64,000 bases of DNA from an uncultured Coriobacteriaceae bacterium (GTDB lineage Bacteria; Actinomycetota; Coriobacteriia; Coriobacteriales; Eggerthellaceae). Where the stretch lies: contig CACXMZ010000001.1 of NCBI GenBank assembly GCA_902768975.1, positions 62,001-126,000 on the forward strand, in the 5' to 3' direction. Every line of letters starts with the position of its first letter. The first letter of the stretch is position 1. Position numbers and translations under genes: made by a program. The notes beneath the pieces were generated by a model. The model was not told where the DNA came from. It ran no database searches and saw only the letters and a list, made by a program, of their open reading frames with translations. Shown here piece by piece: positions 1-64,000 of the stretch.

Positions 1-2
1 TC

Positions 3-1109
3 GTCATTGCTATTATTGCCCACCCCGTGAGCATGCTGGGCAGGTTTATGGCGCTCCCACCCTTGGTCTGGATTGGCAAGCGCAGCTACGGAATGTACCT
101 GTGGCACTACCCTATTCTGCTCCTTATGACCAACCCTAATGCGACGACAGACCCCCACCCCCTGTGGCTTCTGCTTGAATTCGCATTGATTATTGTTGTT
201 TCGCACCTGTCTTATACCTTTATCGAAAACCCCATCCGTCACGGAGCTATTGGAAACTGGCTGCACGACGTTCGCAGTGGCGCCATCAATGCACGCGACT
301 TTATATACGACCACCGCATTCAAGGCATCGCAGGTGCCCTGGCCGTGCTCGTGGCCATAGGCGGCCTAGTGCTGGTGCCCGACGTTCAGGGCATTAAGAA
401 TATGGAAGCCCTCCAGCAAGCTTCGGAAGAAACGCAAAAGCAACTCGAAGAAGCCCGCCAGGCCGAAAAGGCAACGCGGGTATATGATGTCTTGCTCGTG
501 GGCGACTCGGTTTCGGTGCGAACCATCCCCTACTTCCAGGAAACCTTCCCCACAGGCCTCATCGACTCGGCTATTAACCGCCAGCTCGGCGAAGCCATCG
601 ACATTTATACGGCCTACGAAAAGCAGGGCGCTCTTAACGACGACACTATTCTGGTCTTTGCCCTGGGCACCAATGGCCCCATTACCACCGAAATGATGGA
701 AAACCTCGTTGCTGCCGTGGGTAACCATACCACCTATTTTGTGACCATTCGTGCACCGGAAGACTGGACCGACGCTAACAATGCCATCATCTACGACGTA
801 GCGCAAAACCACAGCAATGTAAACATGATTGACTGGTCAGTTTTAAGCTCTGGCCACGACGACTGGTTCGACGGTGACGGTACCCATCTTACGGAAGCTT
901 CGGCCCAAACCTATGTGGAAATGATTCGTGAAGCCATTGGCTACACCACTCCCGCCAACGCAGAAACCGTGGGCGACACCGCAAGTGACATCTATGGCGT
1001 TGCCCTGGGCAACAGCGAAAATGTACTTTCATCGCAAAACGCCGAAGAAAAAGTCCAAATGGTGCGTGACGTTATTTCCCAAATGACCACATCAAAAGAG
1101 CCCGCCTAA
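3..1109 (+). CDS. Acyltransferase-3 / SGNH-fold protein, 3' part only
   Basis: The frame is open to the left edge, so the 5' end lies outside the window; the GTG at 27 is an internal codon, not a reliable start. The first ~90 residues look like the end of an OafA/YrhL-type membrane acyltransferase (SYGMYLWHYP motif near residue 30, then two membrane spans). A charged linker follows, then a C-terminal SGNH-hydrolase-like domain with GDS (LLVGDS), GTNG and DGTH motifs, i.e. Ser, Gly, Asn and the Asp/His pair. By family, such proteins O-acetylate cell-wall or surface polysaccharide at the membrane. The gene ends in a terminator whose loop holds the stop codon. Confidence 0.85.
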   Translation, partial: VIAIIAHPVSMLGRFMALPPLVWIGKRSYGMYLWHYPILLLMTNPNATTDPHPLWLLLEFALIIVVSHLSYTFIENPIRHGAIGNWLHDVRSGAINARDFIYDHRIQGIAGALAVLVAIGGLVLVPDVQGIKNMEALQQASEETQKQLEEARQAEKATRVYDVLLVGDSVSVRTIPYFQETFPTGLIDSAINRQLGEAIDIYTAYEKQGALNDDTILVFALGTNGPITTEMMENLVAAVGNHTTYFVTIRAPEDWTDANNAIIYDVAQNHSNVNMIDWSVLSSGHDDWFDGDGTHLTEASAQTYVEMIREAIGYTTPANAETVGDTASDIYGVALGNSENVLSSQNAEEKVQMVRDVISQMTTSKEPA

Positions 1110-1119
1110 GCGGGCTCTT
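1096..1119. terminator. Bidirectional intrinsic terminator
   Basis: A perfect 10-bp stem (1096-1105 with 1110-1119) encloses a 4-nt loop, CTAA. The TAA stop codon of the plus-strand acyltransferase gene lies inside the loop. A short T run follows on the minus strand, so it can also terminate rpsA transcription coming from the right. Confidence 0.8.
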
Positions 1120-1146
1120 CATTACTGTGTGCGATAAGGCTTACGA

Positions 1147-2580
1147 CTAGTCGTCGTCTTCGTCCTTGTCGTCGTCTGCCTCTTCTTCAGCTTCCTCGGC
1201 GGCTTCTTCAGCCTCTTCGGCAGCTTCTTCAGCAGCCTCTTCGGCTTCCTCGGCGGCTTCTTCAGCTGCTTCTTCCGCAGCCTCTTCGGCTTCCTCGGCA
1301 GCCTCTTCGGCTTCCTCGGCAGCTTCTTCAGCAGCCTCTTCGGCAGCTTCCACAGCTTCTTCAGCGGCTTCTTCGCCAGCTTCAGCAGCCATGGCGTCTT
1401 CGTATTCTTCTTCAGAGGCAGCAGCGCGGTTGGCAGCTACTTCAGCAGGATCGGGCTCGGCCACTTCAATTTCAATGCCCAGTTCTTCGGCAGCAGCCTT
1501 CATGGAAAGGCTAATGCGGCGACGTTCGGCATTGACTTCCATAACCTTAACCTTCACTTCGTCGCCCGGCTTAACAACCTGGGAAGGCGTTTCGATGTGA
1601 CGGTCGGCCATTTCAGAAATGTGTACGAGGCCTTCAACGTTTTCGTTCAGTTCAATAAAGGCACCGAAGGGAACGGTCTTAGTAACCTTGCCATCTACGA
1701 TAGCACCCAGCGGGAAGCTTTCAACAAGCTTTACCCAAGGGTCTTCGGTGGTCTGCTTCAAACCAAGGGAAATGCGTTCGCGGCTCAGGTCCACGTCGAG
1801 CACTTCCACTTCCACTTCGTCGCCCACCTTGACGACTTCGCTCGGGTGGTTCACATGGCTCCAGGAAAGTTCGGAAATATGAACCAGGCCGTCGATGCCG
1901 CCCAGGTCCACGAAAGCACCGAAGTCCACGATGGAAGAAACGGTGCCCTTCAGGCGCATGCCCTTTTCCAGCTTCTGCAGGATTTCGGCACGTTCGCTCT
2001 TGCGACCTTCTTCAAGCAGCACGCGGCGGGAAAGCACCACGTTGTTGCGGTTGCGGTCCATTTCGATAACGCGCGCTTCAATGGCGGTACCCAGGTACAT
2101 GTCCAGGTCCTTCACGCGGCGCAGGTCAACGAGGGAAGCAGGCAGGAAGCCGCGCAGGCCGATGTCCAGAATAAGACCGCCCTTGACGACTTCGATAACT
2201 TCACCAGTAACAATTTCGCCAGCCTTGAATTTTTCTTCCACAGAAATCCAAGCGCGTTCGTATTCAGCACGCTTCTTGGAAAGAATCAGGCGGCCGTCCT
2301 TGTCTTCTTTTTGAAGCACGAGGGCTTCGATCTTTTCGCCAACTTCAACGATGTCGGCAGGGTTGGCGTCCTTGCGAATAGAAAGTTCGCGGGAAGGAAT
2401 AACGCCTTCGCTCTTAAAGCCAATGTCCACCAGTACTTCGTCGTGTTCAATCTTGACGACCGTACCGTCTACCAAATCCCCTTCGTCGAATTCGGTAAGG
2501 GTGCCATCGATCATCTGGTTCATCTGTTCTTCAGATACATCCTGAAAGTCGATGACGGACGTGTTCTTGATTTCGGTCAA
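1147..2580 (-). CDS. rpsA: 30S ribosomal protein S1
   Basis: Four consecutive S1 (OB-fold) RNA-binding domains at about residues 35-105, 120-185, 205-275 and 290-360 identify ribosomal protein S1, which helps load mRNA on the 30S subunit. The start is TTG, chosen because GAAAGGGG lies about 7 nt upstream. After the fourth domain comes a ~100-residue tail dominated by EEA/AEEA units that ends in an Asp-rich segment; the repetitive part lies near 1165-1390. The tail is unusual for S1. The promoter is probably at 2739-2747. The gene is monocistronic. Confidence 0.95.
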   Translation of the reverse strand: MTEIKNTSVIDFQDVSEEQMNQMIDGTLTEFDEGDLVDGTVVKIEHDEVLVDIGFKSEGVIPSRELSIRKDANPADIVEVGEKIEALVLQKEDKDGRLILSKKRAEYERAWISVEEKFKAGEIVTGEVIEVVKGGLILDIGLRGFLPASLVDLRRVKDLDMYLGTAIEARVIEMDRNRNNVVLSRRVLLEEGRKSERAEILQKLEKGMRLKGTVSSIVDFGAFVDLGGIDGLVHISELSWSHVNHPSEVVKVGDEVEVEVLDVDLSRERISLGLKQTTEDPWVKLVESFPLGAIVDGKVTKTVPFGAFIELNENVEGLVHISEMADRHIETPSQVVKPGDEVKVKVMEVNAERRRISLSMKAAAEELGIEIEVAEPDPAEVAANRAAASEEEYEDAMAAEAGEEAAEEAVEAAEEAAEEAAEEAEEAAEEAEEAAEEAAEEAAEEAEEAAEEAAEEAEEAAEEAEEEADDDKDEDDD

Positions 2581-2709
2581 AACGGACCCCTTTCATTTTG
2601 GGGACCTTCGGAGTAGTGCTATGCGAAGTGCGTTTTGCCACGTATTTGCTGGTGGGCGCCTACGTGTGCCTCGATTGCCAACAGTTCCTCTAGGTCCAAC
2701 ATTACCTGC

Positions 2710-2750
2710 TGCACAACCTATTTTGTGCAAGCTGGAAAATTGTAGCACAG
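2710..2750 (-). promoter_or_regulatory. Putative rpsA promoter with extended -10 and a leader inverted repeat
   Basis: On the minus strand TGCTACAAT (2739-2747) is an extended -10 motif (TGn plus TACAAT). No convincing -35 is seen. Just downstream, TGCACAA and TTGTGCA (2710-2716, 2723-2729) form an inverted repeat with a 6-nt spacer that could be an operator or a leader hairpin. The rest of the 348-bp gap 2581-2928 holds only this and the hairpin at 2834-2887. Confidence 0.5.
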
Positions 2751-2833
2751 CAAGCGCCAATTACTCACAGAATTCAAGAAGGCGACACGGGGGTGTTTAA
2801 GGCCCGCAGGTGGTCGAAGAGTCAGCAACAAAG

Positions 2834-2887
2834 AAGCTGCGGGGCCCTACCCGAAGGCGTGGCAGCCAAGGGTAGGGCCCCGAGCTT
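2834..2887 (-). terminator. Strong GC-rich hairpin after the pilus operon
   Basis: An 18-bp stem with one bulged G (2834-2852 with 2870-2887) encloses a 17-nt loop. It lies 41 bp past the stop of the pilO-like gene and is the likely end of the pilus transcript. The minus-strand flank is only moderately T-rich, so an RNA-stabilising hairpin is also possible. Confidence 0.55.
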
Positions 2888-2928
2888 CCCAGCTTCAGTT
2901 CGTTGATTTTTGGCAAAACGGCGGAACC

Positions 2929-3519
2929 CTAAGCCTTTTCGTAGAAGATGGCGTGTAAACCAACGGCGTAGGGCGAGTCAACATTGCGGGCAGTATTCAC
3001 GCCCACACGCGCATTACCCGTACGGTTGTCGGTGCTGTTGGTAGACGAAATGGACGCCGAATCTATGGTGCAGGCAAAGGGACCGCTTTCAAGCTGAGTC
3101 ATAACCGCACGCCCCGCTTCTATGCTTTCGCAACCAAAGGTGATGGTTACCCCACGAGCCACCACGCCTTCGGAAGAAAAGTCCAGGTCGTCAAAGGAAA
3201 GTTTATAGTCCTTTGTCGTGGCAAGAATGGTATTAAGCTGGGCCATGAGGGCCGTCGTATTGTCGTATTCAGGCAAGCTCGCTGGCTTGGCGCCCGCCTT
3301 TTTCTGGGCATCGATTGCTTCCTGCATGGTAGCCAGCTTGGCAACCTTGTTGGTGGCTACCAGCGTTTGTGCTTCCGTTTCAGCGATTTCAGCGTCGATG
3401 CGCATCTTTTCGTTTGCCGTGCCCTGCCATACAAGCATGAACCACAAAAGGCCAAGCAGAATAAGGGCCAGAATAAGCAGCAAGACTTTTTCGCGCTTCG
3501 AGAAGGTATAGCTCAACAT
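2929..3519 (-). CDS. pilO: PilO-like type IV pilus inner-membrane protein
   Basis: A 196-residue protein with a short cytoplasmic N-terminus, one membrane span (about residues 12-30), a coiled-coil stretch (35-70) and a small C-terminal domain. The family is too divergent to prove by motif. The call rests on size, architecture and position directly after pilM and pilN-like genes, which form the PilMNO platform-alignment complex in type IV pili. It starts 2 nt past the stop of the preceding gene. The C-terminus is rich in Ser/Thr/Asn. It is the last gene of the operon. Confidence 0.7.
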   Translation of the reverse strand: MLSYTFSKREKVLLLILALILLGLLWFMLVWQGTANEKMRIDAEIAETEAQTLVATNKVAKLATMQEAIDAQKKAGAKPASLPEYDNTTALMAQLNTILATTKDYKLSFDDLDFSSEGVVARGVTITFGCESIEAGRAVMTQLESGPFACTIDSASISSTNSTDNRTGNARVGVNTARNVDSPYAVGLHAIFYEKA

Positions 3520-3521
3520 GC

Positions 3522-4163
3522 TTACTGCCCTCCTTCGCTTTCTGCGCCAACAAGGGTAATCTGCAGGCTCGCCGCAACCGTGTTGCCGGCTTCGGTTTCA
3601 CTTTGTGCTTCCCCTTCAGTTGGAGCCTTGCTTGAAGAACTCTGTTCATTCGCCATGGTTACCGCAACGCTTTCAACCATAGACTGGGCACGCAGAGTGT
3701 CGGCCAGTTTGCCCAGCTCGTCGAGGGTAATGCCTTTCACGTTCACTACCAACGTGCCGTCTGAAGTGCTCGCCGCCGTAACCGTCGCACGGGGCTGCAC
3801 AACCGTACCCACCATGTCCATGACAGACAGGGCGTCGATGGCACCTTCGGTGGAAATGCCGGTATATGAACGATACTCTTCAAGAACGGTGTCGTAGTTT
3901 TCGAGCTGCTTTTGGACGGCTTCGAGTTCCTGCTGGGCAGCCGCAAGTTCAGCGTTCTTGTGGTTAACCTGTTCAAATACGTCAAAGATGGCAAATTTTG
4001 CAAATGCCGCGCCAAGCAGGGCCACGACCGCAAGGGCTAGGAGGTATTTCCAAACGCCGCGCGTTTTGCTTTCACGCACGAGTAAGTTCATGCCCCTCTT
4101 TGTGGGCAAGGCCGTGCTTGCAGCAGGGGCAGCACCGATGGGCTTGTTCAGGTCCAGAGCCAT
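3522..4163 (-). CDS. pilN: PilN-like type IV pilus assembly protein
   Basis: 213 residues: an N-terminal Pro/Ala-rich cytoplasmic segment that in PilN families contacts PilM, one membrane span (about 40-60), a heptad-like coiled coil (65-95) and an alpha/beta C-terminal domain ending in a low-complexity Ser/Glu stretch. The ATG abuts the stop of the pilM gene, so translation is probably coupled. The function, an extracytoplasmic partner of PilM/PilO, is inferred from architecture and order. Confidence 0.75.
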   Translation of the reverse strand: MALDLNKPIGAAPAASTALPTKRGMNLLVRESKTRGVWKYLLALAVVALLGAAFAKFAIFDVFEQVNHKNAELAAAQQELEAVQKQLENYDTVLEEYRSYTGISTEGAIDALSVMDMVGTVVQPRATVTAASTSDGTLVVNVKGITLDELGKLADTLRAQSMVESVAVTMANEQSSSSKAPTEGEAQSETEAGNTVAASLQITLVGAESEGGQ

Positions 4164-5171
4164 TTACATCGCCTCGCCTTCAAGCATGGCAGCCACGGCC
4201 AAAGCCGCAATGGGGCCATGTTCTTGGCCGCGCGCTTCGGGGGGCAAAAGCACTTCGATACTGTCGGAAGGTACGGAAACGGCTTCAGCAATATGGCTGG
4301 TCAACTGCGGAATTTGTGCGCCGCCACCCAAGAAATACATCTGCTCGATGTTCTGTTCGGGCGTATTGAAGTTATAGAAATTCACCACGCGGCTCACTTC
4401 GATGGCGAAGCGGTCGTACACCATCTGGCACTGGGGGGTGTCCAGGGCGCCGTCGAAGTTATTGTATTTGTAACTGCTTGCCGTATACGGGTCTATGCCA
4501 TAGGTTTCAGCGATGACATTGTCGATTTCATCGCAGCCAAATTCAATGGTTTTCGAAGCTTCGTAGTGGGCACCGCGGAAGAGCGAAACCGTTACGTCGG
4601 TATGGCCAATGTCGACAAAGACCACGTCCTTTTCCGCGTCGGCGGGAACTCGTTCAATATGCGAACGAAGCAGGCGCATATAGCCAAGTGGCGCCGGGAT
4701 AATACCGCGGAGCTTAAAGCCTGCTTTGCGCAGAATAGATTCGTAGCTCGTGCTGAGTTTCTTCGGGCATGCCGCTGCAAAAAGTTCCAAGCCAACTGCC
4801 TTGCCAGCGTCGTCAAGCACGATTTCGTCAACCGCATAGTCGTAAGTGTATTCGCCTGCGTCACCCGAAATGAAGTCGCGGAATTCATACGGCAGGTTAA
4901 GCACCACTTCGCTTTCGCTCATGGCAGGAAGCGTTACGTGGCGGAAAAAGGCCTGGGAAGAAGAAAGAACCAGGTTGCATGCTTTTTCACGCACATGCTG
5001 GCCGCTGCGTACCTGACGCAGGAAGCTTGCCATGGTTTCGGGCGACGTAATGCGCCCTTCGTCGGTGGTGTTTTCGGGCATGCGCGCGGAAATCAGACGA
5101 ACCTTACCGCCTTCGCGCACTGCAATTTTGCAATTATTACCACCAATGTCTATGCCGGCACAATTCGCCAT
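4164..5171 (-). CDS. pilM: PilM-type actin-like pilus assembly protein
   Basis: 335 residues with the actin/FtsA-like nucleotide-binding signature. The N-terminal phosphate-1 motif is GIDIGGNNCKIAV, the phosphate-2 motif is VVFVDIGHTDVTVSLF, and the adenosine motif is YFLGGGAQIP. PilM is cytoplasmic and links the pilus motor/platform to PilN. The start is ATG with AAGGGG upstream. An 86-bp gap to pilD contains an inverted repeat (5227-5246), so an internal promoter is possible here. Confidence 0.9.
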   Translation of the reverse strand: MANCAGIDIGGNNCKIAVREGGKVRLISARMPENTTDEGRITSPETMASFLRQVRSGQHVREKACNLVLSSSQAFFRHVTLPAMSESEVVLNLPYEFRDFISGDAGEYTYDYAVDEIVLDDAGKAVGLELFAAACPKKLSTSYESILRKAGFKLRGIIPAPLGYMRLLRSHIERVPADAEKDVVFVDIGHTDVTVSLFRGAHYEASKTIEFGCDEIDNVIAETYGIDPYTASSYKYNNFDGALDTPQCQMVYDRFAIEVSRVVNFYNFNTPEQNIEQMYFLGGGAQIPQLTSHIAEAVSVPSDSIEVLLPPEARGQEHGPIAALAVAAMLEGEAM

Positions 5172-5226
5172 GCCACTTATTCCCCTTACCTGCGTAACAC
5201 GTTTATACGTACCGTTCTATTTTACC

Positions 5227-5246
5227 GCACAAATGCATACTTGTGC
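5227..5246. promoter_or_regulatory. Inverted repeat upstream of pilM
   Basis: GCACAA and TTGTGC separated by 8 nt, located ~55 bp before the pilM start in the gap that follows pilD. The same half-sites, 6 nt apart, occur in the rpsA leader (2711-2728). The minus strand also has a possible -10 (TAAAAT) just downstream. It could be an operator or chance. Confidence 0.35.
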
Positions 5247-5257
5247 AGGTGAAACGC

Positions 5258-6151
5258 CTAAAAGAGCCCCGCATACCACATGACCAGCTGCCGCCCGACC
5301 ACCATGGTAATAATGCATGCTGCAGCAATGGCAGGACCAAACACAATGGGCGCATGGCGCAGGTTCAGCTCCTCTGCTTCGCCCGTAAAGCCCACTTCTT
5401 CGAGGATGCTCGCGCGTTCTTCATGGGCCTTGAGTTCGCGCTGCTGCTTTACGAGGGCGGAAATTATGCCAATGAAGCAGGCGATCATAATTAAGAAAAG
5501 GCAGGCGCGCCACCCGAAGTACAAACCTGCCACAAAGAAAAGTTTGATGTCTCCCCCGCCCATGCTGTCGCGCCCGAGCACGCGGTCGGCAATAAGCACC
5601 ACGGCCAAAAGGGGCAACGCAATGGCAAAGGCACCAATGAGGGACTCAAGCGCCACGGCGGAGGCATCTATCTGACCAAGCACGGGGCCTGCCAGCACGA
5701 TATAGGCCACCCGCACCGCAATAGCAGCCAGGATGCAGGCGTCGGGAATGGTGCGCGAGTCAATGTCTACCAGCGAAGCGTAGAGCAGAATGGCCGCCAA
5801 AATGAGCCAATGAAGCGTATGAAGTGAAAAAGCTTCGCCCCACAGTACGTCTGCCACCACAATGGCAGCAAAGCTTATGCCCGCAACGAGTTCTACCAGG
5901 GGGTAGCGCGCCGAAAGGCCTGCCCCGCAGTGCGTGCACTTCCCCCCTTGAAGCAGCCAACTCAAAAGCGGGATGAGCTCCAATGCGCCGAGCGTCTGGC
6001 CGCAATGAGGGCAATGGCTGCGCCCCGTGAGCACACTTTCACCCGTTTCCCTGCGCAGTGCCGCACAGTTAACAAAGCTGCCAACACAGGCGCCAAGTAC
6101 AAAGGCTAAAAGCGCTGCTGGTACAAGAAATTGTGGGAGCACGTAGGGCAC
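5258..6151 (-). CDS. pilD: Prepilin peptidase (leader peptidase / N-methyltransferase)
   Basis: 297-residue polytopic protein of the A24A family. The N-terminal domain carries the four-cysteine site (CPHC and CTHC, residues ~47-75). The two catalytic aspartates lie in DIDSRTIPD and in GGGDIKLF. It cleaves class III signal peptides after Gly and methylates the new N-terminus, so it should process the GF(T)xxE pilins of this locus. The GTG start has only a weak Shine-Dalgarno. It lies beyond the pilA terminator and must rely on read-through or its own promoter. Confidence 0.95.
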   Translation of the reverse strand: MPYVLPQFLVPAALLAFVLGACVGSFVNCAALRRETGESVLTGRSHCPHCGQTLGALELIPLLSWLLQGGKCTHCGAGLSARYPLVELVAGISFAAIVVADVLWGEAFSLHTLHWLILAAILLYASLVDIDSRTIPDACILAAIAVRVAYIVLAGPVLGQIDASAVALESLIGAFAIALPLLAVVLIADRVLGRDSMGGGDIKLFFVAGLYFGWRACLFLIMIACFIGIISALVKQQRELKAHEERASILEEVGFTGEAEELNLRHAPIVFGPAIAAACIITMVVGRQLVMWYAGLF

Positions 6152-6176
6152 GACTATCTGGCTTCCTTTATAAAAA

Positions 6177-6200
6177 CGGGGCTTGGAAACCCAAGCCCCG
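6177..6200 (-). terminator. Terminator after the major pilin gene
   Basis: A perfect 10-bp stem (6177-6186 with 6191-6200) with an AAAC-type loop, followed on the minus strand by five T. It lies 23 bp past the pilA stop. It would let pilA be expressed at a level different from that of the downstream genes. Confidence 0.85.
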
Positions 6201-6222
6201 CACTCACTTCAAACGGGAAGGC

Positions 6223-6639
6223 CTAGCCTTCAGGGTATTCGTAACCCGCGCCGTTGTTGCCGTCGCTTTCAACGGTCACATGGGCGCCGTTGGTGTCGAA
6301 GAATTCAACATCTACCGCATGGGTGCGGTCCGAGAAGGTAAAGGCCTGGGAAGAACCGTCTTCGAAGAGCACGGTTACCTTATTGTCTTCATTAAGGCCC
6401 GAATAGGTTGACGTAATTTCATGGTTGGGATTGCTCATCCATTCGGCCTGAGCGAGTGCATACAGGGCGCGCGCGTTAGCTTTGTCGGCGCTGTCCTTCG
6501 CGTTGTCGAGCTGGGCGGCAAAAACAGGAATCGCAATAGCTACCAGTACCGCAATAATAGCGATAACAATGAGCAATTCCATGAGCGTAAAACCGCTGCT
6601 CTTGCGTTTAGCAATTTGTTCTTTCATTTGCTGAAGCAT
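6223..6639 (-). CDS. pilA: Major type IV pilin (small prepilin)
   Basis: 138 residues from the ATG at 6639, chosen over the ATG 18 nt upstream because AAAGGAG sits 7 nt before it. A basic leader ends SSG, followed by FTLMELLIVIAIIAVLVAIA: the prepilin peptidase site with Glu at +5 and a hydrophobic N-terminal helix. The C-terminal globular part is short and acidic, with no cysteine pair. A dedicated promoter and a strong terminator mark it as the abundant subunit. By family it polymerises into the pilus fibre. Confidence 0.92.
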   Translation of the reverse strand: MLQQMKEQIAKRKSSGFTLMELLIVIAIIAVLVAIAIPVFAAQLDNAKDSADKANARALYALAQAEWMSNPNHEITSTYSGLNEDNKVTVLFEDGSSQAFTFSDRTHAVDVEFFDTNGAHVTVESDGNNGAGYEYPEG

Positions 6640-6692
6640 AGGGCGCTCCTTTTCCAACCAACACGTAAGCTCTCTTGCTTCTACGAACTAAT

Positions 6693-6722
6693 AGTATACC
6701 TCTAACCTGCACTTTTATACAA
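6693..6722 (-). promoter_or_regulatory. Putative pilA promoter
   Basis: Minus strand: -35 TTGTAT (6717-6722), an 18-nt spacer, and -10 TATACT (6693-6698), 54 bp before the pilA ATG. It occupies the 103-bp gap between pilC and pilA. Confidence 0.55.
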
Positions 6723-6742
6723 TATGCCACTCAATTGTTCTT

Positions 6743-7954
6743 TTATGCCCCCATGCCTCCGTACATGGTAAACATGGGCAAATACACCGCTAGAAGGATA
6801 ACGCACACCACCACAGCCAAGACCACAATAATAATGGGCTCGAGCAGTGAAAGGGCACGCGTCGACGTCGTTTCAACTTCGTTGGCATAATAGTCCGCCA
6901 TAACGTCAAGCGTATGTTCCAAAGAACCCGTCTGTTCCCCGATGCCCGTCATTTCGACTACGAGTTCAGGGAAGGCCTCCGTTTTTGCCAGACTACTTGA
7001 AAGCTGCTTGCCCGCTTCAACGTCGACCTGGGTGGATGCCAAGCTTGAAGCCATATAGGCGTTCGACATAGACCGCGCGGTAACGTCTATGGCATTGGTA
7101 ACAGGCAGACCAGCCGCCATCATCATAGACATGGTGGATGCATACTGGTGAGCACCATTGCTTTCGGCAATTTTGCCCAACACGGGAATGGAAAGACCGA
7201 GCTTGCTCCAGCTTTCGCGGAAATCGGCATTCTTTTTTGCCACCTGGATAACGATGAGGGCGACCACGATAATGCCCAATACCAGGGGGAACCACGTTGC
7301 CCACCAGTTCGAACTATTCACGAGGAACTGGGTAATGGCAGGAAGTTCCATATGCATGGATTCAAAGGTACGCGCAAAGGCGGGCACGGCAAAAGCCATG
7401 ATGACCGCAATAACCAGCACGGCCAAAACGCAGATGAAGGCAGGATAAATAAGTGCCGTACGCGCCTTCGACTTTGCCTTGGCGGTGCGTTCGTAGTATT
7501 TCCCCATACGCGCAAACACTTCTTCGAGCGTACCCGAAGCTTCACCGGCGCGAACCGACTCAATAAAGGTTGAAGGCAGGTCTTTGCCATGCTTGGCAAA
7601 ACTGTCTGCAAGGCCGTAGCCAGCAGAAACGTCGCTTGCCACTTCGCCGAGAACCGCCTTGAGTGTTTTGTCGGAGGTTTGCCCCCCTACCAGTTCCAGA
7701 GTGCGCACGATAGGCATGCCCGCCTGCAAAATAATCGAAAACTGGTTGCACATGACCGAAAGCTCTTTGTCGCGCGTGCGGACGCCGCCCAAGCGCAGGT
7801 CTGCCCCACTTGCAGGCGCCGCTTCCTTGATGCTTTCAACGATTAGGCCGCCTTCACGCAGCTTTTCAACCGCCTCTTCGCTCGTATTGGCTTCAACAAC
7901 GCCTTCAACCTGGGCACCAGCAACCGAACGACCTTTATAGTTAAATGCTTTCAT
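6743..7954 (-). CDS. pilC: Type IV pilus platform protein PilC (GspF family)
   Basis: 403 residues with two GspF repeats (about 60-185 and 265-390), each bearing the hydrophobic segments of the inner-membrane platform that couples the ATPases to pilin insertion. It begins MKAFNYKG, typical of PilC; an in-frame GTG at 7969 is directly preceded by AGGAAAGG and cannot be excluded. It follows pilT closely, forming a pilB-pilT-pilC block. Confidence 0.95.
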   Translation of the reverse strand: MKAFNYKGRSVAGAQVEGVVEANTSEEAVEKLREGGLIVESIKEAAPASGADLRLGGVRTRDKELSVMCNQFSIILQAGMPIVRTLELVGGQTSDKTLKAVLGEVASDVSAGYGLADSFAKHGKDLPSTFIESVRAGEASGTLEEVFARMGKYYERTAKAKSKARTALIYPAFICVLAVLVIAVIMAFAVPAFARTFESMHMELPAITQFLVNSSNWWATWFPLVLGIIVVALIVIQVAKKNADFRESWSKLGLSIPVLGKIAESNGAHQYASTMSMMMAAGLPVTNAIDVTARSMSNAYMASSLASTQVDVEAGKQLSSSLAKTEAFPELVVEMTGIGEQTGSLEHTLDVMADYYANEVETTSTRALSLLEPIIIVVLAVVVCVILLAVYLPMFTMYGGMGA

Positions 7955-7975
7955 AAACGCCGAACACACCCTTTC

Positions 7976-9046
7976 CTAGTGAAGGCCACGCGAAACATAG
8001 TCGCGGTCGTGTGCTGCTTCCTGGGCCGTTGTTGCGCTTATTTGCCCGGCACGCACCATGCGAATAAGCATATTGTCGAAGGTGATAGAGCCTTCTTCGG
8101 CGCTCGTTGCAATGGTGTTGGCAATCTGGGGCGTCTTGCCTTCCCGGATAAGGTTGCGTATGGCGGGATTGACTACCATAAGTTCGCAAGCCAGGGCACG
8201 GCCCGGGCCTTCTTTGGCAGGAAGAAGCTGCTGCGTAAGCACCGCTTCGAGCGTGGTGGAAAGCTGCATGCGGATTTGTGGCTGGCGCTCTGCCGGGAAT
8301 ACCCCCACCAGTCGATCGATAGACTCAGCGGCCGAAGCCGTATGCAAGGTTGCAAATACCAAGTGGCCCGTTTCAGCTGCCGTCAGGGCAGCTTCAATGG
8401 TTTCGGTGTCGCGCATTTCACCAATGAGGATAATGTCGGGGTCCTGGCGTAACACAGAACGCAGGCCGCTCGCGAAAGAGATGGTGTCCTTCCCTACTTC
8501 GCGCTGGTCGATGCTGGCACGCGCGGGCTCATAGAGGTATTCAATAGGGTCTTCCAAGGTAACGATGTGCACGCTGCGTTCCTGGTTAATCTGGTTAAGA
8601 ACGGACGCGAGCGTCGTAGACTTGCCGCTGCCCGTTTCGCCCGTGACGAGCACAATGCCCCGCGTGAGGTGTGGGAATTCGAGCACCGCCGGTGGCAGGC
8701 CAAGGCTTGCCAGAGGCGGAATGCTGTCTGCGAGCAAGCGGATGGCCATGGCATAGTCGCCCTGTGCGCGGTAGATATTAATACGACAGCGCACGTCGGC
8801 AGCCGTCACCGCCAGGTCCACTTCGCCCTGTTCTTCCAGCTTGGCATAGGCGTCGCCAGAAATCTGGTGCGCAAGTGCGTCGATGGCGTCCGATGCCAAC
8901 GCGCCCGTTGCTACGTCGCCCAAGTCCTGCAGGGAGCCGTCGATGCGCACGCGGGGCAGACGCCCAGCGCTTAAGTGGATGTCGGTTGCACCCACGCTGT
9001 GCGCGGCGGCCACCAGTTTGTTGAGAAGCTGACTGTTCGAGCTCAC
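7976..9046 (-). CDS. pilT: Pilus retraction ATPase PilT
   Basis: 356-residue secretion ATPase. Walker A is GETGSGKSTT (residues ~136-145), the Walker B region is DPDIILIGEMRD, the His box is HLVFATLHT, and the C-terminal domain includes the PilT-typical AIRNLIREGK stretch. As a PilT it would depolymerise the pilus and drive twitching. The GTG start has AAGGGGG 8 nt upstream. It begins 11 nt after pilB. Its presence beside PilB indicates a retractable pilus. Confidence 0.95.
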   Translation of the reverse strand: MSSNSQLLNKLVAAAHSVGATDIHLSAGRLPRVRIDGSLQDLGDVATGALASDAIDALAHQISGDAYAKLEEQGEVDLAVTAADVRCRINIYRAQGDYAMAIRLLADSIPPLASLGLPPAVLEFPHLTRGIVLVTGETGSGKSTTLASVLNQINQERSVHIVTLEDPIEYLYEPARASIDQREVGKDTISFASGLRSVLRQDPDIILIGEMRDTETIEAALTAAETGHLVFATLHTASAAESIDRLVGVFPAERQPQIRMQLSTTLEAVLTQQLLPAKEGPGRALACELMVVNPAIRNLIREGKTPQIANTIATSAEEGSITFDNMLIRMVRAGQISATTAQEAAHDRDYVSRGLH

Positions 9047-9057
9047 ACATGCCCCCT

Positions 9058-10749
9058 TTAGTCGGTCGTGTTTATGGTGCGATAGGCTTCGTCCACCGTG
9101 GTAATACCGGCAAGTACGAGGTCGCGGCAGTTGTCCAAAATGGGTACAAAGCCCGATTCTTCAACGGCGGCCAACATGGCGTCGCGCGAAGAACGTTCAT
9201 GGATGGCCGACTTAATCTTGTCGTCCACCACGAGGATTTCCGCCGCGGCTATGCGGCCGCGATACCCGCTCCCAAAGCATTCAGCGCAGCCAGTGCCGCG
9301 ATAAAACTGCAGGTCCTTGCCTTCTTCTTCGGTCATTTCAAGCATGGCCAGCTCTTCTGCCGTTGGCGTATAGGCCTGCTTGCAATGGGGGCACACACGG
9401 CGCAGCAAGCGCTGGGAAATAACGCCCTTGAGTGCCGTGGATACCATGTAGGGTGCCACACCGAGGTCGTCCAAGCGGTCGATGGTCGAAAGTGCGTCGG
9501 AGGTATGCACGGTCGAAAGCACCAGATGGCCCGTTACCGCGGCGCGCATGGCAATGTCGGCCGTTTCAGAGTCGCGGATTTCGCCCACGGCAATAATGTC
9601 GGGGTCCTGGCGCAGGATGGAACGCAAGCCGCTCGCAAAGGTCATGCCCGTCTTTTCGTTTACCTGCACCTGGTTTACGCCGTCAATCTTGTATTCAACG
9701 GGGTCTTCCAGGGTAACGATGTTCACTTCTTCGGTATTAAGCTGGTTGAGCATGGAAAACATGGTCGAGCTCTTACCTGAACCCGTTGGGCCCACGAGCA
9801 AAATAACGCCCGCCGCATTACCGAGCAAGGCATTGAATTTTTCCAAATTGGTACCCGAAAAGCCAAGGCCTTCAGGCGTGGATTCTTGGGCTTCACGGTC
9901 GAGCAGGCGCAGCATAATCTTTTCGCCATGCACCGTGGGAAGCGTAGAGGCGCGGATATCGATTTCCTTACCCTTGACCTGCATGAGGGTGCGGCCGTCC
10001 TGGGGAACGCGGCGTTCGGTCACGTCCATGCCGCACATAATCTTGATGCGCGCCGTAACCGACTGCTGCAGTTCTTTGGGAATAGCCAGGTCATCGTGCA
10101 ACATACCGTCTATGCGCATACGCACGCGCATGTCTTCTTCGCGCGGTTCAATATGAATGTCGGACACGCGGTCGGCAATACCGCGTTCAATAATGGTGTC
10201 GACCAAGCGAATGGACGGGGCCGCCTGCGGGTCTTCCACGCGCGCCACCTGGGTGGCCGTTGCATAGGCGGCGTCTTCTTCGCTTTCCTGCTGCATTTCG
10301 CGAATAGCCCGCTTGGCGCCTTCGGTGCCATAGAGGGCAGCAATGGCATGTTCCATGGCGGCCGAAGTGGCAATCATGGGCACCACGCGCTTGCGGCTGG
10401 CGGCCTTCACTTCTTCGGTCGCAATAAAGTTGAGGGGGTCCACCATGGCAAGATAGAGTTCGTCGCCCAAGGTTTGTACGGGAACTACGGAATACTTCTT
10501 CGCGATATTCTTCGAAACCAGCTGAGTCATTTCGGGGGCAATATCAACCGTGGTAAGGTCGATAAACTCTATGCCAAGCTGGCGGGTAAGAGCCCCGATA
10601 AGCTGACGTTCCGTAATAGCACCAGAGTCGATGAGCTGTTCGCCCAAGCGCTTCTTGCTTTCCTTTTGCTGGGCAAGCGCAATATCTAACTGGTCCTGGC
10701 TAATAACGCCCGCGTCGACAAGAAGGTCACCTAAACGTGTGTACTTCAC
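9058..10749 (-). CDS. pilB: Pilus extension ATPase PilB (GspE family)
   Basis: 563 residues. An N-terminal MshEN domain (1-140; this fold binds c-di-GMP in some homologues) precedes the N2 domain and the ATPase core. Walker A is GPTGSGKSST (~320-329), followed by Asp box and Walker B (DPDIIAVGEIRD), His box (HLVLSTVHT) and a C-terminal four-cysteine zinc site (CPHC...CAEC). The full length and zinc site distinguish it from PilT. It powers pilin polymerisation. Start GTG with AAAGG upstream. Confidence 0.96.
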   Translation of the reverse strand: MKYTRLGDLLVDAGVISQDQLDIALAQQKESKKRLGEQLIDSGAITERQLIGALTRQLGIEFIDLTTVDIAPEMTQLVSKNIAKKYSVVPVQTLGDELYLAMVDPLNFIATEEVKAASRKRVVPMIATSAAMEHAIAALYGTEGAKRAIREMQQESEEDAAYATATQVARVEDPQAAPSIRLVDTIIERGIADRVSDIHIEPREEDMRVRMRIDGMLHDDLAIPKELQQSVTARIKIMCGMDVTERRVPQDGRTLMQVKGKEIDIRASTLPTVHGEKIMLRLLDREAQESTPEGLGFSGTNLEKFNALLGNAAGVILLVGPTGSGKSSTMFSMLNQLNTEEVNIVTLEDPVEYKIDGVNQVQVNEKTGMTFASGLRSILRQDPDIIAVGEIRDSETADIAMRAAVTGHLVLSTVHTSDALSTIDRLDDLGVAPYMVSTALKGVISQRLLRRVCPHCKQAYTPTAEELAMLEMTEEEGKDLQFYRGTGCAECFGSGYRGRIAAAEILVVDDKIKSAIHERSSRDAMLAAVEESGFVPILDNCRDLVLAGITTVDEAYRTINTTD

Positions 10750-10766
10750 TCGAAGCCTACCTTTCC

Positions 10767-11318
10767 CTATTCATAGGTTTCTTCAACTAAGCTTTTACAT
10801 ACGCATTCGCCCGTACGCGAATACGAACCATCGGGTAAAGAAATGGTATAGGTTGCGCTAAAGACATTAGTAGCGCAGTCGTAATTCAACTGGAAGTCGC
10901 TCACCATGAAGTCGGTGTAGATGCCAGCGGCCTTGGGCACATACTGGATGCCACTCGCCGTGTTCAGGGCGATCCTGCCCTCTTCAACGCCAAGGCGCCC
11001 ATCGCGCACGGCCGAACCAGCATAGTCAAGGAAAGAGTCGCTGTCGAAGCTGGGGTTTTCCGCCGAAGAAGCACCCGCAGGCACGTGGGCACTGGCATAG
11101 CGCAGGGTGTCGGAAAGCGCCGTTTGAATGGACTGCTCGAGCACCGAAGCATTGGCCGTGGCAGTGCTCGTGGCCATAATGCGCGAGCCTGTTACCATAG
11201 CGCTTGCCACCATAGTGCCAAGCACAGCAAGAATGGCCAAGGCGGCGAGCAGTTCAATAATCGTAAAGCCCGCCTGCGCGCGCTTGCCTGCTAGCTTATG
11301 TTGCAAAACCTTCAGCAC
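10767..11318 (-). CDS. Minor prepilin
   Basis: 183 residues. Basic leader then AG/FTIIELLAALAILAVLG: a class III signal peptide with Glu at +5 and a hydrophobic helix. The C-terminal globular half contains two cysteines (near the C-terminal quarter and CVCK near the end) that could form a disulphide as in many minor pilins. GTG start with AGGCGG 6 nt upstream, just after the stop of the preceding pilin-like gene. Probably part of a tip or priming complex with the three upstream genes. Confidence 0.85.
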   Translation of the reverse strand: MLKVLQHKLAGKRAQAGFTIIELLAALAILAVLGTMVASAMVTGSRIMATSTATANASVLEQSIQTALSDTLRYASAHVPAGASSAENPSFDSDSFLDYAGSAVRDGRLGVEEGRIALNTASGIQYVPKAAGIYTDFMVSDFQLNYDCATNVFSATYTISLPDGSYSRTGECVCKSLVEETYE

Positions 11319-11326
11319 AAAACCGC

Positions 11327-11653
11327 CTAACGCAAACTATACGACTTGATGTCGTCTGTTTCACCCGAATAATACTGGACCAAATAGACTTCGTCGAAGC
11401 CCGCAACACTCACCTCACGCAAGCCTTCTTCGGGGCTTTGCTGAGTTTCCGCGGAAACGATGGATTCGCGCAAGTTGACTGCCTGGGCGTCCGCCGCAGC
11501 ATTCATGCGCGCCGCCGAAGAGAGGGCGGTATAAAGCATGAGAATGGCCAAGGAACACACGAGCACCGCCGCCAAGGTTTCTACGATGGATTCGCCGCGC
11601 GAACCAAGACGGCCACGCAGCTGAGCGAGCGTCTTGTTTACAAACTGCTTCAC
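11327..11653 (-). CDS. Small pilin-like protein
   Basis: 108 residues with one N-terminal hydrophobic helix. The sequence RG/ESIVETLAAVLVCSLAILML resembles a PilV-type minor pilin: Gly at -1 and Glu at +5 relative to a Gly/Glu junction, although +1 is Glu rather than Phe. A short hydrophilic C-terminus follows. It overlaps the stop of the preceding gene by 4 nt, so it is translationally coupled. It lies between two other minor pilin-like genes. Its role as a minor pilin is inferred. Confidence 0.7.
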   Translation of the reverse strand: MKQFVNKTLAQLRGRLGSRGESIVETLAAVLVCSLAILMLYTALSSAARMNAAADAQAVNLRESIVSAETQQSPEEGLREVSVAGFDEVYLVQYYSGETDDIKSYSLR

Positions 11654-12465
11654 TGGCCAACCCCCTTAGAGAAGGTCGCTTCGCCCCAGGCAAAAGACGT
11701 GCTCGTTGTGGTTGTTACCACTTCATAGAACTGTTCTGTGCTATGGCCATATTCGTTGGACGCGGGTTCATGGTTGCCCGTACTGGGGTTGATGGGCGTC
11801 TTGTTTTCGTCGAGCCACGAGTATTCGTCGCCACCTTCGTCCCAGGCCCAGCCGTCCCAATGCGAGTCGCCTTCAGGCGCGCTGCTCACGTCTTCCTTTG
11901 GGTCGCCCTGAACGGACGGAATGGTCATGGTAAGGCTGTAGCCGAAGGAATATTCCGAAGGTGCCGCCGTCAATTCAATCGTGATGTTGTAGCGGTAGTC
12001 CATAAACAGGTGGGCTTCCACTTCGTCAAACTCGGGCGCTTGAATGGTAAAAGTGCGTTCGTAGTTCGACGCTTCGTCGGTGGGGTCAATTTGATGGATT
12101 GCTTCGTCGATAATCTGAGCAAGGGGCGTGCTTTCGTCCACCGTAAGAATAAGTTCCTGTTCAGACACAATGCCTTCGTCGGCATGGTAGTAGCTCGGGT
12201 GCACGTCGGTGCAGGTATAGTGCTTGACCGTAGTGGAAACCTGGCCCTTGGGAGCATTCTTTTGCATGTCGTCGGCAAGCAGTTGGGCTGCCGAAGAAAC
12301 CGCGTAGTACGAACGCGTTTGCGCCTGGCTCGAAAGGCCCTTGCCTGCATTGGCAGCAGCGGCCGCCAGTACAATGGCCGCCACCATAGTGCATACCAAA
12401 ACGACGGCAAGCGCCAAAAGAATGGACGCGCCACGCTGGGATTGTATCTTACGCACAAGCTGCAT
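11650..12465 (-). CDS. PilX-like minor pilus protein
   Basis: 271 residues from the ATG at 12465, chosen because GGTGGGAG, which includes the stop of the preceding gene, lies 7 nt upstream; in-frame starts further upstream would run into the preceding gene. RGASILLALAVVLVCTMVAA forms an N-terminal membrane helix as in PilX/TadE-like pseudopilins, without the Glu+5 of true pilins. The rest is a soluble domain, followed by a Gly/Trp/Asp-rich stretch (about 200-225). Probably a tip-complex or adhesion-related subunit; the function is not proven. Confidence 0.65.
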   Translation of the reverse strand: MQLVRKIQSQRGASILLALAVVLVCTMVAAIVLAAAAANAGKGLSSQAQTRSYYAVSSAAQLLADDMQKNAPKGQVSTTVKHYTCTDVHPSYYHADEGIVSEQELILTVDESTPLAQIIDEAIHQIDPTDEASNYERTFTIQAPEFDEVEAHLFMDYRYNITIELTAAPSEYSFGYSLTMTIPSVQGDPKEDVSSAPEGDSHWDGWAWDEGGDEYSWLDENKTPINPSTGNHEPASNEYGHSTEQFYEVVTTTTSTSFAWGEATFSKGVGQ

Positions 12466-12469
12466 GAAG

Positions 12470-15400
12470 CTACTCCCACCAGCTAAAGCCATAGTGGCAA
12501 TACGTTCCGTCAAAGTCGGTGCACACCAAGGGGTATGGGTAGCCCCATGAACCAGCCAAATGGCCTGGCGTTACGCGCACGTCGTAATAGAAGGCACTGC
12601 CATAGGTAAGCGCACTGCCATTGTTCACAAAGTCTGGACCCAAGGACGCATTCGCAAGTGCGCTCGGGCTGCAGGACGTAACCGCCGAAGGGCTGTCTTG
12701 GGCACCGGTGTTATTGCCGTCCCAGTCAAGGCGGTAGCAATTCGAAACACTACAGAGGCTTGAGTCGGCTATGTCGAAATGAGAGACGGTGTCGCCCGGC
12801 TGCGAAATAGTGCTGTCGGTGAACGCGTAGCCATAACAATTGCCCACGTTGCCCCCACCGCTATAGACCAAACCGGCAATGCCACCCTGGGCAAGTATGC
12901 GCCCTGAAGCGCTGCCCAGTGCTTGGCCGCACAGGGTATTTTCAACCGCATAGCTGCTGGTAATACTACCCTGCTGAATGCCGCCCGCAAGGCCACCCAC
13001 GCCCAGGCTCGCGCCCGCAGGGGCATTGGCTACCAGGTTAACCGTCGTATTTGCAGCGCTCGATCTTGCAATCGTGCCCGCGTTCAAACCAACCAGGCCA
13101 CCTGTAACCGCGTCGGAAATGGCCGCGGTGCCGTCCAGGTGAACCGTATAGCCTGCCACGCTTGAAGCAAGCACGGTGCCGCCGTCGAGCCAACCCACAA
13201 GAGCGCCCGTGGCAAGCGTGCCGCCCGGCACACCACCGCTGCGCACCACGTTGGCGCTATTCAGCGCAGAGGCCGCCAGGTGCACATTTTGGACCCAGCC
13301 AGAAACGCTTCCGAAAAGGCCAGCCGCTTCATGGCCTGTTGCCCACAAGTTGTAGTCGATAATGGCATGGCCTGCACCGTCGAAGGTGCCTGCAAAGGGT
13401 TCGTTCAAACGGCCTATGGGCTGGTTGCAATACGCGCCCGTACCCATTAAATCGATACCATGGCCCAAGTAGTTGTTGGTGTAATACGGGAAGTCGATGT
13501 CGTAGTACTGCACGATATGGGCATTCGGGGCCCAATAAGCGTGCTGGTAACCCAAGCGATTAAGGTGGCGAGCGGTACGAATGAAGAGCGCCGATGTGTC
13601 GGGTTCCGCTGCCACTTCTTCACCAAAGGCAGGGCTTGCCGAAAGCATGGCAAAGTCGGGGTTGTAGTAGTAGGTAAACTTTTGTGCCGCCGTACCAGCT
13701 GCGTCGGCAAAGGTCAGTTCGAGCGTGTCGAGGAAGGCGCTTGCTTCACGTTCGGGCATCTGCAGTTCGAAGGGAAGCTGATAGACAAAGACGTCGTCGA
13801 GCACCTGCATGCTATTGCCGTCAAAGTATTCAAGCGAAGAAATCTTTAGGTCTACGAAGTTACCCGCTGCCGGCGTTTCCGAAACCGTCAGGCGCTGAGT
13901 AGCTCCCCCATTAAACGAATATTCAAAACCACGAATCGGGAAGGTGGAAAGCAGCGCATAGCCGTCTTCGACGATATAGCGCGCACCATTAACCTGGTCG
14001 AGGGTGTCGATGGTGACATAACCCGTTTCGGTTTGGCCCGTGCCATAGATGCCATAGGTGTTGTCGCCATAGAGTTCGTAATACACCAAGATGGGATTAA
14101 GCGACATAGGCGCAGGCCAATTGCCCCAGTGTTCGTCGAGCACCGGGGTAAAGGGGAAGGCTTTGCCAAGCAGGGTTTCCTTATAGGGGAAGCTGTGGTC
14201 GGCCGCCAACTGCAAGCTGGCAAGGGCGCTGTACTTTTTCGCTTCAATGCCCGCTGGCTGGCTTGCGAGGTTTTCGTTATAGCCCGCTTCAACCAGGTAG
14301 GCACAGTTGGTAAATGACGCGCCACCTGCCCCAACGAAACCACCGCCTGCATCGCTATTGACGCGGCCGTAGGCAAAACTACCGTCGAACGAACCGCTCG
14401 CTTCACCAACGAAGCCACCAGCTGTACCTGCGGTATGAACGTCCGAAGTGCTATAGCAATTTGAGACGCCACCAGCAGAAAGGCTTCCCACCAGGCCGCC
14501 CACGTTGCCGGCGCCGTCTATTTCACCCGAAGCGTAGCTGTCATAGATTCTTGTGCCTGCAAAAGACCCGACGAGGCCGCCCACGCCTGTTGCTTGTGCA
14601 CCAAGCACGTTAATGGCGGCAAAGGACTTTGCAATATTGGAACCAGCATAGGCGCTGCCCACAAGGCCACCCACACCGTTTGCGGAATTCGACTGCACAA
14701 CATAGGTCGTGGGCTTACTCATGTCTTCGGCCGCGCGAACTTCGAGGCGCACCCCGCAGTTTTCCAGCTGGCCATACAGTTCACCCACCAGCGCACCGGT
14801 GGACCCACTGCCCGAAACCACTGGGTCAACCAGGAGCGTATTGCGTACCACTTGCCCACTTTGGACCGTGGCGAACAAACCCGTTGCACCCGTGCCTTCA
14901 ATGTAGAAGTTTTGCAGTTGATTATTGCGGCCGTCGAAGAACCAGCCTGCACCCGCCGTTGGCAGGGGTACAAAGCCTACTGCCCCGTCCACAACACGTG
15001 GGTCGAGGGGGTTAATATAGGCCACACCATAGTTTTCTTCGTTGTATTCTTTCGTAGCCTTGGACAATTCCGTTGTTTCGCCCTTGCCCCAGCTCGTGGC
15101 ATCGAAGTCGATGCGCGCGGTTTGCGTAACGGAAGGGGCGCTCCCGGGGAGCAGGCGCAGGTTATTCATATGGCGCACGTTGGCCACTTCAATAGCGCCA
15201 TTGGTATTCTTCGCATAGAGGCTGTTGGCCTTTGCCTGGCCGCGTTCGGCAGCAGGCGTCGAAATGGTTTCGCCATTACCAGTGTAGAGCACCTCGACTG
15301 TAGCCGAAAGGTCGGCGCCGGGTTCAAAGTCGAGGAACAGGTCGGCCAGGTGCAGGCCTTCGCGCATACTGTCGAGCAGGATGTCCACGTCCAGATTGCC

Positions 15401-16225
15401 GCTGGGACTGAGATGAAAGTCTTCCCCACCGCGATAGCTTACGGTCTTGCTTGCAGTTCCGTCGGAAAGCGTGAGCTTAACTTCCATGCCAGCTTCGTTG
15501 CCCACCAGGCCAATGCCACCCGCACATTCCACCTTCAGAAAGAGCTCTTCGCCATTTACCATGCTCACACGGGGGCTGAAATGGTCGGGAATTTCTGGGG
15601 CAGAAGCCGTCGTGCCGCAATAATAGCCAACGGGGAAACCATTGCCAGCGTCTTGGCGGTCCTGCCGTTCGCGCGAAGCAAGGCTCTGCACGTTTTCGTA
15701 GCCAAAGCTTGGATCTTCGGAATAGAAAACAGAATATACGTCGGTACCATCGGCGCGGGGGCTCACTTCAACAATGAAATGGCCTTTGCCGGTAAGGCCG
15801 TCAAGCACGGCCGTGCGCGCCATGACCTGGGCCAAGGCGTCGTCGGCGGCAGTTGCTGCCGGCTCCACGCCCGTGGCCTTGTTCTGTACATAGTAATAAT
15901 TCACCCAGGATTCGTCAGGGGCGTCCTGGGGCGCAGCACCAATGGTACCCAAGTTACGTTCTTGTGCGGCCGCCGCTAAAGTGCGATTGAACTGGGCATA
16001 TTCGCCCGAAGCCTCCATGGTAATGAACTGGTCTTGCAAGGCAACGTACATTTCCTTGGCGTAATTGTCCAGGCGATTCATTTCCATGGTGCGCGCAAGA
16101 GGTGCCAGGTTCGGTGCGGTAATAGCAACCATGACTGCCACAATAGCAATAACGACCAGCAGCTCCATAAGCGTGAAGCCGGCTCGAGTGCGACGAATAT
16201 GCTGCGTTTCTATACTCAAACCCAC
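12470..16225 (-). CDS. Giant prepilin-type surface protein with GLUG repeats
   Basis: 1251 residues. It starts with a class III leader, AG/FTLMELLVVIAIVAVMVAI (about 15-35), the same type as PilA, followed by a pilin-like helix. The rest is a large extracellular region. At about 440-650 and again at 960-1150 are repeated GxVGGLVG-type units (GLUG motif) that fold as beta-solenoid/adhesin-like repeats in other surface proteins. This suggests a tip-located adhesin mounted by the pilus machine. It is the first gene of the locus, with a GTG start, a weak Shine-Dalgarno and a plausible promoter at 16304-16333. Confidence 0.85.
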   Translation of the reverse strand: MGLSIETQHIRRTRAGFTLMELLVVIAIVAVMVAITAPNLAPLARTMEMNRLDNYAKEMYVALQDQFITMEASGEYAQFNRTLAAAAQERNLGTIGAAPQDAPDESWVNYYYVQNKATGVEPAATAADDALAQVMARTAVLDGLTGKGHFIVEVSPRADGTDVYSVFYSEDPSFGYENVQSLASRERQDRQDAGNGFPVGYYCGTTASAPEIPDHFSPRVSMVNGEELFLKVECAGGIGLVGNEAGMEVKLTLSDGTASKTVSYRGGEDFHLSPSGNLDVDILLDSMREGLHLADLFLDFEPGADLSATVEVLYTGNGETISTPAAERGQAKANSLYAKNTNGAIEVANVRHMNNLRLLPGSAPSVTQTARIDFDATSWGKGETTELSKATKEYNEENYGVAYINPLDPRVVDGAVGFVPLPTAGAGWFFDGRNNQLQNFYIEGTGATGLFATVQSGQVVRNTLLVDPVVSGSGSTGALVGELYGQLENCGVRLEVRAAEDMSKPTTYVVQSNSANGVGGLVGSAYAGSNIAKSFAAINVLGAQATGVGGLVGSFAGTRIYDSYASGEIDGAGNVGGLVGSLSAGGVSNCYSTSDVHTAGTAGGFVGEASGSFDGSFAYGRVNSDAGGGFVGAGGASFTNCAYLVEAGYNENLASQPAGIEAKKYSALASLQLAADHSFPYKETLLGKAFPFTPVLDEHWGNWPAPMSLNPILVYYELYGDNTYGIYGTGQTETGYVTIDTLDQVNGARYIVEDGYALLSTFPIRGFEYSFNGGATQRLTVSETPAAGNFVDLKISSLEYFDGNSMQVLDDVFVYQLPFELQMPEREASAFLDTLELTFADAAGTAAQKFTYYYNPDFAMLSASPAFGEEVAAEPDTSALFIRTARHLNRLGYQHAYWAPNAHIVQYYDIDFPYYTNNYLGHGIDLMGTGAYCNQPIGRLNEPFAGTFDGAGHAIIDYNLWATGHEAAGLFGSVSGWVQNVHLAASALNSANVVRSGGVPGGTLATGALVGWLDGGTVLASSVAGYTVHLDGTAAISDAVTGGLVGLNAGTIARSSAANTTVNLVANAPAGASLGVGGLAGGIQQGSITSSYAVENTLCGQALGSASGRILAQGGIAGLVYSGGGNVGNCYGYAFTDSTISQPGDTVSHFDIADSSLCSVSNCYRLDWDGNNTGAQDSPSAVTSCSPSALANASLGPDFVNNGSALTYGSAFYYDVRVTPGHLAGSWGYPYPLVCTDFDGTYCHYGFSWWE

Positions 16226-16303
16226 CTATCTTTCAGACTTGCGTGGCATGCCACGACAAGCGACGTAACGGACGCGCTTCTACGTTGTGCATAAAACTCT
16301 CTT

Positions 16304-16333
16304 ATTTTAGCACTTTATCGGGGGTTTTGTCTG
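16304..16333 (-). promoter_or_regulatory. Putative promoter of the pilus operon
   Basis: Minus strand: -35 CAGACA (16328-16333), 18-nt spacer, extended -10 TGCTAAAAT (16304-16312). It lies about 80 bp before the first gene of the pilus locus and directly follows the terminator of the antiporter gene. Confidence 0.55.
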
Positions 16334-16346
16334 TTTCGGGGTACAA

Positions 16347-16376
16347 AAAAGCACCCTGGCAAACCAGGGTGCTTTT
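16347..16376 (-). terminator. Terminator of the antiporter gene
   Basis: A perfect 13-bp stem (16347-16359 with 16364-16376) and a 4-nt loop. A run of six T follows on the minus strand. It insulates the pilus operon from the antiporter gene. Confidence 0.9.
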
Positions 16377-16417
16377 GCAAACTTCCAAGCGTTAAAAATG
16401 CGCTTTCAGCTTCCCTC

Positions 16418-17782
16418 TTACAAGAAGAAGAGCAGCGTATCGATAATGAATACGGGCACCAGAATGCCGACCGACCACTTCATGTAACCAAAGAAGCTGG
16501 GCATCTTCACGCCGTTGGACTGGCTGATGTTGTTGACCATGAAGTTCGGTGCATTGCCGATGTAGGTAATAGCACCCATGAATACGGCACCAGCAGAAAT
16601 CGCGAGCAGGATACGTTCCGTCACAATACCCACGGTCGTCCACACGCCCGCGTCGGCACCGAGGGCGCCTGCAGTCGTAAGGAATACCACGTAGGTCGGG
16701 CTGTTGTCCAAGAAGGACGAAAGAGCACCCGTGATCCAGAAGAACTTCAGCGGCGTGTCTACACCCAGGTTCGAGCCATTGGCGGAAAGCAGGGCGAGCG
16801 CAGGAATCATGGTGATGAAGATACCGATGAACAGACGTGCAACTTCAGCGATGGGTTCCCACTCGAATTCGTTGTCTTCACGCAGCTTCTTGGGCGTAAA
16901 CTTCAACGAAAGGAACATGGCAACAAGAATAAGTGCTACCTGGAGGAACCAGTCGAAGCCCAGATGAACTTCTTCGCCGAAGGTGATGCCAGGAACGTGG
17001 TGGGGGTCGCCGTAGGAAGTGCCAATAACGCCCTTGATGATAACCGCAAAGATAATGATGGCCAGGAAGATGAAGTTGTAAGCACCTTCAAGCCTGAACT
17101 TAATCTTTTCAGATGCCTTCTGTTGCAGCTCAAGACGCTCGAGGCCTTCCTTGCCCTCCTTCTTCACATAGCGGGAGTCAAGCACCGCAAACACGGCGAG
17201 CAGGATGGCGGCATTCAGCAGCAACAAGGGCCAGATGTGCTGGGCGGTCCAGAAGAAGGGCACACCACGCAAGAAGCCCAAGAACAGCGGCGGGTCACCC
17301 AGAGGAGTTAGGCAGCCGCCGATGTTGGCAACCAGGAAAATGAAGAAGACCACAATGTGAGTCTTATGCTGGCGCCATGCGTTGGAACGAAGTACGGGAC
17401 GAATAAGCAGCATGGCCGCGCCCGTCGTGCCAACGAAACTTGCCAGGAAGGTGCCAATCGCCATCATGATAACGTTGTTCTTCGTTGTACCGACCGGTGC
17501 ACCAGCAATGTGGATACCGCCCGCAACCGTAAACAGACCAAGCAAGAGCACGATGAAGGGAACGTAGTCCAAAAGAACCACTTCGCCCATTTTTTCGAGC
17601 ATGATGCCGAAGCCATACACGGCCGTAAACGGAATCAAAAACACGAGCGACCAGAATGCCGCTACATGAAGCTGATGATGCTCCCACCATTCAGGCTTAG
17701 TGAGCGGAAAGAATGCGATGGAAAGCAACATACCCACGAAGGGAATAACGCTCCAAAGCGGTAAGGTTGTCCCAATGTCCAT
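16418..17782 (-). CDS. Ion transporter superfamily antiporter (NhaD/CitM-like, probable Na+/H+)
   Basis: 454 residues from the ATG at 17782, which has AGGGGG 8 nt upstream (12 further in-frame residues are possible upstream). About 11-12 membrane helices, with the paired re-entrant signatures of the IT superfamily: GGCLTPLGDPPLFLGFLRG (about 180) and DNSPTYVVFLTTAGALG (about 365). The second resembles the NhaD/ArsB signature. Sodium:proton antiport is the usual role of this branch; an organic-acid substrate cannot be excluded. Monocistronic, divergent from the GNAT gene. Confidence 0.8.
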   Translation of the reverse strand: MDIGTTLPLWSVIPFVGMLLSIAFFPLTKPEWWEHHQLHVAAFWSLVFLIPFTAVYGFGIMLEKMGEVVLLDYVPFIVLLLGLFTVAGGIHIAGAPVGTTKNNVIMMAIGTFLASFVGTTGAAMLLIRPVLRSNAWRQHKTHIVVFFIFLVANIGGCLTPLGDPPLFLGFLRGVPFFWTAQHIWPLLLLNAAILLAVFAVLDSRYVKKEGKEGLERLELQQKASEKIKFRLEGAYNFIFLAIIIFAVIIKGVIGTSYGDPHHVPGITFGEEVHLGFDWFLQVALILVAMFLSLKFTPKKLREDNEFEWEPIAEVARLFIGIFITMIPALALLSANGSNLGVDTPLKFFWITGALSSFLDNSPTYVVFLTTAGALGADAGVWTTVGIVTERILLAISAGAVFMGAITYIGNAPNFMVNNISQSNGVKMPSFFGYMKWSVGILVPVFIIDTLLFFL

Positions 17783-17966
17783 GAATGTCCCCCTATTAGA
17801 CACACTTGATATACACAAACTTTCAATAGTTTACTGTATGTTTGCACGTGGCAGAAGAATTTGCACAGATTTTTTTCTTATCGCGTTTAGCACAAAGACA
17901 AGATGCGCTTGGCGTACAATTCCAAAGGCAAACTAAGAAACGATTGAAGCATTAAAAGGAAATACC

Positions 17967-18536
17967 ATGACACTGCGTTTTCAACCCGTTCTAAGCGAAG
18001 AAGAACTACAACAACTCGCCGAAATGGCGTCGTTCATTTGGCACGAGTACTGGCCGCCCCGCATTGGGGAAGCTCAAACCGACTATATGGTGGACATGTT
18101 TCATTCCGTCGATGCCATGAAACACGACATGGCCGAACACGGCTACCGATACTGGTTTTTAATTGATGACCAGGGCAAATACGTGGGCTATACCGGTGGC
18201 GCCGCCCAGCATTTAACAGGCGACGACGAAGCCGACGCCTGGATGAAGCATGGCACCGTACTCGACGAAGGCTGGCCCGACCGCTGGTTTATCAGCAAGA
18301 TTTACTTGTATGCCGAAGAGCGCGGCAAACACTATGGCAGCGAAGTGCTGCGCTTTTATGAACAGCTCTGTCGCGACGAAGGCCTGCCCGCCATGGCGCT
18401 CACCGTCAACCGCGACAATGAACTCGGCATTCGCGCCTACGAAGGCAATGGTTTTGTTTCGGTCGAAGACGTCGATGCTGAAATAGGCGAAGGCTTCGTC
18501 ATGCAAGATCACATAATGGTTAAAACTCTTAATTGA
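17967..18536 (+). CDS. GNAT-family N-acetyltransferase
   Basis: 189 residues with the GNAT fold: the acetyl-CoA region is ISKIYLYAEERGKHYGSEVL (motif A, Q/RxxGxG-like as ERGKHYGS, ~110-130), followed by LTVNRDNELGIRAYEGNGF (motif B). AAAGGAA precedes the ATG. It is transcribed divergently from the antiporter and converges with dxs, overlapping its end by 8 bp. Substrate unknown. Confidence 0.85.
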   Translation: MTLRFQPVLSEEELQQLAEMASFIWHEYWPPRIGEAQTDYMVDMFHSVDAMKHDMAEHGYRYWFLIDDQGKYVGYTGGAAQHLTGDDEADAWMKHGTVLDEGWPDRWFISKIYLYAEERGKHYGSEVLRFYEQLCRDEGLPAMALTVNRDNELGIRAYEGNGFVSVEDVDAEIGEGFVMQDHIMVKTLN

Positions 18537-20409
18537 GTTTTGTGCGGATGGCAGAAGCGATGCCGGCGGCGTCGATGCCGATGCGGGCAAAGATTTCCTT
18601 GTAGTCGCCCTGCTCAACAAATTCGTCGGGAAGACCTAAGGTGAGCGTTAACGGAGCGCTACCTAGCTTCGACAGCTCTTCGAGCACGCCTTCGCCTGCC
18701 CCACCAGGAATGCAACCTTCTTCAACCGTAACCACGAGCTTGGTCTGGGTGGCAGCTTCTATGGCGTCCACGTCCAAAGGCTTAGCCCAGCGCATGTCGA
18801 CCACGCGCGCCGAAATACCTTGTTCTTCCAGCAGCTCGGCCGCTTCACGGGCAAAACGAACCATGCGACCAAAGGCCAGAATGGCCACGTCATTCCCTTC
18901 GCGCACCGTACGCGACTTCCCCACTTCAAGCACTTCGGGTGTAGCCGGAAGTTCGACACCTTCGCCCGTTCCGCGCGGGTAACGCAAGGCAACCAAGCCA
19001 GGAATGGCGAGTGCCGTATGAAGCGCATGAACCAGCTCTGCTTCGTCGGACGGTACCAAGATTCGAGCATTGGGCACCATGCGCAAATAGGAAATATCAA
19101 GGGCACCATTATGGGTAGCGCCGTCGCCACCCACCAGGCCCGCACGGTCGATTGCCAATACAACGTCCAAGTCTTCCATGGCGTTGTCGATAACAATCTG
19201 GTCAAGCGCGCGCTGCATGAAGGTCGAATAAATGGCCACTACGGGTTTCTTGCCACCAATGGCAAGCCCTGAAGCAAAGCCGAGTGCATGTTCTTCCGTA
19301 ATGCCCGTGTCGAAGAAACGGTCAGGGAATTTTTCAGCAAAGTCATGGAGGCCCGTTCCACCTTCCATGGCAGCGGTAACGGCACAAATAGCGTCATTCG
19401 CTTCAGCTTCTGCGACAAGGGCGTCACCAAAAACTTGGGTGAACGAAGGCGGCCCACCTGCGCTTTTCTTGAGTTCGCCCGTTTCAACATTAAAACCGGC
19501 AGGCCCATGGAAGGCTTCAGGATTTTCTTCGGCAGGCGCATAACCCTTACCCTTCTTCGTGATGGCGTGAACCAAAACGGGCACGTCGGCTTCCAGCACC
19601 ACCGAAAGCACTTCGCGCAATTTTGCAATGTCATGCCCGTCGATGGGCGAAGTCGAAACAATGTCGAGGGACTCAAAAATAGTCGCCTGCGGGAAGAGGA
19701 ATTGCTTAAACGAATCCTTGGAACGACGGCCCATTTCCAGCATGAAGCGCATAAAGGGCCCGCGCTGTTCGAGGGCTTCCTGCAAGGCGTCGCGGGCGTC
19801 GCGGTACTGGTCCGAAATACGCATATAGCCCAAGTGGTGGACCAAGGCCCCCACGGGGCGCGAAATAGACATTTCATTGTCGTTGAGCACGATTACCATA
19901 GGCGTTTGCTCTTGACCAATGTGGTTGAGTGCTTCAAATGCCATACCACCCGAAAGAGCCGCGTCGCCGATAACCGTTACGATTTTATTCGTGCCGCCGC
20001 TTAAGTCGCGCGCCTTCGCCAGGCCAAGCGCCACCGAAAGACTGTCGGAAGCATGGCCTGAATGATGAACGTCGTATTCACTTTCAGCGGGGTTCGTAAA
20101 GGCAGTAATACCGTCAGTTTGGCGCAGGCTTGAAAAACGGTTCAAACGCCCCGTAAGCAATTTGTGGGCATAGGCCTGATGCCCCACGTCAAAGACGATT
20201 TTGTCTTCAGGGCAGTTTAATAGGGAATGAAGGGCTACGATGATTTCAACCGCGCCCAAACTCGAGCCCAAATGGCCGCCTGTTTGTGCCGTCGTCGCAA
20301 TAATTTCTTGACGGATTTCCCCGCAAAGGATGGCGAGTTCGTCGTTGGACAGCAGATGAAGATCTGCTGGCTTGCTTATCGCGTCAAGAATGCGCCCGTT
20401 GTCTTGCAT
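18529..20409 (-). CDS. dxs: 1-deoxy-D-xylulose-5-phosphate synthase
   Basis: 626 residues, the full family length. Thiamine diphosphate motif near residue 150 (GDAALSGGMAFEALNHIG, GDG..N type with Ala), the HLGSSLG substrate segment near 45, the HASDSLS motif, and the central pyrimidine domain EEHALGFASGLA with catalytic Glu (~370). It makes DXP from pyruvate and glyceraldehyde-3-phosphate, the entry to the MEP isoprenoid and thiamin/pyridoxal pathways. Last gene of the oadA-accC-asp23-nusB-xseB-dxs series. Confidence 0.96.
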   Translation of the reverse strand: MQDNGRILDAISKPADLHLLSNDELAILCGEIRQEIIATTAQTGGHLGSSLGAVEIIVALHSLLNCPEDKIVFDVGHQAYAHKLLTGRLNRFSSLRQTDGITAFTNPAESEYDVHHSGHASDSLSVALGLAKARDLSGGTNKIVTVIGDAALSGGMAFEALNHIGQEQTPMVIVLNDNEMSISRPVGALVHHLGYMRISDQYRDARDALQEALEQRGPFMRFMLEMGRRSKDSFKQFLFPQATIFESLDIVSTSPIDGHDIAKLREVLSVVLEADVPVLVHAITKKGKGYAPAEENPEAFHGPAGFNVETGELKKSAGGPPSFTQVFGDALVAEAEANDAICAVTAAMEGGTGLHDFAEKFPDRFFDTGITEEHALGFASGLAIGGKKPVVAIYSTFMQRALDQIVIDNAMEDLDVVLAIDRAGLVGGDGATHNGALDISYLRMVPNARILVPSDEAELVHALHTALAIPGLVALRYPRGTGEGVELPATPEVLEVGKSRTVREGNDVAILAFGRMVRFAREAAELLEEQGISARVVDMRWAKPLDVDAIEAATQTKLVVTVEEGCIPGGAGEGVLEELSKLGSAPLTLTLGLPDEFVEQGDYKEIFARIGIDAAGIASAIRTKLN

Positions 20410-20421
20410 GATGCTGGCCCC

Positions 20422-20916
20422 TTAGAGCTCTGCGGTTTCCCCCGCCTGGCCTTCTTCGGCAGTTGCCATGGCTTCACTGGTAAGACTTGCCTCCCCCGCT
20501 GCTTCTTCGGCTTCAAATTCAGCTTCTTCGTCTGCCGCTTCGTCTTCGGCGTCGCGTTCGCTCATGTCGGACTCAAGCAAGCTGGAGGCCTGCATGCCCA
20601 GCGCCACAGCTTCTTCGAGCAGGTCCAGCGCGTCGTCGAGCGGCATGGTTTCATCTTCCATGATTTCAGCGATTTCGCTTAGGCGGTCGGTTACCGTCCC
20701 AAAGCTCGTTGGAATAGCCGCAGGCGCCGTTTCGGTTTCGAGCTCGATTTCGCTTTCAACTTCGGCTTCAGCTTCGCTTTCAACCTCAAGTTCAGCTTCG
20801 GCTTCGCTTCCAGCCTCAAACTCGGGTTCAGCTTCAAATTCAGTTTCGGCTTCTAGTTCGGCCCCAGCTTCTACCTCGAGCTCAGCTTCCTGGGCAATGT
20901 CAAATTCATCGGTCAT
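20422..20916 (-). CDS. xseB: Exodeoxyribonuclease VII small subunit with acidic extensions
   Basis: The family core (SFGTVTDRLSEIAEIMEDET through about 45 residues of two helices, residues ~70-115) matches XseB, which pairs with XseA to degrade single-stranded DNA. XseB is usually 60-90 residues. Here it is 164, because a ~65-residue Glu/Ala-rich N-terminal segment and a ~50-residue acidic C-terminal segment flank the core. No xseA is in the window. The start codon directly follows the nusB stop (TAAATG), so the pair is coupled. Confidence 0.8.
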   Translation of the reverse strand: MTDEFDIAQEAELEVEAGAELEAETEFEAEPEFEAGSEAEAELEVESEAEAEVESEIELETETAPAAIPTSFGTVTDRLSEIAEIMEDETMPLDDALDLLEEAVALGMQASSLLESDMSERDAEDEAADEEAEFEAEEAAGEASLTSEAMATAEEGQAGETAEL

Positions 20917-21378
20917 TTATGCCTCCACGCTTTCTGTAGGAGTGTCCTTTTCAACTATGCGGTCCGCGCAATAGGTGCGCGCAATGCGCCCCAGCAAACC
21001 GTTTACAAAACGCGCAGAGTCGTCTTCGCCGCCAAAGGACTTCGCCAACTCCACCGCTTCATTAATTACCACTGAAACTGGCACCGATTCTTCGTAGAGC
21101 ATTTCGTAGCACGCCAACAACAAGATAACGTGGTCCACAATGGGCATGCGTTCCACACTCCAGTTTTCCGAAGCTTCTGCCAGTTTTTCGTCGATACTTA
21201 CCGCGTGTTCGGCAGCACCTGCCACCAAAAGCTTCGCGTATTCAGGAAGGCGCCCAGCATCGGGTAGTTCAGGGTCCTGAGCCAGCAACACATGCGCTGG
21301 TTCGTCGTTGATCAGGCTCATATAAAGCCCTTGAACCGCCATCTGGCGCGCAAATGTTCTTTCATGCTGTTTGGCCAC
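20917..21378 (-). CDS. nusB: Transcription antitermination factor NusB
   Basis: 153-residue all-helical protein with the NusB pattern: ERTFARQMAVQGLYM at the N-terminus, ILLLACYEMLYEESVPVSVVINEAVELAKSFG in the middle (cut here by the Gly at the end of the run) and FVNGLLGRI near the C-terminus. It binds boxA RNA together with S10 in rRNA antitermination. GTG start. It follows the Asp23 gene by 36 bp. Confidence 0.93.
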   Translation of the reverse strand: MAKQHERTFARQMAVQGLYMSLINDEPAHVLLAQDPELPDAGRLPEYAKLLVAGAAEHAVSIDEKLAEASENWSVERMPIVDHVILLLACYEMLYEESVPVSVVINEAVELAKSFGGEDDSARFVNGLLGRIARTYCADRIVEKDTPTESVEA

Positions 21379-21414
21379 GAGCCCTACCCCAATGCCCTTC
21401 GACGCAAACTACTA

Positions 21415-21756
21415 TTAAGAAACAAACTGGATGCCGTCGATGTAAACATCTACGTTTGCCACTTCCACACCCACCTGGGTAAGGACGGCATCGTAGATAG
21501 TTTGGCGCACACGGGCCGCCAGTTCAGGAAGCGAAAAACCATAGACAGCTTCAATATGAACGGCAACCGACAAGGTGTTGTTTTCATTAGCGGTAACTTC
21601 AATAGGCTGAACAGCGCCCTTGTTGCCAAGTGCAGCCAGCAGCCCAGCGGCACCGCCCGAAAGAACGGCCCCTTCAACACTGCCCATGGCGATACCGACG
21701 ATGGTTTCCACCACGCCGTCGGCCAGTGCCATACCGTCCAAACGCAAATCGCTCAT
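21415..21756 (-). CDS. Asp23/Gls24 family envelope stress protein
   Basis: 113 residues with the Asp23/Gls24 (DUF322) layout: an N-terminal helix, the Gly/Ala-rich segment VVETIVGIAMGSVEGAV, then beta strands around VAVHIEAVYGFSLPELAARVRQTIYDAV. Family members are membrane-associated via AmaP-like partners or cytoplasmic, and are linked to cell-envelope stress. In Firmicutes and Actinobacteria the gene is often found between accC-like and nusB genes, as here. The ATG is 2 nt after the accC stop. Confidence 0.9.
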   Translation of the reverse strand: MSDLRLDGMALADGVVETIVGIAMGSVEGAVLSGGAAGLLAALGNKGAVQPIEVTANENNTLSVAVHIEAVYGFSLPELAARVRQTIYDAVLTQVGVEVANVDVYIDGIQFVS

Positions 21757-21758
21757 GC

Positions 21759-23105
21759 TTATTCCCCCATCTCTGTTTCAATAAAGTCTGTGTACGCCCG
21801 TCCCGCCTTGAATGCTTCATTTTCGAGCACCTTCAGGTGGAAGGGAATGGTTGTTTCAATGCCTTCAATTTTAAACTCAGAAAGCGCACGTTTGCCGCGC
21901 GCGACAGCTTCTTCACGCGTGTGGCCCCACACAATAAGTTTGGCCACGAGCGAGTCGTAAAACGGCGAAATGGTCGCTCCTTGTTCCAGGTAGCTTTCCA
22001 CGCGCACGCCCGGGCCACCCGGTACCGTAAACTTGGTAATGGTGCCAGGGCACGGGCGGAAGTCATGTGCAGGGTCTTCGGCGTTAATACGGAATTCGAT
22101 GGCATGACCATAGGGCGTAAAGGGTGCACGGCTTGCACATTCCATGGGTTCGCCCGCGGCAATACGTAGCTGTTCCTTAATGATGTCTACGCCCGTAATT
22201 TCTTCAGTCACAGGATGCTCTACCTGCACGCGCGTATTCATTTCCATGAAATAGAATCGCCCGTCTTGGTCGAGCAGGAATTCGATGGTTCCCGCATTGC
22301 GGTAGTCGACCGCACGCACGGCCTTGACCGCTGCCACACCCATGGCGCGACGCGTTTCTTCGTCCAGGGCAGGACTGGGTGCTTCTTCAAGCAACTTCTG
22401 GTGCCTGCGCTGAATGGAACAGTCGCGTTCGCACAGGGCTACGCGGTTGCCATGGTCGTCGGCCAGCACTTGGATTTCCACATGGCGGGGGCGCATAACC
22501 AGCTTTTCCAAATAGACGGTGTCGTTGCCAAAAGCCGCACCTGCTTCCATGCGCGCTGCTTTGTACTGGGCTTCCAGGTCAGCGGGGTCGTGCACTTCGC
22601 GCATGCCCTTGCCGCCACCGCCTGCACTTGCCTTAATGAGCACGGGGTAACCCACGCGTTCGGCGAAGGCCGCTGCTTCTTCCACGGTTCCAACGAGCCC
22701 GTCGGAGCCGGGCACGGTGGGCACGCCGCAAGCCATCATGGTTTCGCGCGCCGTGGCTTTGTCGCCCATGCGCTCGATGCATTCAGGCGAAGGCCCAATA
22801 AAGACCAAATTGTTTTCTGCGCACAAGCGCGCAAAAACAGCATTTTCAGCTAGGAAACCATAGCCGGGGTGCACCGCCTGGGCGCCTGTGTTGATTGCAG
22901 CCTGAATAATGGATTCCATAACCAGGTAGCTCTGCACGGCAGGCGCAGGCCCAATACACACCGCTTCGTCGGCGTAACGCACGGGCAGCGTGTTGGCGTC
23001 TTCGGTAGAATAAACCGCCACCGTTTTCACGCCAAGCTCGCGCGCGGCCCGCATCACACGCAGGGCCACTTCGCCACGGTTTGCCACTAAAATCTTGTCG
23101 AACAT
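21759..23105 (-). CDS. accC: Biotin carboxylase subunit (acetyl-CoA / pyruvate carboxylase type)
   Basis: 448 residues with the biotin carboxylase N-terminal Rossmann domain ([17 protein letters not shown]), ATP-grasp ([14 protein letters not shown], ~165) and the catalytic motif [18 protein letters not shown] (~285). It carboxylates biotin with bicarbonate and ATP. Because it directly follows a carboxyltransferase/BCCP fusion gene (23106), it most likely supplies that partner as a two-subunit pyruvate carboxylase; serving acetyl-CoA carboxylase is an alternative. Confidence 0.93.
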
Positions 23106-25004
23106 TTACGCCTCCATGCTGGTGAGCGTGTCGGAGTGAAGCGGTTCGATATAGAACAAGGGTGTGCCATATTCGACGGGTGTGGCGTCACCGAGGCACA
23201 CTTCGCGCACAACGCCCATTTCTTCGGCGGTAATTTCATTCATAAGCTTCATGGCTTCTACGATACACAAGGTCTGACCAGCCATAACTTCGTCGCCTTC
23301 CTTGACAAAGGGAGGTTCGCCTGGCGCAGGAGATGTGTAGAAGGTGCCCACCATGGGCGCTACCACGGGCTTCCATTCCGCAGGGCGGCTGCCCGCAGGC
23401 GCTTCTGCTGGAGCGGCTTCAGCGGCAGAAGCGGCACTGGCCACCGGGGCAGCCACGGGTACTGCAGCTGCTGCCGCAGCGAGAGCGTCGGCGTTTACCA
23501 TGCCGGGCATGCGCACGGCAATACGGTTGCCGCCTTCTTCAACAACGATTTCACCTACGCCGCTTTCTTCGGCAACGCGAATAAGTTCTTTAATCTGATT
23601 GATGTCCACGTAATCGTCCTCCTTGGTTTCGCTCGATTCTTCTTCAAGCAAAAACTCGGTCTTTTCACTCGTACGGTGCTTGCTTAAATACGTCCTTGCC
23701 TCCACGGGGAACAAGGCGTACATAAGCACGTCTTCTTCGCTCTGGGCAAGATCGCCAATTTCTTCAGCCACTTCTTCGAAAGTAGTGGTTACCAATGAAC
23801 CAGGTGAAACACTTTCGTCCAGAATGTCGTCGGCGCCTACTACCTTGGCTACAATATTGGGGTCCATAGGCCCTGGAGCCTTGCCGTAGTAACCACAGAT
23901 GTAGTCCTTCATTTCCTTGGAAACCACACCCCAGCGCTTGCCTGTGAGCACGTTGAACACCGCCTGGGTACCCACAATTTGGCTCATGGGGGTAACGAGC
24001 GGCGGATAGCCCACTTCGGCACGCACCTTCGGGATTTCTTTCATGACGTCAGCCAGGCGGTCGCTTGCGTTTTGCACTTCAAGCTGGGCAACCAGGTTGC
24101 TCATCATGCCGCCAGGCACCTGATGGTTGTATACCTGCATGTGAATGAGGCTGGATACGCCGCGCTTGTAATGGCTGCGCTTGCGCACACCTTCCCAGTA
24201 CTCGGCAATTTCGAAGAGCAGGTCTAGGTCCAGTTCCGTGTCGTAGCGAGACTCCTGCATGGCTGCCACAATCATTTCCACCGCTGGATGGCTGTTACCA
24301 AAAGCCAACGGCGCACTGGCCACGTCGGCAATGGCAGCGCCCGCTTCAGCAGCCTTAATAATATTGGCCGGAGCCATACCGCCTACGTAATGGCAGTGCA
24401 CATGCACCGGCAGGCCAATTTCAGCATTGAGCGCACGCACCATACGTTCGGTGCGATATGGCGTAAGCATACCCGCCATGTCTTTGATGGCGATAGAATG
24501 TGCACCCAGGTCCTTCAGCTGCTGGGCATATTCCAGGTAGCTATCCAAGGTGTGAACAGGGCTTACGGTATAACTAATGGCACCTTCAAAGTGGGCGCCC
24601 GCTTCATGGATGGCTTCGGCATTGTCCACCACATTGCGGATGTCGTTCAGGGCGTCGAATACACGGAACACGTCTATACCATTGCGCTTAGCCGCATGGA
24701 TAAAACGGTTGCAAATTTCACGACTGTAATGCTTATAGCCCACCAGGTTTTGGCCGCGCGTAAGCATGGCCAGGGGCGTATTTGGTGTTTTATTCTTTAT
24801 AGAGCGAAGGCGCTCCCAAGGGTCTTCGTCCAAAAAGCGCAGGCAGGTGTCGAACGTGGCACCGCCCCAGGCTTCAATGGCCCAGTACCCCACGCGATCC
24901 ATAGCAGGCAAAATGGGAAGCATGTCGCCCACTGGCATACGCGTTGCCCACAGGCTTTGCTGACCGTCGCGAATGGTTACGTCCATAAGTTGTAGCTTAG
25001 GCAT
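23106..25004 (-). CDS. oadA: Carboxyltransferase-BCCP fusion: pyruvate carboxylase subunit B / oxaloacetate decarboxylase alpha
   Basis: 632 residues from the ATG at 25004, with AGGAGG ~11 nt upstream. The N-terminal DRE-TIM carboxyltransferase domain starts MDVTIRDGQQSLWATRM and contains HCHYVGG metal-ligand histidines. A conserved post-TIM domain, an Ala/Pro linker (~515-550) and a C-terminal biotinyl domain with EAMKLMNE (biotinylated Lys near 600) follow. With the adjacent biotin carboxylase it should make oxaloacetate from pyruvate. No Na+-pump beta/gamma subunits are nearby, which argues against a decarboxylase pump. Confidence 0.92.
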   Translation of the reverse strand: MPKLQLMDVTIRDGQQSLWATRMPVGDMLPILPAMDRVGYWAIEAWGGATFDTCLRFLDEDPWERLRSIKNKTPNTPLAMLTRGQNLVGYKHYSREICNRFIHAAKRNGIDVFRVFDALNDIRNVVDNAEAIHEAGAHFEGAISYTVSPVHTLDSYLEYAQQLKDLGAHSIAIKDMAGMLTPYRTERMVRALNAEIGLPVHVHCHYVGGMAPANIIKAAEAGAAIADVASAPLAFGNSHPAVEMIVAAMQESRYDTELDLDLLFEIAEYWEGVRKRSHYKRGVSSLIHMQVYNHQVPGGMMSNLVAQLEVQNASDRLADVMKEIPKVRAEVGYPPLVTPMSQIVGTQAVFNVLTGKRWGVVSKEMKDYICGYYGKAPGPMDPNIVAKVVGADDILDESVSPGSLVTTTFEEVAEEIGDLAQSEEDVLMYALFPVEARTYLSKHRTSEKTEFLLEEESSETKEDDYVDINQIKELIRVAEESGVGEIVVEEGGNRIAVRMPGMVNADALAAAAAAVPVAAPVASAASAAEAAPAEAPAGSRPAEWKPVVAPMVGTFYTSPAPGEPPFVKEGDEVMAGQTLCIVEAMKLMNEITAEEMGVVREVCLGDATPVEYGTPLFYIEPLHSDTLTSMEA

Positions 25005-25029
25005 ACGTGCATGCACCTCCTTTATTAAC

Positions 25030-25051
25030 AAAGTTCGAACTTTATATTATA
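25030..25051 (-). promoter_or_regulatory. Putative oadA promoter with a palindromic operator
   Basis: Minus-strand -10 TATAAT (25046-25051) is followed at the expected transcription start by a perfect 14-bp palindrome, AAAGTTCGAACTTT (25030-25043). A site at +1 would suit a repressor of the carboxylase operon. No clear -35 is seen. Confidence 0.5.
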
Positions 25052-25055
25052 GAAG

Positions 25056-25088
25056 ATTAAGCGCCCTCCTAAGTGAAGGGCGCTTAAT
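25056..25088 (-). terminator. Terminator-like hairpin between sstT and oadA
   Basis: A 12-bp perfect stem (25056-25067 with 25077-25088) and 9-nt loop, 43 bp past the sstT stop and just upstream of the oadA -10. The minus-strand 3' flank is only weakly T-rich. Confidence 0.6.
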
Positions 25089-25131
25089 TTAACCTATAAA
25101 AGCGCAAAACGGCTGTTTAACGGGCAATTAA

Positions 25132-26397
25132 TTACACGGTGTGACTCGTGTGTTCGACATAGGGCTCGTGGTCCTTGCCCAATGCGATTGCCACACCCTG
25201 CTTCTTTAAGTCTGAGTATTCAACCGAAGCGGTAAAGACCACGTCGGAGCTAGAATTCAGGGCCGTTTCGCAGCTGTCCTGGATAACGCCGATGATGAAG
25301 CCAATACCTACCATCTGCATGGCAATATTGGTGTCGATGCCCAAAAGCGAACAGGCCACAGGAATAAGCAGCAGCGAACCACCAGGCACACCACTAGCAC
25401 CACAGGCAGAAACGGCGGACAACACGCACAGAATAATGGCGGTCAGCGGATCAACCGAAATGCCCATGGTCGTGGCGGCAGCCAGCGAAAGAACGGTAAT
25501 GGTAACGCAGGCGCCCGCCATGTTAATGGTGGCACCCAAGGGAATAGAGACGGAATAGGTGTCCTTGTTCAGGCCCAAATTGCGGCATAGTTCCATGTTC
25601 ACCGGAATGTTTGCCGCAGAGCTACGGGTGAAGAATGCCATGATGGCGGAGTCCTTCAGGCAGCGCAGTACCAGGGGGAAGGGGTTTTCATGCACGTTAA
25701 GCCACACCAGAAGCGGGTTGGTAACAAGCGCAATAATTGCCATGACCGCCACCAGCACCGCGATGAGCTTGCCATATTCGGTAAAGATTTCCAGACCGCT
25801 TGTAGAAACGGCGGTGTACACCAGACCACACACACCAAAGGGTGCAAAGGCAATAATCCAACGCACTACCTGCGCAACGGCGTCGGCAATGTCGGACATA
25901 AAGTCCTTGGTGGGCTGAGATGCTTGGCGCAGACCAATACCAATAAGGATGGCCCACATCAGAATGCCCAGGAAGTTTGCCTCCGTCAGCGAACCGAAGG
26001 GGTTGGAAACAACCTTTTGCAGAAGGTTTGCAATAACTTCAGCCACACCGGAAGGTGCCGTGTTTTCAGCCGCTTCAACGCCAGCCAGCGTGAGCGAAAT
26101 GGGGAACAGATTGCACGCAACAACGGCTACCACGCCCGCAATAAAGGTGGACAGCACGTAGAGTAAGATAATGCGCCCCATGCCACTTGCTTTTGAAGCG
26201 CTACAAACAGCATTGATAACCAGCACAAATACCAAAAGCGGTGCCACGGCCTTCAAAGCACCAACGAACAGATTGCCAACCATATCTAGCCATTCCATGC
26301 CTGGCGCAACGAGGGCAATAATAGTACCCACGACCAAGCCACCCAGAATGCGCCAGATAAGGCTCCAGCTATTCCATGTATCCCATATCTGCTTCAT
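25132..26397 (-). CDS. sstT: Serine/threonine:Na+ symporter
   Basis: 421 residues from the ATG at 26397, which has AAGGGGAAC upstream. DAACS-family transporter with eight helices and two hairpins: the serine-rich hairpin FFTRSSAANIPVNMELC (~265), the IPLGATINMAGA motif (~295, NMDGT-like), and the GVPGGSLLLIPVACSLLGI region. Length and the INMAGA variant fit SstT rather than glutamate carriers. It imports Ser/Thr with Na+. Divergent from efp. Confidence 0.92.
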   Translation of the reverse strand: MKQIWDTWNSWSLIWRILGGLVVGTIIALVAPGMEWLDMVGNLFVGALKAVAPLLVFVLVINAVCSASKASGMGRIILLYVLSTFIAGVVAVVACNLFPISLTLAGVEAAENTAPSGVAEVIANLLQKVVSNPFGSLTEANFLGILMWAILIGIGLRQASQPTKDFMSDIADAVAQVVRWIIAFAPFGVCGLVYTAVSTSGLEIFTEYGKLIAVLVAVMAIIALVTNPLLVWLNVHENPFPLVLRCLKDSAIMAFFTRSSAANIPVNMELCRNLGLNKDTYSVSIPLGATINMAGACVTITVLSLAAATTMGISVDPLTAIILCVLSAVSACGASGVPGGSLLLIPVACSLLGIDTNIAMQMVGIGFIIGVIQDSCETALNSSSDVVFTASVEYSDLKKQGVAIALGKDHEPYVEHTSHTV

Positions 26398-26430
26398 AAG
26401 TTCCCCTTCTAAATAATTAGACAAAACATG

Positions 26431-26499
26431 ATTATACTATTGTGGCTGTTTTATAAGGTTCATGCAAGGAAAAAGTGCTGCTGCCTTTTGCCGTATAAT
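26431..26499. promoter_or_regulatory. Divergent -10 elements for sstT and efp
   Basis: TATAAT on the minus strand at 26431-26436 (34 bp before the sstT ATG) and TATAAT on the plus strand at 26494-26499 (37 bp before the efp ATG). Neither has a clear -35 hexamer. A shared regulatory region is possible. Confidence 0.5.
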
Positions 26500-26535
26500 A
26501 GACGGGCTTTTAAACCGAAGAGAAAGAAACCCAAC

Positions 26536-27096
26536 ATGGCTATTTCAACCGCTGACTTTAAGAATGGCATTTGCATTGAACACAACGACAAGCTCTGGAC
26601 CATCGTGGAATTCCAGCATGTAAAGCCTGGCAAGGGCGGCGCTTTCGTGCGCACCAAGCTACGCGACGTGCGCACGGGCCGCATTGTGGAACATACTTTT
26701 AATTCTGGAACGAAGTTCGACAGCGTGCGCATGGAAACCAAGCGCCTCCAGTACCTGTATAACGACGGGTCGGACTTCCATTTCATGGATCCTGAAAGCT
26801 ATGAGCAGATGAGCGTTTCCGCTGAAGTCGTGGGCGACGTTGCCCAGTGGCTCAAGGAAAGCGACGAAGTAGCCCTTAACTATGCGGGCGAAGAACTCAT
26901 TTCGGTTGAACCGCAGATGTTCGTCGAACTTGAAATCACCGAAACCGACCCCGGCTTTAAGGGTGACACGGTCCAGGGCGGCACCAAGCCTGCCACGCTG
27001 GAAACCGGCGCAACCATCCAGGTTCCCATGTACATTGAAGTGGGCGAAACCGTGCAGGTGGACACCCGCGACGGCCGTTTCGTGAAGCGCGTCTAA
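26536..27096 (+). CDS. efp: Translation elongation factor P
   Basis: 186 residues from the ATG at 26536; the longer open frame upstream lacks EF-P similarity. Three beta-barrel domains: KOW-like (1-65) with the tip loop KPGKGGAFVRTKL, whose Lys (residue ~32) is the usual modification site, OB (66-130) and C-terminal OB ending GRFVKRV. EF-P relieves ribosome stalling at polyproline. It faces the peptidase gene convergently, although these genes are co-directional in many relatives. Confidence 0.95.
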   Translation: MAISTADFKNGICIEHNDKLWTIVEFQHVKPGKGGAFVRTKLRDVRTGRIVEHTFNSGTKFDSVRMETKRLQYLYNDGSDFHFMDPESYEQMSVSAEVVGDVAQWLKESDEVALNYAGEELISVEPQMFVELEITETDPGFKGDTVQGGTKPATLETGATIQVPMYIEVGETVQVDTRDGRFVKRV

Positions 27097-27126
27097 GCAA
27101 TTTCAAGCGCGGCCCTCATAAGGGGC

Positions 27127-28209
27127 CTACACAAGCACAAGGTCGTGGGTCGACTGCGTAAAGACCTCGAAACCACTTTCGGTAAGCACGCCGAAGTCTT
27201 CTAGACGCATGCCAAACTCCCCTGGTATATAGATTCCAGGTTCAACAGTAAGCACGTTTCCCGCCTGGAGGGCTTCTTGGTAACGCGGGGAAAGTACCGG
27301 GTCTTCATGGATTTCAAGCCCGAGGCTATGCCCGAGTCCATGACCCATGGTGCCACCGAAGCCAGCTTCTTCAAGCACGTCGAGGGCTTTTTGATGTGCC
27401 GCAGCACCAGTTATGCCAGGCTTGAGCATGGCTTCAACCGTTTTGTTAGCTTCGCGCAGGGCTGCATAAGCCCTGGCCAGCTTTTCGTTTGGTTCACCCA
27501 GAAAGACGGTGCGCGTCATGTCGGAACAATAGCCTGCCACCCTTGCACCAAAGTCCATGACCACGCACTGCCCCGCTTCAAGGGCTGCTTCGCCTGGCTG
27601 GGCATGGGGGTTTGCTGCGTTTGGGCCCGTCGCCACAATAGTGGGAAACGCAAGAGCATCCGCGCCCTGGGCGAACATGAAATTATCCAGTTCGCGCGCC
27701 ACTTCGCGTTCGGTCATACCGGGCTTCATAACGGCGACAATGTGGGAAAAGGCAGCGTCGGTTATAGCCTGGGCAGCACGCATATGGCCAAGCTCTGTGG
27801 CGTCTTTCACTTGGCGGAGCTTGCTAACCACAGCCTTCGTTTCGTACAATTGCACGCTTTCAGCCATCGCTTCTTCAAGCTTGTGAAATTCGGCGAGGCT
27901 TATGCTGTCTTCAATGCCTAAGGTACCCTGCGTAATGCACTTCGCAAGCCATTCTGCGTAGGGCACGGCTTCGTCGTCGATCTGGACAAGGCTTCCGCCC
28001 GTTTCAGCCGCCTGCTTGCAGGCATTGGCATAGCGTGAGTCCGTATGAAGGATCGCACGGCCGTCCTGAACCAACAGGGCGTGAGCCCGCTCGTCGTCGA
28101 ATACGCCTTCAAAGCCAGTAAGATACGCAATATTGGGCGTTTCGCGCACCAGGAAGGCGTCAAGCCCTTCACCGGTAAGCTGTTGCTGTAAACGTTCGAT
28201 GCGGTTCAT
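27127..28209 (-). CDS. pepQ: Xaa-Pro dipeptidase/aminopeptidase (M24)
   Basis: 360 residues. An N-terminal creatinase-like domain (1-125) precedes the pita-bread metallopeptidase with the five dinuclear metal ligands: DFGARVAGYCSDMTR (two Asp, ~235-246), GHGLGHSLGLEIHEDP (His, ~307), EPGIYIPG (Glu) and RLEDFGV (Glu). It cleaves peptides with Pro in the second position. It is downstream of the yqeG-aroE-aroB-like genes, an order seen around efp in Firmicutes. Confidence 0.93.
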   Translation of the reverse strand: MNRIERLQQQLTGEGLDAFLVRETPNIAYLTGFEGVFDDERAHALLVQDGRAILHTDSRYANACKQAAETGGSLVQIDDEAVPYAEWLAKCITQGTLGIEDSISLAEFHKLEEAMAESVQLYETKAVVSKLRQVKDATELGHMRAAQAITDAAFSHIVAVMKPGMTEREVARELDNFMFAQGADALAFPTIVATGPNAANPHAQPGEAALEAGQCVVMDFGARVAGYCSDMTRTVFLGEPNEKLARAYAALREANKTVEAMLKPGITGAAAHQKALDVLEEAGFGGTMGHGLGHSLGLEIHEDPVLSPRYQEALQAGNVLTVEPGIYIPGEFGMRLEDFGVLTESGFEVFTQSTHDLVLV

Positions 28210-28227
28210 GGCAACCCCCTGCCCACA

Positions 28228-28941
28228 CTAGCCCGCCGCCAAGGCATTCGCCTGGGCAACCACGCTACGCACAATGGCGTCTTGGACAACGGCAGGAACA
28301 TGCTGGTTCAGATCTTCGGCATGTTCTTCAAACCACGTATTGAATTCGGCTCCTTCGGCAAAGGCAATGCTGGCAATTTCGTCGCACCCACGTTCCCATT
28401 CAACTTCAGGAAGCGTACCCAACACTTCAGTGCTCGCACAGGCATATACTACCTGGGCGAACGCACCCACGGCCTGTTCGCAGTCTTCTACGTTTATACC
28501 TGCCATATTGCAAAACGACGCATTAGCCATGGCAGCCAGGCTCGTCGGTACCAGAACAAGCGGGACGCCAAAGGCATAATTCGCCGCCACAAAACCTGCG
28601 ACGTCGCATACCACGCCACCGCCCAAGGCCACAACGACACAGTCTTGGTCGAAGCCAGCGCGCACCATGGCGGTCCAGATTTCAGAAACGCAGACCAAAC
28701 TTTTGCTTTCTTCACCTGCGGGGATGGTAATGTCGGTGGTATGGATACCAGCGCTTTTGAGGCTGTTGTGGACCTGCTCCGCATAGAGGGGCCCCACGTT
28801 GGAGTCGGTAATCAACACCGCCGCGGTGGCGCCGAGGCTACGCGCCACGCGCTCGCCTATTCCGTCAATTATTCCAGGTCCAATGCGTACGTCATAGGAC
28901 GGGGCATTGTCTAAATTCACTACTACTTTTGCTACTGGCAC
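28228..28941 (-). CDS. Truncated, degenerate 3-dehydroquinate synthase-like protein
   Basis: 237 residues against about 360 in AroB. The NAD-binding N-terminal half is recognisable (IPAGEESK, VVALGGGVVCDVAGFVAA, PLVLVPTSLAA). The catalytic segment that reads VDSSVGGKTGIN in AroB is ANASFCNMAGIN here, so the active-site Lys is lost. GGGxxGD has Cys for Gly. The protein ends before the two zinc-binding histidines. It cannot be a working AroB by known chemistry. It keeps its reading frame and operon place, so it may be a repurposed or decaying protein. GTG start. Confidence 0.75.
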   Translation of the reverse strand: MPVAKVVVNLDNAPSYDVRIGPGIIDGIGERVARSLGATAAVLITDSNVGPLYAEQVHNSLKSAGIHTTDITIPAGEESKSLVCVSEIWTAMVRAGFDQDCVVVALGGGVVCDVAGFVAANYAFGVPLVLVPTSLAAMANASFCNMAGINVEDCEQAVGAFAQVVYACASTEVLGTLPEVEWERGCDEIASIAFAEGAEFNTWFEEHAEDLNQHVPAVVQDAIVRSVVAQANALAAG

Positions 28942-28977
28942 CGTAATCTTCTTTCTGTGGAAAAAGGTGGGTCAATT

Positions 28978-29763
28978 CTAGCACGGCAAGGCTACTTCGC
29001 TCATGAACGAAAAGAGCTCTTCGGTGCTGAAGGGGTTTTCAACTTCGTGGGCGCTGAGTAGCACCGAAGCATTTTCCACCACCTGGGCAAGAACTACCCC
29101 GGGCTCCTTTTGCGCTTCGGTGGCATCTATGACGATGTCTGCTGTCGCAATTTCGGTGGTCGATGTCGTCAGTGAACCATAGGCATAGGTTGGCTCTTCA
29201 TAGGCAGCGCGAAAACTGCGGTCGCCTGCTTGTGCCGGCTCCAAGTCCATGGTGGCATAGGCCAATTCCTTGTAGCGCGCAATAAAGGCATTGAGTTCTT
29301 CTTTGGTCTGGTCGCGGTCGAAACCAATGAGCGCCACCCGTGCCGCACCCGCCTGTGCCGCCGCCGCAAGGATAGCCAACGCCGTAGGGCCAGCGCCTTG
29401 CACAACCACCTTAGCACCTGCAAAGTTTGTACCTTCACGCTGAAGGGAACGAACGCAGGCAAGCCCCACCGTATTGAGGGCGACCACCTGTGTATTTTTA
29501 CGAAAGAGCATATTCGCACCACCCGAAAGCTTCACGCTTGCCGCCGTGATGGTAGCTACTTCGGGGAATAAGTCGTTATAGGGCGCCCCCATATGAGCGG
29601 CCAGCCAGTCGCTGCCTGCGAGCAGCTTGTGCACTTCTTCGGCACTGGCAAGCTCTTTGCTTTCGCAGTGCCAGTCAAGGCCCACCTTTTCGAACAAGGC
29701 GCGATACAGGGGAGTTTCGAGAGTATGCGTACTCCCCCTGCCTATAACAAGAACCCGCTGCAC
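28978..29763 (-). CDS. Divergent shikimate dehydrogenase-like protein lacking catalytic residues
   Basis: 261 residues from the GTG at 29763, which follows the yqeG stop by 1 nt (TAAGGTG); a longer frame upstream is in the yqeG gene. The two-domain AroE layout is visible, including NADP-loop QGAGPTALAILAAAAQAG (~115). The catalytic Lys of the PxK motif is Asn (GAPYN, residue 63), and the catalytic Asp of NTD is Val (NTVG, residue 99). The S.S...HN substrate motif is also altered. Probably inactive as AroE, or with another substrate. Lies beside the degenerate aroB-like gene. Confidence 0.75.
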   Translation of the reverse strand: MQRVLVIGRGSTHTLETPLYRALFEKVGLDWHCESKELASAEEVHKLLAGSDWLAAHMGAPYNDLFPEVATITAASVKLSGGANMLFRKNTQVVALNTVGLACVRSLQREGTNFAGAKVVVQGAGPTALAILAAAAQAGAARVALIGFDRDQTKEELNAFIARYKELAYATMDLEPAQAGDRSFRAAYEEPTYAYGSLTTSTTEIATADIVIDATEAQKEPGVVLAQVVENASVLLSAHEVENPFSTEELFSFMSEVALPC

Positions 29764-29764
29764 C

Positions 29765-30286
29765 TTATTCGCGCCCTTCGCAGGCCTGGGCACCTTCGGG
29801 AGTGCGCGCACCAAGCAAGGCGCGTTCAAAATTACGAAGCAAGAGCGTGTGCTTAAGGTCCTGTTCAACCAGAGGGCACACCAGGTAGGCCTGCATGCCC
29901 AGCAAGTGGGCGCCTACCACATCGGTCGAAAGCTGGTCGCCCACCACCACGGTGTTGGCACTACGCGCCCCCAGCTTTGCACGTGCCGCCAAATAGCCAT
30001 GCGGCAGGGGTTTGAGCGCCTTCGCTACCACAGGTAAGTCCAGTTCAGCGGCCCATTCAAACGGCGTTTTATGCCAATTATTAGAAAGCAGGCAAATGTT
30101 TACGCCCGCTTCACGCACGTCGGCCAGCCAGGCGCGCACGTCGCGCGGGATGTCGTGGGTGGCACGCGAAAGGATAGTGTTGTCCATGTCGAGCAACATG
30201 TTTTCAAAGCCGCAGGCCACCAGGTCGGCTTCAGGCGAAATACGCGTCACGCGCGAAAAGTAGCGGTCTGGATCAAATAGTCCCAT
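29765..30286 (-). CDS. yqeG: YqeG-family HAD-IIIA phosphatase
   Basis: 173 residues with HAD motifs: LLDMDNTILS (nucleophile Asp and acid/base Asp, ~32-41), CLLSNNWHKTP (Ser/Thr motif II, ~65), and KPLPHGYLAA (Lys, motif III) plus VVGDQLSTDV (Asp, motif IV). The family is common upstream of aroE in Firmicutes-type operons; its physiological substrate is not settled (a phosphatidylglycerophosphatase role is known for relatives). First gene of the yqeG-aroE-aroB-pepQ set. Confidence 0.9.
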   Translation of the reverse strand: MGLFDPDRYFSRVTRISPEADLVACGFENMLLDMDNTILSRATHDIPRDVRAWLADVREAGVNICLLSNNWHKTPFEWAAELDLPVVAKALKPLPHGYLAARAKLGARSANTVVVGDQLSTDVVGAHLLGMQAYLVCPLVEQDLKHTLLLRNFERALLGARTPEGAQACEGRE

Positions 30287-30333
30287 AGGGGCTCCCCTAA
30301 ACCATGTCTAACCTAATCGACCTTTCGCAGAGC

Positions 30334-31494
30334 TTATTCTGCAGCTTCTGCGGGCACGTCTTCGGCAATAGCGTCCTGATGTTCGTCGTAGGTTTCGCTA
30401 AAGGCGTAATTCATCGTACCGTCTTCATTGGGCGTGAAGTAGAAGTACAGGTATGGCGTTTCTTCAGGCGCGCACACCGCTTGGAGCACGGCCAGGCCCG
30501 GCGAGCAAATGGGGCCAGCAGGCAAGCCTCTGTTCAGATAGGTATTGTAAGGGCTTTCAATTTCAAGGTCTTCGGGCGTCGGGTCGCCGTCAACCAAATA
30601 GGCCACCGTTGCGTCGGACTGCAAAGGCATATCTTGGTCCATACGGTTATAGAAGACCGAAGCCACCGTTGCACGATTGTCTTCTGCCGCTTCACGTTCC
30701 ACCACTGAAGCCAGCTTCAATACGTCGTAGGGGCTCAGGCCCTTTTCCTGGGCGAAGCTGTAGTCGAGCGTAGCCACTTCGCTTTGGTACTGCGAAAGCA
30801 TACGGCGAATAACCGAGTCTGCTGTGTCGCTTTCGGTTTTCGCATAGGTCTTGGGGAACAGGAAACCTTCGAGCGAATTATTGTACGCGTCTTCAAGGAA
30901 GGGGAAGTTTTCTTTATAGGCTTCGGCGTTGGATGCAAGCTCAATAAATTCCTTGGCCGTAATGCGCCCTTCGTAGGCTTCTTCAACCGCCGCTGCCGTG
31001 CGAGCCACCGTAAGGCCTTCAGGGATGGTGAAGGTAGTCGCTTCTGGGCCAGCCACCAGCAAAGAAATAATGTCGTTGAGGCTTGTGCCACCCAGAATGG
31101 AATACACGCCAGGCTTCAGGTCTGCTTCAACGCCCTTAGCCTTTACGGCCTTGGTAAATTCATCAACCGTAGAAATAAGCTGGCCGTTCTTCAACGTGCG
31201 GCCAATGTCGGCCACGGTCGCCCCTTCAGGGATAACAATGGGAACATCCACGCCGTGGGCAATGTCCCCCTGCTCTTCGGCGAAAGGCAGACCTTCGAAA
31301 TGGTTATTAAACCACCACCATCCACCAGCAAGGGCGGCCAGCAAAAGAACTATCGCAAAAATGGTGGCCGGCACCGCATGCTTGCGGGGGTTGATGGCCG
31401 ACGTGTCGTAACTGCGGAATGCCTTGTCGCCCATGGAATGGGCGCGACGCGTTGCACGAGTGGGGTGTTCGGAATAGGTTATACGCTTTTTCAT
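30334..31494 (-). CDS. mltG: Endolytic transglycosylase MltG (YceG-like)
   Basis: 386 residues from the ATG at 31494, which overlaps the ruvX stop (ATGA). Basic N-terminus, one membrane helix (~45-65), a LysM-like segment (IPEGATVADIGRTL, ~90) and the YceG catalytic domain containing LASVVEREA with the catalytic Glu (~275), the NRMDQDMPLQSD stretch and the LPAGPICSPG motif. It cuts nascent peptidoglycan glycan strands and may define their length. Operon alaS-ruvX-mltG, as in many Gram-positives. Confidence 0.94.
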   Translation of the reverse strand: MKKRITYSEHPTRATRRAHSMGDKAFRSYDTSAINPRKHAVPATIFAIVLLLAALAGGWWWFNNHFEGLPFAEEQGDIAHGVDVPIVIPEGATVADIGRTLKNGQLISTVDEFTKAVKAKGVEADLKPGVYSILGGTSLNDIISLLVAGPEATTFTIPEGLTVARTAAAVEEAYEGRITAKEFIELASNAEAYKENFPFLEDAYNNSLEGFLFPKTYAKTESDTADSVIRRMLSQYQSEVATLDYSFAQEKGLSPYDVLKLASVVEREAAEDNRATVASVFYNRMDQDMPLQSDATVAYLVDGDPTPEDLEIESPYNTYLNRGLPAGPICSPGLAVLQAVCAPEETPYLYFYFTPNEDGTMNYAFSETYDEHQDAIAEDVPAEAAE

Positions 31495-31952
31495 GAACGC
31501 ATCTCCGTTTCTGTTCCGCATGGCGCTTCAAGCGTTTGAGCGCTTTGTTGTTCGTCGAGCCAAGCCTGCAAAAAGAGGCTTGCCGCTATCATATCGACTT
31601 TGCCGCGCATTTCGCGCTCGGACAAGCCGCTTTCATGCAAACTTCGTTTAGCTTCCACGGAACTTAAGCGTTCGTCGGTGAATTCCAAAGGAAGTTGCGC
31701 TGCTTCAGCAATGCGTTCGGCTGTTTTCCGGGCAAACTTGGCCTGGGCGCTTTCGCTGGCATTTAAGCTCTGCGGGAGCCCCGCCACAAGCTGGTCGGGT
31801 TCCCAGTCTTCCAATACGCGCTTCCAGCCAGGTGCATTTGCCAACATGTCTTCGGTCGGCAGGACGCATACGGGGCTTGCCACGCGACCCTGTGGGTCGG
31901 ACACGGCAATACCCGTGCGCACCTTCCCTATGTCCAAGGCCAGCACGCGCAC
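31491..31952 (-). CDS. ruvX: Holliday junction resolvase-like pre-16S rRNA nuclease YqgF
   Basis: 153 residues from the GTG at 31952, 1 nt past the alaS stop; the longer upstream frame lies inside alaS and is not real. RNase H-like fold: VLALDIGKVRTGIAVSD (first Asp), LVAGLPQSLN, FTDERLSSVEA (Glu) and GKVDMIAASLFLQAWLD (Asp). It matures the 5' end of 16S rRNA in E. coli. It is coupled on both sides (TAAGGTG with alaS, ATGA with mltG). Confidence 0.92.
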   Translation of the reverse strand: MRVLALDIGKVRTGIAVSDPQGRVASPVCVLPTEDMLANAPGWKRVLEDWEPDQLVAGLPQSLNASESAQAKFARKTAERIAEAAQLPLEFTDERLSSVEAKRSLHESGLSEREMRGKVDMIAASLFLQAWLDEQQSAQTLEAPCGTETEMRS

Positions 31953-31953
31953 C

Positions 31954-34593
31954 TTACAGGAGCATGTCCTTTGCTGCCTGGAGGGCTGCGTCGAGGCCAG
32001 CGGCGTCCTTGCCGCCTGCTTGGGCCATGGCCGGTTTACCACCGCCACCACCCTTGATATGGCCAGAAATCTGTTTAATAACATCGCCTGCGTTGAAGCC
32101 CGCCTCCACGGCGTCGTCGGAAGCAGCAGCCATGAGCAGCGGTGTGCCTTCATTGTCGCAGCCAAGCACGATGGCAGAAGGACCTGCCGTGCGCGCACGA
32201 GCCACGTCCCACACATTGCGCAGGGCGCCCGCATCCATGTCTTTCACGCGCAGAACATATAGGGTATAGCCTGCCGCTGCCTGTGCCTGGCCGGCATCGA
32301 GGGCTTCTTGCAGACCACTTACCATGGCGGTTTGCTTGGCGCGCTTGATCATGGCCTGCATTTCCTTCATGCTTGCCAGGTTGTTAACCGTACGCTCCTT
32401 GACGTCGGTCACGGGCACGCCCAGTTCGTCGGCCGTTTCGCGCAGTTCGCGCTGCAGGTCGTTCACATAGGCAAGGGCGTCGAAGCTCGTCACCGCTTCA
32501 ATACGGCGCTGGTTTGCACCAATGCTCGACTCAGAAATAATCTTGACGAGGCCGATTTCAGCCGTGCTTTCCACATGGGTACCGCCACACAGTTCCTTGG
32601 AAAATTCGTCCATGTCGATAACGCGCACGACGTCTCCATACTTTTCGCCGAAGAGGGCGGTTACGCCCGCTGCACGCGCTTCGTTTAGACTGGTTTCGTA
32701 CACCGCCACGCGATGGTTTTCCATGATGCGCTGGTTGGCCAAAGCTTCGATTTGGTCCAGCTGGTCGCGGCTGACCGCTTCAAAATGTGAAAAGTCAAAA
32801 CGGAGGCGGTCGGGCGCTACCAAGCTACCTGCCTGCTTTACGTGGCTACCGAGGACTTCGCGCAGGGCCCAATGTACGATATGCGTGGCGGAGTGGTTGC
32901 GCTTAATGCGTTCGCGGCGCAGGGCGTCAATTTCGGCTGTGGCAGCCGCACCCACTGCAACGCTGCCTTCCAGCACGCGTACCTGATGAGCCACGAGGCC
33001 CGCTTCGGGTTCTTTAGTGTCGAGCACTTCAGCCTTCCAGCCTTCGCCCGTAATCGTACCAATGTCGCCCACCTGGCCACCTTTTTCGGCATAGAAGGGC
33101 GTCTTGTCCAGCACGATGGAACCTTCCGCGCCAGCTTCCAGGCGCTCCACGCGCGCACCTTCTGCCAACAGAGCCACCACGGTGGCTTCGCTTGCGGTTT
33201 CAGTGTAGCCCGTAAAGGTGGTCGCACCCACTTCTTCAAGTACGGCAGACATAGTGCCGTCGAAGGTGGACCAGGCTGCTTCGGAGTCGTCCTGGGTAGC
33301 GGCACGCGCACGGGTGCGCTGCTGCGCCATGCAGGCGTCGAAGCTTTCTGTGTCTATGCTTATGCCACGCTCTTCGCATATTTCCTGCGTCACTTCCAAC
33401 GGGAAGCCATAGGTGTCGTGCAAGGTAAATGCGGTTTCGCCCGAAAGCACGGTACCGTCCAGGTTTTCGAGGGCATCTTCGAGGTATTCGCGGCCCTTTA
33501 CCAAGGTAAGGTTGAAGCGTTCTTCTTCGGCGTGAACGGCCTTGCGAATGAAGTCGGCATTTTCAACTAGTTCGGGGTACACCGGCCCCATAACTTCGAT
33601 AATGCGGTCCACAAACTGGTTCATGAACAGGCCTTCAGCGCCCAGCAGGCTCCCCTTGAATACGGCACGGCGCAGCAGGCGACGCACGACATATTCGCGA
33701 CCTTCATTGCCGGGCAAGATACCGTCGCCCAACATAAAGCTTACGCTGCGCGCATGGTCGGCCATAACGCGCAGAGCCATGTCGTCTTTTTCGTTGGCGC
33801 CATAGCTTTTGCCCGTAATGTGCTCGCCCACTTCAATAAGGCCATGGAGCACGTCGGTGTCGAAATTGCTCGTAACCCCCTGCATAATGGCGGCCATGCG
33901 TTCCAAGCCCATGCCCGTGTCGATATTCTTCTTAGGCAGGGGCGCCAGCGTGCCGTCTTCCTGGCCGTCGTACTGAGTGAATACCAGGTTCCAATATTCC
34001 AAGAAACGGTCGCAGTCGCAGCCGGGTGCGCAGTCGGGGCTGCCGCAGCCCACTTCTTCACCCTGATCGAAATAGATTTCCGAACAGGGACCGCAGGGGC
34101 CCGTGGGGCCCGCGCGCCAGAAGTTGTCGTCTTCGCCCAAGCGCGTAATGTGGCTCGGGTCAATACCGAGCTTCTTCCAAATTTCAATGGTTTCGTCGTC
34201 GTCTTCAAACACGGTGAAGTAGAGCTTTTCAAAGGGAAGCTTGAGCACGTCGACCGAATATTCCAGGGCCCATTTGCACATTTCTTCTTTGAAATACGCG
34301 CCAAACGCGAAGTTGCCGAGCATTTCGAAGAAGCTTAAATGGCGCCCGTCGGTGCCAATGATGTCGATGTCGTTCGTGCGTACACACTTCTGCACCGTGG
34401 TCGTACCGATGTAGGGTTCGGGCAAATGCTTTTGCTGCAAGAAGTAAGGCTTGAACTGCACCATGCCGGCACTGGTAAGCAGCATGGACGGGTCGTCGGG
34501 GACCAAGCTGGAAGAGGGCCAGCGTTGGCAGCCCTTTTCTTCGAAGAACTTCAGGTAGCTTTCGCGAATTTCGGCGGTTGTCATGTATTGCAT
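31954..34593 (-). CDS. alaS: Alanyl-tRNA synthetase
   Basis: 879 residues from the ATG at 34593, selected for AAAGGA 8 nt upstream; a second ATG 9 nt downstream is possible. Class II core near the N-terminus (FFEEKGCQRWPSSSLVP, RTNDIDIIG), editing domain with zinc ligands NHSATHIVHW and CGGTHVEST, and a DHHA1-type C-terminus (KGGGGGKPAMAQAGG). It charges tRNA-Ala and hydrolyses Ser/Gly-tRNA-Ala. A short 4-cysteine insertion occurs near residues 175-190 (CGSPDCAPGCDCD). Confidence 0.97.
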   Translation of the reverse strand: MQYMTTAEIRESYLKFFEEKGCQRWPSSSLVPDDPSMLLTSAGMVQFKPYFLQQKHLPEPYIGTTTVQKCVRTNDIDIIGTDGRHLSFFEMLGNFAFGAYFKEEMCKWALEYSVDVLKLPFEKLYFTVFEDDDETIEIWKKLGIDPSHITRLGEDDNFWRAGPTGPCGPCSEIYFDQGEEVGCGSPDCAPGCDCDRFLEYWNLVFTQYDGQEDGTLAPLPKKNIDTGMGLERMAAIMQGVTSNFDTDVLHGLIEVGEHITGKSYGANEKDDMALRVMADHARSVSFMLGDGILPGNEGREYVVRRLLRRAVFKGSLLGAEGLFMNQFVDRIIEVMGPVYPELVENADFIRKAVHAEEERFNLTLVKGREYLEDALENLDGTVLSGETAFTLHDTYGFPLEVTQEICEERGISIDTESFDACMAQQRTRARAATQDDSEAAWSTFDGTMSAVLEEVGATTFTGYTETASEATVVALLAEGARVERLEAGAEGSIVLDKTPFYAEKGGQVGDIGTITGEGWKAEVLDTKEPEAGLVAHQVRVLEGSVAVGAAATAEIDALRRERIKRNHSATHIVHWALREVLGSHVKQAGSLVAPDRLRFDFSHFEAVSRDQLDQIEALANQRIMENHRVAVYETSLNEARAAGVTALFGEKYGDVVRVIDMDEFSKELCGGTHVESTAEIGLVKIISESSIGANQRRIEAVTSFDALAYVNDLQRELRETADELGVPVTDVKERTVNNLASMKEMQAMIKRAKQTAMVSGLQEALDAGQAQAAAGYTLYVLRVKDMDAGALRNVWDVARARTAGPSAIVLGCDNEGTPLLMAAASDDAVEAGFNAGDVIKQISGHIKGGGGGKPAMAQAGGKDAAGLDAALQAAKDMLL

Positions 34594-34630
34594 GTGAGTG
34601 TCCTTTGGTATGTCTTTGCTTCTTACAGTA

Positions 34631-34655
34631 AACGGGGTGCCTTGTTCGCACCCCG
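34631..34655. terminator. Terminator-like hairpin before alaS
   Basis: A perfect 9-bp stem (34631-34639 with 34647-34655) and 7-nt loop lies 30 bp past the DUF948-like gene stop (minus strand) and 38 bp before alaS. The T tracts on both sides are weak, so partial read-through into alaS is likely. Confidence 0.5.
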
Positions 34656-34684
34656 TCTTTGTTTCATTTCGGGATGGATAAGTC

Positions 34685-36340
34685 CTATTGCTGCGCTGCG
34701 TCCGTCGGTGAAGCGCCTTCTGCGGGGGCACTGTTCACCTTCGCCGCAATACGTGCCTTGGCAGCAGCGAGGGCGGCGTCCACGGGCGACAAGGGTGCTG
34801 CGTCGGCGGCAGGTGCCGAAGCGGCAGCTTGTGCAGCAGAAGCCTGCTGGGCGTTCACTTCTAGGGCAGAACCAGCAGCAAAAGCGGCAACAGCAGCGGG
34901 GTCGGAATCGACGAAGCCCTGGGCTGGCGCAGGAGCCGGTGCTTCAGCGACAAACGAAGCGGCGAACTGATCGGCAATGCTCGCGGGGTCTGCGGCCTCA
35001 GGGGCAGCAAACGTAACTGCCGCAGGGGGAACAGGGGCACCGGGAACAGCAGCGACAGGAGCAGCAGGAGCCACCGGAGCGGCTTCAACGACGGACTGCA
35101 CAACTTCAACCGGTGCAACAGGTGCAGTGATTTCTGCTTCATTGCTCACAGCAGGAACTGGTTCGGGTGCAGCAACTTCACTTGCGACCGCGGCAGCCAC
35201 CGGCGCTGCAGCGGCGGCTGGCACAATGCTGTCCAGCAGGCCGTCGAGAGCGGCAATGTCTACATTAGCTGCGTCGGGCGCAGTGGGGCGTTCAGCAGGA
35301 CGCTCGTCGAAGAGGTCCGAAAAATCGACGGGCGTTTCTGGGGCTGCCGCAGGAGCAGGAGCAGCTTCAACTGCGGGTTCTGCAACAGGTTCTGCAGCAG
35401 CTTCAACAACGGTTTCAAATACAGGGATTTCACCCGTTGCCTGTTCTTCAAATGCAACCGGAGCAGTTTCGACAACCGCCACGGGGGCAGTTTCGATTTC
35501 AGCTTCTGGTACAACAACTGTTTCGGGGGCTTCAACTTCAACAACAAGAGCATCTTCAACAGGAGCTTCAGCAGCAGGGGCTTCAACAGCTTCTTCAACC
35601 ACAGGAGCTTCTTCAGCAGCAGTAGCATCAAATACAGGGGCTTCTTCAGCGGGAGCTTCTGCTTCCCCGGCAACTTCCGTGTCGGCGACTTCGGGAACTT
35701 CCGGTACGGGGACCTTCGTCACTACCGAAGCGGCGGGAGCAGCATAGGTGTAATAACGCTGGGCGCTTGTTTCTTCGGCTTCCTGGCTTTCTTCTGCAGA
35801 AGCCTGGGCTGCAGACGCGCTTTCACCCGCAACTTCAGCAGCAGGGGCCGCTTTGGTTTCAGACGCAAGTCCACCTTCGGCCTGTTCATAGCTTGCAGCA
35901 CTTTCGGAAGAAGATTCAGCCAAACGAGCCGACTCTTCGGAAGCATGCGAAGGCGCAAACACCTTGCGCACCTTATTGGAAACACTCGTGACAGCACGTA
36001 GGGGTGCCTGTGTCACAGAATCAAGGGCATTGGTTGCGTTGGTCACCGTACCAGAAATCTCACCCACGTTTTCCAGGATCTGGTCTACGCGCATAAGTTC
36101 GAGGTTGGCCGCGTCCACAGTGAGGGAAATACGTTCAACCAGCGGGTCAACGCGTTCCATGGCAGGCCCAAGTTCCTTCGTAATCTTTTCCACGTGTTCA
36201 AGCGTGGGCTGCAACTGAGAAAGCGTGGTACGCGCTGCTTTAAGCGTGCGAACCAGTTCAACGAGCAGCCAAACAAGGGCGATGCCCACCACAATAAATA
36301 CGGCAGGTAACAAAAGATTTAGTACTGATGCAGCATCCAT
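34685..36340 (-). CDS. DUF948-like membrane protein with a long Ala/Pro/Glu-rich tail
   Basis: 551 residues. The first ~120 match the DUF948 pattern: an N-terminal membrane helix (9-30), then helices with repeated LVERISLTVDAANLELM / DQILENVGEISGTV type heptads, usually a membrane-anchored coiled coil. The remaining ~430 residues are low complexity (Ala, Pro, Val, Glu) with no recognisable domain, probably an extended tail. GGAAGGAG precedes the ATG. Such genes often sit upstream of alaS. Function unknown. Confidence 0.75.
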   Translation of the reverse strand: MDAASVLNLLLPAVFIVVGIALVWLLVELVRTLKAARTTLSQLQPTLEHVEKITKELGPAMERVDPLVERISLTVDAANLELMRVDQILENVGEISGTVTNATNALDSVTQAPLRAVTSVSNKVRKVFAPSHASEESARLAESSSESAASYEQAEGGLASETKAAPAAEVAGESASAAQASAEESQEAEETSAQRYYTYAAPAASVVTKVPVPEVPEVADTEVAGEAEAPAEEAPVFDATAAEEAPVVEEAVEAPAAEAPVEDALVVEVEAPETVVVPEAEIETAPVAVVETAPVAFEEQATGEIPVFETVVEAAAEPVAEPAVEAAPAPAAAPETPVDFSDLFDERPAERPTAPDAANVDIAALDGLLDSIVPAAAAAPVAAAVASEVAAPEPVPAVSNEAEITAPVAPVEVVQSVVEAAPVAPAAPVAAVPGAPVPPAAVTFAAPEAADPASIADQFAASFVAEAPAPAPAQGFVDSDPAAVAAFAAGSALEVNAQQASAAQAAASAPAADAAPLSPVDAALAAAKARIAAKVNSAPAEGASPTDAAQQ

Positions 36341-36393
36341 TAAAAAGCTCCTTCCGAAACTTTCATTTCAAACAAAGTATTTTACCACGTGAA

Positions 36394-37704
36394 CTAGCTT
36401 TTTCTGTCACGAGATGTGGCATCTTCACGATAGGCTTCCCAACCGCGTTCGCTCGGCTGCCAGAAGCAACCGCGCTCAAGGCCGTCGGGTAGGTATTGTT
36501 GTTCAACCCAAGCACCGGGGAAATTATGCGGGTACTTGTAGCTCCCGTAGTTTTCCGAACCTGGGCGATGGCGGTCGCGTAGGTGGTCGGGCACGGCACG
36601 AGCGGGCCCATTGCGCACTTCGCTTAAAGCAGCGTCGATACCCATAATGACCGCATTACTCTTGGGCGCCATGGCGAGGTAGGTCGCAGCCTGCGCCAGG
36701 TTAATACGGCATTCGGGGTAACCAATGACTTCCGCAGAACGGAAGGCGGCTTCAGCCACCAGGATAGCCTGAGGGTCGGCATTGCCCACGTCTTCGCTTG
36801 CAAATATGAACATGCGGCGCGCAATAAACTTCGGGTCTTCCCCACCGTCTATCATGCGGGCAAGCCAGTACAAGGCTGCGTCGGGGTCGCTTCCGCGCAT
36901 AGACTTAATAAAGGCGCTAATAACGTCGTAGTGCATGTCGCGGTTTTTGTCGTAAGGCAGATTGCGATGCGGAGTGGCCGTGCGCACCTGGTCTTCTTCG
37001 ATGGTAGCGGGCTTTTCGGGCGTACCAGGTTCCACAAGGGCTGCCGCCAGCTCAAGCGTGGTAAGGGCACCACGCCCGTCGCCACCCGAAAGCATAATAA
37101 TGGCCTTACGAGCGTCTTCCGTAAGCGTATAGGTGCCGCCAAAACCACGTTCGTCTTCGAGCGCATTAGTAAGCAGCTGCGAAATGTCTTCGTCGGAAAG
37201 CGAAGAAAGCTCCACCACACGGCTGCGGGAAATGAGCGCCGAATTCACTTCAAAGAAGGGGTTTTCTGTGGTGGCACCCACCATAACCACGATGCGATCT
37301 TCCACCGCATGGAGCAGCGCGTCTTGCTGGCTGCGGTTAAAGCGATGGATTTCGTCAATAAACAAAATGGTGCGCATATGCTGCAAGGTGAGGCGCTTTT
37401 CAGCGGCATCAATTTCACGGCGCAGGTCCGCCACAGTGCCGCCCACCGCGCTCACTTCAACAAAATGGGCTTTGGTGGTTTCCGCAATAATATGAGCAAT
37501 GGACGTTTTGCCTGTTCCCGCTGGACCAAAAAGGATAACGCTCGTGAGGTCGTCCGCTTCGATGGCGGCACGCAGCCAGCTTTCGGGCCCCACCGCTTCC
37601 TGCTGGCCCACCAGCTCGTCCAAGCTGCGCGGGCGCATACGCACCGCAAGGGGCGCCACTTCACGTCGCGCTACGTCTTCTATTTCAGAAAAGAGGTTTT
37701 CCAT
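36394..37704 (-). CDS. rarA: Replication-associated recombination protein A
   Basis: 436 residues from the ATG at 37704 (MENLF); an upstream in-frame extension of 19 residues is unlikely. AAA+ ATPase: RPRSLDELVGQQ, Walker A GPAGTGKTS (~63), Walker B FIDEIHRFN, sensor TTENPFFEVNSALISR, then the MgsA/WHIP C-terminal helices with GYPECRINLAQAATYLA and the conserved YKYPHNFPGAW. It acts at stalled replication forks. The -10 at 37712-37717 lies so close to the ATG that the mRNA could be leaderless. Confidence 0.94.
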   Translation of the reverse strand: MENLFSEIEDVARREVAPLAVRMRPRSLDELVGQQEAVGPESWLRAAIEADDLTSVILFGPAGTGKTSIAHIIAETTKAHFVEVSAVGGTVADLRREIDAAEKRLTLQHMRTILFIDEIHRFNRSQQDALLHAVEDRIVVMVGATTENPFFEVNSALISRSRVVELSSLSDEDISQLLTNALEDERGFGGTYTLTEDARKAIIMLSGGDGRGALTTLELAAALVEPGTPEKPATIEEDQVRTATPHRNLPYDKNRDMHYDVISAFIKSMRGSDPDAALYWLARMIDGGEDPKFIARRMFIFASEDVGNADPQAILVAEAAFRSAEVIGYPECRINLAQAATYLAMAPKSNAVIMGIDAALSEVRNGPARAVPDHLRDRHRPGSENYGSYKYPHNFPGAWVEQQYLPDGLERGCFWQPSERGWEAYREDATSRDRKS

Positions 37705-37711
37705 ACTGCTT

Positions 37712-37720
37712 ACTTTAGCA
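37712..37720 (-). promoter_or_regulatory. Extended -10 next to the rarA start codon
   Basis: Minus strand TGCTAAAGT; the hexamer TAAAGT ends 7 nt before the ATG, which puts the predicted transcription start at or next to the A of ATG. No good Shine-Dalgarno exists for this gene. Confidence 0.35.
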
Positions 37721-37787
37721 CCCTTGTTCGCTGCCATACTCCCAAAAAAAGAGAAAATCAAGACTGCAATTTCAATTGGCGCTGCCC

Positions 37788-37793
37788 TATACT
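37788..37793 (+). promoter_or_regulatory. -10 element of the candidate 6S RNA
   Basis: TATACT, with a weak -35 (TGCAAT at 37765-37770, 17-nt spacer). It predicts a transcript starting at about 37800, exactly at the base of the long closing stem described for the RNA. Confidence 0.5.
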
Positions 37794-37799
37794 CAAGCT

Positions 37800-37968
37800 A
37801 GGCTCCGTCCCCGTCCTTTTTGCGATGGACCGATGCATATTTTTAGGGAGCTCTACATTGCAGGTGAAATAGGGATTCGTATCCGTTGATACGAAAGCTA
37901 GGAAGCAGGCTGCGAGCACCCACCTTTTTGAGGTGGGTTCATCCTTCGGCGGGGGCAGGGTCTTTTTT
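37800..37968 (+). ncRNA. ssrS: Candidate 6S RNA
   Basis: A ~167-nt structured region. A closing stem pairs 37803-37815 with 37948-37960: nine Watson-Crick pairs, three G-U wobbles and one mismatch. A central open region carries a small hairpin on its 3' side (37918-37924/37932-37938), then a 6-bp stem (37858-37863/37910-37915) and an apical 8-bp hairpin with a CGTT loop (37876-37895). A T6 tract ends it. This rod with a central bubble is the 6S RNA architecture, which mimics an open promoter to bind RNA polymerase. Location beside rarA supports the call, since Gram-positive 6S genes often sit near rarA. Not confirmed by a covariance model. Confidence 0.5.
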
Positions 37969-37986
37969 GTCCAAGGATATTCAGGG

Positions 37987-38046
37987 TATAATAAAGTGTT
38001 GTGCGTAAGTACCGCATTATCTGCGGTTTTAGGCCTATGCGTAAGT
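37987..38046 (+). promoter_or_regulatory. Promoter and leader of the second filament-like operon
   Basis: GGGTATAAT with -10 TATAAT at 37987-37992. The ~90-nt leader then has a small hairpin (38011-38016/38022-38027) followed by four T, resembling a weak attenuator, and the octamer GCGTAAGT twice (38003-38010 and 38039-38046). Confidence 0.45.
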
Positions 38047-38091
38047 TTGCAAAACGAGGAAGAAACGAAGAAGACGCGCGAACAAAACACA

Positions 38092-39057
38092 ATGAACTTT
38101 GCAGTTTCACGGCTGCGCACACTCGTATGCGCTCTGACGCTTGCGGTCTTGCTGCTTGGCATGCTTGCGGCCTGTTCGAATAGCCCCGCGCCTGGCCCCG
38201 CTACCCAGCCCACCGAAAATGAAACGCCCACGACCAGTGGCGTAGGGGGCGGCGCTTTTGCAGGGCACTTCACGCCCGCCGCCTTCGACAAGTCTGCCGC
38301 TACAAGCGACGGCGTCAACTATCTGGACCTTTCACACACGGCCGAAGGCTATATTGCCGCAGCGGCCACCAACGAAAACAGGCTTAAACTCCAGGTCAGC
38401 ATGGGTGAAATGAGCTATAACTACGACCTTCCCGGCACGGGTGAGCCCATTATTGTGCCCGTAAACATGGGTGACGGAAACTACACGGCGCGCATCATGC
38501 AAAACACCACGGAAGACCGCTACATTGAACTGTTCGCCGCTACTACTAACGTAACGCTCGAAAACGAATTCGCCCCCTACATACGCCCCAATATGTTCTG
38601 TAACTACACGGAAAACAGCGCGTGCGTAAAGCTTGCCAACGAACTGTGCACGGGCGTAGCGGACGAAGGCGCTGCTTTTGACGCGGTCTACGACTACATT
38701 ACGAACAATATCAGCTACGACTTTGCCAAAGCAGACAAATTGGCAAGCGTAACGGGCTACGTCCCCAACCCCGACGAAACCTTAAGCAGCGGTTCGGGCA
38801 TTTGTTTCGACTATGCGTCACTTACCGCAGCCATGCTGCGCAGTCAGGGAATTCCTACGAAGATACTCACGGGCTACGTTTCTCCCGACAATGTCTACCA
38901 TGCTTGGGATATGATATACATTAACGGTTCATGGTCTACGCTGCATATTAGTGCTCAGCCAGGCCAATGGGCTCGCGCCGACATGACTTTTGCAGCCAAT
39001 GGCGCAGACGAGGTAATAGGCGACGCTTCAGCGTACGCAGATCGATATACGTATTAG
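38092..39057 (+). CDS. Transglutaminase-like lipoprotein
   Basis: 321 residues. The N-terminus has a lipoprotein signal ending LLAAC (Cys ~27), so the protein is lipid-anchored outside the membrane. After a Pro/Thr linker and a beta-rich region comes a transglutaminase-like fold: GSGICFDYASLTAAMLR with the putative catalytic Cys (~240), NVYHAWDMIYINGSW with His and Asp. It may be a protease or crosslinker of surface proteins. No good Shine-Dalgarno precedes the ATG, which I chose because it immediately precedes the signal peptide. It is 16 nt before the GspF gene, so it is probably part of that operon. Confidence 0.8.
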   Translation: MNFAVSRLRTLVCALTLAVLLLGMLAACSNSPAPGPATQPTENETPTTSGVGGGAFAGHFTPAAFDKSAATSDGVNYLDLSHTAEGYIAAAATNENRLKLQVSMGEMSYNYDLPGTGEPIIVPVNMGDGNYTARIMQNTTEDRYIELFAATTNVTLENEFAPYIRPNMFCNYTENSACVKLANELCTGVADEGAAFDAVYDYITNNISYDFAKADKLASVTGYVPNPDETLSSGSGICFDYASLTAAMLRSQGIPTKILTGYVSPDNVYHAWDMIYINGSWSTLHISAQPGQWARADMTFAANGADEVIGDASAYADRYTY

Positions 39058-39073
39058 TGTAGGAGGAAGAGTA

Positions 39074-40126
39074 GTGGCACGTAAGAACATGGAAAGCGGT
39101 GCAGTCAGCGTATTCTGCGAAAGTATTGCAGTCATGCTTGCCGCCGGCATCCAAACTGAAGACGCCCTGGGCCTTCTTTCGGAAAATACCAACGACGCGG
39201 CCTTCCAAGGCACCTGCGACGGTGTTTATCGCGGGCTTATTGAACAAAAACCCTTGGCCGACGCCATGGAAGCAACGGGCACCTTCCCCGCCTTCGCCAT
39301 AGACATGGTACGCACGGGTGAAAACTCGGGCCGGCTGGAGTCGACGCTTTCTTCGCTCGCGCGCTACTACAACGAAGAGGACCGTCTTATCTCCAAGCTG
39401 CACTCATCTATTGTCTACCCGGTGGCGCTCTTTGCCCTCATGAGCGTTATCCTGCTCTTTACCTTGCTCGTGATTATTCCCATCTTTATGGACACCTATC
39501 AAAAAGTGTCCGGCGGTTTGGGCACGGGCCCCTACACCTTTGTGGCTGCTTCCATTGTTATTGGCTGGATTGCCTTTATCTTTGCGCTACTTGGCACCAT
39601 ATTCACCTTTGTGCTTGCGAACATGACGCGCACGCAAAAGAACCTGCGTGGCCTCGAGCGCATGCTAGAAAAGCTGCCATTCACCAGCGAAGCCGCCAAG
39701 CAGCTCGCACTTTCTCGTTTCACCAGCGTGCTTACGTCCTACGCTGCCATCGGCGCACCGAATGACGTAGCGCTTGAAGAAGCCACGAAAACGGTAGACA
39801 GCCCACAGCTGCGCGCCAAGCTGGACGCAGCGGTGGCGCAAATGCAAGACCCCGCTAACCCCAAGTCGCTTTCGCGTGCCTTGGGCGACAACGACATTTA
39901 CGGCCCGGTGTACACGCGCATGATGACCGTGGGCGACACCAGCGGCAACCTGGAAGAAGTGTTGGACTCCATGAGTAACACCTTCTTCGAAGACGCGCTT
40001 ATTCAAATGGACGAATCCATGGACCGCATTGAACCGGCGCTCGCAGCATTCCTGACCATTACCGTGGGTGCCACCCTTATTGCGGTTATGGTGCCACTCA
40101 TTGGCATTCTGGGATCGATTGGCTAA
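39074..40126 (+). CDS. GspF/PilC-like platform protein of the second filament system
   Basis: 350 residues, GTG start with AGGAGG 8 nt upstream. Two GspF-type repeats (about 10-140 and 195-330) are present, with membrane helices near 110-135, 150-180 and 325-350. It lacks the ~60-residue N-terminal cytoplasmic extension of the PilC at 6743. It would be the inner-membrane platform for the ATPase at 41977. The order transglutaminase, GspF, four small one-span proteins, ATPase is compact, with mostly overlapping genes. Confidence 0.9.
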   Translation: MARKNMESGAVSVFCESIAVMLAAGIQTEDALGLLSENTNDAAFQGTCDGVYRGLIEQKPLADAMEATGTFPAFAIDMVRTGENSGRLESTLSSLARYYNEEDRLISKLHSSIVYPVALFALMSVILLFTLLVIIPIFMDTYQKVSGGLGTGPYTFVAASIVIGWIAFIFALLGTIFTFVLANMTRTQKNLRGLERMLEKLPFTSEAAKQLALSRFTSVLTSYAAIGAPNDVALEEATKTVDSPQLRAKLDAAVAQMQDPANPKSLSRALGDNDIYGPVYTRMMTVGDTSGNLEEVLDSMSNTFFEDALIQMDESMDRIEPALAAFLTITVGATLIAVMVPLIGILGSIG

Positions 40127-40153
40127 GGGCGAACCGGACGAAAGTAAGGACCT

Positions 40154-40480
40154 ATGTATCATCCGCAATCGACAGACCAGATTCGCCGCCGCCAGCAAAG
40201 CTGGGTGCGCCTGCTCATCGTAGTTGCCGTTGGCATACTCGTTTGCGCGCTCGTACTCATTGGCGCGCGCGGTGCCATTCGCGAACAGGGCGCCCTTTCC
40301 ATGCGCACGGCCATTCTGGAACATGCCAAGCAATGCTGCGCGGTGGAAGGTGCCTACCCGAAGTCCATTAGCTACTTGGTCGACCATTATGGCCTGGTCA
40401 TAAACGACAAAGACTACGTTATTACCTACGACTGTTACGCGGACAATGTTGTACCCAGTGTGGTGGTGGTGCCTAAGTGA
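40154..40480 (+). CDS. Small pilin-like protein, first of four
   Basis: 108 residues: a basic N-terminus, one hydrophobic helix (~20-40) and a short exposed domain containing EHAKQCCAVEGAYPKSISYL and two further conserved features (DYVITYDCYADN). There is no Gly/Phe prepilin peptidase site and no Glu+5. The EGAYPxSxxYL motif looks like one I associate with uncharacterised proteins of similar loci in Firmicutes (recollection, not searched). Likely a filament-like subunit; function unknown. It overlaps the next gene by 4 nt. Confidence 0.7.
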   Translation: MYHPQSTDQIRRRQQSWVRLLIVVAVGILVCALVLIGARGAIREQGALSMRTAILEHAKQCCAVEGAYPKSISYLVDHYGLVINDKDYVITYDCYADNVVPSVVVVPK

Positions 40481-41031
40481 ACGGCAATGCGGTACAAGTT
40501 TCTTTAACGCGTCTGCGCGAATACGAACGCGGGCATAGCCGCAATTACTTTGTGCTTTTCGAAATTGCGCTCTTCATTATTATTATCGGCCTCCTTATGG
40601 TGACGCTGGGTGCGGGCGTGAATGTGTATCGCAATATTTCCGACCAGCGCTGGGCCGACGAACAGAACCGCACAGGTCTCACCCTTATTGCAAACAGCGT
40701 GCACATCACCGACACTATCGACGCGGTGGGCGTTGGCGTGGGCCCCGAAGGCCAGTCGCTCGTGCTTACCGAACGTTTTTCAACGGGCGCTTACGAGACG
40801 CGCATCTATTTGTACCAGGGTAACGTCGTGGAAGAATATGCCCTCGCGGGCACTCCTTACACGCCTGAACGCGCTACCCCACTCGTGCAAAGCGATACTT
40901 TCTCGTTTTCTTACGCCGACAATTTGCTGACCGTAAACACTGAACGCGGCGTCCAAAACATTATGCTCCATAGCGTGCGTAAGGCAGGTGCCAGCGCGAG
41001 TGCGGAAGGCGGTGAAGCCAGTGGCCAATAA
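40477..41031 (+). CDS. Pilin-like protein with Glu+5-like helix (DUF4860-like)
   Basis: 184 residues. After a 23-residue basic leader comes Y/FVLFEIALFIIIIGLLMVTL: aligned as a pilin, Glu is at +5 of the helix, but -1 is Tyr rather than Gly, so classical prepilin cleavage is not expected. A beta-rich exposed domain (about 60-160) and an Ala/Ser/Gly-rich tail follow. GTG start overlapping the previous stop (GTGA). Confidence 0.7.
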   Translation: MNGNAVQVSLTRLREYERGHSRNYFVLFEIALFIIIIGLLMVTLGAGVNVYRNISDQRWADEQNRTGLTLIANSVHITDTIDAVGVGVGPEGQSLVLTERFSTGAYETRIYLYQGNVVEEYALAGTPYTPERATPLVQSDTFSFSYADNLLTVNTERGVQNIMLHSVRKAGASASAEGGEASGQ

Positions 41032-41491
41032 CAACACGACTTCACTGACCGTAAGGCGTGGGCTCGCCCCCAGCGTCAACGCAAGCAACCGCGCTTTTGT
41101 GGTAGAGGCCCTGATTTTGCTCGCATTCCTCGCAGCTGCGGTGGCCATTATCTTGCAACTCTTTGCTGCCGCAGGAGTACAAAGCCGCGAAGCGCATAAG
41201 CTTACCTTGTCGGAACATCTTGCCACCAACACCGCCGAAAGCTTCGGCGCCAACCCCAAGAACGTTCCTTCGATTGTCTATTACGACGCAGAAGGCAACC
41301 CGCTCGAATACGAAAAGGGTGCGGTCTATTCGGTCGAAACGACCATTACGCCGCAGCGCATGGAAGCGGGCACCCTCTACACCGCCGACATCGTGGTTAC
41401 CAACTACGAACTACGTTACGACGGCAACGTAACCTATGAATTGCAAACTAAACGCTACCTTTCCGCCCTGGAAGGTGGTGGTTCGCAATGA
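41021..41491 (+). CDS. Pilin-like protein with Glu+5-like helix
   Basis: 156 residues from the GTG at 41021, with GGAAGGCGG upstream; it overlaps the previous gene by 11 bp. An N-terminal basic segment ends NR/AFVVEALILLAFLAAAVAI, with Glu at +5 but Arg at -1 instead of Gly. The exposed region (about 55-150) is beta-rich with Thr/Tyr-rich strands. Translation of the next gene is coupled (ATGA overlap). Role inferred from context. Confidence 0.7.
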   Translation: MANNNTTSLTVRRGLAPSVNASNRAFVVEALILLAFLAAAVAIILQLFAAAGVQSREAHKLTLSEHLATNTAESFGANPKNVPSIVYYDAEGNPLEYEKGAVYSVETTITPQRMEAGTLYTADIVVTNYELRYDGNVTYELQTKRYLSALEGGGSQ

Positions 41492-41949
41492 GCTTGCGTT
41501 CAAACGAAACCGTCATTCGCATGGGGCCCATTACCGTTATTGCCTTGCTCATTGTTATAGCGCTGGCAACCCTGGGCGTGCTTTCACTTACAACGGCGCG
41601 CGCTTCCAACGTGGCCGCTTCCAAACAGGACGCCTCCATCCAGGCTCTCTATGAAAACGAAAGAGCCGCCCAAGAATTCCTCGCGGAAGTCGACGCGGCG
41701 CTTGTCCCTGCACGCAATAATGTGCTCGATGCAAAAGGGGCAGTAAAAACCATACGGCAGGCTGGTCTTTTGGCCGACGCCGAAGTGGACGGCACCACGA
41801 TTTCAAAGAGCTTTGCAAACGACGTCCGCAAGCTCAACGTTATTCTGGTTATCCGTGACGACCTAAACTACCAGGTGATTTCCTGGAAAACCGAATCGAC
41901 AATCGACACGACTGAAGAAGTCGAACTGTGGCAAGGTAACAACGCTTAA
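41488..41949 (+). CDS. Small one-span protein of the filament-like operon
   Basis: 153 residues: a short basic leader, one membrane helix (GPITVIALLIVIALATLGVL, ~13-32), then an Ala/Glu-rich helix and a small beta domain with KLNVILVIRDDLNYQVISW. No Glu+5 and no prepilin peptidase site, although a Gly precedes the helix. Possibly a minor subunit or assembly factor. 27 bp before the ATPase gene. Confidence 0.65.
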   Translation: MSLRSNETVIRMGPITVIALLIVIALATLGVLSLTTARASNVAASKQDASIQALYENERAAQEFLAEVDAALVPARNNVLDAKGAVKTIRQAGLLADAEVDGTTISKSFANDVRKLNVILVIRDDLNYQVISWKTESTIDTTEEVELWQGNNA

Positions 41950-41976
41950 AATAAGCGTAAGGGAATAGGAGCAATT

Positions 41977-43053
41977 ATGGACATCAAGACACTGCTAGGA
42001 AAAATGGTGGAGGTTGAAGCTTCCGACATCTTCATCATTGCTGGTCTGCCGCTTTCCTACGCCATTGGGCGCAGGCAGATTCGCACCGACACGGCGCCGC
42101 TCAAGCCCGCCGACACGAAGGCGCTCGTAGACGCCATCTATGCAGTTTCGGGGCGCGACGTGAAGATCTTCGAAGACAACAAGAATCACGACGACGACTT
42201 CAGCTTCAGTATTCCAGGCCTCGGCCGTTTCCGTGCGAACATCTTCCGCCAGCGCGGTTCCTATTCTGCGGTTATCCGCGTTATTCCCTTCGGTCTGCCC
42301 TCACCCACGGACTTGCACATTCCGCATGCCGTTATGCAATGCGCCGACCTGAAGAAGGGTCTCGTGCTGGTTACTGGGCCTTCGGGCGCAGGTAAGTCCA
42401 CCACGCTCGCCTGCCTGATCGACCGCGTAAACAAAACACGTACGGGCCACATTATTACGATGGAAGACCCGATTGAATACGTGCACCACCATGAAAAGTG
42501 CATCGTGACGCAGCGCGAAATTCCCACCGACGTAGCTACCTATTCCGAAGCGCTTTCGTCCGCCCTGCGTGAAAACCCCGACATCTTGCTCCTCGGCGAA
42601 ATGCGTACCCTCGACACCATTTCAACGGCGGTTTCCGCTTCTGAAATGGCACAGCTCGTATTCTCTACCCTGCATACCATTGGTGCTTCGTCCACCATCG
42701 ACCGCATTATCGACACCTACCCCGCTGCCCAGCAGCACCAGGCGCGCCTGCAGCTTTCCATGACGCTGCAAGCCATTATTTCGCAGCAGCTTATTCCCAC
42801 AGCCGACGGCCAGGGCACGGTTCCTGCCTTCGAAATCATGCTGTGCAACGCGGCTATTCGCAACCTTATTCGTTCGGAAAAGACGCACCAGCTCGACAGC
42901 GCTATTGCCGCAGGCACGGCCCAGGGCATGTGCACCATGGACCAGAGCCTGTTCGATTTGTGTAAGGCAGGTACCATTAGCAAGGAAGCTGCCCTGCAGC
43001 ATTCCAGCCACCAGGAAGCACTCGTACGTCGCTTCGAAGTTGAAGGGATTTAG
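41977..43053 (+). CDS. PilT-like ATPase, sole motor of the second filament system
   Basis: 358 residues. Walker A GPSGAGKSTT (~133), Walker B DILLLGEMRTLDTI, His box QLVFSTLHT, and the C-terminal PilT-like AIRNLIRSEK stretch. The N-terminal domain is PilT-like and short; there is no MshEN domain and no four-cysteine zinc site, so it is not a PilB. Family members are usually retraction motors, but no extension motor is encoded in this operon, so this one may drive assembly. It ends the operon, followed by a terminator. Confidence 0.9.
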   Translation: MDIKTLLGKMVEVEASDIFIIAGLPLSYAIGRRQIRTDTAPLKPADTKALVDAIYAVSGRDVKIFEDNKNHDDDFSFSIPGLGRFRANIFRQRGSYSAVIRVIPFGLPSPTDLHIPHAVMQCADLKKGLVLVTGPSGAGKSTTLACLIDRVNKTRTGHIITMEDPIEYVHHHEKCIVTQREIPTDVATYSEALSSALRENPDILLLGEMRTLDTISTAVSASEMAQLVFSTLHTIGASSTIDRIIDTYPAAQQHQARLQLSMTLQAIISQQLIPTADGQGTVPAFEIMLCNAAIRNLIRSEKTHQLDSAIAAGTAQGMCTMDQSLFDLCKAGTISKEAALQHSSHQEALVRRFEVEGI

Positions 43054-43064
43054 CAGCCGAATCT

Positions 43065-43237
43065 GGAGCTTGAGGTACCCCATTCGCTAACGCTGCCGCT
43101 GTTCAAGAAAAAGCCCGTTTTAGGGCTTTTTCTTTCATGCGCTCCACTAACCTCGCTTCACTTTTAACGTGCGAAAAATGCTCGCATTTTCCGCGATATT
43201 TGAAGCTCAGATTACGCGAAGGGGTACCTCAAGCTCC
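43065..43237. repeat. Inverted-repeat-bounded intergenic element, copy 1
   Basis: Arms of 23 and 22 bp (43065-43087, 43216-43237) are perfect inverted repeats but for one missing base on the right. Inside, in order: CGCTGCCGCTGTTC (43091-43104), a terminator (43105-43134), CATGCGCTC (43137-43145), an AT-rich hairpin (43171-43194) and GCTCAGATTACGC (43205-43217). The same boxes in the same order occur at 46252-46520. Confidence 0.7.
43105..43134 (+). terminator. Terminator of the second filament operon
   Basis: A perfect 12-bp stem (43105-43116 with 43123-43134) ending in GGGCTTTTTCTT, inside the intergenic repeat element. Strong on the plus strand and probably also works on the minus strand. 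Confidence 0.85.
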
Positions 43238-43274
43238 AACATTTGCTACGCTAGTTCAATAACAAAGGAGACGG

Positions 43275-44201
43275 ATGAATATAACTATCCCGACAAAGTG
43301 TGAATTATGTCCGCGGAAATGCGGGGCGAATAGGGCTGAAGGGGTGCGTGGCTTTTGTGGGGCCGGCGCTAGCTTAAAGCTTGCGCGCGCCGCACTGCAC
43401 GAGTGGGAAGAGCCTCCCATTTCTGCGCGTGCTGGCAGCGGTACGGTCTTTTTCAGTAACTGCCCCTTGCGCTGCGTCTACTGCCAAAACATCGATATTT
43501 CCCAAGGTGGCTTTGGTCTAGAAATAACAACTGAGCGCCTGGCGGAAATCTTTCTAGAACTGCAGGCGCAAGACGCGGCCAACATTAACTTGGTTACCGC
43601 AACGCAGTACCTGCCCTGGGTGCTGCCCGCCCTTGAACAGGCGCGCGAACAGGGCTTGGTGCTTCCCGTTGTCTGGAATACGTCTGGCTACGAAACGCTT
43701 GAAACCATTGCGGCCCTTGCGGGCTTTGTCGATATTTACCTGACCGACTTCAAGTATGGGAAGGCGCCTGAAGCTGCGGCGATACGATACTCCCAGGCGC
43801 CCGACTATTTCGACGTAGCAAGCGCTGCCCTCGATGCCATGTGCACGCAAGTTGGCTCCCCCACCTTCGACGATGACGGCATCATGCAGCGCGGCGTAAT
43901 CGTGCGGCACCTCTTGCTCCCTGGGCAGCTGGAAGAATCAAAAGCAGTTATGAAATACCTTTGGGAACGCCTGGGCGAAACGGTGCTTTATAGCGTTATG
44001 AACCAGTACACGCCCCCGCAGCATTTCACGGACTTTCCCGAGCTAAACGAAAAAACAACTGACGAAGACTACCATGCCCTGCTCGACTATATGGATGCAC
44101 TTGGCATGGACGACTATTTCTGGCAGGAAGGCGGCGCGGCGCAGGAAAGCTTCATACCGCCCTTCGACACCACGGGCGTCGAAAAAGCAGCCTGCACCTA
44201 A
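43275..44201 (+). CDS. Radical SAM protein, PflA-like
   Basis: 308 residues. Two cysteine sites: CELCPRKCGANR near the N-terminus (possible auxiliary cluster) and the radical SAM motif CPLRCVYC (CxxxCxxC, ~63-70), followed by a TIM-barrel-like sequence (LVTATQYLPWVLPAL, LTDFKYGKAPEA). It resembles the YfkA/PflA-like activases of unknown target. AAAGGAG precedes the ATG. No glycyl-radical enzyme gene is nearby, so the substrate is not evident. Confidence 0.85.
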   Translation: MNITIPTKCELCPRKCGANRAEGVRGFCGAGASLKLARAALHEWEEPPISARAGSGTVFFSNCPLRCVYCQNIDISQGGFGLEITTERLAEIFLELQAQDAANINLVTATQYLPWVLPALEQAREQGLVLPVVWNTSGYETLETIAALAGFVDIYLTDFKYGKAPEAAAIRYSQAPDYFDVASAALDAMCTQVGSPTFDDDGIMQRGVIVRHLLLPGQLEESKAVMKYLWERLGETVLYSVMNQYTPPQHFTDFPELNEKTTDEDYHALLDYMDALGMDDYFWQEGGAAQESFIPPFDTTGVEKAACT

Positions 44202-44244
44202 GCGCAGTTAATCAATCTACATCGAAAAAAAGACAACCTGGCGC

Positions 44245-44514
44245 CTATTCCACGGTGCCGTAAACTTGGCCCCAGGCATGCCCTGCGATGGCGCTATTCA
44301 GTTGGTCGCAGAGTTCCTGGCGGAAGTACTCCCCCGGGGGCAAAAGCTCGACGATTTCAATTAAGTCGTCGGGATATTCAGACGACTTCGCGTAAGACAC
44401 CACGCTCATGCGGCTCACGAATTCCGTGTCGGCGTACAGGGCGTCAACCATTTCCTGCAGCAGACCGTAATCTTCACTGCGCTCCAAGTTGCTAATGGGT
44501 TTACCCTGCACCAT
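44245..44514 (-). CDS. Small hypothetical protein
   Basis: 89 residues, ATG at 44514 overlapping the stop of the MetH-like gene (TAATG), so translation is coupled. No membrane span or known motif: an acidic alpha/beta protein with the segment ADTEFVSRMSVVSYAKSSEY and a C-terminal AWGQVYGTVE. Likely functions with the MetH-like protein just upstream in the operon; I do not recognise its family. Confidence 0.6.
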   Translation of the reverse strand: MVQGKPISNLERSEDYGLLQEMVDALYADTEFVSRMSVVSYAKSSEYPDDLIEIVELLPPGEYFRQELCDQLNSAIAGHAWGQVYGTVE

Positions 44515-45404
44515 TATGAACGTCCTAACACGGGCAGGCCCGAACTGGCGGCTACCAGGGCACCCGTATACGTTGCCGTCGCCGCACCTGTCGCACGCAG
44601 GAACTGTGCCCCAGCGCGTCGGAGCAAGTCGGCCGCCTGCATCATGAAGTCGGCATGCCAATAAGGGTTGTTCGCGTCGTGCGGGTCACGCGCGCACACT
44701 TCTTTAACCTGCAGCTGAACAAGAACGGGAAGGGCCGTGCGCTGGGCAATGCGTTCAACCAAGGCAGCCGCCTGCGCAGGAGCCGCGTCTGTTTGAATGC
44801 CTACCGCAGCTGCGCCGTATTCTTCGGCAATAAACAGGGCATGGTCGAGGCCTTCATTGCGGCCAAGAATCTTCCCTTCCGCGTCCACATTCACGCTCAC
44901 CAGCACCGGGAGCTCACTTACACTATGGACGCCTTCCAGACCACAGCGCAAATCGTCGATACTTGCCATACCGTTTAGGAAGAAGGCATCTATGCCCCCT
45001 TCGCCAAAGGCCGCGGCAGCATCTGTGTACTGAGCCTGGTTAGCCTTTAAGGTAGTAGTGCTGGACGGGTCTACGGGCAGCCCCGTGGGCCCAATTTCGG
45101 CAAACACGTGCTGGGGTTTAAACTGTGCCGCTAAGGCAAGTGCTGCTTCGGCAATTTGGGCCGCATTGTCTTCTGCACGCACATGGGCCAAGCGCGCCCG
45201 CGTAATGCCTTCCGTCGGCAAAACCAGGCATTGGGCGCCCACCATCATGTCGAGGCGCAGCGGTTCGTGAATCGATTCGGGTTCGGTAATCAGAAGCAAC
45301 TCGCGTTCGCGCTCTTCAGTAAAGCCGCGTGCTGCAAGCGCCGCATCCACGGGCGCCGAAAGTACCAGCATGTCATTGTGAAAGCGCAGCTGAATATCGG
45401 GCAT
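44514..45404 (-). CDS. Homocysteine S-methyltransferase-like protein without zinc cysteines
   Basis: 296 residues from the ATG at 45404, 4 nt past the galU stop. The fold signature of the MetH/BHMT domain is visible: VFAEIGPTG (~100), GIDAFFLNGMAS (~142), GLDHALFIAEEYGAAAVGIQT (~190) and C-terminal RRAGAQFLRATGAATATYTG (~270). The GGCCG zinc site and the upstream NC motif are replaced (RATGAA, GIQTDA), so homocysteine activation by zinc thiolates is not possible. Only two cysteines are seen, at unrelated positions. It may bind another substrate or serve a structural role. Confidence 0.65.
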   Translation of the reverse strand: MPDIQLRFHNDMLVLSAPVDAALAARGFTEERERELLLITEPESIHEPLRLDMMVGAQCLVLPTEGITRARLAHVRAEDNAAQIAEAALALAAQFKPQHVFAEIGPTGLPVDPSSTTTLKANQAQYTDAAAAFGEGGIDAFFLNGMASIDDLRCGLEGVHSVSELPVLVSVNVDAEGKILGRNEGLDHALFIAEEYGAAAVGIQTDAAPAQAAALVERIAQRTALPVLVQLQVKEVCARDPHDANNPYWHADFMMQAADLLRRAGAQFLRATGAATATYTGALVAASSGLPVLGRS

Positions 45405-45408
45405 GAGA

Positions 45409-46212
45409 TTAGCCTTGCATGATGGCCGCGTTGGTTGCGAACCAAGATTCAACCGTGCCCGTGTCATAACCGTCTGAAGGTTCAATAACCAGGGCATACA
45501 TTTCTTCTTCGGCCAGCACGGCGTCAAGGGCGTCCGTCAACTGAATTTCGTTGCCCGCGCCAGGAGGCAAGGTGGCCAAGATTTCCATCACGCGCGGCGA
45601 AAGTAGGTAACGTCCAAACACACCCAAATGGGACGGTGCTTCTTCAAGGGCAGGCTTTTCAACGATGGAGTCGATCTTCCATACGCCACTTTCGACTTCC
45701 GTGCCCGCAATGATGCCATAACGCGGAACCTCTTCGTCGGGCAGGGGCAGCACGGCAATCACGTTCGCACCACCATGCGAGTCGGACACTTCCTTCATGC
45801 GTGGCAGCATGTTGTTATTTGGCACAATCACGTCGCCCAGCAGCACATAGAAACGGTCGTCGGCGGTCTTTTCCGCCGCACAATGCACAGCATGGCCAAG
45901 CCCAAGCGGTTCGTCCTGGTAGACAAAACTCACCGGTAGACTTCCTGCATGTTCAACGGCACTGGCCAGGGCGTCCTTCCCCTTAGCGCGCAAGGTGGCT
46001 ACCAATTCAGTGTCGGGCGCAAAATGCTTTTCAATTGCAAGCTTTTCGCGACTGTTCACCACGACGACTTCGTCGGATTCCGCAGCAAGCGCTTCTTCAA
46101 CGACGTATTGAATGACGGGTTTGTTCCCCACGGGAAGCATTTCCTTAGGGATGGCTTTGGTGGCAGGCAGGAAGCGGGTGCCCATGCCTGCAGCAGGAAT
46201 TACAGCTTTCAT
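45409..46212 (-). CDS. galU: UTP-glucose-1-phosphate uridylyltransferase
   Basis: 267 residues from the ATG at 46212, with AAAGGAG 7 nt upstream (a longer frame exists but lacks similarity). The nucleotidyltransferase signature is AGMGTRFLPATKAIPKEMLP at the N-terminus; other typical segments are KPVIQYVVEEA, GLGHAVHCA and FEGHQ-like LTDALDAVLAEEEMYAL near the end. It makes UDP-glucose for envelope glycans. A putative -10 (TTACAAT) lies at 46237-46243. Followed by the MetH-like gene, 4 nt downstream. Confidence 0.94.
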   Translation of the reverse strand: MKAVIPAAGMGTRFLPATKAIPKEMLPVGNKPVIQYVVEEALAAESDEVVVVNSREKLAIEKHFAPDTELVATLRAKGKDALASAVEHAGSLPVSFVYQDEPLGLGHAVHCAAEKTADDRFYVLLGDVIVPNNNMLPRMKEVSDSHGGANVIAVLPLPDEEVPRYGIIAGTEVESGVWKIDSIVEKPALEEAPSHLGVFGRYLLSPRVMEILATLPPGAGNEIQLTDALDAVLAEEEMYALVIEPSDGYDTGTVESWFATNAAIMQG

Positions 46213-46251
46213 GCGGTGCTCCTTTTCGACCGTTTCATTGTAACGGAAATA

Positions 46252-46520
46252 GAGGGCACAGGTGGTCCTATTTTGCGACCGCTTCCGCTGTTCGGTGAAA
46301 CCATTCACTGGACTATGCGCTCAGCTTCGCTGAGCTGCATGCTCCCTCTCGGTCGCCTAATTTGTACTAAACAAGCCATTTAGGCTTGTTTACCATGCGC
46401 TCTCGCTTGACGCTCGTCAACTTAGTTAAGTGCAATTTTTGGCAACAGCAAAAATTGCGAAGTTTGAACTCACGACATCGCAAATAGGACCACGCGTGCC
46501 CTCAATAGCTCAGATTACGC
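46252..46520. repeat. Inverted-repeat-bounded intergenic element, copy 2
   Basis: Imperfect inverted repeats of about 26 bp (46252-46278 and 46478-46503) bound a region whose boxes match copy 1: CGCTTCCGCTGTTC (46280-46293), a hairpin (46369-46391), CATGCGCTC (46394-46402), an AT-rich hairpin around 46433-46458 and, just outside the right arm, GCTCAGATTACGC (46508-46520). An extra hairpin GCTCAG/CTGAGC is at 46319-46335. This fills most of the 335-bp gap between galU and the ccmD-like gene. Confidence 0.65.
46369..46391. terminator. Terminator-like hairpin in the galU-ccm gap
   Basis: A perfect 9-bp stem (46369-46377 with 46383-46391) and 5-nt loop with short T tracts on both strands. It probably ends the ccm transcript on the minus strand. 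Confidence 0.55.
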
Positions 46521-46547
46521 TGATAGGAGCACTACCCACTCTTGAGC

Positions 46548-46760
46548 TTACTTCAATACCGAAGCAGTGGCGTCGCCGGTGGCTTTACCTTCAGCAATGG
46601 TGCGCTCTACCAGTGCAAGCTGCGACTCCACATTCTTAAAGCGGCGCATGGCGAATACGACGTACACCAGCAGTATGAGCCAGATTAGCACGTAGGCCGC
46701 AATAATAAAGGGCATTGAAGGAAGGATGGTGGCGTATATTTCTTGCAAAACGGAATTCAT
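46548..46760 (-). CDS. CcmD-like small membrane protein
   Basis: 70 residues: one N-terminal membrane helix (about 15-38, PFIIAAYVLIWLILLVYVVF) followed by a basic helix (RRFKNVESQLALVERTI). This matches CcmD, which helps release holo-CcmE from the CcmABC complex. AAGGAG precedes the ATG. It is the last gene of the ccm cluster, 85 bp after ccmC. Name given from context and size; the family has little sequence conservation. Confidence 0.6.
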   Translation of the reverse strand: MNSVLQEIYATILPSMPFIIAAYVLIWLILLVYVVFAMRRFKNVESQLALVERTIAEGKATGDATASVLK

Positions 46761-46845
46761 GTTTGAGCTCCTTACTTGTTAATTCATTCCAGTCGTTATG
46801 GTCATTCGGTCATTTCAGTTACTTGGTCTTCGCAGCGACTAAAGC

Positions 46846-47610
46846 CTAGTCGTCCAGCGTGTCCTTTGCGGCTTCCACGCGCAGGGCAATCAATTCGGTG
46901 CGCGCACGGAAACGATACAGGCCATACGCAATCAGGCAGAAGCCGAACAGGGAACACATAAGCGGTGCCAACATGTCGGGCGACATGCCAGAATCTGAAC
47001 GCATAATAACCGGGTGCACACTCGACGGAATGAGGCGCGTAATAAAGAAAGAAATAGGCACGTCTACATACATGATCAGGCTAAACACGCTTGCATAGGT
47101 GGCGCGTCGCTCCGGTTCGTCCACGGCGGTGCGCAGAATAAAGTAGGCAATAACCATGAGTGTAAGAATAAGATAGGTGGTCAAGCGGGGTTCCCACACC
47201 CACCAGACACCCCATTCGAAACGCGTCCACAAGTCGCCCGAAATCATGGTGCAGATAACAAACACAAGACCGATTTCGGTACAGATTTTTGCCTTCAGGT
47301 CGTACAGGGCGTCGCGCGTCATAAGGAAACGGATGGCGAAAAATGCCGTTCCTGTAAGCACGACCATACTTACTACGGCCACTGGCATGTGGAAGTAGAA
47401 AATCTTCTGCGAAAGAAGAATTTGGTTGCCTATCATTTCGTTGCCGATAAGTTCGACACCATTCACCTTAGCACCCACCACTGGGCTTGCTACCGTAAAG
47501 GCAAGCACAAAGGCAAGTGCCGTAAGAAGTGCGCCAATGAGCAGCGCTGGCTTCGCCAACGTGTCGGCCAGCCCCCCTATTGGGTGTTTGTCTGTTTGTG
47601 TTTCAGTCAT
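46846..47610 (-). CDS. ccmC: Haem exporter / haem handling protein CcmC
   Basis: 254 residues with six membrane helices and the tryptophan-rich WWD signature WGVWWVWEPRLT (~140). Histidines flank it (KIFYFHMPVAV at ~70 and SSVHPVI at ~198), as expected for a periplasmic haem site. CcmC loads haem on CcmE. GAAGGGAAGGGT precedes the ATG. A 154-bp gap separates it from ccmB. Confidence 0.92.
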   Translation of the reverse strand: MTETQTDKHPIGGLADTLAKPALLIGALLTALAFVLAFTVASPVVGAKVNGVELIGNEMIGNQILLSQKIFYFHMPVAVVSMVVLTGTAFFAIRFLMTRDALYDLKAKICTEIGLVFVICTMISGDLWTRFEWGVWWVWEPRLTTYLILTLMVIAYFILRTAVDEPERRATYASVFSLIMYVDVPISFFITRLIPSSVHPVIMRSDSGMSPDMLAPLMCSLFGFCLIAYGLYRFRARTELIALRVEAAKDTLDD

Positions 47611-47764
47611 ACCCTTCCCTTCAGTCCAAGCGCTCTATCGTACGCGCTACAAACTCCATGTTCAAACTTCACGCGTCCAGTTCACATACCTACCTTGCTT
47701 CGCATGGCACCTTTACGTGCTGACCATGTGCGCCAATTTCATGCGCCTGCCATGCACACCGCCC

Positions 47765-48478
47765 TTATGCAGAAACGGCATAATCGTAAAGTACCCACGA
47801 AAGCAAAACCATAACCAAGTCATAGCCCACCGCGAGCAGCACCGAATTCCTGAAAATGCCTTCGATGTCGCCACCTGCCACCACCACGGTCGTAGCGGAA
47901 ACGCAGGCATAGAGCAGCGGGAATACCAGCGGAATAAAAAGCACGGCGAGCAATACGTCTTTGCCGCGGGTGCTTGTAGTAATCGTTGAAAGAAGTGTAC
48001 CAATGCCCGCAATGCCAATAGTGCCAACCAGCATAGGAATAAGCATTAAAGGCCAGGTAGGCTGCGGCGTGGTCGTGGTTAAGAAGAAGAAGTAATACAG
48101 CGGCAAGACCACGATTTCTACCGCCAGCAAAAACAGGAAGTTGCTCGTCGCCTTTGCAAGAAACACAACACTGCGGTCGAGTGGGACGAGCAAAATACCT
48201 TCCAAACAGCCATCTTCCTTTTCGTAGGAAAACGAGCGATTCAAGCCAAGCAAACTAGTAAACACAATGAGCGCCCACAGCATGCCGCCGCTCATCTGAA
48301 GGATGTCGAATTGACTGCCCGTTTGCGAAAGTGCCGCGCCGTAGACCACTAACACCAAGAAGGCATAGATGGCCATGGAAGACAGCATGTCGCGCGTGCG
48401 AAATTCGCGTTGCAGGTCCTTGCGCAGGAGCGTGACGTACTGCGCGAAGGTGGATGGCTTTTGCACACGCACCGTCAT
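47765..48478 (-). CDS. ccmB: Haem exporter membrane subunit CcmB
   Basis: 237 residues from the ATG at 48478, which follows the ccmA stop by 1 nt (TAGCATG); the longer open frame upstream is within ccmA. About six membrane helices, with the CcmB pattern KDLQREFRTRDMLSSMAIYAFLVLV (given here as the start of the domain; helix 1 follows) and RSFSYEKEDGCLEGILLVPLDRS. With CcmA and CcmC it forms the ABC complex that releases haem-CcmE. Confidence 0.92.
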   Translation of the reverse strand: MTVRVQKPSTFAQYVTLLRKDLQREFRTRDMLSSMAIYAFLVLVVYGAALSQTGSQFDILQMSGGMLWALIVFTSLLGLNRSFSYEKEDGCLEGILLVPLDRSVVFLAKATSNFLFLLAVEIVVLPLYYFFFLTTTTPQPTWPLMLIPMLVGTIGIAGIGTLLSTITTSTRGKDVLLAVLFIPLVFPLLYACVSATTVVVAGGDIEGIFRNSVLLAVGYDLVMVLLSWVLYDYAVSA

Positions 48479-48479
48479 G

Positions 48480-49196
48480 CTAGGCCACCCCCATACCCAC
48501 GGTTTCGTGGTAGAGCGCTGCAAACGCGTCGTAGTCAATTTCTTCCTTCGCGGCAAAGGCCACCTTGGTTCCGCGCGCAAGCACGAGAGCATGCGAACAG
48601 GCTTCGAAGCCTTTGCGGAGGTCGTGGCTGACCATAACGAAGGTCCGGTTTTCGCGCACTGCCTCAAGCAGCGAATCGAAGATTTCAACCGCGTGGGGGT
48701 CCAGGCCCGAATAAGGTTCGTCGAGCAGAACGACCTGTGGGTCATGCAGCAGAGCACGCGCAATAGCCAGGCGCTGCGTCATGCCACGCGAAAAGGTGCG
48801 CACCGTGTCTAGGCGGCGGTGCGAAAGCTCCACGGCGTCGAGCATTTCGTCGACGCGCTCTTGGGCGTTTTCAATGCCATAAAGGCGCGCGTACAGCTGA
48901 AGGTTTTGTTCGGCATTAAGGTCGGCGTAGAGCATGGAGTTATGCGAAATGAGCCCGATTTGTTCGCGGGCCGCATCGGCGTCGTCTTTCAGGTTGATGC
49001 CCGCCACCGTAACCGCGCCACTTGTGGGGCGCGCCAGCGTTGCCAGAATGCGCAACAGGGTGGTCTTCCCCGCCCCATTGGGCCCGAAAATGGACAGGAA
49101 AGAACCTGCGGGCAATTCCAGCGATACGTTCTTTAGGGCGTAACGATCGCCGAAGACTTTGCTCACTTGGTCGAGTTGTACCGCAGGGGCTTCCAA
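48480..49196 (-). CDS. ccmA: Haem exporter ATP-binding subunit CcmA
   Basis: 238 residues, TTG start immediately after the ccmF stop (TAATTG). ABC ATPase: Walker A GPNGAGKTT (~38), signature FSRGMTQRLAIARAL (variant of LSGGQ, ~132), Walker B VVLLDEPYSGLD (~152) and the switch histidine MVSHD. Alternative starts within the next codons are possible. It energises release of holo-CcmE. Confidence 0.93.
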   Translation of the reverse strand: MEAPAVQLDQVSKVFGDRYALKNVSLELPAGSFLSIFGPNGAGKTTLLRILATLARPTSGAVTVAGINLKDDADAAREQIGLISHNSMLYADLNAEQNLQLYARLYGIENAQERVDEMLDAVELSHRRLDTVRTFSRGMTQRLAIARALLHDPQVVLLDEPYSGLDPHAVEIFDSLLEAVRENRTFVMVSHDLRKGFEACSHALVLARGTKVAFAAKEEIDYDAFAALYHETVGMGVA

Positions 49197-51563
49197 TTAT
49201 TCCTCTTCAGGTTGAGGGTCGGCTTCAGCTTCGGTAGTCTCTAGTTCGACAACTTCGGCCTTGGCTTCAGCTTCAGGGACATCGACTTCAGCTTCAACTG
49301 TCTCTGTTTCACCTTCGGCTTCGGCAGCTTCTGGTTCAGCCTCTGCTTCAGCTAGCTCGGCTTCGGCTTCAACAGCTTCGACAACCTCAGCTTCAGCAGG
49401 TACAGATTTGGCGACCGAACGCCTTCCGATAGCTGAAATAAGCCCACCTAGCATAAGCATCCCAAAGCCTGCCCACACAAGACTAATGAGCGGATTAATG
49501 CGTATATCCATGGCAAAAGCACCCGCATTATTTACGCCGCGATACACCACAAATAGGTCCTTTTCGGGGAAGCTCATAACCGCTGCATTCGCCTTGGTCT
49601 GCTGCGTGGCAGCCACCATCTGCAGGTTCGGCTTCATATGGCCAATTAGTTCGTCATTGCGATACACGTCAAATTCAACGGTGTAAATAACGTCCTGACC
49701 GTCGTTGGCCTTGTCAATGGAATTGTCGGTATAGCGCAGGGTGAATTCCTGAATCTGGATGTCTGGGGCCGTATTGGTCGCGCCATTATAGCTGACGTAT
49801 TCCACCTTTTCAGTAATGAACATCGAAGAACCAATAAGGCCCAGCAGGATAAGCGCCATGCCCAGGTGCGCGATATAGCCGCCATAGGTAGACACGTGGC
49901 TTGACGCCATCTTGAAGAAGGCTGCAACTGGGTTGGTGTTGTTAGCCTTGGCCCAATTGCCTGTATTGCGCCCGATAAGGAAAAGCGTATTGAAGAAAAT
50001 AAGGCTGGCGACCAAGAAACCTACGATAGCTAGACCCTTGTAGTAGAAGGCAGGGCCGTCGGATGCCAGAGCTTCAGCCTGCGAACCGCCCGCCGCTATG
50101 GTGGCGTCGTAGGCAGGGTTCAGCTGCGTGAAGAAGTAGACCATCAAAAGCACGAAAGCAACCAGGGCAAAGAGGCCCGGAAGCTTCGCGCGCTTGAAGA
50201 ATACTTCTTTGCTGGTTGCCGCCCAACTAAGCAGGGGGCATACCGCCAAAACAGCCAGATAGAACACACCAAGCGGACGTGCGATGGCATTGTAGGTTCC
50301 TGCGGTAAGCGCCTGCCCACCGAAAGGCAGGAAGGTCGGCAGTGCGCTCGAAACCGTGAGGTAGCACAGCACGATGGCGAACACGACCATAATGACGTTG
50401 TTGAAATAATAGGCGGCTTCGCGTGACATAAAGCTGTCGATGTCTTCGTCGGCTGCCGTACGTGGCGCAAAAGCCTTCCAGCGAATGGCAAGCCCCACTA
50501 CCCCACACAAAAGTGCGGCAATAATCAGCCCACCAAACAGGTTAAGCGAAACCGGGTCGCCCGAAAACGCGTGTACCGATTCAACGAGGCCCGAACGCGT
50601 AATGAACGTGCCGGTAATAACAAAAGCGAAGGACAGGCAGGCGGCGAAAATACTCCACCGTTTGAAGGCGCCCCGCTGCCTGTAGATAGTAAAGCTGTGG
50701 ATGAGCGCCAGCGTCACTAGCCAAGGCAGCAAACTAGCATTTTCCACGGGGTCCCAGCCCCAATAACCGCCCCAGCCAAGAACGACGTAGGCCCACACAG
50801 AACCTAGGCCAATACCTAAACCTAAGAACCACCAGGAGACCAGGGCGTAGCGCTGGCTCTTGCGCACCCATTCGTCGCTCGCATTTGAGCAAATGAGCGC
50901 TGCTACTGCATACGCAAAGGGAATGGTGAGGCCCGCATAGCCCACAAACAAGGCAGGCGGATGCACCGCCATGGCCCAGTGTTCAAGCAATGGATTCATG
51001 CCCCACAGCGTGGCCGCACCCCTCAGGCTGCCGTCGGCATTGAGGTATTCGGCAGCGGTTGCCACAAAGGGGCTGTTTTCTTCGGAGAACAGCAGAATGC
51101 CCGCAAAAGTTACGAGCACTAGTTGCGCCACCATAAGCGCCATATTGTCCAGGCTTTCGAGCTTTTTCATATTGCGCACGGCAAGCACGGCCGTAAAGAT
51201 TGAAATGAGCCATGCCCAGAACAGCAACGAACCTTCGCGGCCTTCCCACAGTCCAGCCACACGGTAGAAGGTACCCATGGGGCCTGTTGTATGGCTGCGA
51301 CCATGCACTACGTATTCGATGGTGTTGTCGCCTGAAAGGAAGCAGTACACCAGCAGCAGGCAGCAAAAGCTCAGTGCCACCAAGGTTAGAAGTGATGCCA
51401 CGTGCCCCGCCCAGAGCAGGGTTTCACCCAGGCTGCGGGCGTCTGCCCCCGCCTTTGCTGGCGACTTGCGCTTAGCAGAACCAGCGAGCAAGCATACGAT
51501 CGAAATAATATTTGCGGCAAATGCAATGAGGAGGCTTATAAGCCCAATGAGCGGAAAACCCAT
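49197..51563 (-). CDS. ccmF: Cytochrome c haem lyase CcmF with an acidic C-terminal tail
   Basis: 788 residues. About 14-15 membrane helices with the haem-handling motif WGGYWGWDPVENASLLPW near residue 270 and the long extracytoplasmic domain before the last helix (about 600-690). CcmF transfers haem from CcmE to apocytochromes. A ~75-residue Glu/Ala-rich tail follows the last helix, which is unusual for the family. 3 nt past the ccmE stop. Confidence 0.93.
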   Translation of the reverse strand: MGFPLIGLISLLIAFAANIISIVCLLAGSAKRKSPAKAGADARSLGETLLWAGHVASLLTLVALSFCCLLLVYCFLSGDNTIEYVVHGRSHTTGPMGTFYRVAGLWEGREGSLLFWAWLISIFTAVLAVRNMKKLESLDNMALMVAQLVLVTFAGILLFSEENSPFVATAAEYLNADGSLRGAATLWGMNPLLEHWAMAVHPPALFVGYAGLTIPFAYAVAALICSNASDEWVRKSQRYALVSWWFLGLGIGLGSVWAYVVLGWGGYWGWDPVENASLLPWLVTLALIHSFTIYRQRGAFKRWSIFAACLSFAFVITGTFITRSGLVESVHAFSGDPVSLNLFGGLIIAALLCGVVGLAIRWKAFAPRTAADEDIDSFMSREAAYYFNNVIMVVFAIVLCYLTVSSALPTFLPFGGQALTAGTYNAIARPLGVFYLAVLAVCPLLSWAATSKEVFFKRAKLPGLFALVAFVLLMVYFFTQLNPAYDATIAAGGSQAEALASDGPAFYYKGLAIVGFLVASLIFFNTLFLIGRNTGNWAKANNTNPVAAFFKMASSHVSTYGGYIAHLGMALILLGLIGSSMFITEKVEYVSYNGATNTAPDIQIQEFTLRYTDNSIDKANDGQDVIYTVEFDVYRNDELIGHMKPNLQMVAATQQTKANAAVMSFPEKDLFVVYRGVNNAGAFAMDIRINPLISLVWAGFGMLMLGGLISAIGRRSVAKSVPAEAEVVEAVEAEAELAEAEAEPEAAEAEGETETVEAEVDVPEAEAKAEVVELETTEAEADPQPEEE

Positions 51564-51566
51564 AGT

Positions 51567-52238
51567 CTAGCCCTCCAGCGCCACGTCGGTTGCCGAGAAC
51601 TTACCGTCTTCGAGCATGTTGCCCGTGAGCACCACCTTGGCGTCATCGGCCAGGGTTTCGTCGGACAGGGCAATGTCGCACTGCACGGAAACGGTAGCGG
51701 CAGCGTCTTCGGCATCCACCAAAACAAAGCGAACATCCTGGCCGGCTGGGTTCTGGCTCCCTGCCTTCACCGTGCCCGTTACCTTAACGGTCTTGTTCAA
51801 GACCTTGTCGCCATAGCCAAGCATTTGGGCCACGCCCAGGGCGTCCATGCCACTTTCGTACTTGGATGGGCACTTGGTAACCAGTTCGCTGCATACAAGG
51901 GTGCCGTCTTCGGCCATCTTGCCTGTGCAAATAGCCGTCACGTCGTTGCCGAAGGTGGCAGCAGCGCCGCCGTCGTAGCTTACATTGAGCACCGCATTAT
52001 TAGTGCTGTCAGGGTCGTAAATGCTAAAGGTAAGAATGTTGTCGTTGGTAGCGTAGGAATTTTCGACCACGTTGCCCGAAACCTGTACACGCTGGTTGGC
52101 GTAGTCGCCACTTGCAGCCTGGGCAATAGAAACCGTTTTGGCAGCAGTTCCGCCACCAACAATGGCCAGAATAAGCGCCATAGCCATGACGATAATGCCC
52201 GTTACAATAATGAGTCGTTTTTTAGTCCGTGCGTTCAC
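51567..52238 (-). CDS. ccmE: Haem chaperone CcmE, CXXXY variant
   Basis: 223 residues from the GTG at 52238, with GGGAAAGG about 7 nt upstream; the longer frame has no support. One N-terminal membrane anchor (RLIIVTGIIVMAMALILAIVG; see ~7-27), then an OB-fold. The haem-attachment site reads CPSKY (residues 123-127) where most CcmE have HxxxY. This CXXXY form is reported for System I* organisms (archaea, some Desulfovibrio). The barrel appears repeated: about 70 extra residues follow (VKVTGTVKAGSQ...). First gene of ccmEFABC(D). Confidence 0.88.
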   Translation of the reverse strand: MNARTKKRLIIVTGIIVMAMALILAIVGGGTAAKTVSIAQAASGDYANQRVQVSGNVVENSYATNDNILTFSIYDPDSTNNAVLNVSYDGGAAATFGNDVTAICTGKMAEDGTLVCSELVTKCPSKYESGMDALGVAQMLGYGDKVLNKTVKVTGTVKAGSQNPAGQDVRFVLVDAEDAAATVSVQCDIALSDETLADDAKVVLTGNMLEDGKFSATDVALEG

Positions 52239-52366
52239 AACAAACCTTTCCCTTTGCCATTTTTTGCTTTGCCGCGACGACTGCCTCCAAGGCGGCAGAA
52301 TGTAACCTAGTAATGATGCCATGAGCCTTACACGAAGCTAGTCATTTGTGGCCTTCTACCACATAA

Positions 52367-52389
52367 AAGCCCACCGATAACCTGGGCTT
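52367..52389 (-). other. Hairpin upstream of ccmE
   Basis: A 7-bp stem (52367-52373 with 52383-52389) and 9-nt loop, followed on the minus strand by four T. It lies between the palindrome at 52391 and ccmE and could attenuate transcription entering the ccm operon. Confidence 0.35.
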
Positions 52390-52390
52390 A

Positions 52391-52406
52391 TACACCATAT
52401 GGTGTA
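52391..52406. promoter_or_regulatory. 16-bp perfect palindrome upstream of the ccm operon
   Basis: TACACCATATGGTGTA is a perfect 16-bp palindrome between the cytochrome-gene terminator and ccmE, 153 bp before the ccmE start. It could bind a dimeric regulator that controls cytochrome maturation. No -10 is convincingly placed beside it. Confidence 0.45.
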
Positions 52407-52409
52407 GAA

Positions 52410-52439
52410 AAAAGAACCTGCCCGAAGGCAGGTTCTTTT
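52410..52439 (-). terminator. Terminator of the multihaem cytochrome gene
   Basis: A perfect 13-bp stem (52410-52422 with 52427-52439) and a CGAA tetraloop, 21 bp past the gene stop, followed on the minus strand by T6. It separates the cytochrome from the ccm operon. Confidence 0.9.
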
Positions 52440-52460
52440 CAGCGGTTTTAAACCGTGGGC

Positions 52461-53693
52461 TTACTTGACAGCCTTCATGACTGCATTGGCTTCCGCAAAG
52501 GTAAGCCAACCTTCAGGTGACACTGCGTCGGCGTGGCATGCAGTACAGGCGTTTACGGAAGCCCTGTGGGACTTATGGCAGTCGCCACAAGCAAATTCCA
52601 TACCGCCAGCAGATGCATGAGGCGTGTTCAGCCACAGGTGAGGCTGACGCACGGTGCCTTCAACAACCTGAACCTTTGCCAGTTCAGCACGGTCCATGTC
52701 GTGGCAGCCACTGCGCAGGCAGAACTGGTCGCCCTTGCCCGTGTCGTCTGCGTGACCAGCATTTACGAGCAGGTCGGACAGAGTGCGTTCGTGCTGGGCG
52801 AAACCATTGCCATTCACGCGGTCGACCACCGTGTAGCTGCCAGAAATCATCATGGTGCCTTCGCCAATTTGCTGGGAAATTGACGGAACATGACAACCGA
52901 GGCAAGCCACGTTTTGGCTCTTGTGCGAAACCGCCAGCATGGAATGCGTATTAGCAACGTCGTTGCCATACTTGTCAACACCAGCAGCATTGTCTTCCTG
53001 GCTGTAGCCTTCAAGGTAAGCGTCCATCGGGGCGTGGCAAATAGCACCGCAGAAGCTGGGCTGTTCATGCCAGACGAACATGCCAATACCTGCAAGCAGC
53101 AGCACCGCGGCAACAACGCCCAAAACGACGGGCCACTTCTTCTTGACCTTAGCAGCAGGTTCTGCAGCTACCTGCTTCACACTATCAACTGCACCGTCTA
53201 CGGCGCCAGCTGCCTTGTCGGTAGCACCCTTAACTGCGCCCGTGACGGAACCAGCGGCTTCAGATACGGCACCAGTTACGGAACCAGCCTTTTCGGCCAC
53301 TGCCCCAGTTACTGAACCAGCAGCTCCAGCGACAGCGCCCGTTACAGAACCAACCGCGTCAGTTACCTTACCAGCGTTGGCTGCCATGCCCATAAGGCCG
53401 GCAATCTTGTCGAAGCCACCAACGGCTTCACCAATACCCTGGAACAGACCAGTGATGTTGCTGAGGTCCAGACCCTTGCCCTGACCCAGGAAACCCTGGA
53501 CAACAGAAAGCAGATCGGCTTCACCAATTGCGTCGCCAAAGAAGCCCTTCAGCGCAGCAACGATACCGTTTTCGTCGCCGTTGGCTTCGGTAATACCGTT
53601 AACCATGGTGGCAATCTGCTCCGTTTCGCCGAAGCCCAAAAGCTCCTTAATCGCAGCAACAACTTCGTCGAGTACGTTCTTTTCTTCGCTCAT
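52461..53693 (-). CDS. Membrane-anchored pentahaem c-type cytochrome with a cytoplasmic N-terminal domain
   Basis: 410 residues from the ATG at 53693, with AAAGGAGG upstream. Residues 1-185 are soluble: helical, then four tandem 11-residue repeats of GSVTGAV(A/S/K)xxA type (115-157). One membrane helix (~188-208) precedes an outside domain with haem sites CGAICH (CX3CH), CLGCH, CLRSGCH (CX4CH), CGDCH and CTACH. The last part resembles NapC/NrfH quinol dehydrogenases, a likely electron carrier from menaquinol. The N-terminal extension is not part of that family. Its assembly probably needs the ccm operon next door. Confidence 0.8.
   Translation of the reverse strand: MSEEKNVLDEVVAAIKELLGFGETEQIATMVNGITEANGDENGIVAALKGFFGDAIGEADLLSVVQGFLGQGKGLDLSNITGLFQGIGEAVGGFDKIAGLMGMAANAGKVTDAVGSVTGAVAGAAGSVTGAVAEKAGSVTGAVSEAAGSVTGAVKGATDKAAGAVDGAVDSVKQVAAEPAAKVKKKWPVVLGVVAAVLLLAGIGMFVWHEQPSFCGAICHAPMDAYLEGYSQEDNAAGVDKYGNDVANTHSMLAVSHKSQNVACLGCHVPSISQQIGEGTMMISGSYTVVDRVNGNGFAQHERTLSDLLVNAGHADDTGKGDQFCLRSGCHDMDRAELAKVQVVEGTVRQPHLWLNTPHASAGGMEFACGDCHKSHRASVNACTACHADAVSPEGWLTFAEANAVMKAVK
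53223..53351 (-). repeat. Four tandem 33-bp repeats inside the cytochrome gene
   Basis: Codes four 11-residue units starting GSVTGAV before the membrane helix. The units differ at 2-4 residues, so they are old, not recently expanded. They form an amphipathic helix-like stretch. Confidence 0.7.
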
Positions 53694-53785
53694 TTCTAAC
53701 CTCCTTTCAAAGCTTCTCGAAACTAATAGTCCGTGCATATAAAAGATGCCCCGCGAAGGAGCACCTCCCATACACCGATAGTTGT

Positions 53786-53792
53786 ATTGTAG
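53786..53792 (-). promoter_or_regulatory. -10 element of the cytochrome gene
   Basis: Minus strand CTACAAT, the same -10 as at 2739 and 54722, about 93 bp before the cytochrome ATG. No clear -35. Confidence 0.4.
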
Positions 53793-53922
53793 CTTAGTTC
53801 AAGCATGGGCGCTATGGGGGTTTTCTGCTAGTCCAGCGTACCTTTCGGCAAAAAAAATAAAGTTCTGCGAGAGCAACAGCAGGGTATAAAAGCCACATTT
53901 TAAGGCTTCTCAAAAGCCACAA

Positions 53923-53962
53923 AAATGAAAAACCGCCGTTTGTAAGAACGGCGGAATATGAA
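53923..53962 (-). repeat. Direct repeat copy A: duplicate of the tRNA-Ala terminator
   Basis: A 40-bp sequence 39/40 identical to 54137-54176. It contains the same stem-loop (53933-53941 with 53946-53954) and minus-strand T5 tract. It lies 174 bp beyond the tRNA terminator copy. With the adjacent imperfect inverted repeat (54021-54034 with 54105-54120) it may end a small RNA. Confidence 0.7.
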
Positions 53963-54136
53963 CTACCAATAACAAAACAGGTCCAGAGCTTGCCGCAGGT
54001 CGCCCATGGTGTGCCAGTGAGCGCGCATCTGCTGAGTACAATAAGCCCGCTCCAAGCGCAGCGCTGTACTCCGTACGCGCAAGCGCAGGTAGGGTTTAGT
54101 GTGCCAGCAGATACGCGCGCAACGTCATGACGCCTC
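53963..54136. other. Unexplained structured spacer between the two terminator copies
   Basis: No plausible gene; the open frame across it on the minus strand runs through the tRNA and is not coding. It contains an imperfect inverted repeat, GCGCGCATCTGCTG (54021-54034) against CAGCAGATACGCGCGC (54105-54120), and GTGTGCCAG twice. It could be a small RNA or a remnant of an insertion. Confidence 0.35.
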
Positions 54137-54146
54137 AAATGAAAAA

Positions 54147-54168
54147 CCGCCGTTCGTAAGAACGGCGG
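54147..54168 (-). terminator. Terminator of tRNA-Ala
   Basis: A perfect 9-bp stem (54147-54155 with 54160-54168) with a 4-nt loop and T5 on the minus strand, within the second 40-bp copy (54137-54176), directly after the encoded CCA end. Confidence 0.85.
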
Positions 54169-54176
54169 AATATGAA

Positions 54177-54252
54177 TGGTGGAGACGATGGGGATCGAAC
54201 CCACGACCTCGGCATTGCGAACGCCGCGCTCTCCCAACTGAGCTACGTCCCC
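54177..54252 (-). tRNA. tRNA-Ala (anticodon CGC)
   Basis: 76 nt in full cloverleaf: acceptor stem GGGGACG/CGTCTCC with the G3-U70 wobble that marks tRNA-Ala, D-arm GCTC/GAGC, anticodon stem CGGCG/TGCCG with loop TTCGCAA (anticodon CGC, reads GCG), T-arm GTGGG/CCCAT with TTCGATC, and an encoded CCA. Closely followed by a terminator. Confidence 0.97.
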
Positions 54253-54340
54253 ATAAGGGGTGCTACTTTCGGCTTGCGATTTTGCTTAGCGCTTCAGTAG
54301 CAAAGGTATTGTGCCGCGCGAGGCGGCTCTTGTCAAACAA

Positions 54341-54670
54341 CTAATCGTCGAGCGTACCCAACAATGGTGACACGTAGTTTTCGTCGTCTTCCTCTTCGAT
54401 AAAGGGCTCGAACAACGCTTCCCCATTCTGAGAAAGCTCAACCGTGCCCGTGAGCACGTCTACATACTGGTAGGACTGGCGGGCGGTGCGGCCGCGCTTG
54501 CGGTCCACTTCCATGATGAACAGCTGCGGATGCACCTGGATTAAAACACCTTCGGATTCAACAATTTTGGAACGGCCCATGTTCGCACGCACGGAAAGGC
54601 GCTGGCCGATAAATTCATCAAGCGTATCGTGAATGTTGTCAACGATTTTTGCCTGTTTTTCAAGATCCAT
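54341..54670 (-). CDS. veg: Veg family protein
   Basis: 109 residues from the ATG at 54670; a longer frame upstream is unlikely. The family block is clear: IGQRLSVRANMGRSKIVESE (~22-41), then HPQLFIMEVDRKRG and SYQYVDVLTGTVELS. In Bacillus, Veg affects biofilm-matrix gene control. An acidic C-terminal tail is added. The gene normally lies next to rsmA; here a toxin-antitoxin island lies between them. A good promoter precedes it (54722-54750). Confidence 0.88.
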   Translation of the reverse strand: MDLEKQAKIVDNIHDTLDEFIGQRLSVRANMGRSKIVESEGVLIQVHPQLFIMEVDRKRGRTARQSYQYVDVLTGTVELSQNGEALFEPFIEEEDDENYVSPLLGTLDD

Positions 54671-54721
54671 GACGTATCGTCTTCTTCCTACATTACCTCG
54701 GGGACACAAACAATGCGCGCC

Positions 54722-54750
54722 ATTGTAGCACGCTGGTCAAGGTTTGTCAT
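54722..54750 (-). promoter_or_regulatory. veg promoter
   Basis: Minus strand: -35 ATGACA (54745-54750), 17-nt spacer, extended -10 TGCTACAAT (54722-54730). The best sigma-70-like promoter in the window, 52 bp before the veg ATG. The same -10 occurs before rpsA and, as CTACAAT, before the cytochrome gene. Confidence 0.7.
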
Positions 54751-54866
54751 TTTTTTGGCGCGCTACCTGCAGTTTTTTGCAAATGCTCCATAAAGGTGTT
54801 AGAGCTTTGTAACTTTAAGTTATGCGACGCAGCGGCTTTGGAACGGGGCATCGCGATTGCCTCGCC

Positions 54867-55529
54867 CTACCCCGCAAACTCAAGGAGTTCCTGCATGGGG
54901 CAATGAAGGGCATGTGCCAAGCGGTACAAGGTTTCAGCAGACGCATGGTTGATATTCTTATTGCGTTGCTCGTACATCTGAATTGAACGCAATTTCACAC
55001 CAGAACGTTGCGCAAGTTCCGCCTGCGAAAGTCCCACGATATCGCGTTGAATGCGCAGGCGCGTTGTTTTGCACGCGTCTTTCATGCGCTTTAGGAGTAC
55101 GTCCACAAATTTGGATTCATCGGCTTCGTGCAATGGATAATACATACCCTGAAGTTCCTGATAAGGCACCACTTCGAACACGCGCTTGTAGGGGCAGCCC
55201 GTTTCGTACTGGAAGTGCACGAGCGCCCAGCCCACCCAATAGTCCATGCCAGGGTACACGAATTCTGGCTCGGGGACGGGCGCCTGAATCCCTAAATACG
55301 GCGCCATATAGTCCAGCAAGTCGACGGCAGACTTCCCCGCTGTGAACACGGGGTTCCTGCGCTCAAATTCATGCGCAAGACCCGACGCCACAAAAGCGTC
55401 TGCAACACGCTGCCCATCGAGACCGCATGCGTTCACACCAATCTCAAAAACGGCAGCCAGGTTTTCCTGTGCGTCGAAGAAATAGTTTGCACCGTCAAAT
55501 GTAATTAAGTCGAATCCTGACTTCGTCAT
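54867..55529 (-). CDS. HTH_3 (Xre) regulator with an N-terminal unknown domain
   Basis: 220 residues from the ATG at 55529, with GAGGAAGGG upstream. The C-terminal ~60 residues are a Xre helix-turn-helix (LSQAELAQRSGVKLRSIQMYEQ near 170). The N-terminal part contains the DYWVGWALVHFQYETG motif and a PYQELQGMYYPLHEADESKFVDV segment, a layout common in stand-alone regulators or antitoxins of Coriobacteria and Clostridia whose partner is unknown. A decayed piece of a related gene lies at 56289-56400. Confidence 0.75.
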   Translation of the reverse strand: MTKSGFDLITFDGANYFFDAQENLAAVFEIGVNACGLDGQRVADAFVASGLAHEFERRNPVFTAGKSAVDLLDYMAPYLGIQAPVPEPEFVYPGMDYWVGWALVHFQYETGCPYKRVFEVVPYQELQGMYYPLHEADESKFVDVLLKRMKDACKTTRLRIQRDIVGLSQAELAQRSGVKLRSIQMYEQRNKNINHASAETLYRLAHALHCPMQELLEFAG

Positions 55530-55605
55530 AGCTGCCCTTCCTCTAAGATCGCATGACATTTTGGTGTTACACCGCACATCAAAACGGCGTAGGGCTAGAA
55601 GAAGA

Positions 55606-56064
55606 CTAGGCCTCCTGATAATCCAAGACAGTTTCTTTGCGCGGACGGCCAGGCTTTGGCTGCTCGGCTAGGCGCGCATTTACGCTGTCGCGCAATACCA
55701 TACGACGAGTGCCATCCCTCCAAGAAGTCAGCTGCCCCGTTTCGCACATTTGCGCAACACGCGCGCTGGACACGCCAAGTATTCGTGCAGCGTCTGCGGC
55801 CGTGACAGCATTGACGCGATCAAGGTCACAATCTACTGAGATAGCGATAACCTGCCCCCCGTGTTTTGGCTTATTGCCAAAGGAGCTACTTTCGGGCTTT
55901 TCCCCACGAATAAGTTGGTATTCAACGGTGCTCCTAAGCCAATCTGTGGCCATAAATACAGCGTCATCCAAATCAGCGCCAGCTGTTGCTCCCTCCAGCC
56001 CAAATGGGACGGCAGAAACCATACCCTCCTCTTCAAAAAACTCAAATTCATGTATGTAAATCAA
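55606..56064 (-). CDS. hicB: HicB-like antitoxin with C-terminal HTH
   Basis: 152 residues, TTG start supported by AAGGAG 8 nt upstream. The N-terminal half has the HicB fold (EEEGMVSAVPFGLEGATAGADLDDAVFMA, cut here), and the C-terminal half has a MerR/excisionase-type HTH (AADAARILGVSSARVAQMCE, ~95-114), then a basic tail. It follows hicA by 17 bp. It should neutralise HicA and repress its own operon. Confidence 0.8.
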   Translation of the reverse strand: MIYIHEFEFFEEEGMVSAVPFGLEGATAGADLDDAVFMATDWLRSTVEYQLIRGEKPESSSFGNKPKHGGQVIAISVDCDLDRVNAVTAADAARILGVSSARVAQMCETGQLTSWRDGTRRMVLRDSVNARLAEQPKPGRPRKETVLDYQEA

Positions 56065-56081
56065 AGTTCTACTCCTTTTAT

Positions 56082-56255
56082 CTAGCGCAAACCCGCTTGC
56101 CGAAGGATGCGTTTTGCCGTTTGATCTGGTATTTCACGATGTCTGGGAACATTTACCATTTTCCCGTCTTTTACGAAATGCTCATGGTTGGTACCGCCGT
56201 CACTTATGAAGCCTGCACTGATAAGTTCTTTTACTAAATCCCTTCGTTTAGTCAT
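56082..56255 (-). CDS. hicA: HicA-like mRNA interferase toxin
   Basis: A 57-residue gene shorter than common ORF cut-offs. Reads MTKRRDLVKELISAGFISDG then GTNHEHFVKDGKMVNVPRHR (each 20 residues), followed by EIPDQTAKRILRQAGLR. The core GGxNH and VPxH patterns and the C-terminal RILRQAGL helix are those of HicA, a double-stranded RNA-binding-fold mRNA interferase; the catalytic His is in the NHEHF segment. AGGAGAG precedes the ATG. Partner of hicB just downstream. Confidence 0.85.
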   Translation of the reverse strand: MTKRRDLVKELISAGFISDGGTNHEHFVKDGKMVNVPRHREIPDQTAKRILRQAGLR

Positions 56256-56288
56256 GACTCTCCTAAAATATTAGCAAATACTAAGTAT

Positions 56289-56400
56289 TTATTCAACACT
56301 GCAACAAATGTTCACGGCAGAACGCTGCACAGGCCCTGCCTGCGAACGCCCCACGATGTCGCGCCAAATGCACAGCTGAAGCCCATGGCTTACATAAAAG
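56289..56400 (-). pseudogene. Remnant of a second HTH_3 regulator
   Basis: Minus strand, the conceptual sequence WRDIVGRSQAGPVQRSAVNI aligns with the helix-turn-helix of the gene at 54867 (QRDIVGLSQAELAQRSGVKL). The DNA at 56316-56378 resembles 54998-55060 base by base at a high but imperfect rate. No start, no full domain. A decayed duplicate or leftover of a lost cassette. Confidence 0.55.
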
Positions 56401-56403
56401 GGG

Positions 56404-56952
56404 TTAGTCGAAAAATGTTGAAGGGTCGTCGTCAAGAGAGAGGTCGCCCTGGTCGGGGCGCTCGAACAGTTCACCATTCTTGGCGATTCCATAGAGCTTA
56501 AGTATTTCGCTCTGGTTCATTTCTGCGTATTCAACACTGGCGGGCTTAAAGGCTTCGATGAATTGCACGGGCAACATGGCCTTAACAGGTGAGTCTATAA
56601 AATCTTTTTCGTTATACGTAAGGATAAGGTCCACGCCATTACGGGCGGCGCTTTCGGCGATAAGCGCATCCTCGTAATCGCCCATACTATTGTAAAGGGC
56701 GCTCTTGCCGTCTTGCTCGATTACATCAAAGACGTCGAACATCTCGAAAACGTTTTGCATAACGCCGTCAAGCTCTTCGCCCTTCAAGCCACCCCTCCTC
56801 AGAATGTAATGAATGGTCGGCAAAGCACAAGCAGGAATGCACGCGTCAAACTTGCGGATGTTTGTGACGTCATATGCGAAAAATACGTCCGCTTGCTCAG
56901 GAGCGCCCGCAAAAAGGTAAATAAGGGTGTTTACATCGAAGCATACCTTCAT
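56404..56952 (-). CDS. PIN-domain toxin
   Basis: 182 residues. VCFDVNTLIYLF (first Asp, residue 6), DYEDALIAESAARNGVDLIL (acidic residues ~92-95) and a TYNEKDF segment match the PIN nuclease fold, followed by a ~50-residue C-terminal extension. Likely RNA endonuclease. Its ATG overlaps the stop of the antitoxin gene (ATGA). Confidence 0.82.
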   Translation of the reverse strand: MKVCFDVNTLIYLFAGAPEQADVFFAYDVTNIRKFDACIPACALPTIHYILRRGGLKGEELDGVMQNVFEMFDVFDVIEQDGKSALYNSMGDYEDALIAESAARNGVDLILTYNEKDFIDSPVKAMLPVQFIEAFKPASVEYAEMNQSEILKLYGIAKNGELFERPDQGDLSLDDDPSTFFD

Positions 56953-57251
56953 AACAGGTACCCGTATTTTTCTTCGATGCGCTCGCTACGAGCCTTCTTT
57001 GCATCGAAGCCTTCGGGAAGAGAAACCACCCCTGCAACATTACGCGCAAGTGCACGACGACGTTCGTACTTGTCTTGAGACTGCGCCATTTCTTGTTCGA
57101 GACACTCCGGAATCCGATCCTCGCGGTCCATGTATGAATAGAGGCTGCGAATAAGCTGAGTGGGGCTCACCCTATTCCGAGCTAAAACACGCGTCCCCCC
57201 GCGCTTAAGTGAATCGGGCATTCGTGCATTAATGGTTGCTTCAATAGGCAT
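56949..57251 (-). CDS. Antitoxin of the PIN pair
   Basis: 100 residues: a ribbon-helix-helix-like N-terminus (EATINARMPDSLKRGGTRVL, cut here; then RVSPTQLIRSLYSYM) and a disordered, charged C-terminus that would wrap the toxin. GAGGTG precedes the ATG. Overlaps the PIN gene by 4 nt. A perfect 16-bp palindrome 34 bp upstream is a likely autoregulatory operator. Confidence 0.78.
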   Translation of the reverse strand: MPIEATINARMPDSLKRGGTRVLARNRVSPTQLIRSLYSYMDREDRIPECLEQEMAQSQDKYERRRALARNVAGVVSLPEGFDAKKARSERIEEKYGYLL

Positions 57252-57284
57252 TTTTCATCACCTCTTAAAGCGATAGTATCATTA

Positions 57285-57300
57285 TGCATTACGTAATGCA
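57285..57300. promoter_or_regulatory. Palindromic operator of the PIN toxin-antitoxin operon
   Basis: TGCATTACGTAATGCA, perfect 16-bp palindrome between rsmA and the antitoxin gene, overlapping the expected promoter (minus-strand GATACT nearby). Typical placement for antitoxin autorepression. Confidence 0.65.
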
Positions 57301-57302
57301 AG

Positions 57303-58337
57303 CTAGAGTTTTAGGAGTTCCTTGCCGAGGGTGATGAAGTCGGCAAGGGTAAGAGTTTCGCCGCGGGCCGAAGGGTCGATGCCAGCAGCTTCGAATATGG
57401 CAGGCAGGGCTTCAACGATCTGGGCGCCCGTGAGGGGCGGACGTTGTTCGATGGCTGCAGAGGCGACGGACCCTAAAGAACCCCGCCCTGCAAGCGAGAG
57501 CTGTTGAATACCCGCAAAGTAGGTCTTACAGGAATTTGACAACGTTTTGCGGCGGTTGGCGAATGCGGCATCTGCCATGGTTGCGGCGGCGGCGCGTTCT
57601 TCGGGCGTGAGGGATGCCAGGAGCGCGTTGAGGTCCTGCGACGCAGAGCCTTTTTCCGCTGTGGGGGTTTCGGAAGCGGAAGCCGCCCCCACCCTGTTCA
57701 AGCGGATAACCGCAGAATCCACGCGTGGTGGCGGGAAGAAGTTGCCAGGCCCCACCTTGAAGCGGCCAGCGGGCTGCGCATACAGTCCCAACTTTACCGT
57801 ATAGGCACCGTAGTCCTTGCTGCCGGGTTGTGCCATCATGCGGTCCGCCACTTCGGCTTGCACCATGACGGTTGCCTGTTCAAGCGAAGGAAAGCGTTCG
57901 AAATATTCCAGCACGAGGGTGGCAGCAACCGCATAAGGCAAGTTCGCCACAAACTTGGTTGGCACGAAGGGCTCAGATTGCGAAGGCGCCAAAACCAAAT
58001 CCTCGGGCTTCACGTCCAAGGCGTCCATCTGCAACAGCGTAAAATGGTCTTCCCATTCAGCGCAGGTTTCTGCCAAAACAGCGGGCAGTGCGGGGTCTCG
58101 CTCAATAGCAAGCACCTCCGCACCGGCCGCCAACAACGCCACTGTGAGCGTGCCAATTCCAGGCCCTACTTCCAATACCTTGGCTCCTAATCGAATATTT
58201 GCAAGATCCAAAATTTTGCCCACAATGGCGTCATTGGTAAGAAAATGCTGACCCAAGCTTTTTTTGGTGGACAAGCCATGCGCTTCAAGCACCGCACGGG
58301 TGGCAGAAGGTGTCGCGAGAGTTGAATACAGGGACAT
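57303..58337 (-). CDS. rsmA: 16S rRNA (A1518/A1519) dimethyltransferase
   Basis: 344 residues. The KsgA signature is present: KKSLGQHFLTND (~27), SAM motif I LEVGPGIGTLT (~57), motif IV NLPYAVAAT (~135) and the FFPPPRVDSAV segment. The ~60-residue middle insertion (SETPTAEKGSASQDLN) is low-complexity. It dimethylates two adenines in 16S helix 45. Usually paired with veg in this group; here the TA island intervenes. Confidence 0.95.
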   Translation of the reverse strand: MSLYSTLATPSATRAVLEAHGLSTKKSLGQHFLTNDAIVGKILDLANIRLGAKVLEVGPGIGTLTVALLAAGAEVLAIERDPALPAVLAETCAEWEDHFTLLQMDALDVKPEDLVLAPSQSEPFVPTKFVANLPYAVAATLVLEYFERFPSLEQATVMVQAEVADRMMAQPGSKDYGAYTVKLGLYAQPAGRFKVGPGNFFPPPRVDSAVIRLNRVGAASASETPTAEKGSASQDLNALLASLTPEERAAAATMADAAFANRRKTLSNSCKTYFAGIQQLSLAGRGSLGSVASAAIEQRPPLTGAQIVEALPAIFEAAGIDPSARGETLTLADFITLGKELLKL

Positions 58338-58437
58338 GGGCTTGACCTTAGGCTTGTTAACGGACAGACGATTTAACGAAGTATATCGTTAGTTTGCTTC
58401 GAGGCTTACTAGTGGGCGGCTTTTAAAGCTGGCCACA

Positions 58438-58974
58438 CTACACTTCGTCGGGCAATATGATATCAGCTAATTCCGCTGCGATGTCGGCCGAAGACGCGTC
58501 GATATAGGCATAGCTCTGGATAAGTTCAAAACCCGCCACCGACAAGGCGGAACTCGTGCAGGCAATCAGGGGATCGTAGCCATACGGGTCGCCCCCGTCG
58601 CCCAGGGCGATAAGCACCGCAGGGCGCCTGGGCTTTCCCGCCTCCCAAGTCCAGAAGAAGGGCTGGAAGCGGTCGAGCATGGCTTTGTAGTTCGCTGGCG
58701 GGCCCGCAAAATAAATGGGCGAAACAATGTAGAGCACGTCGGTCGTTTCGAGCGACGCTAGTACCGTTTGCATGCCATCTTCCATGAAGCACTCATGGTC
58801 GGCTTCACAGGTATTGCAGCCTGTACAATAGTGAATGTCCAGTTCAGAAAGGCGCAGGATTTCAACAAAGTCGTGCGGGTACACCTTTTCGATGATCTTT
58901 GCCAAGTCCTTGGCAGCACGGGCACACTTCCCCATCGCGCGTGGGCTCGCCGAAATTACGAGACGCTTTGCCAT
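58438..58974 (-). CDS. Flavodoxin-fold NAD(P)H-dependent oxidoreductase
   Basis: 178 residues. FMN-phosphate motif SPRAMGKCARAAKDLA at the N-terminus, then a CTGCNTC cysteine pair (~50-56) and the SPIYFAGPPANYKAMLDRF loop (~85) of the NADPH-dependent FMN reductase family. The GGDPYGY region lines the FMN. Start overlaps the tatD end by 19 bp, with GGGAGG upstream. Electron acceptor unknown. Confidence 0.85.
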   Translation of the reverse strand: MAKRLVISASPRAMGKCARAAKDLAKIIEKVYPHDFVEILRLSELDIHYCTGCNTCEADHECFMEDGMQTVLASLETTDVLYIVSPIYFAGPPANYKAMLDRFQPFFWTWEAGKPRRPAVLIALGDGGDPYGYDPLIACTSSALSVAGFELIQSYAYIDASSADIAAELADIILPDEV

Positions 58975-59960
58975 GGCGTGACCTCCCTGTTCAAAAGCGA
59001 AAGTGAATTGTTATACACGTCGCGCAAGAAGCTTTCGCGTTCAGGCCCAGGCTCAAAGCCCAGCTGTTTGGCAATAAATTCGGCCGTAAAGATGGTCAAG
59101 TCCGCCCCGCATTCCACACTGCGGAAAGGTGCAGGCGCCATGAAAGGCCCGTCGGTTTCGAAGAGGAATTTGTCGCGCGGGATATGTACCAAGGCGTCGC
59201 GCAGGTCTTCCGAAGAACCGAAAGTGACCGCACCGCCCACCGCAATATAGCAACCGCGTTCCACCCAGGGCATTAGTTCCTTGGTGCCCAAGTTGAAGCA
59301 ATGCAAAATGGTGCCCGCTTCGGGAAAGCCAACCTCGTCCATGATAACAAGCGCTTCGTCATGCGATTCACGTTGGTGCAAAGTAAGCGGCAGCCCTGTT
59401 TGGTGCATAAGTTCCACCTGGCGCGCAAAAACTTCGCGCTGGGTTTCGCGCGGGCTGAAGTCGTAATGAAAGTCCAGGCCCAACTCGCCTACACAGCCCG
59501 TGCGCGGGTCCTTCCAGTATTCAAGCAACTGTGCTTCCATAGCAGCGTCGTACTTGCGCGCATCGTGGGGGTGCACGCCACAGGAAATGCGATAAGCAGG
59601 CAGCTGCGCGTTGCTTTCAGGCGCAATTTCATGCAGACGCTCTCCCGCTTCAGCAAACCAGCCATCTATCTGGGAATACACCACATCTGCCGCAGACGCC
59701 GGGTCGCCCATGCAGCACAGAAAACCAATGCCATGCACGGCCGCGCGCGCAATTACCAGCGCCGGGTCGCGCATCATGGCAAGGTGAATATGTGTGTCTG
59801 CCACAGGCGCCTCAAGCGCCGGCTCGGGCGTCGGCACTTCGCGAATCTTGTGCTTCTTCTTGCAGCGGAAGAGTGCGTCGTTAAACTGCGTGACCACGTC
59901 TGAACCAAAGGGTTCTTCCCCACCGGGCGTTCTTAGTGCTTCTGTATGTTCATCTACCAC
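58956..59960 (-). CDS. tatD: TatD-family metal-dependent hydrolase
   Basis: 334 residues from the GTG at 59960, supported by GAGGG 8 nt upstream; an in-frame start at 59999 is less likely. Metal ligands: HIH (THIHLA, ~62), CVGELGLDFHY (Glu), LTLHQRESHDE (His), LHCFNLG (His) and FETDGPF (Asp). Exonuclease-type TatD enzymes act on DNA/RNA ends and D-aminoacyl-tRNA in some families. Common neighbour of metG. The N-terminal ~55 residues are an unusual addition. Confidence 0.88.
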   Translation of the reverse strand: MVDEHTEALRTPGGEEPFGSDVVTQFNDALFRCKKKHKIREVPTPEPALEAPVADTHIHLAMMRDPALVIARAAVHGIGFLCCMGDPASAADVVYSQIDGWFAEAGERLHEIAPESNAQLPAYRISCGVHPHDARKYDAAMEAQLLEYWKDPRTGCVGELGLDFHYDFSPRETQREVFARQVELMHQTGLPLTLHQRESHDEALVIMDEVGFPEAGTILHCFNLGTKELMPWVERGCYIAVGGAVTFGSSEDLRDALVHIPRDKFLFETDGPFMAPAPFRSVECGADLTIFTAEFIAKQLGFEPGPERESFLRDVYNNSLSLLNREVTPWQSVS

Positions 59961-60008
59961 AGAACTAATCCCTCGATAACGCAAAACCCCAGGGGGCAAT
60001 ACATCGTT

Positions 60009-61592
60009 TTATTCCAGGCTCAGATCAATGGCTTCGACGTCCAAGCGCGGGAAGAGCGGGTCGCCCGTGACAACCGTGTTGCCCGCAGGCAGGCCACCCC
60101 AGGCAGCCGCAGCTTCAATGCCCGTCAGGCCATCAAGCGTACCCAGGCCCAGACGGTTGAAGACTTCCTGCGAAGTATTGGGCATAAAGGGTGCGAAGAA
60201 AAGCGCACACAAACGGCAGGCTTCCAGCAGGTTATACATGACCGCCGCCAGTTCGTCAGCCGTTTCTTCGCTCTTTGCCAGGTTCCACGGCGCCATGTTT
60301 TCCACGTACAAGTTAGCGGCTTCCGCCAGCTTCTGCACGGCGCGTGCGGCACCCGTAAAGTCCACCTTGCTCATGCAGGCTTCGTATTCCGCATACAAGC
60401 CCGCCACCACTTCTGCCAGCGGGTTAGCTTCCGCCCCCGCAGGCGCAGCAGGCACCTTGCCGTCGAAATACTTGCCCGTCATGTTGAACACGCGGCTGCA
60501 CAGGTTGCCCCAGGTGTTTGCCAGGTCGGCGTTGTACACCTGCACCATGCGCTCGAGCGAAATGTCGCCATCGTGGCCAAATTGCACGTCGCTCAAGAAG
60601 TAATAGCGGTAAGCATCCACGCCAAAAACCTTCACCAAATCAGATGGACGCACGCCATTGCCCTTGCTCTTCGACATCTTTTCGCCCTTGGTCAGCAAGA
60701 AGCCGTGGCCAAATACATGCTCAGGCACATCCATGCCAGCCGCCATCAGCATGGCGGGCCAAATAACGCAATGGAAACGCGTGATGTCCTTGCCCACGAA
60801 GTGGTAGCTCGCTGGCCAAAATGCTTCCCATTCACCTTCGCGGGCAGGGTCGGCATAGCCAATGCCCGTGAAGTAGGAAAGCAGCGCGTCGAACCACACG
60901 TAGGCCACGTGGTCGGCGTCGAAGGGGAACGGAATGCCCCAGTCGAAGGTCGAACGCGAAATAGAGAGGTCCTTCAGGCCGCCTTTAACAAAGGTCACAA
61001 TTTCGTTACGACGCGTTTCGGGCTGAATAAAGTCCGGGTGTTCGTCATAAAACGCCAGCAGCTTGTCCTGGAAGGCAGACAGCTTAAAGAACCAGTTTTC
61101 TTCCCCACCGCTTTCATAGCGCACGGGGCGCTTACAGTCGGGGCAGACGAATTCACCGTCGTCGTTCTTTTCCAGGTCGGACTCGGCGTAGTAGGTTTCT
61201 TCATGCACGCAGTACCAGCCTTCGTAGCTGGCCTTATACAGCCAACCCGCATCGTTAACACGGTTCAAAAAGTCCTGCACCGTACGCGTATGGCGCTCGC
61301 TCGACGTACGCACAAAGTCCGTGTAGTTAACGTCGAGCAGCTCCCAGGCATCGCGAAATGCCGGCTCCATGCTGTCGCACCATTCCTGCGGGGCCATGCC
61401 CTGCTTTTCGGCCGTTTCAGCCACCTTTTGGCCATGTTCGTCCATGCCGGTTACAAAGCGCACGTCGTAGCCGTCCATGCGCTTGAAACGCGTTAAGGTG
61501 TCGGCGCCAATGGCGGTATAAGCCGTGCCCAAATGCGGCGCAGCATTCACGTAATAAATAGGCGTGGTAATGTAAAACGTTCCCTTAGACAT
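60009..61592 (-). CDS. metG: Methionyl-tRNA synthetase
   Basis: 527 residues from the ATG at 61592, with GAGGAAAA upstream. Class I motifs: HLGTAYTAIGADTLTRF (HIGH-like, ~14) and EKMSKSKGN (KMSKS, ~300). A zinc-knuckle remnant is present, with only CPDC as a pair. The C-terminal anticodon domain ends near residue 520; no appended EMAP domain. Its start overlaps the stop of the secreted protein gene (TAATG). Confidence 0.96.
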   Translation of the reverse strand: MSKGTFYITTPIYYVNAAPHLGTAYTAIGADTLTRFKRMDGYDVRFVTGMDEHGQKVAETAEKQGMAPQEWCDSMEPAFRDAWELLDVNYTDFVRTSSERHTRTVQDFLNRVNDAGWLYKASYEGWYCVHEETYYAESDLEKNDDGEFVCPDCKRPVRYESGGEENWFFKLSAFQDKLLAFYDEHPDFIQPETRRNEIVTFVKGGLKDLSISRSTFDWGIPFPFDADHVAYVWFDALLSYFTGIGYADPAREGEWEAFWPASYHFVGKDITRFHCVIWPAMLMAAGMDVPEHVFGHGFLLTKGEKMSKSKGNGVRPSDLVKVFGVDAYRYYFLSDVQFGHDGDISLERMVQVYNADLANTWGNLCSRVFNMTGKYFDGKVPAAPAGAEANPLAEVVAGLYAEYEACMSKVDFTGAARAVQKLAEAANLYVENMAPWNLAKSEETADELAAVMYNLLEACRLCALFFAPFMPNTSQEVFNRLGLGTLDGLTGIEAAAAWGGLPAGNTVVTGDPLFPRLDVEAIDLSLE

Positions 61593-62764
61593 TAAATTTT
61601 CCTCATCTCTCCAACGCATTGAACGTACCATTCCTGGGCATTCGGTGGGCAGTATTTCATAGCCTTGTCTAGGGTGACGGAATAACCGTAGCCCTTCGCA
61701 AGACCCGCCACATGAGCCTTGATAGCTTCAGGCCAAGAAGACCAGCTGGACTGACCCCAACCCCAGGCATTGTGGGGTAAGAAACAAATCGCGCCCTTGC
61801 TGCTTTCCACGCAAGAAATGGCTGGGCTCCAGCGCGGATCAATATGGTTGTCCCACGCTGCTTCAGCAAACACCTTGCCGTTGCCGCCCAAAGGAGCGCC
61901 GCCCAAGTACGCGTCGATACGGGCACCCCATTCTTTAATGAAGTCTTCCTTGCTCATATTCCAGTTAACGTTGTCGTCGATAGTACCCGCTGCTTCAAGC
62001 GCCTTGTTGCGCGCATCAATTTCAGCGGCAAGCTCTTCTTCGGCCTGCTTTTGCGCTGCCTTCGCTTCTTCGAGCTTGGCCTTAGAATCTTCCAACCTAG
62101 CGTCGGCCAAGCGTTGTTCTTCGGCAGCTTCAGCTTCCTTCTTTTCAAGGTCAAGCTTTGCCTGTTCATGTTCGGCCTTCATTTCGGCATAACGCCCAAT
62201 TTCGGCGAGATTCAACTCTTGCACGTGTTCCATGTATTCCAAGTTACGCACAAAGTCGTTAAGCGAAGTGCTCGAGAAAATAAAATCAGTCAGATTAAAG
62301 CCCGAAGCATCGAGCATATACTGAAGCTTCAGCGCGTCGGCACTTTTTTGCTTTTGGTCGGCCAGCTGCCCTGCGACTTTCTTGATAGTCGCTTTCATCT
62401 CTTCGACTTGCTCCTGCAGATCCTCGACTTTTTTTCGTGCATCTTCGAGGCCCTGTTCGGCTGCAGCCGCATCGCTTTCGGCCGACTTCACGCCCTGAGC
62501 CTTTTCATTGATGGTAGTTAAAAAACCTGCAATGTCTTCGTCTTCTGAAGCCCATCCAGGAAGGTCGAGCGATTCTGCCGTAATGGGCTCCACGCTCTCT
62601 GTTGCAGCGGCTTCGTCTTCTTCGTCGGCAAAGGCCCATTCAGTGGGCGAAAAAGCCACGCCTAGCAGCAGAATAAAAGCCGCAAACAAAATGCCGGCAG
62701 CACGAAGGAAAGCACCCAACAACCTGGTGTTTTTAAAGGATATGTTTAGTGGTGCAAAATCCAA
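61592..62764 (-). CDS. Secreted coiled-coil protein with a C-terminal muramidase-like domain (copy 1)
   Basis: 390 residues. A long N-terminal segment with signal-anchor helix (~15-40), an acidic stretch, then PcsB/EnvC-like antiparallel coiled coil (~90-265). The C-terminal ~120 residues (NWNMSKEDFIKEWGARIDAY to the end) contain PRWSPAISCVESSKGAICF, with a candidate catalytic Glu, an AWGWG patch and KYCPPN. It resembles the paralogue at 62858 throughout. Likely a cell-wall hydrolase or its regulator; enzyme activity is inferred. Overlaps metG. Confidence 0.78.
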   Translation of the reverse strand: MDFAPLNISFKNTRLLGAFLRAAGILFAAFILLLGVAFSPTEWAFADEEDEAAATESVEPITAESLDLPGWASEDEDIAGFLTTINEKAQGVKSAESDAAAAEQGLEDARKKVEDLQEQVEEMKATIKKVAGQLADQKQKSADALKLQYMLDASGFNLTDFIFSSTSLNDFVRNLEYMEHVQELNLAEIGRYAEMKAEHEQAKLDLEKKEAEAAEEQRLADARLEDSKAKLEEAKAAQKQAEEELAAEIDARNKALEAAGTIDDNVNWNMSKEDFIKEWGARIDAYLGGAPLGGNGKVFAEAAWDNHIDPRWSPAISCVESSKGAICFLPHNAWGWGQSSWSSWPEAIKAHVAGLAKGYGYSVTLDKAMKYCPPNAQEWYVQCVGEMRKI

Positions 62765-62786
62765 TATTCAAGCTTCCCTAACAAAA

Positions 62787-62811
62787 CAGGAGCGGCTAAA
62801 AACCGCTCCTG
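62787..62811 (-). terminator. Terminator between the two secreted-protein genes
   Basis: A 9-bp stem (62787-62795 with 62803-62811) and 7-nt loop, followed on the minus strand by TTTTGTT. Each paralogue is therefore probably transcribed on its own. Confidence 0.75.
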
Positions 62812-62857
62812 CAAGTGTACCCGTTTTGGAGGTAATTCCGCGGTAAAAACCCCGTAC

Positions 62858-64000
62858 TTACATGCTTTCCATGTTGTTGATTACCTGGCGCTGCCATTCG
62901 CCAGAATTCGGCGGGCAATACTTCGCAGCGTCTTCGGCCGAGACATTATTGCTGTAGCCTTTGGCGTAACCGCTTGTCCAGGAATCGATGGCTTCGTCCC
63001 ATGAAGAATAGCTGTAGTTGCCCCAACCCCAGGCATTGTAAGACCTGAAGTTAACAGCACCCGTGCCACTTTCTACGGTTGAAACGGCCGCGCCAATACG
63101 CGGGTCAACGCCGTACTTCCATGCAGCTTCAGCGTAGTTTTCGCCCTGCCCCGCCATGGCGGTACCGCTCAGGTAGTTGTTTAGACGATCAGACCATTCA
63201 CTTACGAATTCTTCTTTGCTCATGTCCCAGTTAACCGCCGCGAGGCTTGCTGCGGCAGAAGTTGAACCGCCGGCGTTCGTGTAAGCGGCCTGGGCGGCAG
63301 CGGCGACGGCTTCAGAGTCGCCCCCTGCGGCCTGGGCTTCCGCGGCAGCAGCAGCAGCGGCAGCCATGGCTGCTTCGTTGGCTTCCATTTCAGCCTGAGC
63401 TTCTGCCAGAGCGCGTTCCTGTGCTTCCTGACGTGCCGCTTTAGCCTGTTCCATGGCACGCTCAGCACGTTCAGCGGCAGTGTCGGCATCAGCCTTGTCT
63501 TTGGCCAGTTGAGTCTGGGTTTCTTCCAGTTCAAGCCTCAGTGCGTCAAGCTTGGCAATTTCGCTCGCAGAATGCTGATGGATGCAGTCAATGTAGTCTA
63601 TCTGGCACAGGAAGTCCGTTAAATTTTCGGACGAAAGTGCCAAGGTGATAATGTCGTAACCTTCCGACTGAAGCACGTAAAGCGTCTTCAGCGCACCAGC
63701 GGCTGTAGCCTGGCGCCCAGGAAGCTGTTCGTTGATTTCGTCAATGCGCGTCTGGGTTGCTTCGATCTTGGTCGTGAGTTCTTCCACCTTTGCGACCGCT
63801 TCGTCATAGTCGTTAGCGGTCGACTCAATCTGAGCCTGCAGCTGGTCCAACTCCAGAGTAGCTTCTTCGGAAAGCTCTACGTCAGGCATGTCTGTGTCGG
63901 AAACATCGATTTCATCTGCCCAGGCAAAGGTGGTAGAAGCCAATGCCAAAAGAAGCAGAGGCACTGCTACAATCGCACCAAAATATGACAGTGTGCGCTG
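62858..64000 (-). CDS. Secreted coiled-coil protein with a C-terminal muramidase-like domain (copy 2), 5' truncated
   Basis: Open to the right edge, so the true start lies outside; the GTG at 63964 is internal to a signal peptide that continues upstream. Mature region: Asp/Glu-rich start, PcsB-like coiled coil (about 20-200) with a DIITLALSSENLTDFLCQ segment as in PcsB family, an Ala-rich linker, and the same C-terminal domain as copy 1 (WDMSKEEFVSEWSDRLNNYL, DPRIGAAVSTVESGTGAVNF, AWGWG, KYCPPN). The pair are likely tandem duplicates with diverged linkers. Confidence 0.78.
   Translation of the reverse strand, partial: QRTLSYFGAIVAVPLLLLALASTTFAWADEIDVSDTDMPDVELSEEATLELDQLQAQIESTANDYDEAVAKVEELTTKIEATQTRIDEINEQLPGRQATAAGALKTLYVLQSEGYDIITLALSSENLTDFLCQIDYIDCIHQHSASEIAKLDALRLELEETQTQLAKDKADADTAAERAERAMEQAKAARQEAQERALAEAQAEMEANEAAMAAAAAAAAEAQAAGGDSEAVAAAAQAAYTNAGGSTSAAASLAAVNWDMSKEEFVSEWSDRLNNYLSGTAMAGQGENYAEAAWKYGVDPRIGAAVSTVESGTGAVNFRSYNAWGWGNYSYSSWDEAIDSWTSGYAKGYSNNVSAEDAAKYCPPNSGEWQRQVINNMESM

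Follow-up and report, generated by a model that had tools for sequence, protein, structure and literature searches.

A conserved seven-gene operon of Coriobacteriia and Bacillota with a PilT-family motor, a GspF platform and divergent pilin-like proteins

In a stretch of 64,000 nucleotides from an uncultured Coriobacteriaceae bacterium (the window), we found a seven-gene operon that encodes a surface lipoprotein, a GspF-type platform, four small pilin-like proteins and a single PilT-family motor, PilT2, and that recurs with the same gene order in many Coriobacteriia and Bacillota. We give about even chances to the reading that the operon encodes an autonomous machine derived from a type IV filament, in which PilT2 would turn GspF and work a short, tip-like pseudopilus together with a surface cysteine enzyme. 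The direction of the motor, the length of the pilus and the function are what we infer; whether a stub or a fibre is formed, and what it does, are the most uncertain points of the overall picture.

Results

An ORF check of the window showed seven tightly packed plus-strand ORFs at positions 38092-43053, with intergenic gaps of 16, 27 and 27 bp and 4-bp overlaps between s3 and s4 and between s5 and s6. The first gene (38092..39057) encodes TG, a secreted lipoprotein with a transglutaminase/cysteine-protease fold (Transglut_core, 1.5e-19), followed by a GspF/PilC-type platform protein (39074..40126; T2SSF, 1.1e-38; present in 42 loci). Four small proteins come next: s3 (40154..40480), single-span with a pilin-like predicted fold; s4 (40477..41031), a GspJ/PilW-like minor pilin matching DUF4860 (4.9e-19); s5 (40988..41491), pilin-like with an invariant Glu5 (AFVVE); and s6 (41488..41949), a GspK/PilX-like single-span protein. 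The last gene encodes the PilT-family motor ATPase PilT2 (41977..43053; T2SSE, 1.4e-32; TIGR01420, 384 bits). The true start of s5 is probably the GTG at 41021 and not 40988, as it better fits the relatives. An earlier note on this DNA had described seven contiguous plus-strand genes, overlapping or less than 30 bp apart, for a lipoprotein, a GspF protein, four single-span proteins and a PilT-like ATPase; all seven genes are present at these coordinates, the gaps and overlaps agree with the packing, and the Transglut_core, T2SSF, DUF4860 and T2SSE/TIGR01420 matches bear out the contents.

The source genome encodes a complete type IVa pilus as well as a Tad-type motor, and the main type IVa pilus locus lies at 2.9-16.2 kb of the window, with PilO, N, M, D, A, C, T and B plus minor pilins. 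The operon is separate from this locus, where PilB, PilT, PilC, PilD and PilMNO are found, and profile searches detected neither PilB nor PilMNO among its seven genes, both as the earlier note had claimed. PilMNO was likewise absent from the conserved neighbours (profile search and neighbourhood clusters). Promoter-like and terminator-like sites showed no excess over shuffled sequence, and an Rfam search found no element. The operon is real and not a product of chance, because the same order occurs in dozens of genomes and every gene has a dN/dS of 0.01-0.14.

Related loci were collected around DUF4860 matches and by a PilT-based search, and their genes were called by iterated profile searches. 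The results showed that some 42 distinct loci in Coriobacteriia and Bacillota share the GspF-s3-s4-s5-s6 set; among the homologous clusters, GspF, s3 and s4 are each represented in 42 loci, PilT in 41 and TG in 37. The order GspF-s3-s4-s5-s6-PilT is found in nearly all loci, and TG lies upstream of it or at most a few kb away; the neighbourhood search across Coriobacteriia and Bacillota that the earlier note had called for recovered the same arrangement in dozens of genomes. Matches to the s4 family DUF4860 came from 26 of 60 relatives and from 13 of 398 Bacillota genomes (completeness filter 90; one of the 13 under the family cut-off), and the PilT-based search extended the loci to Oscillospiraceae, Sinanaerobacter and Christensenella. 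The operon is frequent in Coriobacteriia, its distribution in Bacillota is scattered, its carriers include gut bacteria, and partial forms occur, namely an orphan PilT2 in genome G006 and a locus lacking the motor in G354. Compared with a relative of the same genus, the window gave dN/dS values of 0.011 for PilT2, 0.04 for GspF and 0.09-0.14 for the others, rough values with dS near saturation, and these ratios indicate that every operon gene is under purifying selection.

PilT2 scored 384 bits against the TIGR01420 pilT_fam model (cut-off 319), 113 bits against the ComGA model (cut-off 300) and 102 bits against the GspE model (cut-off 630), and its score against the PilB model was far under the cut-off. 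Alignment showed that the AIRNLIR motif of PilT is intact, as are the catalytic motifs. In a maximum-likelihood tree of PilT and PilB, the 43 operon PilTs formed one clade within PilT (support 100/96), and all PilB sequences formed a separate group (100/100). With a TIGR01420 score above the cut-off, the motifs in place and a grouping with PilT and not PilB, PilT2 is firmly assigned by its sequence to the PilT/PilU ATPase family, and the only motor in the operon is thus of the PilT family, as first proposed.

Searches of s3, s5 and s6 against Pfam, NCBIfam and PDB sequences gave no convincing family, and the pilin signal for these three proteins was drawn from structure, conserved motifs and the homologues in one Bacillota locus, L098. 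The AF2 model of s3 (pLDDT 90.9) combines a two-strand sheet with two helices, a long one at the N-terminus and a small one, and its best two Foldseek matches are type IV pilins (6xxd, prob 0.89; 4d40, prob 0.57), with non-significant E-values of at least 0.5. The alignment of its relatives contains 11 invariant columns, and a class III signal peptide is absent from every relative, L098 included. For s4, the AF2 model (pLDDT 88.0) shows a long helix and eight strands; among the Foldseek matches listed, those of top probability are the GspJ-type pseudopilins EpsJ (0.93) and XcpW (0.89), with non-significant E-values, and the DUF4860 profile matches 29 of 29 aligned s4 members. A Glu at the pilin +5 position of s5 was found in 43 of 43 loci (row L067 of the motif table being read by eye), and comparison with canonical pilin N-termini by hhalign gave 84%. 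In s6, which is similar to GspK/PilX, G13 before the membrane span is invariant in 29 sequences; the profile support for its pilin likeness by hhalign is weak.

According to a review, the last residue of a prepilin leader peptide is Gly or Ala (PMC10191384). Only a minority of s5 proteins have Gly or Ala at -1, and the Gly(-1)/Glu(+5) pair of a class III major pilin is never found in s3. From the pilin-like fold of s3, the GspJ-like s4, the Glu5 of s5 and the GspK-like s6, we conclude that s3-s6 are degenerate, divergent members of the pilin superfamily, and each of them may correspond to one of GspG/H, J, I or K. The claim of the earlier note that the operon has no classical pilin is therefore literally right, in that no class III major pilin is encoded, but it misses that s3-s6 are divergent pilins by their folds, Glu5, Gly and the L098 motifs.

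The L098 locus (genome G255) still has canonical motifs: its s4 reads GYTLVE and matches DUF4860 at 1.3e-14, its s5 reads GFTLVE (N_methyl, 3.7e-6), its s6 reads KGAAS, and the N-termini of s5 and s6 have GspI-like and GspK-like features, respectively. Since these motifs are kept in the L098 homologues, the s3-s6 set very probably descended from ordinary minor pilins. The L098 operon includes its own bifunctional prepilin peptidase in addition to TG and PilT, and PilB was not found in G255. Its PilT falls outside the clade of the 43 operon PilTs, elsewhere within PilT in the maximum-likelihood tree, suggesting that the motor was exchanged in the operon or that PilT-only operons arose more than once. 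L098 may represent the ancestral state, with canonical prepilin motifs and a peptidase and without PilB, or it may have arisen by convergence or by a swap of the motor and would then not be an ancestor.

A PF00437 profile search was performed across the carriers. Genomes with PilB gave scores of about 370-460 bits for it, which makes its absence readable from this search. PilB was absent from 13 of the 21 Coriobacteriia carriers that are at least 90% complete, one of them a single-contig genome, and these 13 have a Tad motor and PilT2; it was also absent from 12 of 17 Bacillota carriers. No real T2SSE-family ATPase other than the operon PilT was found in six Bacillota genomes, several of them drafts (G060, G065, G268, G279, G372 and G457). 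Five of the six, some being drafts, have no Peptidase_A24 above the cut-off (G060, G065, G268, G372 and G457); weak matches in G372 and G268 (E 0.13-0.15) were not accepted, the one in G372 being an ABC permease on inspection. No other T2SSF protein was found in G060 and G065, of which G065 is visibly fragmented. Peptidase_A24 is present in most carrier genomes, and most carriers keep a Tad motor or a prepilin peptidase, which might help in trans. Because carriers often have no PilB and six Bacillota have no other T2SSE ATPase, the operon is independent of a PilB elsewhere. We therefore rejected the explanation that such a PilB must serve it, which the earlier note had named as a challenge to its reading.

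TG has the lipobox LAAC near residue 29, its residues C238, H270 and D297 are invariant in an alignment of 26 relatives, and its nearest solved relative is 3isr (4.2e-13). Its profile match (1.5e-19) and Cys-His-Asp triad place it in the transglutaminase-like superfamily, and it may cleave or crosslink surface proteins, as the earlier note proposed. A sortase gene lies directly before TG or GspF, in the same direction, in five Bacillota loci, and a BTAD-type transcription regulator adjoins the operon in seven loci. Given the sortase neighbours and the constant transglutaminase-fold enzyme beside the operon, the work of the machine, judged by neighbourhood only, most likely concerns surface proteins, by modifying, anchoring or releasing them.

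Discussion

In an autonomous machine of this kind, s4, s5 and s6 would be the counterparts of the GspJ-I-K tip complex, seated on GspF, and s3 would serve as a pilin-like anchor or as a subunit at the base. In most lineages s5 has lost the cleavage residue, and in s3 it is never found, suggesting that s3-s6 stay anchored in the membrane; if s4-s6 are uncleaved, their usual extraction into a long fibre would fail, and the product would be a short 'tip only' stub of a pseudopilus. PilT2 might dock on GspF, rotate the platform and drive the stroke of the stub alone, and it would either run in both directions or power the disassembly of a self-assembling stub. Bidirectional running of the PilT hexamer has been proposed from PilT conformations (PMC6858323), and CpaF, the sole Tad motor, is reported to drive both extension and retraction (PMC11300603). 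The stub may then position or activate TG, the putative surface effector, and also the sortase in some Clostridia.

The operon could instead be an accessory module of the main type IV pilus or of the Tad pilus, supplying it with minor pilins, another platform and a PilU-like second retraction motor and depending on borrowed PilB or TadA and a borrowed prepilin peptidase. The source genome, with its full type IVa pilus and Tad-type motor, would suit such a module, as would the presence of PilT2 or the operon in all nine well-covered relatives with PilB and of Peptidase_A24 in most carriers. The carriers without PilB, six of which have no other motor of the family at all, and the platform and pilins that the operon itself supplies make this unlikely. 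We regard as similarly improbable a divergent Com pseudopilus in which PilT2 would replace ComGA and DNA would be drawn towards ComEC. The operon and comG are indeed alike in content, with a single motor, a single platform and four or five proteins of pilin type, and ComEC is present in nearly all carriers; however, relatives lacking the operon have ComEC just as often, so that its presence does not discriminate, and it was not found in carriers G065 and G255. The motor reaches only 113 of the 300 bits required by the ComGA model, profile searches found no ComGC family match among the operon proteins, 30 s5 proteins gave a single weak ComGE match (E 0.18), and TG and sortase have no part in DNA uptake.

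The likeness of the pilin-like set to the GspH-K pseudopilins and the exoenzyme gene that constantly adjoins the operon would also fit a small type II-like secretion piston exporting TG or another surface enzyme. TG would need no such piston, because the carriers are monoderm and it has its own Sec/lipoprotein signal; GspC, D, L and M are absent from the locus and the GspE model is matched with 102 of 630 bits, so we hold a piston to be quite improbable. Decay of a type IV pilus locus into a relic might account for the lost cleavage motifs and for the orphan PilT2 of G006 and the motorless locus of G354, but all genes are under strong purifying selection (dN/dS 0.01-0.14), on which ground we rejected it, the ATPase motifs and TG catalytic residues are intact, and the gene order is kept across two phyla; decay thus appears highly improbable.

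According to the review cited above, every type 4 filament system has a pilin, a prepilin peptidase, an extension ATPase and a platform, and these four probably make up the minimal machine (PMC10191384). The operon read as an autonomous machine calls into question the rule that an extension motor and a pilin-processing peptidase are required in such machines, and makes it testable whether a PilT hexamer is bidirectional and whether unprocessed pilins are able to work. It also suggests a role for a conserved surface enzyme of transglutaminase fold in common gut bacteria, and the operon context suggests one for DUF4860, as a GspJ-like pilin in a PilT-only operon.

Comparison with known systems

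In the titles and passages that a search of the open literature gave, neither a PilT-only locus nor a named system matching the operon is described, and DUF4860 is unnamed there; a match to an already named system, the other challenge raised in the earlier note, was thus not found. A large survey puts minimal loci under the heading 'generic' (PMC6668835), and an earlier survey noted pilT in the pil operons of Gram-positive bacteria, together with tad-like loci that had no evident prepilin motifs (PMC3244431). The operon lacks those defining features of the type IVa pilus, the Com pilus and the type II secretion system that were tested. With the type IVa pilus it shares the GspF/PilC platform, a PilT-family motor of the retraction branch and pilin-like proteins, whereas PilB, PilMNO and a class III major pilin are missing from it, and some carriers are without any PilB. 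The Com pilus likewise has one motor, one platform, few small pilins, no PilMNO and monoderm hosts, but the motor of the operon is PilT-type and not ComGA, there is no ComGC-like major pilin, the gene order is different, a TG lipoprotein is included, and the peptidase is often not detected.

Compared with the tip of the type II secretion pseudopilus (GspH-I-J-K), s4 resembles GspJ, and s5 and s6 of L098 resemble GspI and GspK at their N-termini; the differences are the absence of GspE, C, D, L and M, the degenerate motifs and the PilT motor. In the Tad (type IVc) pilus a single motor also serves the system, but the operon has a PilT-family motor and not TadA, one GspF where Tad has TadB and TadC, and no Flp pilin. 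The s4 protein is a member of DUF4860 (PF16152), a family itself without a described function. The operon would act in the manner of a type IV filament machine, and by its motor and platform it belongs to the type IV filament superfamily, as a PF00437 motor, a PF00482 platform and a pilin-like set are combined in one locus.

Distribution of the operon components among relatives

At L100, a locus of genome G354 (6004-8766), we found the genes for the GspF platform and the small pilin-like single-span proteins s3-s6, while the PilT gene was absent, and a PF00437 search detected no T2SSE ATPase in the whole G354 genome. This locus is either a motor-less version of the operon or one whose motor is encoded on missing sequence. 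The loci L134 and L090 (G196 C18) also lack PilT and carry GspF-s3-s4-s5-s6 together with TG, the transglutaminase-fold lipoprotein gene; their contig also carries, at a distance of about 40 kb, a PilT gene that was placed, with weak support, as sister to the operon clade. An orphan PilT2 (L133, G006 C8, 6528-7562) was placed with the operon clade itself; its surroundings contained no GspF, s3-s6 or TG, and the G006 genome gave no match to DUF4860, the s4 family.

Genomic neighbourhood and the main pilus locus

At L037, L038, L039, L040, and L091, a co-oriented sortase gene lies immediately 5' of TG or GspF, and the operon is flanked by a regulator with a BTAD domain, which suggests that the machine works together with cell-wall anchoring. 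Upstream of TG in the window, a perfect TATAAT was observed at 37987-37992, about 100 bp 5' of the gene start, and the promoter scan found no -35 box paired with it.

The separate main pilus locus encodes, on the minus strand (window 12470-16225), a 1251-aa protein with the N-terminal canonical prepilin motif RAGFTLMELLVVIAIVAV, a giant modular pilin that probably serves as a tip adhesin.

The His box of PilT2

Alignment of PilT2 (window copy 41977-43053) showed that the His-box stretch reads MAQL(V/L)FSTLHT in most Coriobacteriia copies, in which Gln replaces the first His and the rest of the ATPase is intact; at the matching site, canonical PilT and the Bacillota copies have GHLV or GQLV.
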